Assembly: GCA_019639235.1 (NCBI GenBank)
Contig: JAHBSG010000004.1
Coordinates: 62,001 to 126,000 of the forward strand
Source of the DNA: Acidobacteriota bacterium
GTDB taxonomy: Bacteria; Acidobacteriota; Blastocatellia; Pyrinomonadales; Pyrinomonadaceae
Direction: 5' to 3'
Length of the DNA stretch: 64,000 nucleotides
The position numbers and the translations under genes are program-made. The notes under the pieces are model-generated. The model did not search any database. It was not told the DNA's origin and worked only from the letters and a program-made list of their open reading frames with translations. Shown in pieces: positions 1 through 64,000 of the stretch (position 1 is the stretch's first letter; each line of letters opens with the position of its first letter).

Positions 1-197
1 GCATCGACCTTTAGCCCGGTTAGCCCGAGCATCTCGCCCAGCGTTTGTGTATTGTGCCACGCAAGGAAACCGAGCGTCCGGCCTTCCTCGCTGACCCGCT
101 GCCCGAGCGAAGCATCGGTAAGTGCCGCGATCACCTTTCCGGTCATCTCTGCCTCGTATTCCCAAGCCTTCTGAAAATCGCTAACTTGTCTGAACAT
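1..197 (-). CDS. DinB-family protein, 3' part cut by window edge
   Basis: Reading the minus strand from an ATG at 195-197 gives about 65 residues that run off the window start. The visible part carries the features of the DinB/DUF664 four-helix family: an acidic helix containing WEYEAEMTGKVIAAL, then GRTLGFLAWHN, whose histidine is the first metal ligand of DinB-like enzymes. A strong AGGAGG ribosome site (204-209 on the minus strand) sits 6 nt upstream of the ATG and fixes the start. DinB-like proteins are metal-binding and often thiol-dependent transferases; the exact activity cannot be told from this fragment. The remaining ligands lie outside the window. Confidence 0.8.
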   Translation of the reverse strand, partial: MFRQVSDFQKAWEYEAEMTGKVIAALTDASLGQRVSEEGRTLGFLAWHNTQTLGEMLGLTGLKVD

Positions 198-245
198 CGT
201 AAACCTCCTGCGCAAATGTGTTGCAGCGATGAAACTATCACTCTC

Positions 246-278
246 AAAAAAGACTGTCAACCCCAGTGGGCGACAGTC
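246..278 (-). terminator. Rho-independent terminator of the thioredoxin/redoxin operon
   Basis: On the minus strand, GACTGTC and GACAGTC form a 7-bp stem (positions 252-258 and 272-278) followed by six T. It lies just downstream of the stop at 297 and before the DinB start. Confidence 0.8.
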
Positions 279-296
279 ATAATTTAGAGTTAATTT

Positions 297-854
297 TTAC
301 CGAGTCGGCTTAAGCAGCTTGTAGAGTTCGGCCTGCAGAACGTCGTGTTTGACGATGCCCTGCCGGAAGTACGACATCGTGCCGTCCGGTGCGTAAATTA
401 CGGTGAAGGGAAGTGCCCCGGCCCAGTCCTTTGAGACCATCTGGATCGCCGCCGTCTCATCGGCGGTGACCAACAAAAAGGTCGGCATCGTCGCCTTCAT
501 CTCTACTAGAAACTTCGGGACCGTGGTCGCGATCTCGTCTTCAAAGTCGAGCGAGATCGTTATGAAGTCGATCTTGCCCTTGTATTCCGCGTCGATCTTC
601 ACAAGGTCCGGAAACTCTTCGCGGCAGGGCTCGCACCACGTCGCCCAAAAGTTGATCAGCAGCGGCTTGCCGTTCGGCTTCAGCAGTTCGGCAAAACGCT
701 TTTCATCGATCTTCTCGACCTTTGGGCCCGCCGCCGGTGCAGGTTGTGCTGTATTGCGCCGCTGGCCTTGAGCGTCTGCCGCAAATAGAGAAGCAAAGAG
801 CCACCCGAATGCGATGGCTCCTGCTATTGATCTAAACGTTAAACGTCGTTTCAT
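297..854 (-). CDS. Exported thioredoxin-like (TlpA/ResA-type) protein
   Basis: 185 residues. A positively charged N-terminus and hydrophobic stretch (about residues 8-29) ending at ADAQG looks like a signal peptide, so the protein should act outside the cytoplasm. The thioredoxin fold follows with the redox motif WATWCEPC (Cys74, Cys77), typical of TlpA/ResA reductases that reduce disulfides in the periplasm, for instance in cytochrome c maturation or metalloenzyme assembly. The start is 3 nt from the stop of the upstream redoxin gene (858-1460), so the two form an operon. The substrate cannot be deduced; no cytochrome c genes are adjacent. Confidence 0.88.
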   Translation of the reverse strand: MKRRLTFRSIAGAIAFGWLFASLFAADAQGQRRNTAQPAPAAGPKVEKIDEKRFAELLKPNGKPLLINFWATWCEPCREEFPDLVKIDAEYKGKIDFITISLDFEDEIATTVPKFLVEMKATMPTFLLVTADETAAIQMVSKDWAGALPFTVIYAPDGTMSYFRQGIVKHDVLQAELYKLLKPTR

Positions 855-857
855 TGC

Positions 858-1460
858 TTATTCGCCTGCCATTCCGGCACGCTTGATGGTGCAGCCGAAG
901 GCATTCGTGCGGGTTTTCTCGATCGCCTTGCCGCCGAGAGCTGCATCGAACGCCGTCTTGAGGTAGTGGTCCTGAATGTTCTTGCCCGAACGGTCGTTGT
1001 CGATGGCACCGTGGTAGAGAAGAACACCTTCTTTGTTCACAAAATAAACCTCAGGGGTGACGGTCGCTCCGAGCTTATCGGCAAGGACGTTGCCTTTGTC
1101 GATAAGGACAGGGAACTTGTAGCCGACCTCTTTGGCGTCCGAAGTTACCCACTCGAGTGATTCGGTCGCGTTCGAATTGATACCGATGAAGCGGATGCCG
1201 CGAGCCTCGTATTCCGCAGCTATCGCGTTGATGCGGTCATTGTAGGCCTTGACCACAGGGCACTGAGCCGAGACCCAAACGAGAACGGCCCCGTTCGTGC
1301 CCATCAGGCTCGAGAATGAATGCTCTTTGCCGTCAATGCCGGTAAGCGTGAAGTTCTCGATCTTCTGACCGATCTCGATGCCGCCATCGGCCGAAACAGG
1401 TGTCAGGTTAAAAGCAAGAAGAGAGAACAATGCAACGAACAGAAAAAGTTTACGCCTCAT
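858..1460 (-). CDS. Exported redoxin/AhpC-TSA-like thioredoxin-family protein
   Basis: 200 residues with a signal peptide (about 1-24, cleavage near VSA-DGG). The thioredoxin fold has a single N-terminal redox cysteine in VSAQCPVV (Cys67), with no CxxC, and a second cysteine near the C-terminus in AFGCTIKR (Cys190). That pair is typical of a redoxin subfamily in which the C-terminal GCTIK motif is conserved and may act as the resolving cysteine. First gene of a two-gene operon with the TlpA-like protein, suggesting they exchange electrons; the direction is inferred. An AAGGAGT-like site precedes the ATG and a sigma-70-like promoter lies at 1494-1523. Confidence 0.85.
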   Translation of the reverse strand: MRRKLFLFVALFSLLAFNLTPVSADGGIEIGQKIENFTLTGIDGKEHSFSSLMGTNGAVLVWVSAQCPVVKAYNDRINAIAAEYEARGIRFIGINSNATESLEWVTSDAKEVGYKFPVLIDKGNVLADKLGATVTPEVYFVNKEGVLLYHGAIDNDRSGKNIQDHYLKTAFDAALGGKAIEKTRTNAFGCTIKRAGMAGE

Positions 1461-1493
1461 AGCTGGTTACTCCTTAATGAATAGAATCACTTG

Positions 1494-1523
1494 ATTGTAG
1501 CAATCAGGGGCATTGCCCGACAA
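1494..1523 (-). promoter_or_regulatory. Probable sigma-70 promoter of the redoxin operon
   Basis: On the minus strand, TTGTCG (1518-1523) and TACAAT (1494-1499) are separated by 18 nt, about 34 nt upstream of the start codon at 1460. Confidence 0.55.
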
Positions 1524-1659
1524 TAAAAGTTCAATCGATTTTACGTCGATACCGAATCAGAGTTTCGTCTGCCCATAGAAAAAAGATTCGACCGCGTAAC
1601 GAATAGATATACTCTTTCCACAATAAAAATTCCGAAAAGCCCTTTCAAGACGCTTTTGC

Positions 1660-2907
1660 CTAACTGAAGATCCGCGGGACGCGACGTTGGACGCTGCGGG
1701 GAAGTAGGATCTCCATCGCATCGTCAACCGTTACGATGCCTGCCAGGTCGCCGTCATCGTCGATCACCGGGAGCGCCAAGAGGTTGTATTCCGAAATGGT
1801 CTGTGCAACTTCTTCCGCGCTTTCCGATGGATGGGCAAAGCGAAAATCGCTCCGCATGATGTCCTCGAGCTTTGCCTCGGGGTCTGCAAGGATCAGGCTC
1901 CGCAGGCTGATGATGCCCTTTAATTTCCATGATTCCTTTTCCTCGACGACATAAAGGTAATAGATCATGTTCGGCGTCTCGGCCATTTCACGGAGTCCGG
2001 CGATGGTCTCCGCGACGGTCATATCCTTGGGAAAGGTGACGAATTCGGTCGTCATCAGTCCGCCGGCAGTGTCGTGAGCAAAACGCATCAGCTCGGCGAC
2101 GTCTGCCCTTTCGTCGTCCTCCATCAGTTCGAAGAGTTCCTGGGCCTTGTCTTCGTCCATCTCGCCGAGCACGTCAACGGCGTCATCGGGCGACATTTCC
2201 TCAAGGATGTCTGCGGCCCGCTCTTTTTCGATCACCTCAAGGATGCGGGCCTGTGCTTCGGTCGACATCTCTTCGAGCGTATCGGCCGCGATCTCGTCAT
2301 CAAGGCTTTCGACGACCTCGGTCCGGTGGATCGGTGATAGCGATTCGGCAAGCTGGGCGATCTCGACCGGGTGAAGCCGCGAGAGCTTGCTCTTTGAGGA
2401 TTTAAGCTGCACCGTCGCCGTTGCAGTATCGGTCGCAAGATAGCCGACGTCGGCCCAGTCGATGACCTCGACCACACGCTCCGAGCCGAAAAAGCCCTTT
2501 GGCATCAACCGGCGGAAAAAGCCCTGAAAGCTGATATCGGCACCGGTCACCCGCCAGTCGCTCTGCTGGCCGATGAGCTGAACGTCGTTGACGCGGACGA
2601 CCCGCTTGCCGTCGACATCGATGAGCTGATTGTCGAGGACGTCCTTGCCGAGCATTACCTCGCCCTCGCGTCGGTCAAACGGATTAAGATCGACCTTGGT
2701 AGAGCTCATCCGGACGCCGAACGAGCCGAACTCTTTGATATTTCTTTGCGGGATGAAAAAGAGCCTTCGCCGAAGCTTGGCGACAACACCAATGACCGGC
2801 GGATGATCCTCGCTCCCATATCGGACGAGAACGTCCCATATTTGAGCGATCTGCTCACCGCGCGCGTCCGTTATCGGTTCGCCAAGCACCTGCGAGAGAT
2901 AAAGCAT
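1660..2907 (-). CDS. PRC-barrel/MgtE_N/CBS-domain protein without transport domain
   Basis: 415 residues. The N-terminal 160 residues resemble two PRC-barrel-like segments (starting MLYLSQVLGEPITD). Residues about 185-285 form the superhelical MgtE_N domain with its repeated acidic LEEMSPDDAVDVL-type motifs, and residues about 285-405 form a pair of CBS domains. In MgtE magnesium channels these two modules sense cytosolic Mg2+ and gate a C-terminal five-helix membrane domain. Here the protein ends right after the second CBS domain and has no membrane segment, so it cannot be a channel itself. It may sense Mg2+ or nucleotides for a partner. It is flanked by unrelated genes on both sides. Confidence 0.85.
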   Translation of the reverse strand: MLYLSQVLGEPITDARGEQIAQIWDVLVRYGSEDHPPVIGVVAKLRRRLFFIPQRNIKEFGSFGVRMSSTKVDLNPFDRREGEVMLGKDVLDNQLIDVDGKRVVRVNDVQLIGQQSDWRVTGADISFQGFFRRLMPKGFFGSERVVEVIDWADVGYLATDTATATVQLKSSKSKLSRLHPVEIAQLAESLSPIHRTEVVESLDDEIAADTLEEMSTEAQARILEVIEKERAADILEEMSPDDAVDVLGEMDEDKAQELFELMEDDERADVAELMRFAHDTAGGLMTTEFVTFPKDMTVAETIAGLREMAETPNMIYYLYVVEEKESWKLKGIISLRSLILADPEAKLEDIMRSDFRFAHPSESAEEVAQTISEYNLLALPVIDDDGDLAGIVTVDDAMEILLPRSVQRRVPRIFS

Positions 2908-3138
2908 ACGCGATTAAGATAACCTAAACCGCTCCGCACGAAAACCGGACAGCGAAATAAGGTCTTCACATTCACCGGGCGAAATGCTATGATGTTCAAG
3001 CGAGTTAAACGTTGTTTAGCTCTCATCGATTCGATTCACCCTTTCTCGATATAGATCCAAGCCGCCGTTAGCGGGCCGCCAACGTCAGGCACTCAGAATT
3101 TCGGGCACTCTGCCCATTGATTTTCGCCACCAAGATCG

Positions 3139-3996
3139 ATGAAAACCCCATTACTCCTCGCCATCATTGTCCTTACTCTCCCCATCGCTGCCGCTGCGCA
3201 GACCCGCACTTTTGATAATTGGGATACGTCGAAAGGCGTCACCATTTACCGTCCGGAAGAGCCAAAATCCGTCGCCGAGGCCCCGAAGACAAAACGCGTT
3301 CGCCGCAACGGCCGTTGGGTAACGGTTCCGGTAACGCCGACCGCTTCGTCCCGGGCAAGGAATACCGCATCGGCCTCCGATGGCCTCGCGTCCCGCGAAT
3401 CGGCCAATGCTTTGCGTTTGCGAATGGGCTCAAACTCTAACCTGAAAGGCTTCACGACCGGGAACGCCCTTCACGATTCCTATATCGTCCAAGCCAGCCT
3501 GAAATATCGCATCGACCCGATGCTGATCTATGCACAGATGCACCAGGAGTCAGCGTTCAAGATCCGTGCGACCTCGCATAAGGGCGCAAGCGGGCTGATG
3601 CAGTTGATGCCGGCGACCGCTCGCCGCTTCGGTGTCACGAGCATCTACGACCCGAAGCAGAACATCGAGGCCGGCGTCCGCTATATGCGCTGGCTGCTCG
3701 ACTTCTTCGATCAGGATGTCGTGCTTGCACTCGCGGGCTACAACGCAGGCGAAGGCGCAGTGCTCAAATTCGGAAGACGCGTGCCGCCCTACCGCGAAAC
3801 CCAAGAATACGTCCGGCGGATTGTCGGGCGATACAATACGATCTCAAATCCGAGCTATTCGGCCGCTGCGCCGAAGCAGATGGTCGCGAAGGCAGATGGG
3901 GTCGAGCAAAAGGACCCGCGTCCGCTCTCGATCTATGAGCCCTCGCCGATCACGGTCCGTTTGCCTGACGGAAGAATGATGTTGGTCACCCAGTAG
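3139..3996 (+). CDS. Exported lytic transglycosylase (SLT domain)
   Basis: 285 residues with a clear signal peptide (1-20, ending AAA-QT). After a low-complexity basic linker (about 40-100), residues 115-235 form a goose-lysozyme-like SLT domain: QMHQESAFK contains the catalytic glutamate (Glu137), followed by [13 protein letters not shown] and [10 protein letters not shown]. Such enzymes cleave peptidoglycan between MurNAc and GlcNAc to leave anhydro-MurNAc ends. The domain is followed by a short tail. The gene is alone, with a strong terminator directly after it. Confidence 0.93.
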
Positions 3997-4029
3997 GTAC
4001 TCCTCCTTATTTTTTAGATTTATTTACTC

Positions 4030-4053
4030 GCCGCCTTCGGGCGGCCTTTTTTT
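4030..4053 (+). terminator. Rho-independent terminator
   Basis: GCCGCC/GGCGGC stem with a TTCG tetraloop (4030-4045) followed by seven T, 33 nt after the lytic transglycosylase stop. Confidence 0.93.
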
Positions 4054-4099
4054 GCGCCCGCGATTGCAGGCGGCGGCGTGTTCGCCTTAAACTCTCGGT

Positions 4100-4687
4100 A
4101 TGTTCTGCCCAAAATGCGGCACCGAAAACGCCGACGATTCGGTCTTCTGCAAGAGATGCGGCTCCGCCATCGAGGCCGAGGAGGAAACCCGCGTGGTCAA
4201 GCGAGACGAGAAGCCGCTCGAACGCGATTCCGCGACGGCTCTTTTCTCGGTCAACCCGACGCTGAAGTTCGTTTGGGCCGGTTATGTGCTAACCGGAGCG
4301 GCGGCATTCCTGATTGTGGCCTTCCTGTCGTTGCTGCTGCCGGCGGTCTCACCGATCTTCTTTGTTGTGATCGGACTGCTGCTGCTTCTGATACCGGTCT
4401 ATTTTCACGCTCGGCAAAAGCTCTCGCGCTATACGCTGACACCGGATAAGCTTGAGATAGACAGCGGCCTTATTTCGCGAACAACGACCAGCATCCCGCT
4501 CGCCCGTGTGCAGGACGTTACCGTAAAAAGTACGGTGACGCAGCGGCTGCTCGGGCTTGGCGATATTATTGTGGACAACGCCGGAACCGACGGCGACCGG
4601 ATCGTCTTCGCAAACATCGACCGCCCGCGAAAGTATGCCGACATCCTGCTCGAACAGGTGCAGAAAAAGAGCGGCGAACGGTTTTAG
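4100..4687 (+). CDS. Zinc-ribbon and PH-domain (YdbT-like) membrane protein
   Basis: 195 residues. The N-terminus is a zinc ribbon with two CxxC pairs (MFCPKCG, VFCKRCG). Two adjacent hydrophobic helices span about residues 55-100. The rest (about 105-185) is a bacterial PH domain (bPH2, YdbT/YvdB type) with the characteristic SRYTLTPDKLEIDSGL and IPLARVQDVTVK segments. The role of such proteins is not established; they are thought to be membrane-anchored structural or stress-related proteins. It ends 5 nt before rmlB and may be co-transcribed with it. Confidence 0.85.
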   Translation: MFCPKCGTENADDSVFCKRCGSAIEAEEETRVVKRDEKPLERDSATALFSVNPTLKFVWAGYVLTGAAAFLIVAFLSLLLPAVSPIFFVVIGLLLLLIPVYFHARQKLSRYTLTPDKLEIDSGLISRTTTSIPLARVQDVTVKSTVTQRLLGLGDIIVDNAGTDGDRIVFANIDRPRKYADILLEQVQKKSGERF

Positions 4688-4692
4688 TAGAT

Positions 4693-5712
4693 ATGAGAAA
4701 GATCTTTGTGACCGGCGGTGCCGGATTTATCGGCTCGGCATTCGTCCGGCAGGTGCTTGAGGAGCAACCGGACGTTGAGATAGTTGACTACGACGCGCTG
4801 ACCTACGCCGGCAACCTGGAAAATCTTGCCGGGCTCGATCCCGCGAGGCACAGCTTCATCAAAGGCGATATTTGCGACCGGCCGGCAGTGCTCGAGGCGA
4901 TGCCCGAAGGCTGCGACGCGGTCTTTAACTTCGCCGCCGAGTCGCACGTTGACCGCAGCATCCATTCGGCCGACGAATTTTTGCGGACGAACATCATTGG
5001 CACACAGGTCCTGCTCGATGCGGCAAGGGCGAAAGGCGTCCGGCGGTTTGTGCAGGTCTCGACCGACGAAGTAATGGGTTCGCTGCCCGAGGATGATTCG
5101 GCATTCTTTACCGAAGCCTCGCCGCATAAGCCGAATTCGCCCTATGCGGCGTCAAAGGCTGCGGCAGAATTCGTAGTACGTGCCGCGAGAGAAACGTTCG
5201 GTGTTGATGCCGTAATTACCCGCTGCGGCAACAATTACGGCCCGCGGCAGTTCCCTGAGAAACTCATTCCGCTGATGATCGCTAACGCGATGAACGACGA
5301 GCCGTTGCCTGTTTATGGCGATGGACAAAACGTGCGGGACTGGATCTTCGTTGACGACCATTGCCGTGCGATCTGGCTCGCCTATGAAAAGGGCAGATCG
5401 GGCGAGGCGTACAACATCGGTGCACGAAACGAACGCCGGAATCTCGAGGTGGTCCGGTCAATACTCGCCGCACTCGGCAAACCGGAGAGCCTTATCCGGT
5501 ACGTCGATGACCGGCTCGGGCACGACCGCCGCTACGCCATCGACCCAATTAAAGCCGAAACCGAACTCGGCTGGCGGCCGCAGGTTACCTGGGAAGAGGG
5601 CTTAGCGGCGACGATCGATTGGTATCGCGAGAATCAGGCATGGGTCGAACACATTCGCAACGGCGAATATCGTGAGTATTATCGGCAGATGTACGGAGCG
5701 GCTCTTGGTTAA
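4693..5712 (+). CDS. rmlB: dTDP-glucose 4,6-dehydratase
   Basis: 339 residues, the usual RmlB length. Extended short-chain dehydrogenase with NAD-binding GGAGFIGS at residues 8-15, the catalytic Thr-Asp-Glu in STDEV (124-126) and the YxxxK pair in YAASK (Tyr151, Lys155). RmlB converts dTDP-glucose to dTDP-4-keto-6-deoxyglucose, the second step to dTDP-rhamnose and other deoxysugars for O-antigen or exopolysaccharide. The other rml genes are not next to it; the exopolysaccharide block at 36-41 kb is a plausible user. STDEV is followed by MG rather than the more usual YG. The start codon overlaps no other gene. Confidence 0.92.
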   Translation: MRKIFVTGGAGFIGSAFVRQVLEEQPDVEIVDYDALTYAGNLENLAGLDPARHSFIKGDICDRPAVLEAMPEGCDAVFNFAAESHVDRSIHSADEFLRTNIIGTQVLLDAARAKGVRRFVQVSTDEVMGSLPEDDSAFFTEASPHKPNSPYAASKAAAEFVVRAARETFGVDAVITRCGNNYGPRQFPEKLIPLMIANAMNDEPLPVYGDGQNVRDWIFVDDHCRAIWLAYEKGRSGEAYNIGARNERRNLEVVRSILAALGKPESLIRYVDDRLGHDRRYAIDPIKAETELGWRPQVTWEEGLAATIDWYRENQAWVEHIRNGEYREYYRQMYGAALG

Positions 5713-5716
5713 GGTT

Positions 5717-6106
5717 ATGAAACGGCTCTCAGTGTCGGTGTCAATATTGCTTCTTGTCGGTTCGGCCGTTTTCGGACAGAAGGCCGAGCCGAAGCGGATA
5801 AGCTTTGAACGCGGAAAGGCATCGGCGACAGTAACCGGAACGCTTTCGAACGATCAGGAGATGGACTTTGTTTTCAGCGCAAAAGCCGGGCAAACCGTGA
5901 AACTGAAAGTTACATCCCAACCGAAAGGCAACTTGTTCGATTTTCGCATTGCCGGAGACGGTTTCGAGATTGAGACCGACTACGACAGCTATTCGGAACA
6001 TAGCTTTACGGCTCCGGCGACGGGCGATTGTCTCATCTTCGTCCGAAAGCGGCCGACCGAGAGCGTCCGTAAGGCAAAGTTCTTTCTACGGCTAGCGATT
6101 AACTAG
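5717..6106 (+). CDS. Small exported protein with a PPC-like beta-sandwich domain
   Basis: The ATG at 5717 gives 129 residues beginning with a textbook signal peptide (MKRLSVSVSILLLVGSAVFG-Q); an in-frame start 45 nt upstream would bury it inside rmlB and is rejected. The mature part (about 85 residues) has the pattern of bacterial pre-peptidase C-terminal (PPC) domains: FSAKAGQTVKLKV near the start and HSFTAPATGDCLIFV near the end. PPC domains usually accompany secreted enzymes; here the domain stands alone. It follows rmlB by 4 nt and is probably co-transcribed. Function unknown. Confidence 0.75.
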   Translation: MKRLSVSVSILLLVGSAVFGQKAEPKRISFERGKASATVTGTLSNDQEMDFVFSAKAGQTVKLKVTSQPKGNLFDFRIAGDGFEIETDYDSYSEHSFTAPATGDCLIFVRKRPTESVRKAKFFLRLAIN

Positions 6107-6136
6107 CGATCACAGAAATTTAAATTCGGAGGAAAA

Positions 6137-6826
6137 ATGAAAAGACTATTTGTACTGGCATTTGCAGGGGCATTAGGATTGGCGGCATTCACATTCTCGG
6201 GCGCCGAGGCCGTCAAGCCGAACATTGAGGAGCGCTTTTCGGCCGAGGCCGGTGCGACCGCCGCGGGCGAGACCGGCAAGTACGCCTTTGACCGGGCGCA
6301 TTCGGCGATCGGCTTTCGCGTAAAGCACATGGGCTTGGTAGATGTGCCGGGTTATTTTCGCGACTTCACGGGCGAGGTCAGCTACAACGCCGAGGACGTG
6401 ACGAAGTCGTCAGTCTCGTTCATCGCGAAGATGACGAGCGTTGACACCGGCGTTGATGCTCGCGACAACCACCTGCGGACGAAGGATTTCTTCGAGGTCG
6501 AGACCTATCCGGAAATGACCTTTAAGAGCACGAAGGTCGAGAAAAGCGGCGATTCGCTCAAGGTGACCGGCAACCTGACGATGAAGGATGTGACCAAGAC
6601 CATCACTTTCCCCGTAAAGGTGACCGGCTTTCTTCCCGGTAATCAGCGTAACGGCCCGCGGATGGGCGCCGTCGCCGAAACCACGATCAACCGGCGTGAT
6701 TTTAACGTGAACTATGGCGGCAACCTGCCGGGCACGAACACTCCGACGCTTTCGGACGAGATAAAGGTCTGGCTGCAGATCGAAGCGATCAAACCGCTCG
6801 AAGCAAAACCGGCAGCGTCTCAGTAG
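6137..6826 (+). CDS. YceI-family exported lipid-binding protein
   Basis: 229 residues; signal peptide at 1-24 (ending GAEA), then a YceI lipocalin-like beta-barrel. Family hallmarks are YAFDRAHSAIGFRVKHMG near residue 49, DNHLRTKDFFEV in the middle and YPEMTFKST. YceI proteins bind isoprenoid-like lipids in the periplasm; several are acid- or stress-induced. A perfect GGAGGA site at 6128-6133 supports the ATG. A strong terminator at 6844 closes the transcript. The ligand is not known. Confidence 0.93.
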   Translation: MKRLFVLAFAGALGLAAFTFSGAEAVKPNIEERFSAEAGATAAGETGKYAFDRAHSAIGFRVKHMGLVDVPGYFRDFTGEVSYNAEDVTKSSVSFIAKMTSVDTGVDARDNHLRTKDFFEVETYPEMTFKSTKVEKSGDSLKVTGNLTMKDVTKTITFPVKVTGFLPGNQRNGPRMGAVAETTINRRDFNVNYGGNLPGTNTPTLSDEIKVWLQIEAIKPLEAKPAASQ

Positions 6827-6843
6827 GTTGTTTTCAAATTCTA

Positions 6844-6873
6844 AAGGCCGGCTGAGAAGCCGGCCTTATTTTT
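6844..6873 (+). terminator. Rho-independent terminator, possibly bidirectional
   Basis: Perfect 10-bp stem (6844-6853 with 6858-6867), GAGA loop, then TATTTTT. It lies between the converging YceI and VanX-like genes and may serve both. Confidence 0.9.
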
Positions 6874-6888
6874 AGATTCTACGTTTCA

Positions 6889-7575
6889 TCAGTTCCTTGC
6901 CGCCTCTTCGAATGAAATGTCGTAGATCGCGTAGCTTTCCCAGTCTTTGTAATCAAAGTGCCACCATTCGTTGGCGTTGACGGTAAACCCCTCGGCTTCC
7001 ATCAGCTTTCGGAGCATGTCGCGGTTGCGGCGTTCTTCTTCGGTTCCGCCTGCGTAGTCGGGCGAGGCTCGCTCGGTAAATTCGTCGTAGTCGGAAGGCA
7101 TCGGCACGAGCTTGCCGGTCCTGAGGTCAAAAATGCTCAGGTCGATCGCACAGCCGCGGTTATGCTTTGAGCCGCGTTCCGGATTCGCGACAAATTTACG
7201 TTTGTCTTCGGGTGTCACTTCCCAGAAAAGCTTCGTTATCGCCCACGGCCGATAACCGTCGAAGATCACAAGACCCAGCCCATCGGCGGCGAGTTTCTTG
7301 TGGACGCGGACGACCGCTTCGGCCGCGGGCCGCTGAAGGAACGCCCGGGCCTCGGGATAGACGGTTTTCCCGACAAAATTGTTGTCGGTCGCGTAGCGGA
7401 TATCGAGCTTGATGGTCGGATCAAGCTTAATTAGTTCGATCAAATCTGCCTCTCGTTTGTTTTCTTCTTTGGGCGGGCCGTTCTGCGCCGATATTCCGAC
7501 CGCACCCGCAAAAAAGAAAAGCACGGCCGCGGTAAACAGCCGTCTCTTTTCTCGTGCGGTCGCGATGAGTTTCAT
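6889..7575 (-). CDS. Exported D-alanyl-D-alanine dipeptidase (VanX/DdpX-like)
   Basis: 228 residues with an N-terminal membrane or signal segment (about 12-30). It has the M15D zinc signature SKHNRGCAID (His138, Asp145) and EWWHFDY (Glu203 catalytic, His206 zinc ligand), and the substrate-site block FDGYRPW. VanX/DdpX enzymes hydrolyse D-Ala-D-Ala. With no vanH/vanA neighbours and an export signal, recycling of wall-derived dipeptide is more likely than vancomycin resistance (inference). It begins 6 nt after the stop of the 7582-8646 gene and is probably its operon partner. Confidence 0.9.
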   Translation of the reverse strand: MKLIATAREKRRLFTAAVLFFFAGAVGISAQNGPPKEENKREADLIELIKLDPTIKLDIRYATDNNFVGKTVYPEARAFLQRPAAEAVVRVHKKLAADGLGLVIFDGYRPWAITKLFWEVTPEDKRKFVANPERGSKHNRGCAIDLSIFDLRTGKLVPMPSDYDEFTERASPDYAGGTEEERRNRDMLRKLMEAEGFTVNANEWWHFDYKDWESYAIYDISFEEAARN

Positions 7576-7581
7576 TTCTGA

Positions 7582-8646
7582 CTATTGATCGGCCGGCTTG
7601 TCCTCAACGTACGGCTCTTCGTCCTCGTCGCGGATGATTACCTCGGTGCCGAACTTCTGATACTCGCGGAAGCGGATCAGGTTGCGAGTCTCATAATTAC
7701 GCGAGCCCTCACGGATGGTCAAGCGGACATCGGAGACAAGCGGGAGAAGGTACTTTTCCTCGGCGATCACGGTCCAGTCGTAGTCGATGACGCGCCGGGC
7801 GGCCGTTATCGGAAAATCCTTTGGAATGCCGATGGCGTCGCTTTCTATTCGAAGAACCCGCTTTAGTTCGCGGTCGATCCACATCCGGCCGCGGACGCCG
7901 GTGACGGTAGATTGTGTCGTGGCTCCCGTTGCTCGGATCTGCTGGCGGGCCTTTTCGACATCTATCTCGAAATCAAAGACCACAGCCCTGCGGCCGCGTA
8001 ACTCATCCGTGTCGACAAGCTCAAAACGCGTTTCACTTTCCGGCTTGAAGATCAGGGCGAGAACCGTTACGAACTCGCCGGTCGAGCTGGTGCCTCCGAC
8101 CTCTTCATACGTCCGCTTCGGCGATTGGTCGGCCTGAACGGCGCCGTTTACCGAAAGCACGCGGTATTCCTCTTCGCCGCTTGCACGATAGCTTACTCCG
8201 ACCACGAGCCGGTCAAGATTACGAAAACTTCCCGTCCCGGCAAATCCGGCCGAACGCTGGATCAATTGCTTGACCACAAAGTCCGGCATTTGATCGACAG
8301 CCTGGAGCGTATTCGTTCGCGTCTCACTTAAAAGTGCGTCTGCTTCGGCAACATTTGGCCGTTTCGCTGCGGATGGGTTCTGCCGGCGGCGTTCGGCCTC
8401 ATCGAGGGCGCGGCGGAGTTCGAGGTCGTTGCGGCTCTTCGAACGCGTCAGCGAGCGAAGCCCATCCGTTACCGTAAAAGCGATACCGCGGACCCGCAAT
8501 GCATCAAGGACCTCGGCGCGATCGCCGGTCCTCGCCTCGAGCGCGTAGAGCATTCGGACGAATTCCTGCTGTGTGAGCGGCTTTTCCTGTGCCGCGGCCG
8601 GCAGGGCAAAGAGCAATGCCAGCGAGAGAGCTGTAATGAACTTCAT
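7582..8646 (-). CDS. Exported protein of unknown function, LolA-like C-terminal half
   Basis: The ATG at 8646 gives 354 residues starting with a clean signal peptide (MKFITALSLALLFALPAAA); an in-frame start 63 nt upstream adds a basic leader and is less likely. Residues about 20-110 are helical and charged. The C-terminal 200 residues are beta-rich, with paired strands such as RGRMWIDRELKRVLRIE and YLLPLVSDVRLTI, a layout seen in LolA/LolB-like lipoprotein carriers and in uncharacterised acidobacterial secreted proteins. The protein ends in a very acidic tail. No catalytic motif was recognised. It lies just upstream of the VanX-like dipeptidase. Confidence 0.65.
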   Translation of the reverse strand: MKFITALSLALLFALPAAAQEKPLTQQEFVRMLYALEARTGDRAEVLDALRVRGIAFTVTDGLRSLTRSKSRNDLELRRALDEAERRRQNPSAAKRPNVAEADALLSETRTNTLQAVDQMPDFVVKQLIQRSAGFAGTGSFRNLDRLVVGVSYRASGEEEYRVLSVNGAVQADQSPKRTYEEVGGTSSTGEFVTVLALIFKPESETRFELVDTDELRGRRAVVFDFEIDVEKARQQIRATGATTQSTVTGVRGRMWIDRELKRVLRIESDAIGIPKDFPITAARRVIDYDWTVIAEEKYLLPLVSDVRLTIREGSRNYETRNLIRFREYQKFGTEVIIRDEDEEPYVEDKPADQ

Positions 8647-8708
8647 CGGATGTTGTGATGCCGCCGGCAGGGCGGCGGTTCGCCCCTTTGCCAAAAAGCG
8701 CTTGGGCA

Positions 8709-8744
8709 ATAAAACAGGCGGAGCCTCAAAAGAACGCTCCGCCT
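8709..8744 (-). terminator. Terminator of the PilZ gene
   Basis: On the minus strand, AGGCGGAGC/GCTCCGCCT form a 9-bp stem (8716-8724 with 8736-8744) followed by TGTTTTATTG, 31 nt after the stop at 8775. Confidence 0.75.
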
Positions 8745-8774
8745 CAATATTATAACGTAGATACCGCAGTCAGC

Positions 8775-9176
8775 TTAGTTGACCCATTCTTCTTCGTAGT
8801 TGAGCTGCCAGTGCCGGGTTACCCAACGCTCGGCGGCTTCCATTGCAGTCGTTTTCCACTTCTTGAGGTTCTGGAGAACGGACAGTGCGGCGAGCGGCTT
8901 GCTCGGATCGCGCTCAACGCGTATCACACGCGTCGTGACGTCGATGATCGCTTTATCCTCTTCCATTACCCGAAGCCGGACCTCGCTTCCGACGGGCGGA
9001 AGCACCTCTAAATTGACCAACGCGCTAGATTCGCCGATGTTCTCGGTCGTGCCCGTGACGCTGATCCTTTTCCCGGTTTCACCATCGGTCCAAGTGACCT
9101 TTACCGGCATATTCGCCAATATGCGATGATGAAGGGGCGTCTTATAAGACGAAGTTGCGTATTCTATTTGTGCCAT
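8775..9176 (-). CDS. PilZ-domain protein
   Basis: 133 residues, mostly one PilZ-like beta-barrel (about 15-95): HHRILANMPVKVTW, then ENIGESSALVNLE and VGSEVRLRV in the order typical of PilZ. The RxxxR motif that binds cyclic di-GMP is not clearly present (only one arginine in HHRILAN), so nucleotide binding is uncertain. The C-terminus (about 100-133) is a tryptophan-rich helix. PilZ proteins act as cyclic-di-GMP effectors for motility, adhesion or polysaccharide output. The gene stands alone, divergent from the TonB-dependent receptor across an 870-bp spacer. Confidence 0.75.
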   Translation of the reverse strand: MAQIEYATSSYKTPLHHRILANMPVKVTWTDGETGKRISVTGTTENIGESSALVNLEVLPPVGSEVRLRVMEEDKAIIDVTTRVIRVERDPSKPLAALSVLQNLKKWKTTAMEAAERWVTRHWQLNYEEEWVN

Positions 9177-9975
9177 ATCAGATTAAAGCCCCCTTGTTTT
9201 TTATCCCCTTTTTCGATCTGCAAATTCCCTGCAGGTTAAAAATGCCGGACAAATCTATGGCATTTTTACAAAAAAGTCAACTTTCAATTCGCCCCGCCCC
9301 GCGAACTTGAAAAAACTTTACCGAACGCCTTTGATGCACCAAATTCGCATAAAGGTTTTCCGCCGAAAAATTATATTTCAAAACTGCTTCAGCAGTATCC
9401 CTTTCGCCCAAACCGGGCCGGCAGATTCAACCCGATTAAAGACAAATTACCGGTTTTGTTAACGTCCCCGTAACTTAAGCCAGATAAGCTCTTAAGTTCG
9501 CTTGACCAAACGGCTCCGCCGCCGGTTTTGCGGAACTCGAATTGCCTTAACAGTGGGTGCAGTTACAGATCGGCAGTCCCGCTTTATCCCGGCCGCTAGC
9601 AACAAGGCCGAGGACAGAGACGCTAAAGGTCTGCAAATGCAATGTTAACGGAATTTCGGCCCGGGGAACTGAAGCCGCAGAGCGGCAAATGACCCTCGGG
9701 AAGAAATTCAAAAAATAGGAAAAAAATCCAAAAATTCGAGAATTTATTCTGCAATTTTAGTTCGAATGGGTTTGATCCGCGATCTTTGTAACCGGAAAAG
9801 GGGCAATTTGGGAGTTGTTTTTCGACTTGGTTTCGGTTTGCGGCCCGAAAAGCAGCAATTGCAATCGGTCACGGAGGCGGTCGGAGTTTGACAGCTTCGA
9901 GTTTCTTGGCTCGAAAAGCCGAGAATTGCGATGATTTAACTTCGAATTCACATTCGAGAATTAGGCTTTTAAGTT
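9177..9975. other. Long A/T-richer intergenic region with several hairpins
   Basis: No convincing gene in 800 bp. It contains a 9-bp perfect hairpin AAAAATGCC/GGCATTTTT (about 9238-9268), paired GGCCG/CGGCC segments near 9591-9663, and a nested hairpin (9664-9709): CCCG-GGG pairs with CCC-T-CGGG, enclosing a GCCGC/GCGGC stem with A- and GA-rich internal loops. These could belong to a long 5' leader of the TonB-dependent receptor. A 64-codon ORF at 9757-9951 (minus) is low-complexity and is not accepted. Confidence 0.5.
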
Positions 9976-10024
9976 TCATTCAGCGGGGTTTGCGACCCTA
10001 AGGATCCTCACGTTCGCTGGGTGA
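9976..10024 (+). promoter_or_regulatory. Structured leader hairpin before the TonB-dependent receptor
   Basis: A 10-bp stem with two G-T wobbles (9976-9985 with 10015-10024) encloses a GGGT/ACCC hairpin and a palindromic AGGATCCT. It ends 23 nt before the ATG at 10048, so it could regulate translation. No named RNA family was recognised. Confidence 0.45.
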
Positions 10025-10047
10025 AGAGATAATAGGAACAAATAAAA

Positions 10048-13000
10048 ATGGAACAAAACAGAACGATCAAAACGCTTTCAAGGCTCGGCATCGGCGTCGC
10101 ATTTGTGATCGCAGCCGTCCTTATTCAATCGGGTGCTGTTTTCGCTCAGGTAACAACGTCTGCGATCGCGGGCCGTGCCACTGACGGCAGCGGAAACCCG
10201 GTCGCCGGAGTCACCATCGAAGCGGTACACGTGCCGTCGGGTTCGACCTACACTACCACGACGAATTCCTCGGGCTTTTATAACATCCCGGCAGTACGCG
10301 TTGGCGGTCCCTACACCATCAAGGCTACGGCAGCCGGCTTTAACGAACAGACCAGAGAGAACATACAGCTTGGCCTTGGCACGACCGGCACGGTCAATTT
10401 CGACCTCAGTGGCGCGATCGACGTCGAGGTAACGGTTGAAGCGGACGACATTTTCAACGAGGTCCGTACCGGCCCCGCGACCAACATTAACCGTGAGGTT
10501 GTCAACGAGCTTCCGACTATCGCACGCTCGATCAACGACTTTACCCGTCTCACCCCGCAGGCAGGCGGCGGCGGAACGTTCGCAGGCCAGGATAACCGCC
10601 TGAACAACATCACGGTTGACGGTTCCTACTTCAACAATTCGTTCGGACTCGCCGGCCAGCCCGGACAGCGGACCGGCGTTTCGCCGATCTCGCTCGATGC
10701 GATCGAAGAGTTTCAGGTCAACGTCGCTCCGTATGACGTTCGCCAGGGCAACTTCGTCGGCGCCGGTGTTAACACCGTTACCCGCAGCGGTACGAACGAC
10801 TACAAGGGTTCGGTCTATTACATCTACCGCACGCCGGGCTTGACCGGTAAGCAAGCAGGCGACAACAGGGTAAACGTTGGCGACTTTGATTACCGTACGT
10901 GGGGCTTCCGCGTTGGCGGCCCGATGCCGTTCTTCCGGTTCGGTGAGGGCGGCCCGGGTTTCATCACCGGAAAAGACAAGTTGTTCTTTTTCTTTAGCTA
11001 CGAAGATGAAAGCCTCTCGCAGCCCAACTCGACCATTCGCGCCCGTAACGCCGGCGAAACGCCGGGTGGAAGCGTCTCGCGTGTTCTGGCGTCAGACCTC
11101 CAGCAACTCAGCGGCTTCCTAAGCACGAATTTCGGCTACGAAACCGGCCCGTTCCAGGGTTACAACAGCGACACGGTCGGTAAGAAGTACCTTTTCCGTG
11201 GCGACTATAACATCAACAACAACAACAAGTTGAACTTCCGCTATATTCAGCTTGACTCGAACACCGACGTGCCGCTTTCGACGTCTTCGTCGCTCGGGTT
11301 TGGCCGTTCGCGTGCTTTCAGCGGTGCGTTGAGCTACCAGAACTCGAACTACAAGATCCTTGAGAACATTCGTTCGCTCGTCGGCGAGTGGTCGAGCGTG
11401 ATCACTCCGACCGTCTCGAACAGCCTTCTTGTCGGCTATACGAAGCAGGATGAGAGCCGTGACTCGGTTGGCACCTTCTTCCCGTTCGTTGACATCCTGG
11501 AGGGCGGATCGACCTATATCTCTTTCGGTTTCGAACCGTTCACCCCGAACAACGAACTGCGTTACAACTCGTTCCAGCTTCAGAACAACACCTCGTTCTT
11601 CCTCGGTCGGCACACGCTGACGGCCGGCTTGAGCTACGAGAATTACGAATCTGAGAACGTTTTCTTCCCGGGTTCGCAGAGTGCCTATGTTTTCAACTCG
11701 TTGGCTGATTTCTATGCCGACGCTAACGACTACCTTGCAAATCCGAACCGGACCACTTCGCCGATCAACCTTCGCAGGTTCCAGGTTCGCTGGTCGAACA
11801 TTCCGGGACTCGAAAAGCCGATCCAGCCGCTTGAAGTTCAGTATGTGGGCTTCTATGGGCAGGACGTTTGGAGAATTCGCGATAACTTCTCGCTTACCTA
11901 CGGCCTTCGCATGGACGTTCCGTTCTTTGGCGAGACCGGATTCACCAATGCTCAGGCAAATGCCCTGAGCTTCCGTGATGAGACCGGTGCAACCGTTCAG
12001 TACCAGACCCAGCAGTTGCCCGAGGCGAACATCCTCTGGTCGCCGCGTGCCGGTTTCAACTGGACGCCGTTCAAGAGTGCTTGGCTTCAGGTTCGCGGCG
12101 GAACCGGTATCTTCACCGGCCGTCCGGCATACGTTTGGATCTCGAACCAGATCGGCGAGAACGGTATTCTCACCGGCTTCCAGCAACTTGATAACACCAC
12201 GACACGTCCGTTCAATCCGAATCCGGACCGCTACAAGCAGCCGGCAACCGGACTTCCGGCATCGAGCTACGGCCTGGCGATCACCAATCCGGACTTCCGC
12301 TTCCCGCAGATCTGGCGGTCGACCTTTGGTTTCGATGCACGGCTTCCGTTCGGCTTCATCGGCGGTGCGGAGTATCTCTACACCCGCGACGTCAACGGCG
12401 TTTACTACATCAACGCCAACCTTGCTCCGGCAAACACGGCGTTTTCGGGCGTTGACAACCGTCCGCGGTGGACCACGAGCAACCGCATCAACAGCAACAT
12501 CACGAGTGCCATCGTTCTCAAGAACCAGGACGTAGGCAGATCGTGGAACCTCGCGTTCACGCTCGAGCGGCCGTTCTCGAATGGCCTCTATGCCAAGGCT
12601 GCTTACAGCTACGGCGAATCGAAGAACACTGTTGATCCGGGTTCGATCGCTTTCGGTTCGTGGAATAACAACCCACATCCGGCCGACCCGAACAACCCGG
12701 GCCTCGGTTACAGCTTTGCCTCGCCGGGACACCGGATCTTTGGCGTAGTTTCGTACAGGAAGGAGTACTTCAAGTTCGGAGCTACCTCGTTCTCGATGTT
12801 CTGGGAGACCCGGAATGGCGGTAACAGCAGCTACACGTTCAGCGGCGACCTCAACGGCGACGGCGGTACGAGCAACGACCTGATCTACATTCCGCGTGAC
12901 GCTTCGGAAATGAATTTCGAACAGTTCACGTCAAGCGGAACGACCTTCACTGTTGCTCAGCAGCAGGCTGCATGGGAGAGCTTTATTCAGCAGGATAAGT

Positions 13001-13359
13001 ACCTCTCGAAGAACCGCGGTGGCTACGCTCAGCGTGGTGCTGCATTCTTGCCGTTCGAAACCAAGGTTGACCTGAGCGTTACCCAAGAGGTCTTTTTGAA
13101 GGCCTTCGGCCGTACGCACCGCTTCCAGGTCCGCGGCGACGTTCTCAACTTCGGAAACCTGTTGAATGAGAACTGGGGTGTTGGCAACAACTTCACCTCG
13201 ACCCAGCCGCTTATCGCGCGTGGTGCCGATGCCAACGGACGTGCTCTTTATCGTTTGCGGAACATTGGCACCAGCCTTGTTTCCTCGCCGTACACTCCCT
13301 CGGCAGGGCTTGGCGACGTTTACCGCGTTCAGCTGACCTTCCGTTACATCTTCGACTAA
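10048..13359 (+). CDS. TonB-dependent receptor, Oar-like, with carboxypeptidase-regulatory domain
   Basis: 1103 residues. Signal peptide at about 1-34 (ending VFAQ), then a CarboxypepD_reg beta-sandwich (about 35-120, with AGRATDGSGNPVAGVTI), a plug domain (about 130-250, including NRLNNITVDGSYFNNSFG) and a long 22-strand-type beta-barrel to the C-terminus, which ends in the aromatic-rich LTFRYIFD. This is the architecture of Oar/SusC-like outer-membrane receptors common in Acidobacteria; they take up large substrates or act in adhesion. The substrate is unknown. The gene is monocistronic, with a long leader and a strong terminator. Codon use is very regular, suggesting high expression (inference). 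Confidence 0.92.
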   Translation: MEQNRTIKTLSRLGIGVAFVIAAVLIQSGAVFAQVTTSAIAGRATDGSGNPVAGVTIEAVHVPSGSTYTTTTNSSGFYNIPAVRVGGPYTIKATAAGFNEQTRENIQLGLGTTGTVNFDLSGAIDVEVTVEADDIFNEVRTGPATNINREVVNELPTIARSINDFTRLTPQAGGGGTFAGQDNRLNNITVDGSYFNNSFGLAGQPGQRTGVSPISLDAIEEFQVNVAPYDVRQGNFVGAGVNTVTRSGTNDYKGSVYYIYRTPGLTGKQAGDNRVNVGDFDYRTWGFRVGGPMPFFRFGEGGPGFITGKDKLFFFFSYEDESLSQPNSTIRARNAGETPGGSVSRVLASDLQQLSGFLSTNFGYETGPFQGYNSDTVGKKYLFRGDYNINNNNKLNFRYIQLDSNTDVPLSTSSSLGFGRSRAFSGALSYQNSNYKILENIRSLVGEWSSVITPTVSNSLLVGYTKQDESRDSVGTFFPFVDILEGGSTYISFGFEPFTPNNELRYNSFQLQNNTSFFLGRHTLTAGLSYENYESENVFFPGSQSAYVFNSLADFYADANDYLANPNRTTSPINLRRFQVRWSNIPGLEKPIQPLEVQYVGFYGQDVWRIRDNFSLTYGLRMDVPFFGETGFTNAQANALSFRDETGATVQYQTQQLPEANILWSPRAGFNWTPFKSAWLQVRGGTGIFTGRPAYVWISNQIGENGILTGFQQLDNTTTRPFNPNPDRYKQPATGLPASSYGLAITNPDFRFPQIWRSTFGFDARLPFGFIGGAEYLYTRDVNGVYYINANLAPANTAFSGVDNRPRWTTSNRINSNITSAIVLKNQDVGRSWNLAFTLERPFSNGLYAKAAYSYGESKNTVDPGSIAFGSWNNNPHPADPNNPGLGYSFASPGHRIFGVVSYRKEYFKFGATSFSMFWETRNGGNSSYTFSGDLNGDGGTSNDLIYIPRDASEMNFEQFTSSGTTFTVAQQQAAWESFIQQDKYLSKNRGGYAQRGAAFLPFETKVDLSVTQEVFLKAFGRTHRFQVRGDVLNFGNLLNENWGVGNNFTSTQPLIARGADANGRALYRLRNIGTSLVSSPYTPSAGLGDVYRVQLTFRYIFD

Positions 13360-13395
13360 CGTTGGCAGCCAACGCTAGTTCGCGGAACTACAATA

Positions 13396-13424
13396 GCCCT
13401 CCGGGTTCGCCCGGAGGGCATTTT
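13396..13424 (+). terminator. Rho-independent terminator of the TonB-dependent receptor
   Basis: Perfect 10-bp stem GCCCTCCGGG/CCCGGAGGGC with a TTCG tetraloop (13396-13419), then ATTTTCG. Confidence 0.93.
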
Positions 13425-13513
13425 CGTTTCGAGTTGCCCTTCAAAGTTTCAGGCGACAGTCGGCCGCTTTTGCTATCGCTGTGGCTCGAACCTAGAATAA
13501 GGTGATCACTTCG

Positions 13514-14620
13514 ATGCGAGTTCTTCAAATATCATCCGCAAAAACCTATGGCGGCGGCGAGCGGCACGTTATCGACCTCAGCCGCGGCCTTCTGGAGCGT
13601 GGCCACGAGGTCTTTGCGGCTGTCCGCCCAACGTGCACCTGGCGAAAGCGGCTTGATTTTCTGCCTGAGGAGCATGTTTTCGAGGTCTCTATCCGCAATT
13701 CTTTTGGCGTTTTGAGCGCGATGCGGATCGCCGAGTTCGTCCGCGACAATGATATCGAATTGATCCACGCCCACGTCGCCCGCGACTACGTCCCGGCAAG
13801 CATCGCCTGCATGGCCGCAAAAAGCTCGCGGTACCTGGTAACGCGGCATGTGATGTTTCCGCTCAAGCCCTTCAACAAGTTTGCTTTGCGAAACTGTGCC
13901 CGTTTTATCGGCGTTTCGGACGCTGTCGGTGTCGAGTTGCGGAAGCTTTTTGCGAAGGAGCGGGTGCGTGTCATCCCGAACGGCATCGACCTTGCTCGCT
14001 ACAAGGCCGAATCCGGTCAAGAGAAGCGAGCCGAGTTTCGCGAGTTTCACAGCATCCCGGCCGATGCTCCCTTGGTCGGCACACTTGGCGAGCTGAAAGA
14101 GCAAAAGGGCCAGCGGGACCTTATCCTTGCCGCCCACGAAGTGCTGAAAGAGGTGCCCGAGGCTTATTTCGTCATCGTCGGGCAGGACCATTCGCTCGAT
14201 GGCCGCTTTCGCCGCGAGCTCAAGCGTCTGGCTTCCGTCATGGGAATGGAGGAGCATTTTCTCTGGCTCGATTGGCTTGAGGACACGTCCGAATTCTTCG
14301 CCGCCATCGATCTTTTTGTATCGCCCTCGCACAGCGAGAGCTTTGGCCTCGCGATCCTTGAGGCGATGGCTTTTGGCGTGGCCGTCGTCGCGACCGAAAC
14401 CGAAGGAGCTAAGGAGCTTCTCGGCGAGACCGAGCAACTCGTTCCGGTTCGCGATCCGCTCAAGATGTCTCGTGCGATCGTGCGATTTCTCACCGGCGAC
14501 CTCGAGCGGATGGAGGCCGCCGCGGCCGCGAAACTCCGCGCAGAGCAAAAATACTCGCTCGTTAGAATGCTCGATGCGACCGAGGCCCTTTATCGCGAGA
14601 TACTTGCCGAAAAGGCCTGA
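13514..14620 (+). CDS. Glycosyltransferase family 4 protein
   Basis: 368 residues from the ATG at 13514, chosen over a GTG 12 nt upstream because AAGGTGAT (13499-13506) is then well spaced and MRVLQISSAKTYGGGERHV is the normal family start. GT-B fold: glycine-rich GGGERHV in the first Rossmann domain, IPNGID at the domain hinge, and the retaining-GT signature SPSHSESFGLAILEAMAFG with its glutamates near residue 280. It transfers a sugar from a nucleotide donor to an unknown acceptor. It is followed 30 nt later by the debranching-type enzyme, so a role in alpha-glucan metabolism is possible but not shown. Confidence 0.88.
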   Translation: MRVLQISSAKTYGGGERHVIDLSRGLLERGHEVFAAVRPTCTWRKRLDFLPEEHVFEVSIRNSFGVLSAMRIAEFVRDNDIELIHAHVARDYVPASIACMAAKSSRYLVTRHVMFPLKPFNKFALRNCARFIGVSDAVGVELRKLFAKERVRVIPNGIDLARYKAESGQEKRAEFREFHSIPADAPLVGTLGELKEQKGQRDLILAAHEVLKEVPEAYFVIVGQDHSLDGRFRRELKRLASVMGMEEHFLWLDWLEDTSEFFAAIDLFVSPSHSESFGLAILEAMAFGVAVVATETEGAKELLGETEQLVPVRDPLKMSRAIVRFLTGDLERMEAAAAAKLRAEQKYSLVRMLDATEALYREILAEKA

Positions 14621-14650
14621 TGCCCGGGATGGAATAGCCACGGGCAGTTT

Positions 14651-16597
14651 GTGAATTCACACTCGATGATAGATCTCGACAGAAAGATATGCAGCGACGC
14701 CGCCGAGGCTTCCTCACGTGAATGGCTTGAAACGAACGGCATCGGCGGCTTTGCCTCGGGAACCGTTTCCGGCATCCGAACGCGGCGCTATCACGCTCTT
14801 TTAACAGCAGCGACTAAGCCGCCGCTTGGACGCGTCTCGACCCTTTCGAAGTTTGAAGAAACGCTGATCGTCGGCGGCGAGCGTTTCGAGCTTTCGGCGA
14901 ACCGCTACCCGGGAAAGATCCACCCCGAGGGATTCCGTTACCTGACGTCTTTTCGGCTCGACCCATTCCCGGTCTGGACGTTTGAAGTTGGCGGCGTCGT
15001 AATTGAAAAACGCCTCTTCATGCCGCACGGGCAGAACGCCGTCGTCTGCATCTGGGAGCTGAAGGGCAAAGCGAAGAACGTCTCGCTCGAGCTTCGACCG
15101 CTTATTTCTTTCGTCGATTATCACCACTTGCAGCACGCTGACCCGAGCTTTGAAACCGCTTTTGAAGAAGCAAAAGGCAGCATCCGTCTTCGTCCATACG
15201 GCGACCTTCCCGAGCTCCACATCGGCCACAACGCCTTGGCGGTCGAGAAGACCGGCTACTGGTACCACGACTTTGAACTTGCCATCGAAGAGGAACGCGG
15301 TTTCGATTTCCGCGAGGACCTTTTTCAGCCGTTCGCGATGAGGTTCGACCTCTCAAAGCCCGCGGTCGCCATTGCCGCGACCGAGCCGATTGAGAGCAAA
15401 AAGGCAGCAAAGCTTGAGGCCGCCGAAAGAAAACGCAGGGCCGGTCTAATAGCAAAGGCCGGAGCCGAAACCGACATTGAAATGCAGCTTGTCCTTGCGG
15501 CGGACCAGTTCATCGTCGCCCGCGGCTCGGGCCGCACGATCATCGCCGGTTATCCGTGGTTCTCCGATTGGGGCCGCGACACGATGATCGCGTTGCCCGG
15601 CTTGACCCTTTCCACCGGAAGGCCCGAGGTGGCAAAGAGCATCCTTCTCGAGTTCGCAAACCACATTTCGGAGGGAATGCTGCCGAACCGCTTTCCCGAT
15701 GCCGGCGATACGGCCGAATACAATACGGTCGATGCGACGCTCTGGTATTTTGAGGCGATCCGTGCCTATGCCGAGGAGACGGGCGACTACGACCTTGTCG
15801 AAGAGGAGCTTTACGCAAAGCTCGCGGACATCATCGCCTGGCACCTCCGCGGAACGCGTTACGCGATCCATCTCGATACCGACGGACTGCTATTTGCCGG
15901 CGAACCGGGCCATCAGCTTACCTGGATGGACGCAAAGATCGGCGACCTTGTGATCACGCCGCGGATCGGCAAGCCGGTCGAGATACAGGCACTCTGGTAC
16001 AACGCCTTGCGGATAATGGCCGACCTCGCCGACCGCTTTGGCCACGACGAGGACAAGCAGCGGTTCGTCGCGATGGCCGACCTTGCGAAGCTGAGCTTCA
16101 ATGGGCTTTTTTGGAACGAGGACGAACAGTGCCTTTATGATGTGATCGCCGATGGCACCGGCGATGCGGCCATCAGGCCGAATCAAATATTTGCCGTCTC
16201 GCTTGCCCATCCGATCCTTGAGCGGCGGCGTTGGAAGCCGGTCGTCGATAAGGTCCGCGAGGAACTCTTGACGCCGGTCGGGCTTCGGTCGCTCTCGCCA
16301 GATGACCCGGCATACGTTCCGCATTATCTGGGCTCGCCCTTTGCCCGCGACTCGGCATACCATCAGGGAACTGTCTGGGGTTGGCTGATCGGGCCCTTCA
16401 TCGATGCGTTTCGGAAAGCCTATGCCGAAGAGGGATCCGAGGTTGCTGCGATGCTTTCGGGCTTTGAATCCCACCTCCGCGAAGCCGGGCTCGGGCAGGT
16501 CTCCGAGATCTTTGACGCCGAGCCGCCGCACGCTCCGCGAGGCTGCTCGGCGCAGGCCTGGAGCGTCGCCGAGTTGCTTCGGGTCCTTCGGTCATAG
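14651..16597 (+). CDS. Amylo-alpha-1,6-glucosidase / glycogen debranching enzyme-type protein
   Basis: 648 residues from a GTG at 14651; an ATG at 14666 is an alternative start. The N-terminal GDE_N domain (about 15-235) has WLETNGIGGFASGTV and TRRYHALL. The C-terminal GDE_C (alpha/alpha)6 catalytic domain (about 275-640) begins with YPWFSDWGRDTMIALPG, where the aspartate and neighbouring acidic residues form the active site, and continues through TVDATLWYFEA and HQGTVWGW. Such GH133-type proteins remove alpha-1,6-linked glucose during glycogen breakdown. Paired with a GT4 gene upstream. Confidence 0.92.
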   Translation: MNSHSMIDLDRKICSDAAEASSREWLETNGIGGFASGTVSGIRTRRYHALLTAATKPPLGRVSTLSKFEETLIVGGERFELSANRYPGKIHPEGFRYLTSFRLDPFPVWTFEVGGVVIEKRLFMPHGQNAVVCIWELKGKAKNVSLELRPLISFVDYHHLQHADPSFETAFEEAKGSIRLRPYGDLPELHIGHNALAVEKTGYWYHDFELAIEEERGFDFREDLFQPFAMRFDLSKPAVAIAATEPIESKKAAKLEAAERKRRAGLIAKAGAETDIEMQLVLAADQFIVARGSGRTIIAGYPWFSDWGRDTMIALPGLTLSTGRPEVAKSILLEFANHISEGMLPNRFPDAGDTAEYNTVDATLWYFEAIRAYAEETGDYDLVEEELYAKLADIIAWHLRGTRYAIHLDTDGLLFAGEPGHQLTWMDAKIGDLVITPRIGKPVEIQALWYNALRIMADLADRFGHDEDKQRFVAMADLAKLSFNGLFWNEDEQCLYDVIADGTGDAAIRPNQIFAVSLAHPILERRRWKPVVDKVREELLTPVGLRSLSPDDPAYVPHYLGSPFARDSAYHQGTVWGWLIGPFIDAFRKAYAEEGSEVAAMLSGFESHLREAGLGQVSEIFDAEPPHAPRGCSAQAWSVAELLRVLRS

Positions 16598-16657
16598 GTA
16601 GCCGCTTTGGCCCGCCGACATAGGCAAAATAAACCTCCGGATCGGCCTACCTCCAAT

Positions 16658-16687
16658 CTTGACCAAAAAGTAATGATTTGAGACAAT
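16658..16687 (+). promoter_or_regulatory. Promoter of rrf2/suf with overlapping operator-like motif
   Basis: TTGACC (16659-16664), 17-nt spacer, GACAAT (16682-16687). The segment 16658-16675 reads CTTGAC-CAAAAA-GTAATG, an imperfect inverted repeat overlapping the -35 box. A closely similar motif lies upstream of the nfu gene (42705-42722), suggesting a shared regulator, possibly the Rrf2 protein encoded here. Confidence 0.5.
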
Positions 16688-16730
16688 CGAGCCATAGAGA
16701 AACGCGAAAGCCTTTCAACGACGGTTCGAA

Positions 16731-17210
16731 ATGAAGATCTCAGCACAAGAAGAATACGGCCTGCGATGCCTTGTGCAGCTCGCAAATCTACCCGAGGGCG
16801 AGAGCCTTACCTTGCCGCAGATCGCGGAACGCGAGGGCATCTCGACGGCAAATGCCGGCAAGCTTATGTGGCTTTTGAACAAGGCCGGGTTCGTAAATTC
16901 GACCCGCGGGACGAAGGGCGGCTATTTTCTCGCCCGGCCGGCCGAGGACATTTACCTGAACGAGATCATAAAGGTGCTCGATGAGGACGTGCTGAGTTCG
17001 CATTGCGACAGCTACACGGGCGTTCTTGATAAGTGCGTTCACACGGGCGATTGCGGCATCCGGCCGGTCATCGTCGGGCTCCATGAGATCGTCGAGAACG
17101 CGCTCTCGCGGATAACGCTGGCCTCGCTCGTCGGCAATGAGAAATCGGTTGACGCGATGTTCCACCAGATACAGGGAATTCACCGGACGATCGAGCCGCA
17201 GAGAGTTTAA
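16731..17210 (+). CDS. Rrf2-family transcriptional regulator (IscR/SufR-like)
   Basis: 159 residues. Winged-helix N-terminus typical of Rrf2 (MKISAQEEYGLRCLVQLA, ISTANAGKLMWLLNKAGFV, RGTKGGYFLAR), then a dimerisation helix. Cys92, Cys102 and Cys108 are spaced like the Fe-S cluster ligands of IscR/NsrR. Such regulators bind an Fe-S cluster and control Fe-S assembly genes, commonly their own operon. The gene directly precedes sufB, and the promoter carries an inverted-repeat motif. It is the likely regulator of the SUF locus; autoregulation is inferred. Confidence 0.9.
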   Translation: MKISAQEEYGLRCLVQLANLPEGESLTLPQIAEREGISTANAGKLMWLLNKAGFVNSTRGTKGGYFLARPAEDIYLNEIIKVLDEDVLSSHCDSYTGVLDKCVHTGDCGIRPVIVGLHEIVENALSRITLASLVGNEKSVDAMFHQIQGIHRTIEPQRV

Positions 17211-17222
17211 GAAAGAGATCAG

Positions 17223-17320
17223 CCACAGAGGGCACAGAGATTTTTGACGACTTGATCGAATAAAACAGGACACGCTAGGACCTAGGTACAAAAACTCTGA
17301 GTCCTCGGTGACCTCGGTGG
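17223..17320. repeat. CACAGAG-type inverted repeat pair (MITE-like), no gene inside
   Basis: Left arm CCACAGAGGGCACAGAG plus ATTTTT (17223-17245) faces a degenerate right arm ending CCTCGGTGG (17290-17320), with about 44 bp between. The same repeat family recurs at 21902, 22385, 23517, 28726/29131 and, in another arrangement, 34611. Confidence 0.7.
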
Positions 17321-17336
17321 CGAATATAGAGTTAGT

Positions 17337-18776
<1,440 letters not shown>

Positions 18777-18784
18777 AGGTTTGC

Positions 18785-18945
18785 AACGCCGTTAGGCGTG
18801 GAATATTTATAGATGATTGATGAATCGAAGCGAGCGAGTTCCGTAGGAACGGCATATAGGTTCGATGATTGAGTATGTCGCTCCTCCGGAGCTCTGATAA
18901 TCCGAGTCGGCTTAAGTGCTATAAATATTCCGCTCCTTCGGAGCT
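18785..18945. repeat. REPIN-like cluster of four palindromes flanking tnpA
   Basis: Four short hairpins: ACGCC/GGCGT (18786-18799), GTTCC/GGAAC (18838-18850), GCTCC/GGAGC (18880-18892) and GCTCC/GGAGC (18932-18944). The outer two are in inverted orientation and carry matching tails, GGAATATTTATAG (18800-18812) and its complement (18919-18931). This is the layout of REP doublets moved by IS200/REP-type transposases; a related pair lies at 45563-45630. Confidence 0.8.
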
Positions 18946-18960
18946 AAGGAATAGGGAAGG

Positions 18961-19425
18961 ATGGCGAACACGTATTCTCAAATCTATATTCAGATAGTGT
19001 TCGCTGTTAGCGGTCGGGAGAATTTGATCGCGAAGGAATGGAAGGCCGAGCTCTACAAGTACATTACCGGAATCGTCACCAATCACGGCCAAAAATTGTT
19101 GGCGATAAATGGCGTCGCGGATCACGTTCACATTCTTTTGAATATTAAGCCAAATATCGCTCTATCTGACCTGGTTCGAGACATCAAGGCGAACTCCAGC
19201 AGATGGATAAATGAAAGGAAACTCGTACGCGGAAAATTTCAATGGCAAGAGGGCTTCGGGGCATTTTCGTATTCGATCTCACAGTTGGATGATGTTATCG
19301 ACTACATCCGGCGTCAGGAGTCGCATCATGAAGAGCGGACCTTCAAGCAGGAGTATTTGGCCTATCTCGACCGATTCAGGGTAGATTTCGATGATCGGTT
19401 TGTCTTTGATTGGATCGATGAGTGA
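18961..19425 (+). CDS. tnpA: IS200/IS605-family Y1 transposase TnpA
   Basis: 154 residues, the normal size of single-domain Y1 transposases. The HUH metal site is DHVHIL (His55, His57). The catalytic tyrosine is Tyr115 in DYIRRQ, with the supporting Gln119 four residues later, as in characterised IS200/IS605 TnpA proteins. These enzymes move single-stranded DNA by recognising subterminal hairpins; the palindromes just upstream fit that role. AGGGAAGG before the ATG is a good ribosome site. The reading frame is intact, so the enzyme may be active. Confidence 0.93.
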   Translation: MANTYSQIYIQIVFAVSGRENLIAKEWKAELYKYITGIVTNHGQKLLAINGVADHVHILLNIKPNIALSDLVRDIKANSSRWINERKLVRGKFQWQEGFGAFSYSISQLDDVIDYIRRQESHHEERTFKQEYLAYLDRFRVDFDDRFVFDWIDE

Positions 19426-19527
19426 TTGAAGTTGATGCGCTCAGGAATAAGGGTTCAACGAATTGAATTTGGTCTTTTGCGTGCACTCACGCTTACTTCA
19501 GATCTTTGAAAACTAAATCGCTGTTTC

Positions 19528-19557
19528 TTGACATCCTTCCTTACTTTTTGGTAAGGT
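19528..19557 (+). promoter_or_regulatory. Promoter of the Mn-riboswitch operon with internal palindrome
   Basis: TTGACA (19528-19533) with a weak -10 (TAAGGT, 19552-19557) at 18-nt spacing. Between and overlapping them is the perfect palindrome CCTTAC-N6-GTAAGG (19539-19556). The predicted transcript start is a few bases before the riboswitch. A repressor bound to the palindrome would block the promoter; its identity is unknown. Confidence 0.55.
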
Positions 19558-19565
19558 TTCGCTAG

Positions 19566-19661
19566 GTGAAAGGGGAGTAGATCGCCTTCGGGTTGACAGT
19601 GCCGTCACTACGAACACGCAAAAGTGTTCCGGCCTGTCAGTAAAGCTTCGAGACCTTTCGC
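19566..19661 (+). promoter_or_regulatory. yybP-ykoY manganese riboswitch
   Basis: All hallmarks of the yybP-ykoY aptamer are present in order: P1 strand GTGAAAGG (19566-19573) running into the conserved GGGGAGTAG (19572-19580); a stem TGACAG/CTGTCA; conserved GTCACTACG before a GAACAC/GTGTTC hairpin; CCGGC after it; and the 3' core GAGACCTTT (19650-19658), whose CCTTTCGC closes P1 (19654-19661). Members of this family bind Mn2+. The P1 3' strand also forms the 5' side of the terminator at 19651, so Mn2+ binding should prevent termination and switch expression on. Confidence 0.93.
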
Positions 19662-19701
19662 AGGATTGTCGTAAGAACAATTTCTGCGAGAGGTCTTTTT
19701 C
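19651..19701 (+). terminator. Riboswitch-controlled Rho-independent terminator
   Basis: AGACCTTTCGCAG (19651-19663) pairs with CTGCGAGAGGTCT (19684-19696), 13 pairs including one wobble, with an inner ATTGT/ACAAT stem, then TTTTTCTTTT. Its 5' strand overlaps the aptamer P1, making the two structures mutually exclusive. Confidence 0.9.
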
Positions 19702-19727
19702 TTTTGCCCTAACGAACGAGGGGAAGT

Positions 19728-20399
19728 ATGAAAAACCTGCTGTTAATGATCGCGGTTCTCGCGATTGCTGTTTGTCCGTCGCTCGCACAGGACGATGACG
19801 ATACAGATGTCCAATTCTGGAATGAGACCCAGGTCGTTGTGCCTTTCGGCAAGAAGCGGGAATGGTCGGCGGCGTTCTCGACCGTTGGCCGCTTCGGCGA
19901 CAACATGTCCCGGGCCAATGATGTCCGGGTAGGCTTCACGCTGACCCGAAAGATGAACAAGTACCTTTCGTTGGGCGGGGCTTACATTTACCGGTACACG
20001 AGCCCGGCGGCGGGTGTTGATCGGTACGAGACCCGTTATTTGGGCATCGCATCGGTGAACGTACCGCTGAACGAAAAGTGGACCTTCGTGAATCGGAATA
20101 TGTTCCAGTACGAGAATAGGCATTCTCGTTCTGACCGTAGGACGATACGCAGCCGGGTCGGCCTTGAACGCGAGGTTACGTTCGCAAAACGTAAATTCGA
20201 ACCATTTGGCACGATCGAGTTTACGCTTGACGCAAACGCCCGGGAGGTGACGCGGATCCGTTCTCAGTTGGGAGTTTCGCATAAGTTCAACAAAACGGTC
20301 TCGGCAAGTGTCTTTTATCTTCGCCAAGACGAGCTTCGTGGAGGAAGCCCGCAGGCAATAAACGCCCTCGGGACAAGCCTCCGGTTCACTGTCAGATAA
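19728..20399 (+). CDS. DUF2490-type outer-membrane beta-barrel protein
   Basis: 223 residues with a signal peptide (1-21, ending SLA-QD). The mature part is beta-rich with alternating aromatic strands (DVQFWNETQVVVPF, YLSLGGAYIYRYT, WTFVNRNMFQYENR) and ends in SLRFTVR, consistent with a small outer-membrane barrel of the DUF2490 family. No function is established for the family. It is the first gene downstream of the Mn riboswitch and terminator and is followed 25 nt later by an exported carbonic anhydrase, so both are predicted to be manganese-responsive. A role in metal or ion passage is speculative. Confidence 0.82.
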   Translation: MKNLLLMIAVLAIAVCPSLAQDDDDTDVQFWNETQVVVPFGKKREWSAAFSTVGRFGDNMSRANDVRVGFTLTRKMNKYLSLGGAYIYRYTSPAAGVDRYETRYLGIASVNVPLNEKWTFVNRNMFQYENRHSRSDRRTIRSRVGLEREVTFAKRKFEPFGTIEFTLDANAREVTRIRSQLGVSHKFNKTVSASVFYLRQDELRGGSPQAINALGTSLRFTVR

Positions 20400-20424
20400 A
20401 AAACGAGCATAAGGAAGGAAATCA

Positions 20425-21138
20425 ATGAAAACGATCAAACTACTAATTTTTACGTTGGTGTTCAGTATCTCGGTGGTTCCGGCAATTGCCCAGAAGTCCG
20501 CCGGCTATGGAGTCCAGACAAAGGCTTCGCAGGCCGCGATCACCCCGCAGCAGGCACTCCAGCTGCTCAAGGACGGAAACGGGAGATTCGTTGCCGGCAA
20601 GCCCAAGAATCAAAAGAACTATCGCAAACAGGTAACCTTTACGGCCCAGGGGCAGTTTCCCTATGCCGCGATCCTGAGCTGCCTTGATTCGCGTGTTGCC
20701 GTCGAAGAGATCTTCGACCTCAACAATGGCGATTCGTTCAACGGCCGCGTTGCCGGAAACGTGATGAACCCGGACATGCTCGGCAGCTTTGAGTTTGCGA
20801 CGAAGCTCGCCGGTGCAAAGGTCGTGATGGTCCTTGGGCACACGAAGTGCGGAGCGGTCAAGGGGGCCTGCGACCGTGCCGAAATGGGTAACCTGACCGG
20901 GCTGCTTGATCGCATCGAACCGGCGGTCGATCTTGTTTCCACAGACTGGAAAGACGGCCTCAAGAATTCCTCGAACGCGAAGTTCGTCGAGGCCGTTGGC
21001 CGCAAGAACGTCGAACTCGTGATGCAAAACATCAAGAAGGAAAGCCCGATCCTCAAGGAAATGATCGAAAAGGGGCAGATCATCCTTGTCGGCGGCATTT
21101 ATGACCTCGAGACCGGAAAGGTCGAGTTCATCGGCTAA
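20425..21138 (+). CDS. Exported beta-class carbonic anhydrase
   Basis: 237 residues. Signal peptide about 1-22 (ending AIAQ), so it acts in the periplasm. The beta-carbonic anhydrase metal site is complete: Cys86 with Asp88-Arg90 (CLDSR), His139 and Cys142 (GHTKCGA). It interconverts CO2 and bicarbonate. Second gene of the Mn-riboswitch operon, ending in a strong terminator at 21166. Beta-carbonic anhydrases normally hold zinc; control by manganese is unusual and raises the possibility of metal substitution or a link between carbonate chemistry and Mn2+ (for example Mn-carbonate) that is not yet shown. Confidence 0.93.
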   Translation: MKTIKLLIFTLVFSISVVPAIAQKSAGYGVQTKASQAAITPQQALQLLKDGNGRFVAGKPKNQKNYRKQVTFTAQGQFPYAAILSCLDSRVAVEEIFDLNNGDSFNGRVAGNVMNPDMLGSFEFATKLAGAKVVMVLGHTKCGAVKGACDRAEMGNLTGLLDRIEPAVDLVSTDWKDGLKNSSNAKFVEAVGRKNVELVMQNIKKESPILKEMIEKGQIILVGGIYDLETGKVEFIG

Positions 21139-21165
21139 GCCGGAAAACAACTGTAGAAACAGCTA

Positions 21166-21212
21166 ACACAGGCCTTGCTGAGCGGGAAAGCTCAAGCGGG
21201 CCTGTGTTTTCT
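21166..21212 (+). terminator. Terminator of the carbonic anhydrase operon
   Basis: ACACAGGCC (21166-21174) pairs with GGCCTGTGT (21199-21207), with an inner TGAGC/GCTCA stem, followed by TTT and C-T rich sequence. Confidence 0.85.
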
Positions 21213-21267
21213 TTGGCAGACGGCCCGATGTTGCCGGGATCGGCCGAAATAGGGTTAGGATAAGGCT

Positions 21268-21537
21268 ATGGAAAATGCTACGGCAGCGGTGCTTGATGGC
21301 CTTGGGTGGATCGGGGCTGCGTTTATCCTTACGGGATATTTGCTTGTCTCGTTCCGAAAGATCGCTCCGGATTCTTACACGTATCAGGGGCTGAACATCT
21401 CGGCAAGCGTTTTGCTCCTGATCAATACGATGTATTACGGGGCTTATCCGTCGAGCTTTGTAAACGCGGTCTGGGCCGTTATCGGCGTAGTGGCCGTCGC
21501 GGCGGTGGTGAGAAAAAATGCGAAGAATATCAGTTGA
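21268..21537 (+). CDS. Small membrane protein, CBU_0592-like
   Basis: 89 residues with three predicted membrane helices (about 10-28, 45-62, 66-82). GWIGAAFILTGYLLVSFRKI and the following YQGLNISASVLLLINTMYYG match the CBU_0592 family of small bacterial membrane proteins of unknown function. It overlaps the RidA gene by 20 nt, which implies translational coupling. Directly downstream of the carbonic anhydrase terminator, so it is expected to have its own promoter. Confidence 0.78.
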   Translation: MENATAAVLDGLGWIGAAFILTGYLLVSFRKIAPDSYTYQGLNISASVLLLINTMYYGAYPSSFVNAVWAVIGVVAVAAVVRKNAKNIS

Positions 21538-21901
21538 AGGAATTCCGGAGCCGAAAGGCCATTATTCGCCGGGAGTTGAGCACGGCGGTTTGATCTATGT
21601 CTCGGGGCAGTTGCCGCTTGACCTTGCGACCCGCGAGCCGTTCACGGGTGATATAGAAATGCAGACCGAACTCGCGTTAAGAAACGTCGAGGCGGTTCTG
21701 AAAGCGGGCGGCAGCGATCTCGGCCGCGTCGTGCAGATGACGATTTACGTTTCCGAGATGGAGCTTTGGGACGCCGTCAACCGGGCATACGCACGGGTAA
21801 TGGGCGACCATCGGCCGGCGAGGGCGATCGTCCCGGTCAAGGAGCTGCACTTCGGGACGCAGATCGAGATTCAGGCAATTGCGGCAAAGAAGGAAGATTA
21901 A
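21518..21901 (+). CDS. RidA-family protein (cytoplasmic)
   Basis: 127 residues with no signal peptide. YjgF/YER057c/UK114 fold: HYSPGVEHGGLIYVSGQLP, NVEAVLKAGGSDLGRVVQMTIYV and ARAIVPVKELHFGTQIEIQAIA; the arginine in the last block is the conserved substrate-binding residue of RidA deaminases. RidA hydrolyses reactive enamine/imine intermediates released by PLP enzymes. The gene overlaps the upstream small membrane protein and is followed by an exported RidA paralogue. Confidence 0.92.
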   Translation: MRRISVEGIPEPKGHYSPGVEHGGLIYVSGQLPLDLATREPFTGDIEMQTELALRNVEAVLKAGGSDLGRVVQMTIYVSEMELWDAVNRAYARVMGDHRPARAIVPVKELHFGTQIEIQAIAAKKED

Positions 21902-21931
21902 ACACAGAGGGCACAGAGAGCACGGAGATTT
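21902..21931. repeat. CACAGAG-type repeat, single arm
   Basis: ACACAGAGGGCACAGAGAGC followed by ACGGAGATT between the two RidA genes; same family as the arms at 17223, 22385 and 28726. Confidence 0.7.
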
Positions 21932-21934
21932 CTA

Positions 21935-22384
21935 ATGAAGATATTCAGTTTTACTGTCGTCCTGTTTTCGTTTCTTGTGGTCGGTGTTGATGCACAGAAG
22001 CGAGTGGTTGAGAGTGCTGATGCGCCGAAGGCGATCGGGCCTTATTCGCAGGCCATTGTCGCCAATGGCTTTGTCTTTGCCGCGGGGCAGATAGGCTCGG
22101 ACCCGAAGACCGGAACGCTGGTCGAGGGCGGCATCGAGGCCGAAACCGAACAAGCCTTGAAGAACATCGAGGCCGTGCTCAAGGCCGCGGGAAGCAGTAT
22201 GAAAGATGTGGTCAAGGCGACGGTCTTTCTCGCGGATATGAACGACTTTGCCAAGATGAACGCGATCTATGGCAAATGGATGGGCGAGCCCTATCCGGCC
22301 CGCTCGACCGTACAGGTCGCCCGTTTGCCGCGAGACGCACGGATAGAGATAGAGGTAGTGGCGATCATGAGCAAAAAGGACTAG
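21935..22384 (+). CDS. Exported RidA-family protein
   Basis: 149 residues. It starts with a signal peptide (MKIFSFTVVLFSFLVVGVDA-Q), so unlike its neighbour it is secreted. The RidA fold is complete: DAPKAIGPYSQAIVANGFVFAAGQIG, NIEAVLKAAGSSMKDVVKATVFLADM and PARSTVQVARLPRDARIEIEVVA, with the substrate arginine in the LPRDARIEIE block. Cytoplasmic RidA detoxifies imines; a periplasmic role would need a different source of such intermediates. It lies between two CACAGAG repeat copies. Confidence 0.9.
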   Translation: MKIFSFTVVLFSFLVVGVDAQKRVVESADAPKAIGPYSQAIVANGFVFAAGQIGSDPKTGTLVEGGIEAETEQALKNIEAVLKAAGSSMKDVVKATVFLADMNDFAKMNAIYGKWMGEPYPARSTVQVARLPRDARIEIEVVAIMSKKD

Positions 22385-22452
22385 CCACAGAGATCACGGA
22401 GAACACGTAGACGGTTGTGACAGTTGTTCAATACTCTCGGTGTTCTCTGTGG
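22385..22452. repeat. CACAGAG-type inverted repeat pair
   Basis: Left arm CCACAGAGATCACGGAG (from 22385) and right arm CTCGGTGTTCTCTGTGG (to 22452) enclose about 27 bp, between the exported RidA gene and the next small membrane protein. Confidence 0.75.
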
Positions 22453-22458
22453 CGGGAA

Positions 22459-22725
22459 ATGGAAATGCAATATTACGGCATAGATTGGCTGGCGACGGCC
22501 GCGGGGCTTTCCGGGGTTTATCTTCTGGGCAACCGCAACCGCATCGGCTTTTTGGTGATGATGGTCGCAAGCCTGAGCTGGATGACGGTCGGGTTCTTGA
22601 TAAACAGCGTTGCGTTGATCCTCGGCAGCATCGTCTTCTTCAGCCTGCACGTCCGCGGCTTTCTTGCCTGGCGGCGTGAGGAGCGGAACGCGATGGAAGC
22701 GGTGCACATAACGGTGGCGAAATGA
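22459..22725 (+). CDS. Small membrane protein, possibly PnuC-like
   Basis: The ATG at 22459 gives 88 residues; an in-frame start at 22417 would translate the repeat and is rejected. Three hydrophobic helices are separated by a short NRNRIGF loop, with a basic C-terminal tail (WRREERN). The arrangement slightly resembles a PnuC fragment, but it is too short for a complete transporter. Its stop overlaps the PhzF start by 4 nt, so the two are translationally coupled. Function unknown. Confidence 0.6.
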   Translation: MEMQYYGIDWLATAAGLSGVYLLGNRNRIGFLVMMVASLSWMTVGFLINSVALILGSIVFFSLHVRGFLAWRREERNAMEAVHITVAK

Positions 22726-23552
22726 GTTTGAAGATATTTCAGGTTGACGCATTTACGTCCGAGCCTTTCGGCGGTAATCCGGCGGCGGTCGTGCCGCTCG
22801 AAAGCTGGCTCGCGGATGACGTAATGCTCAAGATCGCGGCGGAGAACAATCTTTCGGAAACGGCGTTCTTCGTCAAAGAGGGCGACCGGTATCACATTCG
22901 CTGGTTCACGCCGGCGGTCGAGGTAAATTTGTGTGGGCACGCAACGCTCGCGACGTCTCACGTGATCTTTAACGAGCTCGGGCTTGAGACGGAAGAAATA
23001 AAGTTCCACTCAAACCGCAGCGGCGAGCTCGGTGTAAAGAAGAGCGGCGAAAGGCTCGTCCTCGATTTTCCGGCGTACCCGATGACGGAGATCGAAACGC
23101 CCGCGGGGCTTGCCGAGGCCGTCGGTGCCCGGCCGCGGCGGACGTGGGAATCGCAGGGAAACATGGTCTTTATGCTGGTCGACAGCGTTGACCAGATCCG
23201 GGCACTAAAGCCTGATATGTCCGAGCTGATGAAGCAGAGGTACGACGAAGTGATCGTGACTGCCCGCGGCGATGATTGCGATTTCGCGTCGCGGATGTTC
23301 GCACCGCGGATCGGCATTCCGGAAGACCCGGTAACGGGAGCGATCCATTGCTCGCTGATCCCTTACTGGGCCGGCGAGCTCGGGAAAACGGAGCTCTTCG
23401 CTCGGCAGGTCTCGCCCCGCGGCGGCGAGCTTTTCTGCGAACTCGCCGGCGACCGCGTAAAGATAGGCGGCAATGCGGTAACGTTCATGAAAGGCGAGAT
23501 CTATCTGGAAGTTTCGCCACAGAGCTCACAGAGAGCGCAGAGCGGTTCCTAA
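22722..23552 (+). CDS. PhzF-family isomerase-like protein
   Basis: 276 residues. The two-domain PhzF (diaminopimelate epimerase-like) fold is clear: FQVDAFTSEPFGGNPAAVV at the start, NLSETAFF containing the catalytic glutamate, FTPAVEVNLCGHATLA, and EDPVTGAIHCSL in the second half. Homologues isomerise small metabolites, but most are uncharacterised. The last 13 or so residues (from about residue 265) are encoded by a CACAGAG-type repeat that runs into the reading frame. Its TAA shares a base with the ATG of the next gene. Confidence 0.92.
   Translation: MSLKIFQVDAFTSEPFGGNPAAVVPLESWLADDVMLKIAAENNLSETAFFVKEGDRYHIRWFTPAVEVNLCGHATLATSHVIFNELGLETEEIKFHSNRSGELGVKKSGERLVLDFPAYPMTEIETPAGLAEAVGARPRRTWESQGNMVFMLVDSVDQIRALKPDMSELMKQRYDEVIVTARGDDCDFASRMFAPRIGIPEDPVTGAIHCSLIPYWAGELGKTELFARQVSPRGGELFCELAGDRVKIGGNAVTFMKGEIYLEVSPQSSQRAQSGS
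23517..23542. repeat. CACAGAG-type repeat inside the PhzF 3' end
   Basis: CCACAGAGCTCACAGAGAGC followed by GCAGAG. It encodes the low-complexity PhzF tail. Confidence 0.7.
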
Positions 23553-24328
23553 TGATCGACGAAATAAAGAGTGAGTTAGCTCGGCTCGAGACGGAGCACG
23601 ACATCAAGATTCTGCTCGCGGTTGAAAGCGGTAGCCGGGCTTGGGGATTCGCTTCGCAGGATAGCGATTGGGATGTTCGCTACATTTACATTCACAAGCT
23701 CGATTGGTATTTGAGAATTGATCAATACAAGGATTCGCAAGAGGAGATCCTGCCGAACGATATCGACCTGTCGGGCTGGGAATTGCGGAAGGCCTTCAGG
23801 CTGTTTCGAAAATCGAATCCGCCGATGCTCGAATGGCTGCGGAGCCCGATCATTTATCGCGAGCAGTTCTCAACAGCAGAGAAACTAAGGGAACTAAGTG
23901 AGAAGTATTACAATCCCCGGTCGTGCATGTACCACTACCTAAGCATGGCGAAGGGCAATTTCAATGAGTTTTTGACGGATCGCGAGTTAGTAAAGATTAA
24001 GAAATATTTTTATGTTCTTCGGCCGGTTCTCGCCTGTGAATGGATATTGAACGAAAAGAGTTTTCCGCCGATGGAGTTTGATCGATTGGTCGATTCACAA
24101 GTAAAGGATCCGCAGGTACGCACGGCAATCGACAATTTGCTTGAACGCAAAATGGCCGGTGAAGAGCTACGCGAAGAACCGAAGATCGATGTTTTGAATG
24201 AATTACTCGCGGCGAAGATAAAGTACTTTTCAGAACTCGTTGGTGAGATAGACACGGTAGATAAACCGCAAACGGAAACCCTCGATGATTTATTTCGAGA
24301 GACTTTGCGAGAAGTGTGGAATCAATAA
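23552..24328 (+). CDS. Predicted nucleotidyltransferase (COG3541/YcgL type)
   Basis: The ATG at 23552 overlaps the PhzF stop and gives 258 residues; a longer in-frame extension upstream lies wholly inside phzF and is rejected. The N-terminus has the polymerase-beta-like nucleotidyltransferase motif [16 protein letters not shown], i.e. GS...DxD, near residue 24, followed by helical segments and WLRSPIIY. The COG3541 family of predicted nucleotidyltransferases has no established substrate. It ends 2 nt before sufC, so it lies in the same transcription unit as the SUF genes. Confidence 0.85.
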
Positions 24329-24330
24329 AT

Positions 24331-25083
24331 ATGTTGCTAGAAGTTAAAGACCTTCACGCAGGGATCGAAGGCAAAGAGATCTTGAAGGGCCTGAATCTTC
24401 AGGTCCGCAAGGGCGAGGTCCACGCCATCATGGGGCCGAACGGTTCGGGTAAATCGACGTTGTCGAAGGTGCTTGCGGGCCACCCGAACTATGAGGTGAT
24501 GTCCGGCGAAGTGCTCTACGACGGCAAAAACCTGCTCGACATGGAACCCGACGAACGTGCTCGCGACGGCGTCTTCATGGCGTTCCAGTATCCGGTCGAG
24601 GTTCCGGGAGTTTCAAATTCGCAGTTCCTCCGGCTCGCCTATAACGAAAAGATGAAGCACCTCGGCGAGGAAGAGCTCGACCCGCTCGAGTTCAACGATT
24701 ACCTGAAAGAGAAGGCGAAGATCGTCGAGATGGACCCGCAGTTCTTCAAGCGGTCGGTCAACGAAGGCTTTTCGGGCGGCGAGAAAAAGCGTAACGAGAT
24801 CCTGCAGATGGCAGTGCTCGAACCGAAGCTCGCAATCCTGGACGAGACCGATTCGGGGCTCGATATCGACGCTCTTCGCATCGTCGCCGAGGGCGTTAAC
24901 AAGCTCCGCAGCGAGAAGAACGCGATCATCCTCGTAACGCATTACCAGCGGTTGCTGAACTACATCCAGCCCGATTTTGTCCACGTCCTCGCCGGCGGAA
25001 AGATCGTCAAGGAAGGCGGAAAGGAACTTGCCCTGGAACTTGAGGAAAAAGGCTACGATTGGGTCAAAGGAGCGGCGAACTGA
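24331..25083 (+). CDS. sufC: Fe-S cluster assembly ATPase SufC
   Basis: 250 residues from the ATG at 24331; an in-frame GTG at 24316 overlaps the previous gene. ABC ATPase with Walker [10 protein letters not shown] near residue 36, signature [10 protein letters not shown] (the altered C-loop typical of SufC), and Walker [13 protein letters not shown]. SufC provides ATP-driven conformational change to the SufB-SufD scaffold. Followed immediately by a DUF3703 gene rather than by sufD. Confidence 0.97.
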
Positions 25084-25440
25084 GTGGGGAAGAGCTTTCT
25101 CGAGGAAAGCATTGACCGCGAGATCGCCGAGGCTGAACGGCTCTCGGCGGCGGGCGATTCCGCGGGTGCATTTCGGCACCTGGAGCGGGCGCATGTGCTT
25201 GGGCAGGCGAGCACATATCAGCACACCCGCGTGCATTGGCTAATGCTCAAGCATGGTTTTCGCGAACGCGATGCGAAAGAGATCGCCGGACAGGTTTTAC
25301 GCATCGGCGGTGCGGCAACGAAGACGCCGCTCGGCATTTACCCAAAAGGCAACACCGGCGGAGCGAACGTCAATCCGCTGAAGTCAATGCCGATCCCGGA
25401 CGACCTCGCGGCGATACTGGCAGAGACGGAGGGAAAGTAA
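25084..25440 (+). CDS. DUF3703 protein
   Basis: 118 residues starting with GTG directly after the sufC stop. DUF3703 features are the helical N-terminus (FRHLERAHVLGQ), THxxVHWLML-like HTRVHWLMLKHG, a conserved GQVLRIGGAATKT, and the C-terminal PKGNTGGANVNPLKSMPIPDDL. Function unknown; the histidines and the conserved C-terminal proline/glycine block suggest a small metal-binding or regulatory protein, but this is not shown. It sits inside the SUF transcription unit. Confidence 0.82.
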   Translation: MGKSFLEESIDREIAEAERLSAAGDSAGAFRHLERAHVLGQASTYQHTRVHWLMLKHGFRERDAKEIAGQVLRIGGAATKTPLGIYPKGNTGGANVNPLKSMPIPDDLAAILAETEGK

Positions 25441-25444
25441 CGAT

Positions 25445-27559
25445 TTGGCAAAGTCGGAGGCAAAGGCAAACAACTTCTCACTCGCGGCGGTGGCCGTCGC
25501 GGCGTGGGCCGGTGTTTTGCTTGTCGCCTTTTTCGCGAACCGCGGCGAGGATGTAGGCAAGCTCGGCTTGTTCGTCGGAAATCTCGGCGGCGGGCCATTG
25601 GTTGGTGCGGGGATCTTTAACAGCCTGCTTGGCGTTCTAGTTGCGGGAGCGATAGCCGCGGCATGGTTCGGGATCGGCAACCTGATCGTTTCGCGGGCTA
25701 TTGGTCCCGAGGTTGCCGACGAGAACTCGCATCTTCTCAACGTAATTTTGAGCCTTGCTGTCGGGGCAGCCGTTTGGTCGCTTGTCTGGTTTCTGCTCGG
25801 GCTCGCCGGGCTTTACTCGCGGCCGGTTGCAGTCGTTGCACTCGTACTTGGGCTTCTCCCTGCCATCGTCGGCCTATTGAAGTTCAGAAGCGCTGCGAAA
25901 GCTGACAGTGAGCCTCAGCCGGGCGGAGTTTTCGACAAACTCCTCCTGGTGCTCGCAGCCGTCCCTGTTCTGCTTTCGCTCATCGCTTCGCTTGCACCGC
26001 CGACCGCGAAAGACACGCTGCTTTATCATTTTTCGGTACCGAAGGCATTCATTGCTCAGGGCGGCAGTGCCTTCATCGAGGGCAACATCGCGAGCTATCT
26101 GGCACTCGGGACGGAGATGCACGTCGTTTGGGCGATGCTGCTCGGAGGGCCTTTCGGCGAGCGTGCCGGTGAAGCGGCGGCAGGTGCGGTAGTTTGGCTT
26201 TTCTTTCCGCTGCTGCTTGCGGCGGTCTTTGGCTTTGCCCGGTCGGCCGGCATCACGCGGCGTTGGTCGCTGATAGCCGTGCTGATGGTCGCGACCGTCC
26301 CGACGGCGTATCACGTTGCGGCAAGTGCCTATATCGATCTTGCCCTCGCGCTTTACGTTCTCCTCGCCGTTTTCGCATTAACGCGTTGGTGGCGGTCGCT
26401 CGAGAGCCGTTGGCTGATCCTTGTCGCGATCTTTCTCGGAGCGGCACTTGCCTCAAAGCTGACGACGCTCTTTGTCATCGCAGCGTTCGCGCTTGTGATA
26501 ATGATGCGGGCAAGGTCCGAGGCTGATCGAGCGGGAAAGGCCGCGGGGCTCGGCCTGGCGGCGTTGTTGCTTGCCGGCGTCTTCGCGTCGCCGTGGTATC
26601 TGCGGACGTGGGCGGAAACGGGCAGCCCGATCTTTCCGTTCTATATGAGCATCTGGCCGGGCGAGGCTGCGGGCTGGGACGTCGAGCGTTCGAATCTCTT
26701 TCAGGCGATTAACGCGCAACACGGCGGGTATGTTAAATCGCCGCTCGATTATTTGGCTGCCCCGTGGAACATTTCGGTAACGGCACAGCCCGAGCTTGCG
26801 ACGCACTTTGACGGCGTTCTCGGCGTGGCGTTTTTGCTTGGGCTACCGTTCCTGATCTGGGCGCTTTGGAAGTTTGAGATGCCCGTCGAGGCGAAGATCG
26901 GCTCGGCGGTCGCCGCGGTGATGTTCCTCTTCTGGCTTTTTTCGAGCCAGCAGCTACGCTATCTGCTGCCGATCGTTCCACTGCTTGCCATCGGGATCGC
27001 CGCGGCATTTGAGCGGCTCGGTGAAGGCGTCGATGGCCTCAAACCCATCGGGCAATTATCGTTCGCCGCGGCTGCGATCGCGGGCCTGCTCACGGGAACG
27101 GCGTGGTTTCTGCAGAAGGCGCCGCTACGGGTCGTGCTCGGCGGCGAGAGCAAGGCGGAGTATCTGACGCGGAACCTGGACTATTATCCGTATTACCGCT
27201 GGCTCAACACGGAAGCGGACGCCGGCCATCGGGTCTGGCTGATCAATATGCGGCGGGACACTTATAACCTCGAACGGCCGTATTTTTCGGACTATCTTTT
27301 CGAGGATTGGACGCTCCGGCGGCTCGTTTGGGAAACTCGCTCCGCCCCGGAGCTTAAGGCACGAGCGGCGGCGATGAACATCCAGTACGTTCTTGCCCGC
27401 CACGACTTTCTTTTTGATTACGACCGCTCGCCGATCGTCGACGACACGAAACCGAGGGCCGAGAACGAGGCGAAGTTAAAGATGGCACGCGAACTTTTGC
27501 TCGACCCGGCCCGAACGGTCAAGGCAGACGCGCGATTCAGTTTGGTAAAGGTATTTTAG
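25445..27559 (+). CDS. Polytopic membrane glycosyltransferase (GT39/ArnT-like)
   Basis: 704 residues from a TTG at 25445. About 11-13 membrane helices, with an early extracytoplasmic loop containing PPTAKDTLLYHFSVPKAFI and a soluble C-terminal part (about 590-704). This resembles the PMT/ArnT-like GT-C superfamily, which uses polyprenyl-phosphate sugars. The catalytic acidic residues of GT-C enzymes are usually in the first loop, and an aspartate is present there. Precise donor and acceptor are unknown. Located between sufC/DUF3703 and sufD, apparently as cargo. Confidence 0.7.
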   Translation: MAKSEAKANNFSLAAVAVAAWAGVLLVAFFANRGEDVGKLGLFVGNLGGGPLVGAGIFNSLLGVLVAGAIAAAWFGIGNLIVSRAIGPEVADENSHLLNVILSLAVGAAVWSLVWFLLGLAGLYSRPVAVVALVLGLLPAIVGLLKFRSAAKADSEPQPGGVFDKLLLVLAAVPVLLSLIASLAPPTAKDTLLYHFSVPKAFIAQGGSAFIEGNIASYLALGTEMHVVWAMLLGGPFGERAGEAAAGAVVWLFFPLLLAAVFGFARSAGITRRWSLIAVLMVATVPTAYHVAASAYIDLALALYVLLAVFALTRWWRSLESRWLILVAIFLGAALASKLTTLFVIAAFALVIMMRARSEADRAGKAAGLGLAALLLAGVFASPWYLRTWAETGSPIFPFYMSIWPGEAAGWDVERSNLFQAINAQHGGYVKSPLDYLAAPWNISVTAQPELATHFDGVLGVAFLLGLPFLIWALWKFEMPVEAKIGSAVAAVMFLFWLFSSQQLRYLLPIVPLLAIGIAAAFERLGEGVDGLKPIGQLSFAAAAIAGLLTGTAWFLQKAPLRVVLGGESKAEYLTRNLDYYPYYRWLNTEADAGHRVWLINMRRDTYNLERPYFSDYLFEDWTLRRLVWETRSAPELKARAAAMNIQYVLARHDFLFDYDRSPIVDDTKPRAENEAKLKMARELLLDPARTVKADARFSLVKVF

Positions 27560-27561
27560 AA

Positions 27562-28716
27562 ATGGCATTAACAAGTGCAGTAATGGAAACGCAATTTGAC
27601 GAGAGCTTCAAGGCGAGGCTTGCGGCCGAGGACGACGCGGCGATCAGGGCCCTGCGTGAGCGGGCATTTGCCGCGTTCATCGAAAAGGGCTTCCCGAGCC
27701 TCAAGGACGAGGATTGGAAATACACCAACGTATCGCCGATCGCGAAAGAGAGGTGGCAGACGGCTGCGGCCGGCATCGAACTCGAACACGAAGACGCCGG
27801 CATTCGTGCCCATGAGCTTCTCGAGCGATTTAGGTATGACCGCAACGGGTTTACCGCATTGAATCTTGCAATGGCGGAGATCGCTATCATCAAGATCGCG
27901 AAGGACACGGTCGTTGACGAGCCGATCGAGCTGAACTTTGCCGCGGCCGAGGGCAAGGCGATCTTCCCGCATGTGGTCGTCATTGCCGAATCGGGCAGCA
28001 AGGCGACGATTGTCGAGAGCTATTCGTCTCAAGCTCGGTCGTTCACCAACGCGGCGGTGCAAATTTTGGTCGAAGACAACGCGAAGCTGACACACTACCG
28101 CGTACAAAAGGACTCGGCCGAGGCTTTCAATTACGGCGTTACTGAGGTCACGCTCGGCAAGGGCAGTTACGACTCGACCAACATCAATCTCGGCGGGGCG
28201 ATTTCGCGGCATGATATCGAGCTGAAGTTCACGGCCGAGGGCGGCGAGGCGTGGGTCGATGGGCTTTATATGCTCGACGGCGAACAGCACAGCGATACGC
28301 ACTCGACCATCGATCACACTGTGCCGAACTGCCTTTCGCACCAAACGTACAAGGGCGTGCTCAACGGGCGCTCGCGTGGCGTTTTTAACGGCAAGGTCTT
28401 TGTCCGCGAAAATGCCCACGGCACCGACGCCCAGCAGCAGAACAAGAATTTGCTTCTCTCGAACGATGCACGCGTCGATACCAAGCCGCAGCTCGAGATA
28501 TTTAATGACGACGTTAAGTGCTCACACGGAGCGACCGTTGGCCAGCTTGAAGATGAGGAGCTGTTCTATTTGCTGACACGAGGGCTTCCGGAGTCGCTCG
28601 CCCGGAACCTCCTGACCTACGGCTTTGCCGAGGAGGTGATAAACAAGATCGAGATCGAAGCGATCAAGAGCGACTTGGATGCAACGGTGCTGAACCGGCT
28701 CCATGCCGAGATCTGA
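27562..28716 (+). CDS. sufD: Fe-S cluster assembly protein SufD
   Basis: 384 residues. N-terminal KDEDWKYTNVSPI, then a right-handed beta-helix core with IVESYSSQARSFTNAAVQI and HSDTHSTIDH, and the C-terminal SufB/SufD block SHGATVGQLEDEELFYLLTRGL. SufD pairs with SufB and SufC to form the Fe-S scaffold and helps iron acquisition. It starts 2 nt after the membrane glycosyltransferase stop, so it is probably co-transcribed. Confidence 0.96.
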   Translation: MALTSAVMETQFDESFKARLAAEDDAAIRALRERAFAAFIEKGFPSLKDEDWKYTNVSPIAKERWQTAAAGIELEHEDAGIRAHELLERFRYDRNGFTALNLAMAEIAIIKIAKDTVVDEPIELNFAAAEGKAIFPHVVVIAESGSKATIVESYSSQARSFTNAAVQILVEDNAKLTHYRVQKDSAEAFNYGVTEVTLGKGSYDSTNINLGGAISRHDIELKFTAEGGEAWVDGLYMLDGEQHSDTHSTIDHTVPNCLSHQTYKGVLNGRSRGVFNGKVFVRENAHGTDAQQQNKNLLLSNDARVDTKPQLEIFNDDVKCSHGATVGQLEDEELFYLLTRGLPESLARNLLTYGFAEEVINKIEIEAIKSDLDATVLNRLHAEI

Positions 28717-28725
28717 GGATTTGAA

Positions 28726-29158
28726 CCACAGAGAGCACAGAGAGCACAGAGATTTTTATGGAAGTAAATTCGATTACCGAGAAGATCATTGGCTGTGCAA
28801 TAAAAGTACACCGTGCTCTTGGGCCGGGACTTCTCGAAAAGACCTACGAGGTTTGCTTGGCACATGAGATCGTGAAGGAGGGACTCGTTGTTCGCCGACA
28901 GGTTGAATTACCGGTTGTCTATGATGGTTTGAGGCTTGATGCCGGGTATAGGATCGATCTCCTGGTAGAAGAACGGGTCATCGTTGAGTTGAAAACGGTG
29001 GAACAGTTTCACCCTATTCATGAAGCTCAGCTCATTTCTTATCTGAAGTTGAGCAATCTTAAGGTAGGATTGTTAATCAACTTTAACGTAAAGATGTTGA
29101 AAAGTGGGATTAAGAGACTAATGAACTAAAACTCTGTGTTCTCCGTGCTCTCTGTGGT
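28726..29158. mobile_element. GxxExxY gene bounded by CACAGAG inverted repeats (candidate cassette)
   Basis: Left arm (28726-28752) CCACAGAGAGCACAGAGAGC followed by ACAGAGAT; right arm (29131-29158) is its near-perfect reverse complement, ending CTCTCTGTGGT. The arms sit 5 nt before the ATG and 1 nt after the stop of the GxxExxY gene. No transposase is present, so mobility is inferred from the layout and from related arms elsewhere in the window. Confidence 0.55.
28758..29129 (+). CDS. GxxExxY protein (PD-(D/E)xK nuclease-like)
   Basis: 123 residues. It has the name motif GPGLLEKTYE and the PD-(D/E)xK-like core: GYRIDLLVEERVIVELKTV, where Asp and the ELK triad correspond to the nuclease metal site, and a C-terminal AQLISYLKLSNLKVGLLINFN. 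GxxExxY proteins are widespread, often in many copies per genome, and have no confirmed role. The gene is precisely bounded by CACAGAG inverted repeats and lies between sufD and sufS. Confidence 0.93.
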   Translation: MEVNSITEKIIGCAIKVHRALGPGLLEKTYEVCLAHEIVKEGLVVRRQVELPVVYDGLRLDAGYRIDLLVEERVIVELKTVEQFHPIHEAQLISYLKLSNLKVGLLINFNVKMLKSGIKRLMN

Positions 29159-29165
29159 GAATTCG

Positions 29166-30407
29166 ATGAAAGCAGTAAAAGAAATGAAAAATTGGGACGT
29201 TGAATCAGTAAGAAAAGATTTTCCGGTGCTCCACCGCGAGGTGAACGGCAAGCCGCTTGTCTATCTCGACAACGCGGCGTCGTCGCAGGTGCCGCAGATG
29301 GTCATCGACCGCGGGTCGAAGTACCTGGCCGAGGAGCATTCGAACGTCCATCGCGGCGTTCACTACCTCTCGCAGCACGCGACCAATGCCTATGAAGCGG
29401 CCCGCGAAAAGGTAAAGCGGTTCATCAATGCCCGCGAAGCGGCCGAGTGTATTTTCGTCCGGGGATGCACTGAAGGCGTCAACCTTGTCGCCTCGAGTTA
29501 CGGCCGGCGATTCATCAATGAGGGCGACGAGATCCTCGTTTCGCAGATGGAGCACCATTCGAACATCGTTCCCTGGCAGGTCATCGCCGAGGAACGCGGA
29601 GCCCGCGTGCGGATGATCCCGATCAATACCCGCGGCGAGATCATCATCGAAGAATACGAAGCGATGCTAAATGAGCGGACACGGATCGTCGCCGTCTCGC
29701 ACGTTTCAAACTCGCTCGGGACCGTTAATCCGATCAAGGAAATGACGGCAACGGCGCACAAGTTCGGCGTGCCGGTCTGCGTTGATGCCGCCCAGAGCGT
29801 GCCGCATTTTCCGGTCGATGTTCAGGACCTCGATGCCGATTTCTTCGTCTTCTCCGGCCACAAGATGTTTGCCCCGACCGGCAGCGGAGTCGCCTACGGC
29901 AAGCGCGAATGGCTCGACAAAATGCCGCCCTATCAGACCGGCGGCGGAATGATCCGGACCGTCAGTTTTGAGAAGACGACCTACGCGCCGATACCGGAAA
30001 AGTTCGAGGCGGGCACACCGGCCATCGCAAATGCTATCGGGCTCGGAGCCGCTATCGATTACATAAACGGGCTCGACTTCAACGCCGCGGCCGAATACGA
30101 GCACTCGCTGCTTGAATATGCGACCAAGCGGTTGGCTGACATCCCCGAGGTGACTATTATCGGAACGGCAGCGGAGAAGGCGAGCGTTTTGTCATTCACC
30201 ATCGAGGGAATTCACCCGCACGACATCGGCACGATACTCGACCAGCAGGGTATCGCCATCCGCGCCGGACACCACTGTGCCCAGCCGGTGATGAACTTCT
30301 TCGATGTGCCCGCGACCGCCCGTGCCTCGTTCGCTTTTTACAACACCCGCGAAGAGGTCGATAAGCTCGCCGACGCGATACAGAAGGTGATCGAGGTTTT
30401 TGCATAG
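29166..30407 (+). CDS. sufS: Cysteine desulfurase SufS
   Basis: 413 residues from the ATG at 29166; an earlier in-frame ATG at 29136 would translate the repeat arm. PLP-dependent class V aminotransferase fold: YLDNAASSQVP near the start, the PLP-binding SGHKM lysine and TGSGV, and the RAGHHCAQP loop with the active-site cysteine (about Cys371) typical of group II desulfurases. It supplies sulfur to SufU (32798), the matching zinc-dependent partner. Confidence 0.96.
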   Translation: MKAVKEMKNWDVESVRKDFPVLHREVNGKPLVYLDNAASSQVPQMVIDRGSKYLAEEHSNVHRGVHYLSQHATNAYEAAREKVKRFINAREAAECIFVRGCTEGVNLVASSYGRRFINEGDEILVSQMEHHSNIVPWQVIAEERGARVRMIPINTRGEIIIEEYEAMLNERTRIVAVSHVSNSLGTVNPIKEMTATAHKFGVPVCVDAAQSVPHFPVDVQDLDADFFVFSGHKMFAPTGSGVAYGKREWLDKMPPYQTGGGMIRTVSFEKTTYAPIPEKFEAGTPAIANAIGLGAAIDYINGLDFNAAAEYEHSLLEYATKRLADIPEVTIIGTAAEKASVLSFTIEGIHPHDIGTILDQQGIAIRAGHHCAQPVMNFFDVPATARASFAFYNTREEVDKLADAIQKVIEVFA

Positions 30408-30646
30408 TGGTCGCAGCCATTGACACTATCGGAACAGTCATAGGAGAGAATCGCCTGCTCCTCGATGAAGGTCTTCCTTTGAGTGAAAGCTCACGTGTTC
30501 GGGTGATCGTAATGATTGACGAGAACGGTAAAGAAGATCATGACGAAAGGGAATGGCTTCGTTCGGCCGCTGGTAACGAATCATTAGCGTTTCTTGCGGA
30601 CCACGGAGAAGATATCTACACGCTCGAGGACGGCAAGCCCATATAG
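30407..30646 (+). CDS. Small antitoxin-like protein without a visible toxin
   Basis: 79 residues from a GTG overlapping the sufS stop. The N-terminus resembles a short beta-rich DNA-binding or dimerisation segment (IGTVIGENRLLLDEGLPL), followed by EREWLRSAAGNESLAFL and the acidic tail EDIYTLEDGKPI. Such EWL...EDIYxLxDGKP tails are typical of small antitoxin-like proteins that usually precede PemK-like toxins. No toxin gene follows here; the next gene is a cupin. It may be an orphan or have another function. Confidence 0.6.
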   Translation: MVAAIDTIGTVIGENRLLLDEGLPLSESSRVRVIVMIDENGKEDHDEREWLRSAAGNESLAFLADHGEDIYTLEDGKPI

Positions 30647-30682
30647 GGCATCAGATCGTTTTCGTTTCTAGTCTTGAAGTCG

Positions 30683-31045
30683 ATGATGAATAGGATCAAT
30701 CTCGCCGAGAACTTTGCTCTGATCTCCGAACACTGGCGGCCGAAGGTCGTTGGTGAGTTGAACGGGCAGGAGGTGAAGCTCGTTAAGTTCAAGGGCGATT
30801 TTCCGTGGCATCATCATGAGAAGGAAGATGAGCTTTTCATGGCGATAAAGGGCAGTTTTCGAATAGAGTTTCGCGACCGCTCGGTTGAGCTTTCGCCGGG
30901 TGAGTTCGTCATTGTACCGCAGGGCGTCGAGCATCGGCCGGTAGCGGATGAGGAGGTCGAGGTTTTGCTTTTCGAGCCCGCTAATGTCCGAAATACCGGG
31001 AACGTCGTTGATGAAAAATTCACCGCTACACGGGCCGAGTTGTAG
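30683..31045 (+). CDS. Cupin-domain protein
   Basis: 120 residues from the ATG at 30683 (a TTG at 30674 is less likely). One cupin beta-barrel: motif 1 WHHHEKEDELFMAIKGSF with histidines and glutamate as likely metal ligands, motif 2 PGEFVIVPQGVEHRPVA. Single-domain cupins include small dioxygenases, isomerases and storage-like proteins. No specific substrate can be assigned. Located between the antitoxin-like gene and formate-tetrahydrofolate ligase. Confidence 0.88.
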   Translation: MMNRINLAENFALISEHWRPKVVGELNGQEVKLVKFKGDFPWHHHEKEDELFMAIKGSFRIEFRDRSVELSPGEFVIVPQGVEHRPVADEEVEVLLFEPANVRNTGNVVDEKFTATRAEL

Positions 31046-31096
31046 AATGTGAGTACCGTCACAAATCACAAACCCGGAATCGCGGATAATCGCCCT

Positions 31097-32797
31097 ATGA
31101 GATCAGACCTCCAGATAGCCCAAAGCGCAAAACTTCGTCCTGTTGTCGAGATCGCCGAGCAACTCGGGCTCGGGCCGGATGACATCGATCTTTACGGCAG
31201 CCCATATATTGGCAAGGTTCGGCTTGATGTGATCGAAAAGTTCAAGGACCGCCCGAACGCAAAATACATCGACATCTCGGCGATCACGCCGACGCCGCTC
31301 GGCGAGGGCAAATCGACCACGTTGATCGGCCTCGGCGAGGCGATGAAGCACCTCGGCAAGCGCTCCGTCATCACGCTCCGGCAACCCTCGCAGGGGCCGA
31401 CCTTTGGCATCAAGGGCGGAGCGGCCGGCGGCGGCTATGCACAGGTCGTCCCGATGGAGACGTTCAACCTGAACCTGACGGGCGACATCCACGCCGTGAC
31501 CGCGGCAAACAATCTGCTCGCCGCGATGATCGACAACAAGCTGCTTCGCGGCAATCCGCTCAACATCAACCCGCACAGCATCACGTGGAAACGCGTTGTC
31601 GATACCAACGACCGGGCGCTTCGCAAGATCATCGTGGGCCTCGGCGGCCGGATGGAAGGCGGCATTCCGCGCGAGACCGGCTTTGACATCACCGTCGCGT
31701 CCGAGGTGATGGCGATACTTGCCCTGACGACTTCGCTGCAGGATATGCGGAAGCGGTTCGGCCGGATCGTCGTTGGACTGACGCACGACAAAAAGCCCGT
31801 AACGGCCGAGGAGATCGGAGCCGCCGGTGCGATGGCCGTGCTGATGCGCGACGCCATCCGCCCGACGATAATGCAGACGCTCGAGAACACGCCCGCACTC
31901 GTCCACGCCGGCCCGTTCGCCAACGTCGCCCATGGCAACAGCAGCATTCTGGCGGACATGATCGGCATCAAGACGGCCGATTACTTGATGACCGAGTCTG
32001 GTTTCGGTGCCGACATTGGTGCCGAGAAATTCTTTAACATCAAATGCCGCTACTCGGGCCTCAAACCCGATGCGGCCGTAATCGTCGCGACCATCCGTGC
32101 GCTTAAATCGCACAGCGGAAAGTACAAGATCGTCGCCGGCAAGCCGCTGCCGCACGAGATGCTCGAGAATAACGTCGCCGACGTTGAGGCAGGGGCCGCC
32201 AACCTTCGCAAGCAGATCGAGAATGTAAAGCTCCACGGTGTCACGCCGGTCGTCGCGATAAATGCGTTCGCGACCGACCACCCAGAGGAGATCGAGGCCG
32301 TCAAGCGGATCGCCATCGAGAGCGGTGCGCTCGGTGCTGCTGTTTCGACCCATTGGGCCGATGGCGGCAAGGGTGCCATGGAACTCGCCGAAATGGTGAT
32401 CGCCGCCGCCGAAGAGCCGAGCGAATTCAAGTTCCTTTACGACCTCGACCAGCCGATCAAGGCGAAGATCGAGACCATCGCAAAGAAGATCTACGGAGCG
32501 GATGATGTCTTTTTCGAGCCTTTCGCGGCCCAACAGATCGCGAGCTACGAAGCGAACGGCTTCGGCAACCTGCCGATCTGCATGGCAAAAACGCATTTGA
32601 GCTTGAGCCACGACCCGACGCTGAAGGGGGCGCCGACCGGCTTCACTCTGCCGATCCGCGAGGTCCGGGCGAGCGTCGGTGCCGGATTTATCTACCCGAT
32701 CTGCGGTGATATGCGGACGATGCCCGCACTCCCCGAACACCCCGCCGCCGAGCACGTGGATATCGACGAGAACGGGAATGTTGTAGGATTGTTTTAG
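31097..32797 (+). CDS. fhs: Formate-tetrahydrofolate ligase
   Basis: 566 residues from the ATG at 31097, which matches the usual start of the family (MRSDLQIAQSAKLRP); a GTG at 31049 would add 16 residues. The P-loop PTPLGEGKSTT lies at about 52-62 and GGAAGGGYAQVVPMETFNLNLTGD is the family signature downstream. It makes 10-formyl-THF from formate, THF and ATP for one-carbon metabolism. It ends exactly where sufU begins. Confidence 0.96.
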   Translation: MRSDLQIAQSAKLRPVVEIAEQLGLGPDDIDLYGSPYIGKVRLDVIEKFKDRPNAKYIDISAITPTPLGEGKSTTLIGLGEAMKHLGKRSVITLRQPSQGPTFGIKGGAAGGGYAQVVPMETFNLNLTGDIHAVTAANNLLAAMIDNKLLRGNPLNINPHSITWKRVVDTNDRALRKIIVGLGGRMEGGIPRETGFDITVASEVMAILALTTSLQDMRKRFGRIVVGLTHDKKPVTAEEIGAAGAMAVLMRDAIRPTIMQTLENTPALVHAGPFANVAHGNSSILADMIGIKTADYLMTESGFGADIGAEKFFNIKCRYSGLKPDAAVIVATIRALKSHSGKYKIVAGKPLPHEMLENNVADVEAGAANLRKQIENVKLHGVTPVVAINAFATDHPEEIEAVKRIAIESGALGAAVSTHWADGGKGAMELAEMVIAAAEEPSEFKFLYDLDQPIKAKIETIAKKIYGADDVFFEPFAAQQIASYEANGFGNLPICMAKTHLSLSHDPTLKGAPTGFTLPIREVRASVGAGFIYPICGDMRTMPALPEHPAAEHVDIDENGNVVGLF

Positions 32798-33247
32798 ATG
32801 TCAGAACTTAACGAGCTTTATCAAGAGACCATTCTCGAACACAATAAGAACCCGCGGAATTTCCGCGAGATCGAGGACGCGGACAAGACGGCCTTGGGCA
32901 ATAATCCGCTTTGCGGCGATGCCCTGCAGGTCTTTGTCAAGATGGACGGCGACACGGTCGGCGACGTCGCGTTCAAGGGGTCGGGCTGCGCCATCTCAAA
33001 GGCATCAGCCTCGATGATGACCCAGGCTGTTAAAGGCAAGACTCGCGAAGAGGCCGACCAGCTTTTCGACGAATTTCACAAAATGGTCACCGGCGAAATG
33101 GACATCGAAACCGAAGAGAATCACCTCGGCAAGCTTCGCGCATTCGCCGGTGTGCTTGAGTTTCCGGCCCGCGTAAAGTGCGCCTCGCTGAGCTGGCACA
33201 CCCTGAACGCCGCTCTCCACGACGCTGGCGAGATCTCGACGGAATAG
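32798..33247 (+). CDS. sufU: Fe-S cluster scaffold/sulfur-transfer protein SufU
   Basis: 149 residues, ATG directly after the fhs stop. IscU-like fold with the SufU insertion; ligands Cys39, Asp41, Cys64 and Cys128 (NPLCGDAL, GSGCAISKAS, VKCASLSWHT) form the zinc site found in SufU. SufU accepts sulfur from SufS. This is the last SUF gene in the locus, over 14 kb after sufB. Confidence 0.95.
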   Translation: MSELNELYQETILEHNKNPRNFREIEDADKTALGNNPLCGDALQVFVKMDGDTVGDVAFKGSGCAISKASASMMTQAVKGKTREEADQLFDEFHKMVTGEMDIETEENHLGKLRAFAGVLEFPARVKCASLSWHTLNAALHDAGEISTE

Positions 33248-33250
33248 CCA

Positions 33251-33844
33251 ATGCCGCAGATGGACGACCAGCCAAACCTGGCAGAAAACTGGTATTGCTA
33301 CGCAGCCGTATTTTCGGTGACAGCGATAGTAATGACCGCCGTCCTCTGGGCGCTCGGCCGGCTATGGTGGTGCAAACTCGGCGACGGTGCGATCTATGTC
33401 AACCAGGCCTGGAACAGCAGCCACACTTCGCAGCACTTTCTCGACCCCTACACCTTTACGCACATTCTCCATGGTGTGCTTTTCTTCTGGATCGCCGGGC
33501 TGCTGCTTTCCAAGTTTGGGACATTCTGGCAGTTCACGGCCGCTATCGTCGCCGAGGCGGGCTGGGAAGTTCTTGAGAACACGAACTTCATCATCGAGAA
33601 ATACCGCGAGAACACGGCCTCGCTCGATTATTTCGGCGATTCGATCGCAAACTCTTTCGGCGATCTCGCCGCCTGCGCCGTCGGCTTCCTCGTAGCGATG
33701 AAGTTCGGAATGTGGCGGTCGCTCGTCTTTTTCCTCGTTGTCGAGATCTTTCTGCTCATCTGGATCCGCGACAGCCTGCTTCTCAATATCCTGATGCTCG
33801 TTTATCCGCTCGATGGTGTGAAGAGCTGGCAGATGTCCGTCTGA
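33251..33844 (+). CDS. DUF2585 membrane protein (first copy)
   Basis: 197 residues with about four to five membrane helices. DUF2585 (UPF0314) features: SQHFLDPYTFTHILHGVLFFW, AEAGWEVLENTNFIIEKYR and the C-terminal LLNILMLVYPLDGVKSWQ. The conserved His, Asp, Glu and Asn residues in the membrane segments hint at an active or binding site, but the family function is unknown. It starts 3 nt after sufU. Confidence 0.88.
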   Translation: MPQMDDQPNLAENWYCYAAVFSVTAIVMTAVLWALGRLWWCKLGDGAIYVNQAWNSSHTSQHFLDPYTFTHILHGVLFFWIAGLLLSKFGTFWQFTAAIVAEAGWEVLENTNFIIEKYRENTASLDYFGDSIANSFGDLAACAVGFLVAMKFGMWRSLVFFLVVEIFLLIWIRDSLLLNILMLVYPLDGVKSWQMSV

Positions 33845-33959
33845 CCTTAACTCGTCCTTAAATCTCGCCTGAAAGTTAACCGAAGCTTACGCAACAACAA
33901 GATATTGTTGTCCGCACTATTGACATACGCAAGACTTAGTGCGAGGTCAAGAGCCGGCT

Positions 33960-34568
33960 ATGAGCGAAGCAACATATCAAACATCGCCACGATCGGATTC
34001 CTTTTCGTTTTACCTTCGTCCTAGTTCCTGGAACACGGCCGCACTTCTCGTGCTGCTGACCATCGCCTGGCTCATTGGTTCGGGCGGCGAGGTCTGGGGC
34101 GAAACGAACCTTTACTGGCCGCTCTCGGCCGAGGTCTGGAGCAGGCAAAACTCGCAGCACCCGATCGACCCCTACACGCTTACGCACATGCTCCACGGGG
34201 TCTTGTGCTTTTGGCTGATAAAGCTCACACTGCCACAGTTGCCGGTTCGCCGGCAATTTTTTTTGGCAATTCTTTTTGCGTGCGGTTGGGAAGTGGTCGA
34301 GAACTCCTCGTTCGTCATCGACCGTTATCGGATGGTCACCGCCTCGGCCGATTATGTCGGCGACGCGGTCGTCAATTCGTTCATGGATATCGTGGCGTGC
34401 GGACTCGGGTTCTTCGTCGCCCGAGCGGTCGGGTTCGGCATTTCGTTCGCCGTATTCATTGCCGTCGAGGTGCTGATGATCGTCTGGATAAGAGATAACC
34501 TTTTACTGAATATCCTGATGATCATCTATCCGCTCGATGGAGTTAAGACTTGGCAGCTAGGGGGCTAA
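33960..34568 (+). CDS. DUF2585 membrane protein (second copy)
   Basis: 202 residues from the ATG at 33960 (a GTG at 33939 is also in frame). Same family as the preceding gene: SQHPIDPYTLTHMLHGVLCFW, WEVVENSSFVIDRYR and LLNILMIIYPLDGVKTWQ, with the same key residues conserved. A likely TTGACA -35 box lies at 33920-33925, so it may be transcribed separately. The tandem copies suggest duplication followed by divergence. Confidence 0.87.
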   Translation: MSEATYQTSPRSDSFSFYLRPSSWNTAALLVLLTIAWLIGSGGEVWGETNLYWPLSAEVWSRQNSQHPIDPYTLTHMLHGVLCFWLIKLTLPQLPVRRQFFLAILFACGWEVVENSSFVIDRYRMVTASADYVGDAVVNSFMDIVACGLGFFVARAVGFGISFAVFIAVEVLMIVWIRDNLLLNILMIIYPLDGVKTWQLGG

Positions 34569-34610
34569 ACTTGAATGCAAATTGGCAGAACTGAAAAAGG
34601 CTGTGGGCTT

Positions 34611-34695
34611 TCTGTGTCCGCGTTCTGTGAATTCTGTGGTAAGAACCTCGTAACACAACCACAGAACACACAGGCAAAAACACAGAATACACAGA
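34611..34695. repeat. CACAG-rich divergent inverted repeat
   Basis: TCTGTG-rich arm (34611-34640) ending TTCTGTGGT faces ACCACAGAA-containing arm (34658-34695). The arms are oriented opposite to the other CACAGAG copies, so this could be a related but distinct repeat or a strong hairpin after the DUF2585 gene. Confidence 0.6.
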
Positions 34696-34743
34696 CGTAA
34701 GCTCACGAAACCAAACTACGCAGAAATGATCCGATCAATCCGC

Positions 34744-34768
34744 CGGATCTGCCCGATCCGCGTTTTTT
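34744..34768 (+). terminator. Probable terminator after the DUF2585 pair
   Basis: CGGATC/GATCCG stem (34744-34749 with 34755-34760), then CGTTTTTT. Confidence 0.65.
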
Positions 34769-34782
34769 CTTAGAGCAAAAAA

Positions 34783-35574
34783 CTACCTTTCCCCGCGGGC
34801 GGCTTCGACCTGTGTTTCCAGGTCAACGGCAAGCTTCCGCGAGCCCGGCTGGTCAAAGGTCTCGATCCACCGGAGCGATTCATCCAAAACCCTGAGCTGA
34901 TACTCTCGCCATCCCGCTTGTCCGGCGACCGAGCCGAACTCACCGCTGTAATATGCCGTTCGCGGAGCACGGATCTTGTCCGCCAGCTTGCGGTCAACCG
35001 AGAGAAGCATCGTCGGAATGCCGCTCGCTTCGATCCCGCGGGCAAGCACGCCGAGCGTCTGATGGCAAAGCCGCGAGGCCGGGATGAGCAGAGCCGCCTG
35101 CACCTCGTAGCGATGGAGCCGCTCGGCAAGCCGCGGTGCCATTTCATCGGCGACCCGAACCGCATTCGGTATCCACGGGCTGATGCTCCACCAGACCGGA
35201 TTGAGGCTGCCTATCACATTGTTCGCATCGTATTCGTTTAGCCGGTCGATCGGTATCTGGGCATTGCGGTCGAGCTGAACTGCCTTCGGGTCGTAGCCCT
35301 TGGCCGCGTAACGCATATCCTCGGCCGCAAGTTCCTTCGGAAATTCACGAAACTCAAGGTCGCCGTCCTTAGCCTCAAGGTCAAATGGCTCGGTACCTTC
35401 GATGTAGGCACCGGCCGAGCTGATGAGCGCAAGGTTTAGCATCGGCAACGCCCGGCGTACGGGAACAAAAGGAGCGGCCTGGTTCTCGACAAAGGTATAA
35501 CCGCGGAGCTCCTCGTTCGGCGACCAGCGGGCAAGCATCGATTCAAAAAAATCGGCGTTTTCAATGAGTTCCAT
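34783..35574 (-). CDS. GrdB-family (glycine/proline reductase-like) protein lacking the selenocysteine position
   Basis: 263 residues. It matches the GrdB/PrdB-type reductase fold: ALISSAGAYIEGTEPFD, FREFPKELAA, GYDPKAV, NAQIPIDRLNEYDANNVIGSLN and RGIEASGIPTMLL. In glycine, sarcosine and D-proline reductases the redox motif is UxxC or CxxC before HQT; here it reads SRLCHQT, with a normal TCG serine codon in place of selenocysteine/cysteine and no in-frame TGA. Catalysis by the classical selenol mechanism is therefore unlikely; a different or regulatory role is inferred. It is followed by a DUF4149 gene on the same strand upstream. Confidence 0.75.
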   Translation of the reverse strand: MELIENADFFESMLARWSPNEELRGYTFVENQAAPFVPVRRALPMLNLALISSAGAYIEGTEPFDLEAKDGDLEFREFPKELAAEDMRYAAKGYDPKAVQLDRNAQIPIDRLNEYDANNVIGSLNPVWWSISPWIPNAVRVADEMAPRLAERLHRYEVQAALLIPASRLCHQTLGVLARGIEASGIPTMLLSVDRKLADKIRAPRTAYYSGEFGSVAGQAGWREYQLRVLDESLRWIETFDQPGSRKLAVDLETQVEAARGER

Positions 35575-35580
35575 ATTTTC

Positions 35581-36108
35581 CTAGACCTTAAAGTCCTTGA
35601 GCGGATCGAAATCGACCACGTTGTCCTTTTTCTTTGCGCTGAATTTTCGGTTGGCGATGATGAAAAAGACGATCAACGCCGCCGCCATCGCCGCCATCAG
35701 CACCCAGACCGAATATTCGTGCATCTGGTTAAATTGAACGCGGAGCGGGTCGTCAACGGCCACCTGGTCGATCGGCTTGCCCATTTCGTTGCGGAGCAGC
35801 ATAAGCCACCAGCCGATGACGAACTGCCCGATAGCGGTCGCAACCGCGAGGACCAGCAGAACGATGCGTTCCGTCCAGAGCCAGAAGCGGTTCACCGAGG
35901 CCTGACCGACGAGCGAAGTTGCCAGCAAGATCAGGGCGATCACAAGGCCGCTGTAGTTCACGATCGCCAGCGTCCGGTTGACCATTGCCCCGGCCAACTC
36001 ACGCTCAGGCAGCACCGCGAAGGCACTCTGCGCAACGAATATGAAAAACACCGCCGCACCGAGCCAGATCGCAGTCAAAAGCAGGCGAATATCGGAGAAA
36101 AACTTCAT
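35581..36108 (-). CDS. DUF4149 membrane protein
   Basis: 175 residues with four membrane helices (about 8-28, 52-72, 80-100, 135-155). WLGAAVFFIFVAQSAFAVLP near the start and a conserved asparagine-rich region are typical of DUF4149 proteins. Function unknown. It ends 6 nt before the GrdB-family gene start and is probably its operon partner. The C-terminus is charged (SAKKKDNVVDFDPLKDF). Confidence 0.85.
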   Translation of the reverse strand: MKFFSDIRLLLTAIWLGAAVFFIFVAQSAFAVLPERELAGAMVNRTLAIVNYSGLVIALILLATSLVGQASVNRFWLWTERIVLLVLAVATAIGQFVIGWWLMLLRNEMGKPIDQVAVDDPLRVQFNQMHEYSVWVLMAAMAAALIVFFIIANRKFSAKKKDNVVDFDPLKDFKV

Positions 36109-36177
36109 TTCCGTAAATTAGAACAACGAAACCGTATTATCTCGATTTTACGGTGAAAGGGCAAAAGGCCCGCGTCT

Positions 36178-36996
36178 CTAACCGAAAAGCCGTTTCAGGT
36201 TTTCGGCAGCTTTAAGCCGGAGAAGTCCAAGGGCGGTCACTTCGCCGAAGTGGACGGCCGCCTTTTTGTAGAACTCGGTCCGTTCGCCGAGCCCGAGCGA
36301 CTTTCCTGCAGCGTATTTCAGGCCGAAGTCACGGCTGCCTTCGGCATTTGCCGCATGCTGCCTGTAGAGCACGGTCGGCTCATTGATGTAGCCGATCTTG
36401 CCCAACTTTGCCGCGTTAACGGCGACCCAATGGTCGTGCATCATTTCCGGAAGTGCAAAGGGAAGCGAAGCCCGAGCCGCGGCACGGTTTGCGAGGATCG
36501 TGCAGCCGGTTACGACATTCTGCGCCAGCAAGCGCTTCCAATCCTGCGAGACCTCCGGCCGCAGCCGCTGATAATGCCAGAGCGAATCGTCGATCGTCTC
36601 AAGTTGCTCGTTCACAACCCTGAGATCCGAAAAAACGAGCAGCGGTTCGGTCTTAGTTGACGAACTCTCAAGCTTCTTGATCGCCTCTATCGAACGCTCG
36701 ATCTTCTCCGGCAGCCAAACGTCGTCCTGATCGGCGAACATAAAATACTCGCCTTCGCTCGCTTCGAGCAGCCGCATAAAAGAACGCCGCAGGCCGAGGT
36801 TGCCTTCGCCGTCGCCAAGCAGCCTGACCCGCTCGTCCTCGCGGCAAAACTCCTCGATCAGCGCAAGCGTATGGTCGGACGAACCGTCGTCGCGGACAAC
36901 AAGCCGAAATTCGGAAAAGGTCTGCCCGAGTATCGAGCGGACCTGCTCGCCGAGGTAACGCTCGCCGTTAAATGTTGACATCAGGATGTCGATCAT
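36178..36996 (-). CDS. Glycosyltransferase family 2 protein
   Basis: 272 residues from the ATG at 36996; a longer frame reaching 37086 overlaps the divergent gene start and is not preferred. GT-A fold: IDILMSTFNGERYLGEQVRSIL, RDDGSSDHT and the DxD-containing FADQDDVWLP at about residue 85. The C-terminal half resembles rhamnosyl- and other GT2 enzymes. It belongs to the exopolysaccharide block, divergent from the GT4 gene at 37079. Confidence 0.9.
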   Translation of the reverse strand: MIDILMSTFNGERYLGEQVRSILGQTFSEFRLVVRDDGSSDHTLALIEEFCREDERVRLLGDGEGNLGLRRSFMRLLEASEGEYFMFADQDDVWLPEKIERSIEAIKKLESSSTKTEPLLVFSDLRVVNEQLETIDDSLWHYQRLRPEVSQDWKRLLAQNVVTGCTILANRAAARASLPFALPEMMHDHWVAVNAAKLGKIGYINEPTVLYRQHAANAEGSRDFGLKYAAGKSLGLGERTEFYKKAAVHFGEVTALGLLRLKAAENLKRLFG

Positions 36997-37078
36997 CCGC
37001 CGACAGGATATGCCATCAGGTTTCGGTTTCCCAAACTTTCGCGATACGATTCTTTTTTCGCCCTCGCTCGGCCACTTT

Positions 37079-38179
37079 ATGCGCATCGCTATACTCGGAA
37101 CCCGCGGAATACCGGCAAACTATGGCGGCTTTGAGACATTTGCCGAGCAGCTCGCGACCCGGCTTGTCTCCCGCGGCCACCAGGTGACCGTCTATTGCCG
37201 CTCGCACCACGTCCCGAAGGAGATGAAGGAGTATCGCGGCGTCCGGCTTGTCGTTTTGCCGACGCTCAAGCATAAATATCTGGATACGGTCGTGCACAGC
37301 TATCTTTCGGTGATGCACGCGATATTTCAGCGGTTCGATGCCGTACTGATCTGCAATGCCGCAAATGCCATTTTTATCCCGAAGCTGACGTGGACCGGCA
37401 CGCCCGTCGCGATCAATGTTGATGGCCTTGAGCGGAAGCGGAAAAAGTGGAACAAGCTCGGGCAGATGTACTATGCGCTCGGCGAGCGGGCGTCGGTCTG
37501 GTTCGCGACCGAGGTCGTGACCGATGCGAAGGCGATCTACGACTATTATCTGGCCGAATATGGAGTTGATTCGACGATGATCGCCTATGGTGCCGACGTT
37601 GAGCGAAAGCTTGACGCCGAAGCCATCAAGGAGTTTGGAGCTCAGCCCGAGGATTATTTTCTCTATGTTTCGCGGCTTGAGCCCGAGAACAATGCCGCGA
37701 TGGTCATCGAGGCTTTTCGCCGGACCGAGACCAAGCGAAAGCTTGTCATTGTCGGCGATGCGCCGTATGCCGAGGACTACAAAAAGCACCTTCGCGAACT
37801 TGCCGGCGACGACCCGCGAATCATCTTCACAGGCTTCGTCTTTGGCTCGGGGTATAAGTCGCTCCAGCAGAACGCCTACGTTTACATCCACGCCACCGAG
37901 GTCGGCGGAACGCACCCGGCGTTGATAGAGGCGATGGGCTACGGAAACTGTGTATTGGCGTATTCAACGGTTGAGAATATCGAGGTCGTCGGCGACGCGG
38001 CCCTGCCGTACGAGACCGCCGAGGAACTTTCGCGGCTCATCGGCGAACTCGACGCCGACTCCTCTCGGGTTGCGGAGTACAGGGCAAAAGCACAGCAACG
38101 CGTCGAGGCCGAATACAGTTGGGACTCGATAACTGACCGCTACGAAGCACTCTTCGAAAAGCTCGCCGCGAGGAAATGA
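37079..38179 (+). CDS. Glycosyltransferase (DUF1972/GT4 type)
   Basis: 366 residues from the ATG at 37079, which begins the typical MRIAILGTRGIPANYGGFETFAEQL; a longer frame starting at 36986 overlaps the divergent GT2 gene. N-terminal DUF1972 domain (about 1-170, with GGFETFAEQL), then a GT-B C-terminal domain with VSRLEPENNAAMVIEAF and THPALIEAMGYG. Homologues transfer rhamnose and other sugars in O-antigen or exopolysaccharide assembly. Overlaps the next gene by 4 nt. Confidence 0.92.
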   Translation: MRIAILGTRGIPANYGGFETFAEQLATRLVSRGHQVTVYCRSHHVPKEMKEYRGVRLVVLPTLKHKYLDTVVHSYLSVMHAIFQRFDAVLICNAANAIFIPKLTWTGTPVAINVDGLERKRKKWNKLGQMYYALGERASVWFATEVVTDAKAIYDYYLAEYGVDSTMIAYGADVERKLDAEAIKEFGAQPEDYFLYVSRLEPENNAAMVIEAFRRTETKRKLVIVGDAPYAEDYKKHLRELAGDDPRIIFTGFVFGSGYKSLQQNAYVYIHATEVGGTHPALIEAMGYGNCVLAYSTVENIEVVGDAALPYETAEELSRLIGELDADSSRVAEYRAKAQQRVEAEYSWDSITDRYEALFEKLAARK

Positions 38180-39831
38180 TCAGCCGGATAAAAAAGGCTT
38201 TGCGGACCATTCGGCGGGAAGGCATCTCGGCCGGCTACTCGGCCTTTCTCCGGCAGATAGATAAAGGCCGCCGCGACCGCGAATACCGCACCTGGGCCGA
38301 GCGGTACGATACGCTCGACGATGCCGGCCGCGAACGGCTTCGCGGGATCGCCGCCGAACTGAAAGACGCGCCGCTGATCTCCGTGCTGATGCCGGTCTAT
38401 AACGTCGAGGAGCGTTTCCTCCGCGATGCGATCGGCTCCGTCCGGGCACAGATCTACCCGAATTGGGAGCTATGCATCGCCGACGACGCCTCGACCGAAC
38501 CGCACGTCCGCCGTGTGCTCGAAGAACTTGCCGCACAGGATGCTCGAATTCGCATCACGTTTCGCGAAAAGAACGGCCACATCTCCGCCGCCTCAAACAC
38601 CGCACTCGAAATGGTCCGCGGCGAGTTCACCGCCCTGATGGACCACGACGACCTCCTCACCGAGGACGCGCTTTTGCAGGCGGCGCGTGTCATCACCTCG
38701 CGGCCGGAAGTGAATCTGATATACAGCGACGAGGACAAGATCGACGCAAACGGCGTGCGGTTCCAGCCGATGTTCAAGCCCGATTGGAGCCCCGAGCTGA
38801 TGCGTTCTCTCAACCTCATCACGCACCTGTGCGTTTTTCGGACCGAGGTCCTCCGGGCGATCGGCGGCTTTCGCGTTGGCTTTGAGGGCAGCCAAGATTA
38901 CGACCTTTCGCTGCGGTTTATTGACCGCATCTCGCCGGAGACGATCATCCACGTTCCGCACGTGCTTTACCATTGGCGGGCGATCCCCGGCTCGGTCGCA
39001 CTTGATAGCGGCGAAAAGACCTATGCCCACGAGCGGGCACGCACCGCACTCACGGAACACTACCGCCGCAACGGCATCGCGGCCCGTGCCGTCCGCGGCC
39101 GCGGCGAGCTGCACCGGCCGGAGTTTCTTACCGAGCCGCCGACGGTTTCGGTGATACTTTGGGGCGAGGGGAGTTCTGATATCGAACTTGGACGCGTTCA
39201 TGAGGTTCGCGAAGCCGCAGGCGATGTCGCCTCGATTCTTCGTGAATCCGCCGAAGCCACGGGGGATGTTTTCGTTTTTCTCCATCGCGATAGCGGCGAG
39301 CTTTCAGCGAACTTTTTTGCGGAGCTTGCTCACCGATCCGCGATCAAAGGTGTCGGTGCGGTCGGGCCGAAGCTGCTTGACGCGAACGGGAAGATCGCGA
39401 ACGCCGGTTTCGTTTTAGGCATAATCAACGGAATCGGCCGGCCGCATCGCGGCATGCGGCGTGCTGACCTTGGGCCGTTCGTCGGCCTCGCGGCGGATCG
39501 CAACGTCTTGGCACTTACGCTTGCTGCGATGGCGGTCGAGCGGAAAACGTTCGCCGAAGCGGGCGGGCTCGATGATAGTTTCGGCGACCCGGTTTCGTCC
39601 GGCATCGACCTTTGCCTGCGGTTTCACGCGGGCGGGAAGCGAAACGTCTGGACGCCATGTGCCGAGGCGACGTGGGCAAATGCGTCGAACAATGTCGTGG
39701 AAGAAAGTATTGCCGGGCTCCGCGCCCGATGGCAGGAGTATTTCGACCGCGATCCGTATTACAATCCGAACCTGACGGCCGAAGGCGAAGGCCTCGGCTT
39801 TGCCGAGCCGCCGCGGATATCGAGAAATTGA
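38176..39831 (+). CDS. Glycosyltransferase family 2 protein, two-part
   Basis: 551 residues. Residues about 65-290 form a GT-A domain: LISVLMPVYNVEERFLRDAIGSV, ADDASTEPHV, MDHDDLL and YSDEDKID. The C-terminal third (about 320-545) is a second, degenerate glycosyltransferase-like domain with VGPKLLDANGKIANAGFV and FGDPVSSGIDLCLRFH. Proteins of this layout are common in O-antigen and exopolysaccharide loci. It overlaps the upstream GT4 by 4 nt and precedes the WbaP-like transferase. Confidence 0.9.
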   Translation: MISRIKKALRTIRREGISAGYSAFLRQIDKGRRDREYRTWAERYDTLDDAGRERLRGIAAELKDAPLISVLMPVYNVEERFLRDAIGSVRAQIYPNWELCIADDASTEPHVRRVLEELAAQDARIRITFREKNGHISAASNTALEMVRGEFTALMDHDDLLTEDALLQAARVITSRPEVNLIYSDEDKIDANGVRFQPMFKPDWSPELMRSLNLITHLCVFRTEVLRAIGGFRVGFEGSQDYDLSLRFIDRISPETIIHVPHVLYHWRAIPGSVALDSGEKTYAHERARTALTEHYRRNGIAARAVRGRGELHRPEFLTEPPTVSVILWGEGSSDIELGRVHEVREAAGDVASILRESAEATGDVFVFLHRDSGELSANFFAELAHRSAIKGVGAVGPKLLDANGKIANAGFVLGIINGIGRPHRGMRRADLGPFVGLAADRNVLALTLAAMAVERKTFAEAGGLDDSFGDPVSSGIDLCLRFHAGGKRNVWTPCAEATWANASNNVVEESIAGLRARWQEYFDRDPYYNPNLTAEGEGLGFAEPPRISRN

Positions 39832-39885
39832 AGAGATAATAAGACTCTGAAAGAGGACCTAACGACAACCGAAACCCCGCGAATT

Positions 39886-41361
39886 GTGCCGGCATTTGTG
39901 ATGCCGCTGTTCACCGTGCTTATCGGTGCGGCCGATGCCGCTCTTGCCGGCGGAGCGCTGATCGCGGCGTTCGTTGTTCGCGAAGGCCTGCCCGTGCTTT
40001 CGGAAACCGCGTGGGCATGGTCGCAGGAGTTCGTGCCCTATGCGGGCGTCTTTTGGTTTGCGATGGTGGTTCGCGTCGCGCTTCTCGCCTATGAGGGCGT
40101 CTATCGCTTCAAGGGAGCGTTCTCTTATTCGCGTGAGGCCGCGAAAGTCGTCAAGGCCGTTGCCATTGGCTCGCTTCTGATCGTCGCGTGGGCGTTCCTC
40201 TTCCGCGGCGGTTATGCCTTTCGCGAGTTCTCATATTCTCGCGGCGTTTTCCTTCTCGATTTTGCATTCGCACTTGCATTCTTCTTGGCGTTTCACCTGC
40301 TTGTCCGTTGGGCGCAGGCTCGTATCCGCAGCCGCGGCGTGAACCTGCTCCCGACGCTTATTGTCGGCACGAACGCCGAAGCCGCCGGCACCATCGCCGA
40401 ACTTCGCGATCGGCTCGGGCTCGGTTATCGGGTCGCCGGCGTTGTTGCGACCGGCGATAATTCCGAAAGCGAATTTGCCGGAGTCCCGATCGTCGGCAGC
40501 TTTGCCGAATTGCCCGAGCTCATCCGCCGCTACGGCATCCAGGAGGTGATCATCACCGAGCCCGCCATTGGCAGCGAGCGGCTTTTTGATTCGATGATGG
40601 AGGTCGGCCGCGACCATCGCGTCGAGTTCCGTTTTGCACCGAAGCTCTTCGACCTGCTGCCGCAGAAAACGGCCGTCGAACAGATCGGCGTGCTGCCGAT
40701 GGTTCGGCTTTTTCGCGAGCCGCTTTCCGATGCCGGCCGACTCGTCAAGCGTGTATCGGACATCATTATCTCACTCGCCGCGATCATCGTGCTTTCGCCC
40801 GTTCTAGCCTTCGTCGCACTCGCCGTCCGGCTAAGCTCGAGCGGCCCGATATTCTTCCGGCAGGAACGCGTCGGCATGGACGGCCGCGTTTTTCTTTGCC
40901 TGAAGTTTCGGACGATGTTTGCAGATGCGGACGTCGAACTTCACCGTGAGGCGTATCGCAAGAACATTTCCGGCGAGGCCGCAGGCGAGGGCGAGATCTA
41001 CGGCAAGGTCGCCAATGACCCGCGAATCACACCCGCGGGCCGATGGATAAGACGCTGGAGCCTCGACGAACTTCCGCAGCTTTTTAACGTTCTCCGCGGC
41101 GAGATGAGCATCGTCGGGCCGCGGCCGCCGATACCCTATGAGGTCGAGGAATACGACATCCGCCACCGCAAGCGGCTCGATATGAAGCCCGGCATCACCG
41201 GGCTCTGGCAGGTCTCCGGCCGCAATCGCCTGACCTTTGAGGAAATGGTCGGCCTTGATATCTTCTACATTGAGAACTGGTCCGTCTGGCTCGACCTGAA
41301 GATCATTTTCCTGACGCTGCCCGCAATTTTCCGCGGCGATGGAGAGCGAACCGAGCGATGA
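39886..41361 (+). CDS. Polyprenyl-phosphate sugar phosphotransferase (WbaP/exopolysaccharide type)
   Basis: 491 residues from a GTG at 39886. Four to five N-terminal membrane helices (about 8-145), a CoA-binding-like Rossmann domain (about 155-270), another membrane or re-entrant helix (about 290-315) and the bacterial sugar transferase domain: FRQERVGMDGRVFLCLKFRTM, RRWSLDELPQLFNVLRGEMSIVGPRPP and the GITGLWQVSGR end block. It starts repeat-unit synthesis by placing a sugar-1-phosphate on undecaprenyl phosphate. Last gene of the exopolysaccharide block; overlaps prmC by 4 nt. Confidence 0.93.
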   Translation: MPAFVMPLFTVLIGAADAALAGGALIAAFVVREGLPVLSETAWAWSQEFVPYAGVFWFAMVVRVALLAYEGVYRFKGAFSYSREAAKVVKAVAIGSLLIVAWAFLFRGGYAFREFSYSRGVFLLDFAFALAFFLAFHLLVRWAQARIRSRGVNLLPTLIVGTNAEAAGTIAELRDRLGLGYRVAGVVATGDNSESEFAGVPIVGSFAELPELIRRYGIQEVIITEPAIGSERLFDSMMEVGRDHRVEFRFAPKLFDLLPQKTAVEQIGVLPMVRLFREPLSDAGRLVKRVSDIIISLAAIIVLSPVLAFVALAVRLSSSGPIFFRQERVGMDGRVFLCLKFRTMFADADVELHREAYRKNISGEAAGEGEIYGKVANDPRITPAGRWIRRWSLDELPQLFNVLRGEMSIVGPRPPIPYEVEEYDIRHRKRLDMKPGITGLWQVSGRNRLTFEEMVGLDIFYIENWSVWLDLKIIFLTLPAIFRGDGERTER

Positions 41362-42209
41362 ACGTTGCCGACGCGATAACTTTTGCAACGGAAGCATTGC
41401 GGACGGCGGGAACGCCTGAACCCGCCCGCGACGCCAAGGTCCTTCTCGCCCATTCGCTCGGCAAGCAGAAGACGTTCCTTATCGCATATCCTGAGTTCGA
41501 TCTGACGGACGAGCAGCAAGACCGGTTCAGCACGGTTACCGAGCGGCGTGCCGGCCGCGAACCGCTTCAGCATATTCTCGGCCGGCAGGAGTTTTACGGA
41601 CGCGATTTCCGTGTCTCGCCCGATGTGCTGATCCCGCGGCCGGAAACCGAAGCGATCGTCGAACTCGCCGTCCGCTTTCTCGCCGATCGGCCTGAGCCTC
41701 GCTTTCTCGATATCGGCACCGGTTCCGGCTGCATCGCCGTTTCCGTCGCCGCCGAGCTTCCCGCGGCCCGCGGCCTGGCCACGGATATCTCGCCTGCGGC
41801 TCTCGCCGTCGCCCGCGAGAATGCCGAAACCCATGGCGTTGCAGATCGTGTCAGCTTTACCGAGGCCGACCTCTTCGGCCCGGCCGGCGGTGCGGAATTT
41901 GACCTCATCGCGTCCAATCCGCCCTACATTCCGCTCGAAGAGTTTCGTGTGCTCGAGCCCGAGGTTCGCGAGTTCGAGCCGCGGTCTGCCTTGACCGATG
42001 AAGGCGACGGGCTTGCGATAATTCGGGAGATCGTATCCCGAGCCCCGCAGCACCTGAAACCCGGCGGAAAGCTCCTCGTCGAGATCGGCTTCGGTCAATC
42101 CGAGAGCGTCGCGGCGATGATCGACACCTCCATGTGGCCCGAACACGCGTTTCACAACGACCTGCAGGGCATTCCCCGGATCCTCGAAGCCACCCTTATT
42201 TCGCTCTGA
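41358..42209 (+). CDS. prmC: Peptide chain release factor N5-glutamine methyltransferase
   Basis: 283 residues. PrmC/HemK: helical N-terminal domain with REPLQHILGRQEFYG, LIPRPETE, the SAM-binding FLDIGTGSGCIAV (about 117-129) and the catalytic NPPY at 187-190. It methylates the GGQ glutamine of release factors RF1 and RF2. Its start overlaps the WbaP-like gene although the functions are unrelated. Confidence 0.95.
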   Translation: MNVADAITFATEALRTAGTPEPARDAKVLLAHSLGKQKTFLIAYPEFDLTDEQQDRFSTVTERRAGREPLQHILGRQEFYGRDFRVSPDVLIPRPETEAIVELAVRFLADRPEPRFLDIGTGSGCIAVSVAAELPAARGLATDISPAALAVARENAETHGVADRVSFTEADLFGPAGGAEFDLIASNPPYIPLEEFRVLEPEVREFEPRSALTDEGDGLAIIREIVSRAPQHLKPGGKLLVEIGFGQSESVAAMIDTSMWPEHAFHNDLQGIPRILEATLISL

Positions 42210-42394
42210 TCGCCTCATCACAATTGAATTACTTGCCTTTTTTTGCGTTTTGGGGTTACTATTAGGCAGTTCCTCAAACATTAGTTGCGGGCTTCGCGGC
42301 CTGTATTTTAGAAGCCTCAACTGTTGATCGACGATCTGGACGCGATCATTTGTTTTGAGAGGCCCTGACAGATCTTTACTTGGAGGTTACGAAG

Positions 42395-42583
42395 ATGCTT
42401 TACGTTCTATTAGCGATCGTCTCGATGCTGATCGCCGCAGTTTCGCTCTATCAGTATGTTCAAACGGCGAGCACACTCTACATCATTCTGACCTTTGTTT
42501 TCGTTGCCGCCACGGTAATTTTCGGGGCGGTGTTCTTCTCGGGTCGGGTGAATAAGACCGAGGATATTCACATCACCGAATAG
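42395..42583 (+). CDS. Small two-helix membrane protein
   Basis: 62 residues from the ATG at 42395; GGAGG at 42382-42386 gives 8-nt spacing and excludes the upstream TTG. Two membrane helices (about 2-20 and 28-49) and a short acidic tail. Function unknown. A terminator follows at 42619, so it is a single-gene transcript. Confidence 0.65.
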   Translation: MLYVLLAIVSMLIAAVSLYQYVQTASTLYIILTFVFVAATVIFGAVFFSGRVNKTEDIHITE

Positions 42584-42618
42584 CGGGCCGTCGGTTCGCA
42601 TTACGGTCAAATGAGAAT

Positions 42619-42649
42619 GGCAGGCGTTTTCTGTTAGCGCCTGCCTTTT
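42619..42649 (+). terminator. Rho-independent terminator
   Basis: Perfect 8-bp stem GGCAGGCG/CGCCTGCC (42619-42626 with 42638-42645) followed by TTTT. Confidence 0.85.
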
Positions 42650-42704
42650 GACTTTCGCACGCCATCGGAAATTCGTTTATCGCGGTTTCGGGCCCGCCGC
42701 GAAT

Positions 42705-42733
42705 GTTGACAAAAAGGTAAGGATTAGTAAACT
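42705..42733 (+). promoter_or_regulatory. Promoter of nfu with the same motif as the rrf2/suf promoter
   Basis: TTGACA (42706-42711), 16-nt spacer, TAAACT (42728-42733). The segment 42705-42722 reads GTTGAC-AAAAAG-GTAAGG and closely matches the rrf2 upstream motif (CTTGAC-CAAAAA-GTAATG), again overlapping the -35 box. Confidence 0.5.
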
Positions 42734-42759
42734 TATATTTGAAGCAGATAAGTTGAGAA

Positions 42760-43326
42760 ATGCCAAAGATCGCCGACATCCAGGAAACACCGAACCCGAA
42801 CGCCGTTAAGTTCATTTTGAAAGAGCCGGTCTCGTTCGGCACTTCCCATTCCTTTAAGAACGCCGAAACGGCCAAGGACGACCAGTTCGCCGCCTCGATC
42901 TTTGAGGTCGGCAACGTCGTTTCCGTTTTTTACATGGACAAGATGGTGACGGTCGAAAAGACCGATGACGCCGAATGGGACGAGATACTGCCCGAGCTTG
43001 CCGTGCCGATCCGTGCGGCCGAGCCGGTCGCGAACGGGAACGGCAACGGAAGTGCGGCAAAGGCGGTCGGCGGTGCGATCGCTGCGGCTCTCGATGACGA
43101 CCCGGTCATTCGCGAGATCGACGCCCTGCTCGACGACCGCATTCGCCCCTATCTGGCAAGCGACGGCGGCTGGCTTGAGATCGTCGGCCTTGAGGAATCA
43201 ACGCTTAAGATCCGCTATCAGGGAGCCTGCGGCAGCTGCCCGAGTTCGCTGACCGGAACCTTGATGGCGATCGAAAATATGATCCGCGAAGAGATCGACC
43301 CGAACATCGAGGTCATCGCCGTCTAA
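42760..43326 (+). CDS. NfuA/NifU-type Fe-S carrier protein
   Basis: 188 residues. N-terminal Nfu_N-like domain (about 1-85, with [13 protein letters not shown]), a glycine/asparagine linker (about 88-100), then a NifU C-terminal domain with [12 protein letters not shown] and GACGSCPSS; the CxxC pair is Cys157-Cys160. Nfu proteins receive Fe-S clusters from the SufBCD scaffold and deliver them to enzymes. It is encoded away from the SUF locus, but its promoter carries the same motif as the one before rrf2, which supports co-regulation. Confidence 0.93.
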
Positions 43327-43370
43327 AAGGACTCAAAGTCTCCCCCAAGTCTTTACCTTTCAATAATTTC

Positions 43371-43400
43371 TTGACATTTGGGCTCTTCCTTCGCCATAAT
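43371..43400 (+). promoter_or_regulatory. Sigma-70-like promoter
   Basis: TTGACA (43371-43376), 18-nt spacer, CATAAT (43395-43400). It lies about 125 nt before the GTG start of the next gene, leaving a long leader. Confidence 0.7.
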
Positions 43401-43526
43401 CCTCTTTGGGCGTCGGTTCACCGGGCAGCTGTCGTTCCAGCCTCAGAAATCACCTTCCGTACTTTCATAACTGCCTTTAAAATGTTGTGAACCGGCCTTT
43501 TAATTGCTTTTGGAGGATCTTGAATA

Positions 43527-45290
43527 GTGACCAACGAAGAACTCGAACTTAGTCTCCGATCTGAATTCGAGAATTATTTGAAGGGCGTTGCCGCCTCAAT
43601 GCGTCAGGAAGTTGACGCCTTTCAGCAGAATTTTGAAGCGGAATTCTCCAAGCATCGCGCCCAGATGGACGAGGCGATCAGGCTTTTGGCCGGGAAGTTC
43701 GAACAGGGCGTCGAGGTTGACCGCGGCCTTTCCGAGTCGCTCACCGAACATCTCCGGCTCGCCCGCGATGGCGGCGCCAAGCTCGCCGCCGAGGCGTTTT
43801 CTGAAGCGGAAAAGCTCCGGACCGATACGGCCGTTGAGGACCGCTACTCTGAACTCCGCGATTCCATCCGCGACATCGGCGGCCAATTGACCCAGGCCGC
43901 GATCCTTCGTTCGCTGGTCGAACACAGCCACCAATTCGCTCCGCGGGGAGCTTTCTTTATCGTTAAGAGCGGCACGTTCGTGTGCTGGAAGGCTTTCAAT
44001 GAACAGGGCATCGTTCCCGAAGATTCGTTCCAGAACGTCCGCCTTGCCGAGCACTCGGCAAGCCTCCTTAGCCGTGCTTCCGAAACGCTCGCAACGGCCG
44101 AAGGCGCTTACGGTGCCTATGCCGACGACGATCAGTTTCTTGAGCCGCTCGGCTTTGGCCGGCCGGACCGGATGTATGCCATTCCGCTCGTCGTTCGCGG
44201 CCGTGCGGTCGCGGTGCTTTACGTCGATTATGGCATCGAGGGCACTCGGATCAACCGCGAAGCACTCGAATCGCTCGTCTCGGTCGCGGCTTTGACCGTT
44301 GAGCTTCGAGCCACTGTTCAGCCCGCTGCACACGCGGAAGTTCACGAAGCTCCGCAGGCAGCGGAACCGGCGCCGGCATATTCCGCTCCGCCCGAACCGG
44401 CTGCCTACGACGCCCCGGCCGCATACGAAGCCCCGGCTGCCTACGAAGCCCCGGACGTAACGCCCGAGCCCGTTCATCAGGACTACACGCCGTCCGTCGA
44501 TCAATATCAGGCGCCTGTAGTGGCGGATTATGCAGAGCCGGTCGAGCCAGTTGCTCCGGTCGCTGAGGACCATTCCGGCTTTGCCTTCACCAGCCCGGTC
44601 GAGGCCGAACCCGTTCAGGAACCGGCGCCCGAAGAACCGGCACCGTACTACGCCGCCGAGGAAACCCCTGCGGTTGCTGAATACGTTCCCGAGACCCCGC
44701 TCACCTACGAGCCCGAACCCGTTCGGGATGCCCCGCCGGCATTTGCCGATTACGCCTTTGAGCCGACCGCTCAGTCGGTAGAACTGCCTGAGGTCGAGAC
44801 CTTTGCACCGGTGCAGCCGATTGAGGCTCCGCCCGAGGTCATACCGACATACACGCCATCGGCTTCCGATGAGATCGAGCAGCCGCCTTATGAGCCGGTT
44901 GCCGAAGCTCCGCCGGCAGTCGCCGAAGAGCCCGTCCTTACGCCGCCGACCGCCGATGAAAGCCGGCAGCGGCTCGACCGCAAGACCATCGACCTGCCGA
45001 TCGACGTGCCCGAGGACGAACGCGACCGGCACAATAAAGCACGCCGCTTTGCTCGCCTGCTTGTCTCGGAGATAAAGCTCTACAACGAGCAGAAAGTGCT
45101 CGAGGGCCGCGAGTCGGCCGACCTCTACGACCGTCTCCGCGAAGCGATCGACCGCTCGCGTGAGATGTATGAAAAACGCGTGGACGACACCGTCAGCTCG
45201 AAGTTCGATTATTTCCACTACGAGCTTGTAACCAACCTTGCCGAAGGCGATGAGGCCAAACTCGGCGAGAACTACGCCGTCGCCGCCTAG
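43527..45290 (+). CDS. Cytoplasmic coiled-coil/GAF-like protein with a Pro/Ala/Glu-rich linker
   Basis: 587 residues from a GTG with GGAGG at 43512-43516. Residues about 1-110 are coiled coil; about 125-270 is a GAF-like domain (APRGAFFIVKSGTFVCW, IPLVVRGRAVAVLYVDYG). Residues about 275-480 are a repetitive linker rich in Pro, Ala, Glu and Tyr with AYEAP units. The last 100 residues are helical and conserved in look (KARRFARLLVSEIKLYNEQKVLEGR, DRSREMYEKRV). There is no export signal. A scaffold or sensor role is inferred; no function is known. Confidence 0.7.
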   Translation: MTNEELELSLRSEFENYLKGVAASMRQEVDAFQQNFEAEFSKHRAQMDEAIRLLAGKFEQGVEVDRGLSESLTEHLRLARDGGAKLAAEAFSEAEKLRTDTAVEDRYSELRDSIRDIGGQLTQAAILRSLVEHSHQFAPRGAFFIVKSGTFVCWKAFNEQGIVPEDSFQNVRLAEHSASLLSRASETLATAEGAYGAYADDDQFLEPLGFGRPDRMYAIPLVVRGRAVAVLYVDYGIEGTRINREALESLVSVAALTVELRATVQPAAHAEVHEAPQAAEPAPAYSAPPEPAAYDAPAAYEAPAAYEAPDVTPEPVHQDYTPSVDQYQAPVVADYAEPVEPVAPVAEDHSGFAFTSPVEAEPVQEPAPEEPAPYYAAEETPAVAEYVPETPLTYEPEPVRDAPPAFADYAFEPTAQSVELPEVETFAPVQPIEAPPEVIPTYTPSASDEIEQPPYEPVAEAPPAVAEEPVLTPPTADESRQRLDRKTIDLPIDVPEDERDRHNKARRFARLLVSEIKLYNEQKVLEGRESADLYDRLREAIDRSREMYEKRVDDTVSSKFDYFHYELVTNLAEGDEAKLGENYAVAA

Positions 45291-45317
45291 CGGAAATACG
45301 ATCAAACCAACCCAACC

Positions 45318-45357
45318 GGCCGCGGACCTCTCAGCAGAATTGCTCAGAGCCGCGGCC
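45318..45357 (+). terminator. Long hairpin after the GAF-like gene, possible terminator
   Basis: GGCCGCGG/CCGCGGCC outer stem (45318-45325 with 45350-45357) with inner CTCT/AGAG and AGCA/TGCT pairs. Only a weak T-run follows, so it may be a stability hairpin rather than an efficient terminator. Confidence 0.5.
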
Positions 45358-45393
45358 AAAACGTTTCTTGAAACTCGGAAACGATAGCCATCA

Positions 45394-45464
45394 CACAGGC
45401 AGAAACCCGACCCGTACGGAGGATGTCGTGTGAAAGGCGAAAGGATAAAGGGGAAGGGAGAAAG
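45394..45464. repeat. About 71-bp direct repeat, left copy
   Basis: Starts CACAGGCAGAAACCCGACCC and ends in a purine-rich run of 7-bp-like GAAAGGA units. The other copy is at 45670-45740, 276 bp downstream. Confidence 0.75.
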
Positions 45465-45562
45465 TCGGAGCTTTGGTTTCCGATCTTTCCTTATTCGTGG
45501 TTGCGAAAGTCTTCGCCGCGGTTCCCCGATCCCGCGATCCGCACTAAAGAGATACCTCAATG

Positions 45563-45630
45563 GGCTCCGTTAGGAGCCAAATGTTTATAGAACGGACACC
45601 GAAAAAATGGCGCCGAGCCCCGTCAGGGGC
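45563..45630. repeat. REP-like palindrome pair
   Basis: Hairpin GGCTCC-GTTA-GGAGCC (45563-45578) with tail AAATGTTTATAG and hairpin GCCCC-GTCA-GGGGC (45617-45630). Loops and tail resemble the palindromes beside tnpA at 18785-18945. Confidence 0.7.
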
Positions 45631-45635
45631 GGAAT

Positions 45636-45663
45636 CGAATGATGAATGATGAACGATGAATGC
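45636..45663. repeat. Short heptamer array
   Basis: About four 7-bp units of the type GAATGAT/GAACGAT. Confidence 0.6.
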
Positions 45664-45669
45664 GGAACT

Positions 45670-45740
45670 CACAGGCAGAAACCCGACCCGTTGGGAGGGT
45701 GTCGTGTGAAAGGCGAAAGGATAAAGGAGAAGGGAGAAAG
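45670..45740. repeat. About 71-bp direct repeat, right copy
   Basis: Nearly identical to 45394-45464, with a few substitutions. Confidence 0.75.
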
Positions 45741-45846
45741 TAAATCAGAATTCGGTTTTCTTTTTTTCTTCTTTCGTGGTTTTAAAAGACAGTTGATGAG
45801 AAGAATGCCACCGTCTTCGACGACTTCGGCAGTTCATATCGGATGT

Positions 45847-45868
45847 TAAGCCCTTGCTGACGCGCGGG
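45847..45868. repeat. 22-bp inverted repeat, left copy
   Basis: Exact reverse complement of 46461-46482 (CCCGCGCGTCAGCAAGGGCT plus TA). It is followed at about 45885-45958 by further small palindromes of the type GGCTnAAGCC. Confidence 0.75.
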
Positions 45869-45962
45869 CCTCCGCATTCCGTCACGCCTGAAAGCGTAAC
45901 TTCTACGGCCGGCTCAAGCCGGGACTTAAATCGACGGGCTAAAGCCCGCACTCAGTAAATCC

Positions 45963-46034
45963 GCAACTTTCGAAACTTCGCAACTCTCGCAACTCTCCAA
46001 ACCTTCCATTTCATCCATATCTTTCATTCCTCAC
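45963..46034. repeat. Degenerate 9-bp tandem array (family 1)
   Basis: Eight consecutive 9-bp units of the CAACTCTCG/AAACTTCGC type that decay along the array into TTTCATCC-like units. Confidence 0.65.
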
Positions 46035-46292
46035 GGATCGCCGTTCGGTTTGGCTTTGGGACCTAGGAGAATGGACAGCGGGAAGAGTGAGCGGTGAGTA
46101 GAGGCCGGATGTTTTTAGCGATTAGCTCTAAGCCATTAGCCGTTAGCTGTTAGCCAAATGCCTAACGTCCAAGACCCAGGACCAAAGTCCATTTCCAACC
46201 AATTAACAATGGTCCAATTAACAATTGACAATGCGACGATGCAGATCCCAAGTCCCAAATCCCACATCACAGATCTCCGGGCCCGGCCGTAC

Positions 46293-46400
46293 GTCCCATT
46301 TGTCCCATTTGTCCTATCCGTCACAGATGTTCGCGATGTTTCCAATGTTCACGGTGTTCGCTGTGTTTCCGTCGTTCGCGATGTTCGCGATGTTTCCGCG
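46293..46400. repeat. 9-bp tandem array (family 2), 12 units in phase
   Basis: Twelve consecutive units of exactly 9 bp, each starting GT: two GTCCCATTT, then GTTCGCGAT and GTTTCCAAT variants. No unit is out of phase. Confidence 0.8.
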
Positions 46401-46460
46401 AACGCGCGATGCGCGAAAAAAAAACAGAACACCAAGAAATGCGGAATGCCGTGTCGGATG

Positions 46461-46482
46461 CCCGCGCGTCAGCAAGGGCTTA
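46461..46482. repeat. 22-bp inverted repeat, right copy
   Basis: Exact reverse complement of 45847-45868; the pair brackets about 590 bp of repeat-rich non-coding DNA. Confidence 0.75.
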
Positions 46483-46528
46483 TCTTCGAATGCGGAATTC
46501 TCGCAACCCGGACTCAAAACTCGATCCC

Positions 46529-46591
46529 GTTTCACGTGTTTCAGTTGTTTCATGCGTTTCATTTCTTTCATTCGTTTCAACCGTTTCAGCA
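46529..46591. repeat. 9-bp tandem array (family 3), seven units
   Basis: Seven in-phase units GTTTCAnnn (one CTTTCAnnn). It ends 39 bp before the stop of the convergent hydrolase gene. Confidence 0.8.
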
Positions 46592-46629
46592 AGCAACGGA
46601 CTTTGGAAAAAATGAAACGGACCTGGAAG

Positions 46630-47718
46630 TTAACGGAGGTGTTTATGCAGAAAGCGGATGATCTTGTAGCCATCGATATAGACCCAGGGCTTTTCGCCGA
46701 GCGTGTAGTGGCCGCAAGGGATCGCCGCCTTGCTGTGGCGGATGCGGTGGCGGCGGAGGGCGTTCATCGTGTCGCGGGAGAGGTGGACCGGGAAGCTGAG
46801 GTCGTAGAGCGTGTAGATATACCTCTGCGGCCGGTGCGGCAGGCGGGCGAGCTTCTCGAGATAAGCCATCGGCGAGACCGGCAGCCAAAAGTCGCGAAGC
46901 TCGTCGAGCGAAATGTTGTCGCCGATGCCCTCGCGGACGTGGTAGGTCGAAAGCCCGTGCCAGACGACGTCCGCCATGTAGCCCGAGACGTGGTTGAAGA
47001 CGGCCGCATCGATATCAAGATCGTGGACAAAAGCGAGAAACGCAACGCACGAACCGATACTTGTGCCGACAACGCCAACACGTTCGTAGCCCTGCCCGCG
47101 GAGCCACTTGACCGCCGCACGAGTATCGAGCACCGCCTGCCGGATCGATTGCAGCGAGCGGCCAATGTTTGGCGAGACGAGATGATCGGCACGCTCAAGC
47201 TCGGGCGGCATCCGCTCTTCGTGATAGGGCAAAGTCAGCCGGAGAGCCGAAAGCCCGACGCGGTTAAAGAACTTGCAGAGGTCGAAGTAAGTGCCGGCCT
47301 TTGCGTTCCAATGCGGAAGCACGACGACAGCCGCCCGCTTATCCGGATGCGGAAAGTAAGCACCAAAGGCGGTGTTGTTCTCGGCCGACGGCGTCTCGAG
47401 AGCACTCGGCCAGGTGAGGATCGGCATCTCGACCTGCTTCACCGGCCCGGAGAGCTCGGCGGCGCTCAGCGATGCAGCCGAAGGATAAAGCCGCTGCTCG
47501 ATGCTGAAATCGATCTCCGCGGGCAGCGAAAAATACTCGTCGCTTGTTTCCACGATCCGCTTGGCCGCGGCGGCAAACTCAGCGGCCAGGTCGTCGCCAC
47601 TGGCCTCGGGCGCAATAAACTCGAGGCCCCATTCAAAAGGCCGGACCTCGCGATTGTCATTGAGCATCGCGAAGTATCGCTCCCGGTTGTGCATATACCG
47701 CCGCAGCATAAACCTCAA
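46630..47718 (-). CDS. Alpha/beta hydrolase-fold protein
   Basis: 362 residues, no signal peptide. VVVLPHWNAKAGTYFDLCKFF near residue 132 carries the oxyanion-loop-like part; the nucleophile elbow is GTSIGSC with Ser220; a C-terminal IPCGHYTLGEKPW supplies a likely catalytic histidine. The N-terminal 110 residues are family-specific. Substrate unknown (esterase-like). The repeat arrays at 45.9-46.6 kb begin directly after its stop. Upstream is the giant secreted protein in the same orientation, separated by a strong terminator. Confidence 0.82.
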   Translation of the reverse strand: MRFMLRRYMHNRERYFAMLNDNREVRPFEWGLEFIAPEASGDDLAAEFAAAAKRIVETSDEYFSLPAEIDFSIEQRLYPSAASLSAAELSGPVKQVEMPILTWPSALETPSAENNTAFGAYFPHPDKRAAVVVLPHWNAKAGTYFDLCKFFNRVGLSALRLTLPYHEERMPPELERADHLVSPNIGRSLQSIRQAVLDTRAAVKWLRGQGYERVGVVGTSIGSCVAFLAFVHDLDIDAAVFNHVSGYMADVVWHGLSTYHVREGIGDNISLDELRDFWLPVSPMAYLEKLARLPHRPQRYIYTLYDLSFPVHLSRDTMNALRRHRIRHSKAAIPCGHYTLGEKPWVYIDGYKIIRFLHKHLR

Positions 47719-47737
47719 TCGTATCGCTCGGCGGTGC

Positions 47738-47774
47738 GAAAAAGCAAAAAAGCCGCCGGAGCGAGTCCGGCGGC
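47738..47774 (-). terminator. Terminator of the giant secreted-protein gene
   Basis: On the minus strand a 9-bp stem (47752-47760 with 47766-47774) with GCCGCCGGA/TCCGGCGGC is followed by TTTTTTGCTTTTT. Confidence 0.9.
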
Positions 47775-47805
47775 AAGTGTCGATCAGCGGTGCGTCTCCC
47801 CAGGT

Positions 47806-50800
47806 TCAATTGACCGCACGGAAATCGACATCAAAGAGGTCTTCATTGAGTTGGACGGATCGGGTGGGAACAGCGAACTGATACTGCCGTCGCTCGACCG
47901 TTATGAAATAAAGCCGGCCCGAGCCGAGCCCCTCAATGCGGTAATTACCGAAGCTACTGGTGATGGTCTGCCAGGTGTTGCCTTCACCATCGGTCACGGT
48001 GATCGAGGCGAGCGGTATGCCGCTTCCCGCAGCGTCCGTCACACGGCCGGCGAGCGTGGCCGGCGCCGAGGTCGGAGCGAGCAGCGAGATCGCGGCATCG
48101 GTGAAGGTGACCGAAAGGCTTTCGGCCAGACCGTTGACGGCTTCGCGGCGGACCGGCGAATTCCCAAACGCGATGAGAGCCGAGGCCGGGTTGGTCGGAG
48201 CAACTGTGAAGGTCATCGTCACAAGCTGCTGCGTACCGGCCGGGAGTGGCTGCGTCGGGTCCTTATCGAGCACGATGCCGAGCCGTCCCGCGGCCGCCTG
48301 CGACGAGTTGACGGTCAGGCTCATTCCGGCGGCACCGGTCCCGAGCGAGATGTTCGCCGGGTTCGAGATGACCTGCGGGTCGAAGTTAAGCGTAAAGCCG
48401 ACTGCAACCTCATCGCCCTGGGCCGCGAGTTCGATGGCAACGCCGACCTGATCGCCGTTCCGGGTAAGCCGAACGGGCCTGATCTCCCGCGAGCCCATAG
48501 CAGATTCGCGGCCCGCAACGGTCTTGACCGAGGCTCCGCCAGTGGCCGAATTGGGGCCGGCCGCGTTCTTGACCTCGTCAAGCCCGGCGACATAGCGGCG
48601 GGATTGGACGATATCGCCGACCGAGAGCACACCGTCTCCGCTGGTCGCGAGCGGCGCGGTATCGGCCCGCTGGAACTCGTTGTATTGGAAGTCGGCGTCG
48701 AGCCCGGAGACGAAACGCCGCACCTGCGTCAGATCAGCGATAGAGACAGTGCCGTCGTTGTTGCCATTTGGCCGCGGGGCAAGGTCGCTCTCGGTCGCTC
48801 CGCCGAGGATCGAGACAACAGCGTCGGGCGTGGCGGGTATCGCCTCGATGTTACCGGCATTGTCGGTGGCAACAGAGAAGAAGCGATACGTCCGGCCCCA
48901 GTTACCGAGGAACACGGCCGAACCCGGGCCTTCGGCACTCAGCAACGGTTGGTACTGCCCGCCGTTCTCAGAAAAATATACAGTGACGCCTTTCATTCCC
49001 GAACCGCCAATGGCGTCGTTGCCATCCCATGTGAGATTGATCTCGGGCGTATCGAGCGTTGGCGGCAGCGGGGCGACGCTGCTCGTTGGGATGTCCGCAT
49101 CGAGTGTGTTCGAGGTCGCGTTTGTGACGATCGGCTCGTTTTCATCGAAGAAGATCGTCGCAAAGTTCGCGATCTCGGTGCCGGTCGGTTGCGTGGCCTT
49201 CGGCTGGACCGTAAAGGTCACAAAGCCCTCGCCGTCGCGGTCCTCGTTGTTGGGCGGGAGCAAGCCGACAAGCGGGCTAAGCGGCCGCTCGTTGGTCTGC
49301 GGGTCAATGGCGGTCAATGTCCAGGTGACCGTTCCATTCTGGATGTTAAGCCCGGCCGAGATCTCGGCCTGAATGTTGCCGAGGTCTTCGCCAAGCTGCA
49401 TTCGGGTTTGGAAGAAAGCTCGATTGTCCGGAACCGCAACGCTGTATTGCTTAAAGCCGATCTCTTTGAGCCGGAACGTCCGCGGGTCGAGCGTCGGCGG
49501 AAGTTGATCGACGATTCTCACTACCTGTGCCGGAGCCTCCGCGGTCGCCAGATTCTCAAAGTTGATCCGATACTCGATCGGCTGCTGGACTCCAACGAAC
49601 TTCTCAGCACCATACCCGGCCGGCCCGAGTTTTTCATTTGGATCGATGGAGAACGGCTGTCGGAAGACGACAACATTCTTATAGTTTCCATCCAACAGAC
49701 AATCATCAAGTTGTGACAGTATTTGAACAAGTGTAAGGGCTAATGAGATAGCCTTGATCCATGGTATTTGTTTTCCTGCGCATTCGACTGCGCTTATCCC
49801 TGCAGAGGCGAATTTTGAAGCGAAAGCAGAAATGATACCCCACGTATTCAAATTACCTGTTACGGCACCAAGGAAGATCCCTGAAGCTGCGTCTGCAAGT
49901 CCCGTCACAGCAAGCCAACCCGCCTTCAAACAATCCCGTCCGAGGACGTCACTCAATATCGCAAAAAATATCTGCCTGAAAAGCTCAGCGTAACACGCGG
50001 TTCGGTCTGGCGAATTCGGGTTGAGGAAAGCACTAGAGGCGATAACTCCATTGGGTATCTCTCCAGGCCTTGGATCCAGCCCGTCAGCCAATTCACTCAT
50101 CGGCCGTAAGATCTGAGCTGCAAAGGGAAACTCGCCATAGTTTATCGGGATCTCCACATCGAGGTTTATCAGAGTCGAACTGCGGCCTCGTAAGATAGGC
50201 GCGTAGAGCATTATGGTACGCACGCCGTCTCTATCCACGTGAAGCGGGACCTGTCCCGTCTGAATTTCCGGCGGAAGTTGTTCTTGGGGGAAGTCTACAT
50301 AGTTCGTCCGATCCAATGAGTAGTTATAGATCGGCATTTGAATGAAGACCGGCACGTTCAATGCGTCATTGGATCCATCGTTCGCAACGGAAACAGTGAC
50401 GCGCTTGGTTATGCCACCTCGCGTCGCCGTGGGAGGTACGATCGATACTCGAAGCGAGTATCCACCGCCTTCAACGATCTCAAAGCCATCTTCGAGTGTC
50501 GTGGATTGGCTATTTGGGTTGGTGACCACGACGTCATACGATCCCGCCGGTTTACCGGTGAGGTCAAAGATGGCGGCGATCCGCGTTGGCCCGGCTGCCA
50601 TTTGAGCGGGTGTGATCTCAAGGCCGCCCGAGCCTACGAGCTTAAGGCTTGCGTTGGCGTCAAACTTTGCTCCGTCGACTTGGAGCGACGCAATTCCGGC
50701 GTTGCCGGCCGACTCCGGCGATACGCGTCGAATAGTGAAAGGAAGCAGTTCGGCGCGGAGCGTCACGTTCTGCGGTGCAAGGTTAGAACCCTGTTCCTTC

Positions 50801-53800
50801 TTCTCGGCGGCGGCCTTGTTGCCTTCGCGAAGCTGTTCGGCGAACGATCCGGGAACGACATCGCCCCGGATCATCGTGAAGTACGAACCGGCTTGCGTGT
50901 TCGAAACCACGTTCTCCTGATCGGGCTCGCCCGAACGGAAGCCCTGCAGCTCATAGTTCGCCCGCGAGACCATCGAACCATAGCGAGTATAGAGTTCGTT
51001 GCTCGAGCCCGTTTCACCGTCGAGATTGATGAGCATTACTTCATCGGCCGGCGTGTTGAGCACGCTGAAGAATCGTTCTTGTCCGGTGATGAGTGTGGTA
51101 TTGACCGGAACGCCGAGCGTCAGGTTCTGTACATTCACCTGAGTCTGCCCGACCGAGGCGGCGACGTTGTTCGTCTCGTTCGACTCGCGAACCGAATTGC
51201 GGGAATCCGTCCGAACGATCACGTAGTAGCTGCCGGGATCGACCGGCGGGATGACCGTTTCGAGCGTTTCCGTATAGCTCGCGAAGCCGGCAAGAGTTCC
51301 GCTTCGTTGTTTGGAACCAATTACAATATCGCCGCTGTCCCAGGTAGTGTCGGTCGAAAGATAGAGCGTATCCTGCCAAATGCCGGAGGCGGAATTCGAG
51401 CTCGAGTTCTGGACCGTCCATTCGAACGTCGCCGCTTCGCCGAGAACGATACTCGAGGGCGGCGTTATGTTCGTGACGTTGAGTTCGGCTGGCGGCGGCA
51501 ATTGAAGTTCAGTGTTTGCAGAGCCGAGATTATTGCCGTTGTTGGTTTCGACAACTTCGTTGTGCCGGTCGGTGATGATCAGGATTCGGTAGTCACCCGT
51601 AAGCCCTGCGGGAATCGCGATCTGGCGATTCTCGGTATAAGAGCCGCCGGCGGCGAGCCCCTCACTGCGACGGCGGAACTCGAGAAGCGTATCGCTTGGG
51701 TCGAAGATCGCGTCTCGGGAGAGCACGACCCAATCCGACCAAGTGCTGGAGGCGGTCGCCTGCGAACCGGTATTTGTGACGGTCCACGAAATGTTGGCGA
51801 ACTGTCCCGAGTAGATCACAGGATCGACATTCACCGTCGTTACCTGAAGATCGACGGCCGGAGCGGTGAGCGTTATCGGGACTGCCGTGGCGTTATTATT
51901 GTCGTTGATCCCTTCGGCGACGTTTCCGTCAGCGTCGGAGACGACGATCAGGTAGTAGTTCCCGACCGGCAGGTTTGGTATCGTAGCGGTCACTTGTCGG
52001 GAATATGCGCCGTTGGTTCCGAGCGACTGGTTAAGCAGCGATCCACTGATTGGGACGTCGCCAAAGCTGAACGTTGCGTCCGAAGAAAGATAGACGCGAT
52101 CGACCCAGCTCTGCGAATTGATCGGAGAACCGAAGTTCTGCGCTGCCCAATCGACCGTGATCTGCGAGCCAAGCGAGGCCGAGGCTGTAGATTGGATCGA
52201 ATTGACGCGAAGATCCGGAAGGTCGCTTTGAAGCTGAGTTTGTGCAGAGTCCTGATTGTTCTCTTCAAACGAGCATTCCGGAACCGCGTTGTAGAAATCG
52301 GTCTCTACGAAAATGATCACGTCACCCTGCAAAAACAGCGGTATATTCACGACCTGGTTCTGCGTGTATTCGCCGTCAATGGCAAGGCCGCCCTGCCGTG
52401 GGAAGGTGCCGAGGTTAAAGAGTTGGTTATTGTTGATCAGGTAAACGCGGTCTGCCCAGCTAGTTTGGACGGTTGCTCCCGTACCGAAGTTTTTGACCGT
52501 CCAAGAGATCGGCATCGCACCGTTTATGACCACCGGTGGCACCGTTATGTCCGTAACCCGCAGGTCCGGCGCAAAGCTGCTGATATCGATCGCCTTCGGC
52601 AGGCTCCGGTTGTTTGCTTCACCGTCGCCCTTCGGGTCGAATTCGAAAAGGGAATTGTATGCATCGGTCGCGGCGATCAAATAGTATGTCCCGTTAAGGC
52701 AGGTCGGAATGGTAACGTTCATCGACGGGCCGTAGCTTTGCCCTGCTCCGAGGCTTGTTCTCGCTGTTGTGCCAAGGAGAATGTCGTTCAGTGGGTCAAG
52801 GGTCTGATCTGCCGAGATATAGAGAGCCTCACGCCAATTCCCAACCGCATCGAACGCACCTTGGTTAAGCACGGTGAAAGAAGCCGTGAGCCCTTGGCCG
52901 GCAACTATAGAGCTTGGGGCATTTATCGGTGCCGGAATGGTAAGGTCCGGCGGCGTGCCAAGCACATTCAATGGAGAGCCGGGCTCGATCCGGTCATATT
53001 CACTGTTGTTGTTTTCGTCGTTGAATTCGTAAACCTGGCCGAACGCATCGGTGACGACGAATACGTAGTACTCGCCAAATGCATTCTGAGGAAGCGTGAC
53101 ACTGAAGTTCGAGACAGTGTAGTTTCCGCCCGATGTGAGCGAGCCATTTCGCGGCCGGCTGCCGATGACCGGATCACCGCCGTCAAGCACGGCATCGCGA
53201 GAAAGAATGACGGTATCGGTCCAGTTCAATTCGTTCGCCGGCACCGGGCCGTCGCCGTTGTTCGTCACCGTCCACGAAACAAGGATCGGAGCTCCGCCAA
53301 ATCCTTCATCGGGGGCTTGCACATTCGAAACTCTAAGATCGGGAAGCAAGGGCACGTTGATGGTGATCGAACGCGTGCTCAGGTTGTTATTCTCGTTCTC
53401 TTCATTGACCGCATTGTTGATGTCGGTATTTACGATCAAATGATAGTTTCCGGAGATGCCCCGTGGAACGCGCACGGTCGCCGATGCGACATAACTCTCG
53501 CCAGCATCGAGAAAGCTGATGTTAGATGTCGTTGCAAGCGGCGTTGCGGCGTTGAGCGACGGATTTGGGCCGATGTAAAGCCTATCGGTCCAGTTCGGTG
53601 CGTTGGTCGGGCCGGTACCGTTGTTGGAAACCGTCCACTGGACCTGTATTTCCTGGTCGAAGAAAGCCGTCGGAGGAGCGGTAATGTTGGTCACCGCAAG
53701 GTCAGGCCGGAGAAGCCTGCGTACCCGAAGCGGCGAGAATGTGACGTTGTTATTCTCATTGGCACCTTCATTCACATTGCTAAAGGCGTCGGTCTGGACG

Positions 53801-56800
53801 TAAACAAAGTAATCTCCGGTCGCAGAGATCGAATTGGTCGGGATCGTCACGTTCTGGACGCGGTTGATGGGTTCGCCAGCAGCGATAGGCTGGTTCAGCA
53901 AGAACTCACCGAGCAGGACATCGCCGCCAACCTGGTTATCGGTCGAGAAAAAGACGCGTTCCCACATTGGGTTCGAGGCGCGGAGCCCGGCGTTGGTGGT
54001 CGTCCATTGCAAAGCAAATGGTGTGTCCGAATCGACTTCCGCCGGTGGCGTCACACTCTGCACCTGAAGGTCTGGAACGCGGTATTCGAATCGGGTCGGG
54101 ACGCTCGTCGTGTTGTTCGTTTCGGCCGGCCCGCCGGGATTATCCTCGAAAACCTGATTGGCGGGATCGACGACAACATAGATCAATGCATCGCTAGAAT
54201 CACGAACCGGCAATGTTGGCACGGTGTACTGCTGAGAAAAAGATTGCGATTGACCAACTGCGAAGGCGGGACTGACCCGCTGAGTTATCAGGATGTCATC
54301 GGCATTTCCGATCGTTTGATCGAAAGAGACGTAAACGTTGTGACCGAAGCCGCTTTGTGTTGCCGCGCTTCCTGCGTTCCGCACGTCCCAGTTGATAGTG
54401 AACTGAACTCCGGGTTCGATCTCCGCCGGGATCTGGACGTTCTCTGCGATCAGGTCTGGGAGGTTGCGGTTCACCTGGATCGGAACGAACGCGTAGTTAT
54501 CCTGAAAGTTGCCGTTCCGCTCCGGAACATTTCGCCCAACCCGGTAGAAAAGATAGTAGGTTCCGTCGGTCGGGATCGCGATCGATGGGATGTTGATATT
54601 AGTTGCCGTGAATACCTTCGACTGGCCTGGAGCGAGTACGCCGGCGTTGTCAAATTTCAGCCCGACGAAGTTGTCACCCGGGTCATTGAAAAGAATCGGG
54701 TCCTGCGATATCCAGATCTCGTCTTCGCGGTAACTGCCGGTCGCGACCTGGCCGTTATTTGTAACCGTGATGTCCGCACTAAAGTTTTGAAGAATATTGA
54801 CCGTCGGCGGTGCAACCAGGTTCGATGCAGCAAGATCTGCGGATGCCGGAGCTATAACGACCGTCGTTCTCGCCGTGTCCGAACCTTCTGTAGCGATGAT
54901 ATCGGCGCTGAAAAATATCGTGGATGGCGGGACCGAAAGGATGGTAGTTGCGTCAAAAAAAGTGTTTACCGAACCCTCTGGGATAAAAACGCTGGCGGGA
55001 ACGGTCAATGCCGCAGGATCGGTGGATGTCAACGAAATGGTCGCACCGCCGGCCGGTGCGGGGTCGGACAAACGGATCTCGACCTGAACCGAACGGCCTT
55101 GTGCGACCGGAAAGAGGAACGGGCCGCCAAGCGATATGCGGGATTTTTCAACCGGCGGACAATTTGTCGAACCGAGCATCGCTCCGGTCATGTTGGCAAG
55201 AGTCTGGATTTCGGCGGCCGAAAGAGCTCGGTTGTAGAGCACAACCTCGTCTGCCATTCCGAAGGCAGTCAGTTCAGGAGCCGTAACGCCGTCGCCCTTT
55301 CCTATCGTGAAAGGCGCGTCATTGGTGCTGATGGTCTGGTTTTCCGTATGCGTAACAACAAGCTGTCCGTTCTTGTAGAGCCTGAACTCGTTTCCCTCTC
55401 TCCGAAGAGCGAGATGCGTCCAGGTGTAGAGATCAAGTTCGTGGCCAAAGGCCGCCACTCGAGAGCCTCCGGATTCGTGGCTGATGTCGATGAACGGGCG
55501 GTTGTCCAAGTCGACGCCAACATAGAAGTTAGAGCCGGTGCAGCAAGCTCCTTTCCCAAAGAAATAATGCTCGCGTTGATCAGCTTGAATGTTCACCCAA
55601 CCTGCCAATGTGTAGTTAGCGTTTTGAATATCCAGGGAACTGTTATCCGGGACCTCAACGAAGTTGTCCTCTCCGTTACCGTTGAAGTAAAAGGCATTCC
55701 CAACTCGTCCGCCAGTAACGTAAGCCGGATCGGTAAAGTCTCCGTCGTTGTTTCCAAAAGAATCCTCTGCGGTAAACTCTCCGCGCCACCAGGAGACAAG
55801 CCCGTTGGTGTCGATCTGTGGACCGCCCGGACCTCCGGTTCCGTCGCATTCGGGCTGCCAAGCAAGCCTTCCGATAAACCGCGAAGGGCTTCCGGTGTTA
55901 AACGTCTCGAAGCGATTGGTGCCGTTCGAACTCGCAATGGTGATCCGTTGGTGCCCGTCTTGACCGGTTCGAACATAAGCGATCTGAGAGCCGTTCGGCG
56001 ACCAAACCGGCTTCTCAAGAGATTCCTCCGGCTCTTCGATCCGATCGATCGTGTTTGAGCCGTCCGTTGGGGCAACGCAAATACCGACCGAAGAAAAGCG
56101 GTCGCACTCAAAAAGCAGTTTCTGCCCGTCAGGCGAAAGCGCCGCTCCTCGGAAGGAGTCGTAGAAATCGCCGTTTCCGTCAACGACCGTCTCTTCACCG
56201 GTGCCATCCGGATTTGCGCGGTATATCGCGGCGCCGCTGGTCCAATAGACCTTTTGACCGTTGTGAGAAAAGAACGGATACTCGCCGCCGCCTTGCGTCA
56301 ACACTTGAAGGCCGGTGCCGTCAGAATTGGCGATCCAAATCGTAAAGTTCCGTTCGAAGACAACCTTCGAACCATCAGGCGAAAGAGCCGGACGTGAGGT
56401 GGAATCATCTGAAGGATTCGGGATCTCGGTCAAGCCAGTCCCGTCGGAGTTGATGACCCAGATTTTATCCTCGAAAAGGTGCTGGAATGTGACTTTCTGG
56501 CCGTCGCGAGAGAATGAGAAGTTTCCTTCAGTCGATAAATTGAAGGTCAGACGGCGTTGATTGAACCCGGTTGGGTCCATTATCCATAGCTCGCCCGGAT
56601 CGACGGGATGGAAGTCGCGCATCCGCTGCGTTCGGAATAAGACTTTTGAACCGTCAGGTGAGAATACGGGTTCGGAATCGGCGAGATAGGTGAAGTTAGA
56701 AACATTGTTCGATGTTCCGATGTTCTCAAGCTTCTGTAGAGTATTGTCCAGCTCGAACAGGAAAAGCCCGGAGACGTTCTGTAGCTTTTCTTGTTCGCCT

Positions 56801-56994
56801 ACCTTCTTTTCACTTGCAGGTGACGAGGGGTCCGCTACCGACGCACTGTTGCTTCCGACCACGGTGGCAACACTCGCACTGACGCCGAAGCGGACGATGC
56901 CCAAAACGACAAGCGAAAGCGATGCGGCCGCGAGTATTGACAGTGCAGCATAGCGAAGCGTGGGACGAAAACGACGATTCCTGGGGGATCTCAT
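47806..56994 (-). CDS. Giant secreted multidomain protein: propeller, LamG, ten CARDB repeats, cohesin-like, dockerin
   Basis: 3062 residues. N-terminal basic and hydrophobic segment (about 10-40) for export; PD40/TolB-like beta-propeller repeats (about 80-390, with FSPDGSKVLF, SPDGQKLLFECD); LamG domain (about 398-600, with WWRGEFTAEDSFGNNDG); ten CARDB-like repeats of about 124 residues (718-1955), each opening like DLRVTDITVPP; a PPC/IPT-like region; a hydrophobic helical stretch (about 2335-2432); a DUF11-like FENLATAEAPAQVV domain; two EF-hand-like dockerin segments (about 2742-2800, NNDGTVSIADL and GDGVLSVGDIV); a cohesin-like sandwich (about 2830-2965); and a C-terminal carboxypeptidase-regulatory domain. 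TAGGAGA precedes the ATG. A cell-surface adhesion or matrix role is inferred. Confidence 0.88.
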   Translation of the reverse strand: MRSPRNRRFRPTLRYAALSILAAASLSLVVLGIVRFGVSASVATVVGSNSASVADPSSPASEKKVGEQEKLQNVSGLFLFELDNTLQKLENIGTSNNVSNFTYLADSEPVFSPDGSKVLFRTQRMRDFHPVDPGELWIMDPTGFNQRRLTFNLSTEGNFSFSRDGQKVTFQHLFEDKIWVINSDGTGLTEIPNPSDDSTSRPALSPDGSKVVFERNFTIWIANSDGTGLQVLTQGGGEYPFFSHNGQKVYWTSGAAIYRANPDGTGEETVVDGNGDFYDSFRGAALSPDGQKLLFECDRFSSVGICVAPTDGSNTIDRIEEPEESLEKPVWSPNGSQIAYVRTGQDGHQRITIASSNGTNRFETFNTGSPSRFIGRLAWQPECDGTGGPGGPQIDTNGLVSWWRGEFTAEDSFGNNDGDFTDPAYVTGGRVGNAFYFNGNGEDNFVEVPDNSSLDIQNANYTLAGWVNIQADQREHYFFGKGACCTGSNFYVGVDLDNRPFIDISHESGGSRVAAFGHELDLYTWTHLALRREGNEFRLYKNGQLVVTHTENQTISTNDAPFTIGKGDGVTAPELTAFGMADEVVLYNRALSAAEIQTLANMTGAMLGSTNCPPVEKSRISLGGPFLFPVAQGRSVQVEIRLSDPAPAGGATISLTSTDPAALTVPASVFIPEGSVNTFFDATTILSVPPSTIFFSADIIATEGSDTARTTVVIAPASADLAASNLVAPPTVNILQNFSADITVTNNGQVATGSYREDEIWISQDPILFNDPGDNFVGLKFDNAGVLAPGQSKVFTATNINIPSIAIPTDGTYYLFYRVGRNVPERNGNFQDNYAFVPIQVNRNLPDLIAENVQIPAEIEPGVQFTINWDVRNAGSAATQSGFGHNVYVSFDQTIGNADDILITQRVSPAFAVGQSQSFSQQYTVPTLPVRDSSDALIYVVVDPANQVFEDNPGGPAETNNTTSVPTRFEYRVPDLQVQSVTPPAEVDSDTPFALQWTTTNAGLRASNPMWERVFFSTDNQVGGDVLLGEFLLNQPIAAGEPINRVQNVTIPTNSISATGDYFVYVQTDAFSNVNEGANENNNVTFSPLRVRRLLRPDLAVTNITAPPTAFFDQEIQVQWTVSNNGTGPTNAPNWTDRLYIGPNPSLNAATPLATTSNISFLDAGESYVASATVRVPRGISGNYHLIVNTDINNAVNEENENNNLSTRSITINVPLLPDLRVSNVQAPDEGFGGAPILVSWTVTNNGDGPVPANELNWTDTVILSRDAVLDGGDPVIGSRPRNGSLTSGGNYTVSNFSVTLPQNAFGEYYVFVVTDAFGQVYEFNDENNNSEYDRIEPGSPLNVLGTPPDLTIPAPINAPSSIVAGQGLTASFTVLNQGAFDAVGNWREALYISADQTLDPLNDILLGTTARTSLGAGQSYGPSMNVTIPTCLNGTYYLIAATDAYNSLFEFDPKGDGEANNRSLPKAIDISSFAPDLRVTDITVPPVVINGAMPISWTVKNFGTGATVQTSWADRVYLINNNQLFNLGTFPRQGGLAIDGEYTQNQVVNIPLFLQGDVIIFVETDFYNAVPECSFEENNQDSAQTQLQSDLPDLRVNSIQSTASASLGSQITVDWAAQNFGSPINSQSWVDRVYLSSDATFSFGDVPISGSLLNQSLGTNGAYSRQVTATIPNLPVGNYYLIVVSDADGNVAEGINDNNNATAVPITLTAPAVDLQVTTVNVDPVIYSGQFANISWTVTNTGSQATASSTWSDWVVLSRDAIFDPSDTLLEFRRRSEGLAAGGSYTENRQIAIPAGLTGDYRILIITDRHNEVVETNNGNNLGSANTELQLPPPAELNVTNITPPSSIVLGEAATFEWTVQNSSSNSASGIWQDTLYLSTDTTWDSGDIVIGSKQRSGTLAGFASYTETLETVIPPVDPGSYYVIVRTDSRNSVRESNETNNVAASVGQTQVNVQNLTLGVPVNTTLITGQERFFSVLNTPADEVMLINLDGETGSSNELYTRYGSMVSRANYELQGFRSGEPDQENVVSNTQAGSYFTMIRGDVVPGSFAEQLREGNKAAAEKKEQGSNLAPQNVTLRAELLPFTIRRVSPESAGNAGIASLQVDGAKFDANASLKLVGSGGLEITPAQMAAGPTRIAAIFDLTGKPAGSYDVVVTNPNSQSTTLEDGFEIVEGGGYSLRVSIVPPTATRGGITKRVTVSVANDGSNDALNVPVFIQMPIYNYSLDRTNYVDFPQEQLPPEIQTGQVPLHVDRDGVRTIMLYAPILRGRSSTLINLDVEIPINYGEFPFAAQILRPMSELADGLDPRPGEIPNGVIASSAFLNPNSPDRTACYAELFRQIFFAILSDVLGRDCLKAGWLAVTGLADAASGIFLGAVTGNLNTWGIISAFASKFASAGISAVECAGKQIPWIKAISLALTLVQILSQLDDCLLDGNYKNVVVFRQPFSIDPNEKLGPAGYGAEKFVGVQQPIEYRINFENLATAEAPAQVVRIVDQLPPTLDPRTFRLKEIGFKQYSVAVPDNRAFFQTRMQLGEDLGNIQAEISAGLNIQNGTVTWTLTAIDPQTNERPLSPLVGLLPPNNEDRDGEGFVTFTVQPKATQPTGTEIANFATIFFDENEPIVTNATSNTLDADIPTSSVAPLPPTLDTPEINLTWDGNDAIGGSGMKGVTVYFSENGGQYQPLLSAEGPGSAVFLGNWGRTYRFFSVATDNAGNIEAIPATPDAVVSILGGATESDLAPRPNGNNDGTVSIADLTQVRRFVSGLDADFQYNEFQRADTAPLATSGDGVLSVGDIVQSRRYVAGLDEVKNAAGPNSATGGASVKTVAGRESAMGSREIRPVRLTRNGDQVGVAIELAAQGDEVAVGFTLNFDPQVISNPANISLGTGAAGMSLTVNSSQAAAGRLGIVLDKDPTQPLPAGTQQLVTMTFTVAPTNPASALIAFGNSPVRREAVNGLAESLSVTFTDAAISLLAPTSAPATLAGRVTDAAGSGIPLASITVTDGEGNTWQTITSSFGNYRIEGLGSGRLYFITVERRQYQFAVPTRSVQLNEDLFDVDFRAVN

Positions 56995-57074
56995 TTGGCT
57001 TTCTCCTAAATATTTGTGTCTCTGGGCAATAAGGCGGAACTAAGCGGAGATTCGGACCAGAAAACGAAAATATT

Positions 57075-57103
57075 TCCGGTTCTGCGGAAATTGGCTGTAT
57101 AAT
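57075..57103 (+). promoter_or_regulatory. Possible promoter of the ECF sigma gene
   Basis: A perfect TATAAT (57098-57103) lies 18 nt before the ATG at 57122; no good -35 hexamer is visible. Confidence 0.4.
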
Positions 57104-57121
57104 CTGGAGATTCCTCATCTT

Positions 57122-57682
57122 ATGGCGGAGCCTAACGAAGTAACCGAACTTCTAAGCCGGATCGGAAGCGGCGACAAGCATGCTCCGGATGAGCTCTTGC
57201 CGGTCGTTTATGAGGACCTTAGGCGGCTTGCTCGTGCCTATTTCACCAATGAACGGCCGGAGCACACGCTTCAGGCGACCGCTTTGGTCCATGAGGCGTA
57301 CATCCGTTTGGTTAACTGGGAGCAGGTTAGCTGGCAGAATCGGGCTCATTTTTTTGCGGTCGCTGCCGAAGTGATGCGAAAGGTCTTGATCGACCACGCT
57401 CGGGCCCGAAAGGCCGCAAAACGAGATGGCGGCGAACGCATTCTACTCGAAGAGACGGTCAGCCTTGCGGCAAATAAGCCGATCGATCTGTTGAATCTCG
57501 AGTATGCCTTGGTGGCGCTCGAGAAGCTCGATCCGCGGCAGGCTAAGGTTGTCGAGCTTCGGTTCTTTGGCGGTTTATCTATCGAAGAAACGGCGTATTT
57601 GCTTGATGTATCGGCGACTACCGTCAAGCGAGAATGGAGCTTTGCTAAAGCGTGGCTGCAACGAGAGCTAACCAGAAATTGA
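57122..57682 (+). CDS. ECF sigma factor (PF07638 type)
   Basis: 186 residues. PF07638-type sigma-70 ECF: region 2 contains RRLARAYFTNERPEHTLQATALVHEAYIRL and WQNRAHFFAVAAEVMRKVLIDHARAR; region 4 contains LDPRQAKVVELRFFGGLSIEETAYLLDVSATTVKREW. Members are common in Acidobacteria and Planctomycetes beside Ser/Thr kinases, where phosphorylation is thought to replace anti-sigma control. It is followed by such a kinase, and the giant secreted protein is divergent from it. Confidence 0.92.
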   Translation: MAEPNEVTELLSRIGSGDKHAPDELLPVVYEDLRRLARAYFTNERPEHTLQATALVHEAYIRLVNWEQVSWQNRAHFFAVAAEVMRKVLIDHARARKAAKRDGGERILLEETVSLAANKPIDLLNLEYALVALEKLDPRQAKVVELRFFGGLSIEETAYLLDVSATTVKREWSFAKAWLQRELTRN

Positions 57683-57690
57683 AGGCCAAG

Positions 57691-60297
57691 ATGGATTCGG
57701 AAAGATGGTCAAAACTTAAGGAGATCTTTGCACAGGCCGAGGCTCTGGAGCCCGGTGAGCGCGAAGCCTTCGTCAACGAAGCTGCCGAAGGTGATGCAGA
57801 GCTCGCGGCGGAGGTAATGTCACTTCTTAGCTCGCGTGACGAAACGGCGAACATACTCGAAGCGAATGCTTTCGACCTGTCAAAAGGCGTTTTTGCGGAC
57901 CAAACCCCCAAGGCCGGCCGCACCTTCGGCAGCTATCGTATCGTCTGCGAACTCGGAAGCGGCGGCATGGGTGCTGTTTTCCTGGTCGAACGGAGCGATG
58001 GCGAATTCAAGCAGACCGCGGCCTTGAAATTGATTCGAAACACCCTTGCGGATGCCGAAACCGAGCGCCGCTTTCGCACAGAACGCGAGATCCTTGCGGG
58101 GCTCCATCACCCAAATATTGCTCAGCTTTACGACGGAGGCGTCTCTGAAAACGGTGAGCCTTTCTTTGTGATGGAACACATAGAAGGCCGTCCTCTTAAC
58201 GAGTATTTCCGAACGGCCAACAGTCCGTTGAACGACCGGCTTGATCTCTTCTTCAAGATCTGTTCAGCCGTGGATTATGCTCACCGGAACCTTACGGTCC
58301 ACCGCGACCTCAAGCCGGGCAATATTCTCATAACACCCGAGGGTGAACCCAAGCTCCTCGATTTTGGCTTGGCGAAGCTGTTAGATGAACAGGGCGGCGA
58401 AAAAGATCAGACCGCGACGATGTTCCGCGCATTCACGCCGGCATATGCATCGCCGGAGCAGATCCTTGGCAAACGGGTGACGATAGCTTCGGACATTTAT
58501 AGCCTCGGTGTGATCTTTTACGAACTCCTGACCGATTCGAAGCCCTTCGTCTTTGACGGAATGAGCCTTGAGGAGATCGTTCGGACGATCACCGGTTCGG
58601 ATCCGGTTCGTCCAAGTTCCGTAAACCGAAGGGGAAGCTCATCTGCGGCATTGCGACCGGGCATCGCGTCCGATCTTGATACGATCGCGATGAAATGCCT
58701 TGAGAAGGAGCCCGCGCGGCGTTATGCGACGGCGGCCGATCTCGCCGCTGATATTCGGCGGTTTCTCGACGGTTTGCCGATCCTTGCCCGTCCGAGCACT
58801 TTCTCTTACCGTGCTTCGAAATTCGTCCGGCGAAACTGGAAATCGGTCGCGGCGGGGACGCTTGCGGCGGCCAGCTTGCTTGTCGGGCTTGGGGTTTCTA
58901 TCTGGCAGGCGGAAGTCGCCCGGGCCGAGCGCGACCGGGCAGAGCAACGTTTTCAGGACGTAAGAAAGCTCTCGAACTCGCTTCTTTTCGAGATCACACC
59001 AAAGATCGAGACACTTGAAGGCTCGACCGAGGCACGTGAGATCCTGGTCAAGCGTGCTCTGGAGTATCTCGATAGTCTCGCTTCGGAAGCCGCCGGCGAT
59101 AGCGAGCTTCAAAAGGAGCTTGCGGCCGCTTACGAGAAGATCGGAGAACTTCAGGGTCATCCGAGCAAACCGAATCTTGGCGATCTTGCCGGAGCTCTTT
59201 CGAGCTACGAGAAGGCTAACGCCATCAGGCTCGCCCAGCCTGAGACGACGGAAAACCTTCGCCTTCTTGCCGAAAACTTTCGGCATTTGTCCGATGCCCG
59301 TTACTGGCAGGGAGATACTCAGGGAACTCTTGGCGCGCTTGAGCGGTCGCGGCAGATCTATGAGGGGCTCGTGAGCGCTCATCCCGGCGATGTTTCGCTC
59401 AGGCTGGCGTATTTGCGGATCTTGACCGAGCTTTCGCAGTATCATCAGGCTAATAATCAGTATCCGGAGGCGATCGCGTTCGCCGAGAAAGCGATCGCCG
59501 GAACTCAAGAACTTTCTGCCGACGCACGCGAAACCCGCGAGGTCTTTTTCGTAACGCACGCCGACCTCGGCAATTCGCTATCATGGAACGGCGAGCAGGA
59601 GCGGGCGGAGGCGATGATGGCCGTCGCGGTTGGAGGAATGGAGAAACTCCTAGCCGAAAAGCCTAACGACGCCCGGACGCGGCATTTAATGTGGCGCGTT
59701 TATATGCTCGCCAGCGGGATCTTCGAGGACATCGTCAACGAGCGTTCGCTGGAGTTTGCGGAAAAGGCTCGAGCGACGGCTCAAAAGGGCGTAGAGATCG
59801 ATCCGGCCGATATCCAGTTCCGTCATAACCTCGCTCGGACGAATTATCGGGTCGCGGTCGCCGCCGCAAACCTCAAGCAAAGTAGAGAAGCGTTGAATGC
59901 GCTCAAGGTCGCCGAGACGCAGTTCCTTGCTCTGATCGAGCGCGAGCCGCGAAACCGGTTCTACCGCACAGACCTTGGCCGTATTTATACGCGGGCCGGA
60001 CTCGCACGGCGCCTGTCGAACGATCTGGCGGGTTCAAATTCCGATCTCATTCGATCGCTGGATCTCTGGCGACAGGTCGCCGAGGCCGATCCGGGAAATA
60101 AGAACGCTCGCCGGGATATTGCGCTCTCGCATCGCTATCTGGCCGAGAACCTAACGAAACTCGGCGAAAAACAGCAGGCCCGCGAGCATTACCGGCTGGC
60201 CGTTGATATTCTGAACGGCCTGAAAGTCGAGAATTCGCTGCCGGAGGTGGACCTGAAGCTTATCACCGAGCTTGAGAGCGTAATGGCAAAACTTTAG
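57691..60297 (+). CDS. Membrane Ser/Thr protein kinase with TPR sensor region
   Basis: 868 residues from the ATG at 57691; an in-frame ATG 39 nt upstream overlaps the sigma gene and gives a less usual start. N-terminal helical region, kinase domain at about 85-365 with ELGSGGMGAVFLVER, catalytic HRDLKPGNIL (Asp near 206) and DFGLA, then a membrane helix (about 387-410, LAAASLLVGLGVSIW) and an extracytoplasmic TPR-rich part of about 450 residues. It probably senses an external or envelope signal and phosphorylates the sigma factor (inference from family context). Confidence 0.92.
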   Translation: MDSERWSKLKEIFAQAEALEPGEREAFVNEAAEGDAELAAEVMSLLSSRDETANILEANAFDLSKGVFADQTPKAGRTFGSYRIVCELGSGGMGAVFLVERSDGEFKQTAALKLIRNTLADAETERRFRTEREILAGLHHPNIAQLYDGGVSENGEPFFVMEHIEGRPLNEYFRTANSPLNDRLDLFFKICSAVDYAHRNLTVHRDLKPGNILITPEGEPKLLDFGLAKLLDEQGGEKDQTATMFRAFTPAYASPEQILGKRVTIASDIYSLGVIFYELLTDSKPFVFDGMSLEEIVRTITGSDPVRPSSVNRRGSSSAALRPGIASDLDTIAMKCLEKEPARRYATAADLAADIRRFLDGLPILARPSTFSYRASKFVRRNWKSVAAGTLAAASLLVGLGVSIWQAEVARAERDRAEQRFQDVRKLSNSLLFEITPKIETLEGSTEAREILVKRALEYLDSLASEAAGDSELQKELAAAYEKIGELQGHPSKPNLGDLAGALSSYEKANAIRLAQPETTENLRLLAENFRHLSDARYWQGDTQGTLGALERSRQIYEGLVSAHPGDVSLRLAYLRILTELSQYHQANNQYPEAIAFAEKAIAGTQELSADARETREVFFVTHADLGNSLSWNGEQERAEAMMAVAVGGMEKLLAEKPNDARTRHLMWRVYMLASGIFEDIVNERSLEFAEKARATAQKGVEIDPADIQFRHNLARTNYRVAVAAANLKQSREALNALKVAETQFLALIEREPRNRFYRTDLGRIYTRAGLARRLSNDLAGSNSDLIRSLDLWRQVAEADPGNKNARRDIALSHRYLAENLTKLGEKQQAREHYRLAVDILNGLKVENSLPEVDLKLITELESVMAKL

Positions 60298-60315
60298 TCG
60301 CCGCACGAAAACAAA

Positions 60316-61185
60316 ATGAACATCGATCAATTCAGGATAAAGGCCGGCAAGAATGTCGATCTATCAAAACACTCCGCCGATTTCACCGACGGCTACACGG
60401 ACAAGGATCAGGCCAAGGACGATCTTGCGAAGAACATCGAGCGGATGACGGAGCTGCAGGACATGCTTTATGCACAGGATGTTCATTCGCTGCTCGTCGT
60501 CTTTCAGGCGATGGACGCCGCGGGCAAGGACGGAGCGATAAAGCATGTAATGAGCGGCGTTAACCCGCAGGGCGTTTCGGTCGCTTCGTTCAAGGCTCCT
60601 TCGGCCGAGGAGCGAGACCATGACTTCCTCTGGCGGCATCAGAAAGCCCTGCCTGAGCGCGGAAAGATCGGAATCTTTAACCGCTCGCATTACGAGGAAG
60701 TGCTTGTCGTCCGCGTTCACTCCGGCATCTTGCAGCTCCAGCAGCTTCCGGCCGAGGTCAAGGGTGACAAGAACATCTGGAAGAAAAGATTTCGGCAGAT
60801 ACGCGACTGGGAACAGCACCTCGTCGAAAACGGTACGCACGTCCTGAAATTCTTCCTAAACGTCTCACGCGAGGAGCAAAAAAAGCGATTCCTCGCGCGC
60901 ATCAATGAGCCCGAGAAGAACTGGAAGTTCTCCGCCGCTGACATCAAGGAGCGAGGGTTTTGGTATGACTATATGAATGCCTACGAGGACGCGATGGAGA
61001 ACACCTCCACCGATCACGCCCCCTGGTACGTTATCCCCGCGGACAAGAAATGGTTCACCCGCCTCGCCGTCTCAGAGATCATCGTCAAGAAGCTCGAATC
61101 AATGAACCTTCATTATCCGAAGGTCACCGAGGAGCAACTAGCAAACCTCGCCGCTGCGAAGAATACGCTCGAAGCCGAAAAGTAG
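60316..61185 (+). CDS. ppk2: Polyphosphate kinase 2 family protein
   Basis: 289 residues. PPK2 P-loop enzyme with Walker A AMDAAGKDG (about 68-76), lid and substrate motifs FLWRHQKALPERGKIGIFNRSHYEEVL, and RDWEQHL. It transfers phosphate between polyphosphate and nucleotides; the class (AMP or ADP preference) cannot be decided from these motifs alone. Positioned 18 nt after the kinase gene, possibly in the same transcript, although functionally unrelated. Confidence 0.92.
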   Translation: MNIDQFRIKAGKNVDLSKHSADFTDGYTDKDQAKDDLAKNIERMTELQDMLYAQDVHSLLVVFQAMDAAGKDGAIKHVMSGVNPQGVSVASFKAPSAEERDHDFLWRHQKALPERGKIGIFNRSHYEEVLVVRVHSGILQLQQLPAEVKGDKNIWKKRFRQIRDWEQHLVENGTHVLKFFLNVSREEQKKRFLARINEPEKNWKFSAADIKERGFWYDYMNAYEDAMENTSTDHAPWYVIPADKKWFTRLAVSEIIVKKLESMNLHYPKVTEEQLANLAAAKNTLEAEK

Positions 61186-61209
61186 GCATTCGGCAATTGG
61201 CCGTACGGA

Positions 61210-61908
61210 TCAATGGGAGATGATCTCAACAGCCGAAATCACTTCAATTCGATAAGGATTCGAATGGCGATAGGCCAACAAGTCCTCGCCGTCCACAATG
61301 AACACGTAAACTAGCGAAACCGATCGCGTGGATGCTTCATCCGGGGCGGCGAATTTCGAGCCCTTGGCTGCATTGACCGATGCGACCCGGAGCAATGGAT
61401 GCCCGCTAACTGCCTGTGCGGCTTTCACGGAACCATCATCATTGAGCTCAATCCTTACGACAACTTCTCCCCTCGCTCTAACGGCACGAGCTGCAGCCGG
61501 ATAAGGCGGTTTTGGCAGTACGGTTAGGGTCGGATATTTCTTTCCTTGCTTGTCCGAGCAACAGTATTTCTCGGCGTTCACGGTGAAAGTTATTTCGCCA
61601 GGAATTGGCCCATATTCTGGGACTTTCAAAACCAAGCGGGCATCCGGCGATAGATGCTCGTCAACATTCAAGACATAATCGCCGGGCGGCAATTTTACCG
61701 CGAAATTGCCTTTGTTGTCTGTCACCGGGGTTCTGATATCTGTTTTCGCGTCCTCACCGATCGCAGACACTCGGACAAAAGCACCGACGATCGGCATTCC
61801 GGAGTTATCCGCCAATGTTCCGGTCACCTTGTGCGAAGTTTTCGCTTGGCCGAAGGCAGAAGAAATGCAGAGAAGAAGGAATAATACGGGAAGAGCTCGT
61901 TTTTGCAT
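61210..61908 (-). CDS. Exported protein with carboxypeptidase-regulatory and TonB_C domains
   Basis: The ATG at 61908 gives 232 residues starting with a signal peptide (MQKRALPVLFLLLCISSAFG-Q); a longer frame to 62007 lacks this. Residues about 25-115 form a CarboxypepD_reg-like sandwich (HKVTGTLADNSGMPIVGAFVRV), followed by a TonB C-terminal-like domain (about 135-200, PPYPAAARAVRARGEVVVRIEL). The combination is frequent in Acidobacteria; energy-transducing TonB activity is doubtful without an N-terminal anchor and ExbBD neighbours. Function unknown. Confidence 0.8.
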   Translation of the reverse strand: MQKRALPVLFLLLCISSAFGQAKTSHKVTGTLADNSGMPIVGAFVRVSAIGEDAKTDIRTPVTDNKGNFAVKLPPGDYVLNVDEHLSPDARLVLKVPEYGPIPGEITFTVNAEKYCCSDKQGKKYPTLTVLPKPPYPAAARAVRARGEVVVRIELNDDGSVKAAQAVSGHPLLRVASVNAAKGSKFAAPDEASTRSVSLVYVFIVDGEDLLAYRHSNPYRIEVISAVEIISH

Positions 61909-62091
61909 GCCGGAAAGATGCGTCAAACCATCGGTCCGTTGCTTTGTCCGGCATCTTAATGTTCCGTTGAGGATTTCGCCCAATTCCCACCCATTTTTGG
62001 TTCGCACGCCATACCAAGAATGCGAGGGTCAAGGGATCCAACACTTGAATTATTGAAACTAGGCGATTACGGTTATCGTTAAGTTGATCAA

Positions 62092-62688
62092 ATGTATTGT
62101 CCGGGATGTGGCATTGAAGAGACTCAGGCTAACCAGTTCTGCCGGTCGTGCGGTACCGATCTCCGCACGGTCAGAACGGCTCTCTCGCGCCCTGATCAGA
62201 TCACTGAGGCCGGTGCGATCGCTCGCCGCGACATTAGCTTGGCCATTGCGGACCGAATACGGGCGATGAGCTCGGCGGAAGACCTATCGACCGTTGCCGA
62301 AGAGGTTCTCCCTCAAATAGAGAAATTTCTCGAGTCGCCCGCCGAACGGCGACTTCGGCGGATCCGGGTCGGAATGATCCTCTCCTCGATAGGTGCCGGC
62401 GCAGCTTTTGGCATTTCTTTGGTAACCATTTTCTTGGGTGAATGGGACCTCTTGATCATCGCCGGCCTTGGGATCGTCTGCTTCTTTCTCGGCCTCGGGT
62501 TCATACTGAACGGAATGTACCTTACCTTGCCGCGTACATCTTTGCCCGACGGATCAAGTAGTAATGAAAGTCAACCTGAACTCGATTCCGAAAATGATCC
62601 GCCATCGGATTTGAATTTTCCTGAAGCGAAGGCCCTTTTTCCTTCCGTTACCGAGCATACGACAAAGAGCCTGGATCGCGAGCGATGA
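62092..62688 (+). CDS. Zinc-ribbon membrane protein of unknown function
   Basis: 198 residues. N-terminal zinc ribbon (MYCPGCG...FCRSCG), a helical region, then two membrane helices (about 95-118 and 124-147), and a polar acidic C-terminal tail. Resembles other acidobacterial zinc-ribbon membrane proteins, such as the one at 4100-4687, but lacks the PH domain. Function unknown. Confidence 0.75.
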   Translation: MYCPGCGIEETQANQFCRSCGTDLRTVRTALSRPDQITEAGAIARRDISLAIADRIRAMSSAEDLSTVAEEVLPQIEKFLESPAERRLRRIRVGMILSSIGAGAAFGISLVTIFLGEWDLLIIAGLGIVCFFLGLGFILNGMYLTLPRTSLPDGSSSNESQPELDSENDPPSDLNFPEAKALFPSVTEHTTKSLDRER

Positions 62689-62712
62689 TCTTTGCGGTCC
62701 TCAACGTCTGCT

Positions 62713-63240
62713 TCAAACGCTTCGGCAGTACTCACATTGAACCATCCCGCTTGGAAATTCACGGACGCGTTCCAGTTTCCAGCGAATGTCCTTCTCGGTT
62801 GGTCCGAAGAGTGGAATACCCTCGCCTATAAGAACGGGCAGCCGCGAAATGATCATTCGGTCGATCAAGCCCGCCCGCAGAAACCCTTGTATCGTGAGGC
62901 CGCCGTCGATGTAGAGATGATTTCGCCCACGCGATTCGAGTTCAGCTACGATCGCGGCCGGATCGCCAGACATCCGTTCGACGTTTCCGCCTTCTGGAAG
63001 CTTTTCAAGTTCTTTTGTGCTTAAAACAACTACAGGCATTTCGCCATAAAACCAACCGCCGAAGCCAAGAACCGTTTCGTATGTCTTTCGGCCGATGACC
63101 AAGGCGTCAACCGTCGCAACAAAATCGTCGTAACCGTGATCATCCGGCGGGCCTCCGCCCGATAACCAATCGAGTTCGCCGTTCGGCCGGGCAATGAACC
63201 CATCAAGACTGACTCCGCAGAATATTGAACATTTGGCCAT
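62713..63240 (-). CDS. Dihydrofolate reductase-like (RibD C-terminal type) protein
   Basis: 175 residues. DHFR/RibD-C fold: CSIFCGVSLDGFIARPNGELDWL at the start, DALVIGRKTYETVLGFGGW for NADPH binding, and IDGGLTIQGFLRAGLIDRMIISRLPVLIGEGIPLF. Related proteins reduce folate- or pyrimidine-like substrates, but this subfamily (YwjB/YyaP-like) is not characterised. Divergent from thiC. Confidence 0.92.
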   Translation of the reverse strand: MAKCSIFCGVSLDGFIARPNGELDWLSGGGPPDDHGYDDFVATVDALVIGRKTYETVLGFGGWFYGEMPVVVLSTKELEKLPEGGNVERMSGDPAAIVAELESRGRNHLYIDGGLTIQGFLRAGLIDRMIISRLPVLIGEGIPLFGPTEKDIRWKLERVREFPSGMVQCEYCRSV

Positions 63241-63334
63241 TTCTATCCCTCGTCAAACTGAATCTACAAAGAGCCGAGACGTCTAGACATGGTCTTGCTT
63301 CGCTCAAAGCGTTAGAATGAAGACTCATGCAAAA

Positions 63335-63420
63335 GTTTTCAGGGGAGCCGTTTTCGGCTGAGAGTTATGCATCGGTCTGCATATTACCCTAAAAACCTGA
63401 TGCGGATAATACCGACGAAG
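63335..63420 (+). promoter_or_regulatory. TPP riboswitch (THI box)
   Basis: Conserved THI-box elements in order: GGGGAGCC (63342-63349), GGCTGAGAG (63356-63364), ACCC, and CTGATGCGGATAATACCG (63397-63414) followed by CGAAGGGA. The AGGGAG ribosome site of thiC directly follows the aptamer 3' end, so thiamine pyrophosphate probably blocks translation start. No terminator was seen between aptamer and ATG. Confidence 0.95.
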
Positions 63421-63431
63421 GGAGAAAAACG

Positions 63432-64000
63432 ATGAGAGAGAATACAGAAGTCAGAAGTCAGAAGTCAGAAGTAGATTCGAATGGCCAGGTGCATTTGCCG
63501 GCATCGCGAAAAGTTTATGTTGAGACGGGCGATCTTCGCGTTCCGTTTCGGGAGATATCGCTCTCGCCATCGCGTGAGATGGACGGGACGATGGTTGAGA
63601 ACGCGCCCGTTCGTGTTTACGACACCAGCGGCCCGTGGACCGATCCCGCACAAAAGCACGACATCCGCGAAGGGCTCTCGGCACTTCGCCGGGAATGGAT
63701 AATCGGTCGCGGCGACGTAGAGGAATACGAAGGCCGCGAGGTGCAACCGCAAGATAACGGCTACCTAACAAAAGGTGCGGAGGAAATTGCCCGCGTTAAA
63801 GAAAACGGCGCGCTCGAAGAATTCCCCGGACTCCGAAGAGCTCCGCTTCGGGCAAAAACTGGTGCCTGCGTTACGCAGATGCACTACGCACGCAAGGGAA
63901 TCATCACACCGGAGATGGAATACGTGGCGATCCGTGAGAACCTCGGCCGCCAAGTCGCCCGCGAACACCTTGAGCTTTCCGAACGAAGCGACAGAAGTTC
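63432..64000 (+). CDS. thiC: Phosphomethylpyrimidine synthase ThiC, 5' part
   Basis: The first 189 residues of ThiC are visible; the gene runs off the window. Typical N-terminal blocks are [36 protein letters not shown] and [11 protein letters not shown]. ThiC is a radical SAM enzyme that makes HMP-P, the pyrimidine of thiamine, from aminoimidazole ribotide; its C-terminal Fe-S motif lies outside the window. The start and control by the TPP riboswitch are clear. Residues about 5-14 are encoded by a heptamer repeat and are probably not conserved. Confidence 0.95.
63445..63472. repeat. Heptamer repeat inside the thiC start
   Basis: Four exact tandem CAGAAGT units, in the reading frame just after the thiC ATG. 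Confidence 0.85.

Follow-up and report, generated by a model that had tools for sequence, protein, structure and literature searches.

Introduction

The described targets of manganese riboswitches are mostly metal transporters. The closest known relatives of the RNA considered here are the yybP-ykoY switches of alx and mntP in Escherichia coli and of yoaB in Lactococcus lactis. In the solved aptamers Mn2+ is bound by five phosphates and by N7 of an invariant adenosine in loop L3, found in UCA41 of L. lactis and ACA48 of X. oryzae, and L3 is docked on L1 with A10 (PMC6754395). The mgtA switch of Streptococcus pneumoniae, which forms a three-way junction and exerts ON control, governs a streptococcal P-type ATPase (PMC9495176). 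Manganese stress alkalizes the cytoplasm of E. coli, and alkaline pH tightens the binding of Mn to mntP RNA 17-22-fold (PMC9603457); thus this class of RNA reads pH and manganese together. Among carbonic anhydrases (CAs), the iota class of the COG4337 type is represented by the Anabaena and Bigelowiella enzymes (PDB 7c5v-7c5y), and in cyanobacteria SbtA and CA serve carbon uptake.

The locus described here lies in a stretch of 64,000 nucleotides (the window) from an Acidobacteriota bacterium of the family Pyrinomonadaceae. The window RNA shares with alx, mntP and yoaB the L1 and L3 motifs, the invariant L3 adenosine and helices P1, P2 and P3. It differs from them in lacking P4, in placing a P1 strand in a transcription terminator, in being missed by the Rfam model RF00080, and in standing before genes for a DUF2490 protein and a CA rather than an exporter. 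The three-way junction and ON control are held in common with the mgtA switch, which differs in its ATPase target. No paper joining yybP-ykoY with carbonic anhydrase was found in a literature search that most subscription papers lay beyond, and those that bring together riboswitch, carbonic anhydrase and manganese look unrelated by title and abstract. The RNA is of a known riboswitch class; the regulon, as far as can be told, is new.

Assignment of the RNA to the yybP-ykoY class

An earlier note on this DNA, made from the sequence alone, had placed the RNA in the yybP-ykoY class and proposed a search with RF00080 as the check. RF00080 gave no match at the site, even at E<=10. As a control, the same model (Rfam 15) was run on E. 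coli K-12, where it missed the proven alx switch and scored mntP below the gathering threshold. The negative result therefore says nothing about the clade of the window; RF00080 under-reports the class. When RF00080 and all Rfam families were run on some 30 related loci, a single sub-threshold match to RF00080 was obtained (locus L020, 23.5 bits). Two weak Rfam traces fall at the window site, one of them SSRC10, a streptococcal RNA, with 16.6 bits; our guess is that SSRC10 is the S. pneumoniae mgtA leader. The only Rfam match in the window above the gathering score is a TPP riboswitch (RF00059) at 63331-63440 on the forward strand, with 69.8 bits.

A covariance model, R1, was built from 13 leaders that DNA similarity had identified among genomes of the same family. 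On the window, whose own sequence is one of the 13, R1 placed the aptamer first (E 8e-23), and the next-best place reached 13.4 bits. The seed holds no proteobacterial sequence. On 8 kb of E. coli DNA, searched with filters off, alx nevertheless came first with 37.7 bits (E 8e-9) and mntP second with 24.4 bits (E 3e-5), all else scoring 8.5 bits or less; the E-values of these searches are rough, and the rank order is clear. By all the sequence evidence the window RNA belongs to the manganese-sensing yybP-ykoY class, and with alx and mntP as the two best E. coli matches the class given in the earlier note is borne out.

Table 1. Features of the switch and its transcription unit, in window positions.
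Feature	Position	Strand	Evidence or remark
TTGACA, -35-like element of the unit's probable promoter	19528..19533	+	spacing kept in leaders
yybP-ykoY-type aptamer	19564..19661	+	R1 92.7 bits; covariation; fold -35.5 kcal/mol
Aptamer P1	19568-19573 with 19654-19659	+	
L1, sarcin-ricin-like loop	19574..19579	+	GGGGAGTAG invariant in the seed alignment
Aptamer P2	19584-19593	+	
Aptamer P3a	19594-19603/19631-19639	+	
L3, metal-binding loop CCGTCACTACG	19602..19612	+	GTCA kept in TerC-type and CA-type leaders
Aptamer P3b	19612-19617/19624-19629	+	
Intrinsic terminator, ON expression platform	19650..19703	+	5' arm includes the P1 3' strand
DUF2490 protein (TC 1.B.81, putative porin)	19728..20399	+	PF10677, E 7e-20
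Exported beta-CA	20425..21138	+	PF00484, E 4e-36
Terminator closing the DUF2490-CA unit	21166..21213	+	stem 21166-21207, then TTTCTTT

Structure of the aptamer and its ligand

In the fold of the RNA, P1 encloses two further helices, P2 and a long P3 interrupted by an internal loop (Table 1). The core motifs named in the earlier note are in place: GGGGAGTAG at 19572-19580, GTCACTACG at 19604-19612, CCGGC from 19629 and GAGACCTTT from 19650. In the RNA, L1 carries GGGGAGUAG and L3 carries GUCA with the invariant Mn-ligand adenosine. By position, A19607 would be the N7 ligand of Mn2+, equivalent to A41 of L. lactis and A48 of X. oryzae, and A19576 would, from the alignment of motifs, correspond to A10 of the solved aptamers. 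The L3 base after GUCA varies in the clade of the window (A, U, C or G), as it does among the solved aptamers.

The alignment of 69 leaders used for covariation was fitted to the structure, which flatters its count of 22 of 25 pairs with two-sided changes; 89.9% of cells are paired, and shuffles gave 72% and 15. Pairing was destroyed when the partner was slid by one column. Helices P1.1, P3a and P3b are well supported, and P2 is poorly aligned (64.5%). P4 is absent from the window and from all leaders that precede CA genes (CA-type), which leaves a three-way junction; part of the leaders that precede TerC (TerC-type) have a P4-like hairpin. The loss of P4 was considered as a novelty and dropped, since three-way-junction members of the class are already known (PMC9495176). 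No systematic difference between CA-type and TerC-type leaders was seen in L1 and L3.

A three-way junction raises the question of the ligand. The mgtA RNA of S. pneumoniae is reported to bind Ca2+ more tightly than Mn2+ (PMC9495176), and yybP variants may sense other divalent ions (PMC7266159). The aptamer might thus sense Ca2+ or another divalent, the CA serving calcium carbonate or calcium handling. We consider this unlikely: L1 and L3 are the same as in the TerC-type leaders of the family, and nearly so within the same genome; many of those leaders also lack P4; and CGUCAUUACG, the L3 of five CA-type leaders, is identical to the L3 of E. coli alx. The aptamer core is common to CA-type and TerC-type leaders, and the regulon as a whole is of the manganese type; on these grounds the ligand is very probably Mn2+.

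Promoter and expression platform

In each of the nine CA-type leaders, as in many of the TerC type, an exact TTGACA lies 41-45 nucleotides 5' of GGGGAG. The -10 region of the window leader is weak (TAAGGT/GTAAGG, 19551-19557), and a generic sigma-70 scan found no consensus promoter. Given the near-constant spacing of TTGACA in the CA-type leaders, the switch-DUF2490-CA unit most likely has its own promoter. The objection, raised in the earlier note, that the genes might be transcribed from another promoter is without support in the sequence, because the unit has both its own TTGACA element and a distal terminator.

The terminator arms, 19650-19665 and 19682-19697, form 16 contiguous pairs followed by TTTCTTTT, and the stem has a folding energy of -27.9 kcal/mol (z -6.7). 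With the 3' strand of P1 inside a terminator arm, a ligand-gated expression platform is present by anatomy. This overlap is found in 62 of 69 leaders, compared with 5.6 in shuffles. The same conflict had been read previously as P1 competing with a 13-bp terminator in a Mn-ON design; the competition for the strand and the ON layout stand, and the stem is corrected to 16 pairs.

The window thus probably holds a P4-less riboswitch of the yybP-ykoY (Mn2+) class that acts as an ON switch of transcription and controls a short DUF2490-CA operon. In the absence of ligand, the strand GAGACCTTTCGCAG would pair downstream and RNA polymerase would stop before DUF2490. Mn2+ would dock L1 on L3 through A19607, P1 would then be held and the terminator could not form, so that the outer-membrane barrel and the exported CA would be made.

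Genes of the window unit

The two target genes named earlier, a DUF2490 protein and an exported beta-CA, are confirmed by their Pfam matches (Table 1), and both products have signal-peptide-like N termini. Each start codon is preceded by a purine run resembling a ribosome-binding site, and only 25 nucleotides separate the genes. The terminator that closes the unit has a folding energy of about -31 kcal/mol (z -4.1). The beta-CA has a hydrophobic N terminus of the Sec type ending at AIA-Q. PF00484 identifies its Pro_CA domain, and its metal-site motifs, CxDxR (CLDSR) and HxxC (HTKC), which hold the usual Zn ligands, align with those of PDB 2a5v.

DUF2490 is entered as family TC 1.B.81, a putative porin family (PMC4827864). 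The AlphaFold2 model of the window protein, made with alignment rows from the window and genome loci only, has a signal helix and a barrel of 12 long strands (pLDDT 83). Foldseek gave weak matches of this model to outer-membrane barrels generally, including NanC, with TM about 0.5; for the modeled protein these matches support a barrel and no particular substrate.

Distribution of the switch

Among the 119 genomes of the family, R1 found 62 sites, spread over 50 genomes and mostly before TerC. Of 396 genomes from across the phylum, 26 had matches, and further ones came from other families of the class; one match of 25 bits, at locus L089, is probably spurious. TerC lies within about 2 kb in 50 of the 69 leaders and a CA gene in nine. 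Most of the others stand before a universal stress protein with a P-type cation ATPase, a CNNM transporter or HtpX, or at a contig edge. TerC, P-type ATPases and CNNM proteins are the gene types expected of a manganese switch. The contig of the window itself carries a second switch, at contig positions 39739-39835, 22 kb upstream of the window and before TerC; this copy has the same GGGGAGTAG, and its L3 differs at one variable base.

In other families of the class, genes for HtpX-like M48 proteases also stand behind the switch (L104, checked with Pfam, and L200, L202 and L204). In genome G510 two switches lie about 1 kb from each other, one preceding an HtpX-like gene and the other TerC.

Two classes of carbonic anhydrase under one switch

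The association of riboswitch and CA recurs in eight other genomes when relatives of the window are searched, in three of them with DUF2490 between. The nine CA-type leaders precede an iota-CA in seven genomes and a beta-CA in two, the window and G039. In four genomes the switch is followed by iota-CA and in three by DUF2490 and then iota-CA; behind the switch of the window come DUF2490 and then beta-CA, and behind that of G039 comes beta-CA. The iota-CAs of the relatives match PDB 7c5v (E 3e-41) and 7c5x (E 5e-74) and contain the HHSS motif, which places them in the same class as the COG4337-type enzymes. They differ from these in having a signal-peptide-like N terminus, in riboswitch control and, in three genomes, in their position behind DUF2490. 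They matched no Pfam family, and RefSeq often labels the class phosphoribosyl-AMP cyclohydrolase.

Chance could have moved a TerC-type switch in front of unrelated genes, with no meaning for the CA, and the CA locus of the window does lie in a rearranged suf cluster adjoining a transposase. The nine loci, all from one bacterial family, represent five genera and no fewer than three gene contexts, always on the same strand and with the genes close together, and each of the seven iota-CA genes found among the 119 family genomes lies under the switch. Against this distribution, hitch-hiking is very improbable. On the aptamer tree the CA-type leaders need three changes, but with an aptamer too short to decide they may also have a single origin. 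In a protein search for further relatives, two contigs began near the start of the CA gene, leaving the leader region outside the contig.

A general link of iota-CA to the switch was rejected outside the family, where iota-CA genes in eight other genomes of the phylum and at five plasmid loci were without it. On a plasmid of Asticcacaulis sp. DW145 (L184, 2381-3744), DUF2490 comes after an iota-CA, accompanied by a divergent pair of histidine kinase and response regulator and without the switch. The iota-CA-DUF2490 pair is therefore not tied to this RNA.

The simplest reading, we infer, is that a beta-CA replaced the iota-CA behind DUF2490 in the lineage of the window. An exported beta-CA without the switch exists in G071, which has a 75%-identical beta-CA elsewhere and an iota-CA under the switch. 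Because two unrelated folds with different metal needs fill one regulated slot, extracytoplasmic CA activity, rather than a cofactor, is probably what is controlled and kept by selection. The earlier note had suggested a link of manganese either to carbonate chemistry or to the metal choice of the CA; the exchange of beta-CA and iota-CA favors the former.

Two explanations based on metal choice are to be weighed against this exchange. In one, excess Mn mis-metallates Zn CAs and the switch supplies a spare, ideally of the metal-free iota class. The iota-CAs of the relatives are closest to the Anabaena/Bigelowiella COG4337 type, which is active without metal. A plasmid of Sphingomonas parapaucimobilis (L188, 510-2983) has an iota-CA beside a Fur-type repressor, two GTP-binding proteins and MerC, which looks like a zinc-starvation set that uses a metal-free CA. 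In the window and G039, however, the enzyme is a beta-CA that has the Zn ligands usual for it, as aligned for the window enzyme, and a metal-proof substitute appears rather unlikely. In the other explanation, the exported CA takes Mn2+ as its metal, which TerC brings across the membrane, and is made only when Mn is plentiful. TerC proteins do metallate exported Mn enzymes (PMC10550928), and the diatom iota-CA LCIP63 prefers Mn2+ (PMC8425729). Yet iota-CA of the COG4337 type works without a metal, BteCA-iota resembled a Zn enzyme, the beta-CA is a Zn enzyme, and two unrelated CA classes are exchanged; a cofactor logic of this kind is quite unlikely.

The suf cluster and SbtA

The unit of the window lies within a stretched suf cluster, 16731-25083 on the forward strand, which runs from an Rrf2 regulator and SufB through a transposase and the switch unit onward to SufC. 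The transposase-like protein between SufB and the switch, at 18961-19425 (forward strand), is IS200-like (Y1_Tnp). Two Rid proteins, an NMN-transporter-like protein and a PhzF-like protein are encoded between the switch unit and SufC, and this insertion zone is used differently in relatives. The CA unit is inside a stretched suf cluster in the genus of the window and in G039. Since the units of G023, G027 and G057 lie outside suf, this setting is not required.

SbtA (PF05982; PDB 7cye) directly follows the CA in G027 and G039, side by side as in the cyanobacterial carbon-uptake pairing, and stands after a Rid gene in G008 and G061. The order in G100 is switch - TerB-like - TerC - DUF2490 - SbtA. 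Unlike the cyanobacterial systems, the regulator here is an RNA, and SbtA was not found in the genome of the window. In the genus of the window SbtA adjoins SufB-Rid even where there is no switch, so its neighborhood is only partly informative. A general link of SbtA to the switch was weakened: of 16 full-length SbtA genes of the family, 5 stand behind a switch, and no switch lies near the other loci. At L172 (G107), L178 (G090) and L182 (G075) the neighbor of SbtA is a gene for an AccD-like carboxyltransferase, confirmed by Pfam at L172 only, which suggests bicarbonate for carboxylation.

These neighbors bear on the possibility of mineral detoxification, in which TerC exports Mn2+ and carbonate from the periplasmic CA immobilizes it as MnCO3. 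One switch class does govern TerC and an exported CA within one genome. SbtA, where it is part of the unit, would take HCO3- in, not out, and there is no pointer to mineral formation in the sequence. Such a role for the CA is improbable.

A possible role in inorganic-carbon and pH handling

CO2 is scarce at high pH. An exported CA together with a bicarbonate carrier would be a sensible reply to high pH, and this is the explanation we favor. Tentatively, the unit may serve to handle inorganic carbon and pH at times of high cytoplasmic Mn2+ and high pH. In the periplasm, escaping CO2 would be converted to HCO3- and H+ by the exported CA; DUF2490 would act as an anion pore, and SbtA, where present, would return HCO3-.

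More speculatively, and with some doubt on our part, the Mn2+- and pH-tuned RNA could be a sensor of alkalinity or of the need for inorganic carbon, governing in the same cells both Mn export by TerC and a bicarbonate module. That module would consist of an exported CA of either class, the DUF2490 porin and, in some genomes, SbtA.

Significance

The nine examples come from one family, which limits their reach. In these nine genomes the switch stands before an enzyme of CO2 chemistry, and the exchange of two CA classes isolates CA activity as the regulated function. A clade of Mn-class switches missed by the current Rfam model has come to light, and DUF2490, a putative porin family of unknown function, gains a context. 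The findings make testable an old question, why the same RNA (alx) reads both manganese and pH. If the RNA is indeed a sensor of alkalinity, this would be the first link of a metal riboswitch to CO2 chemistry.
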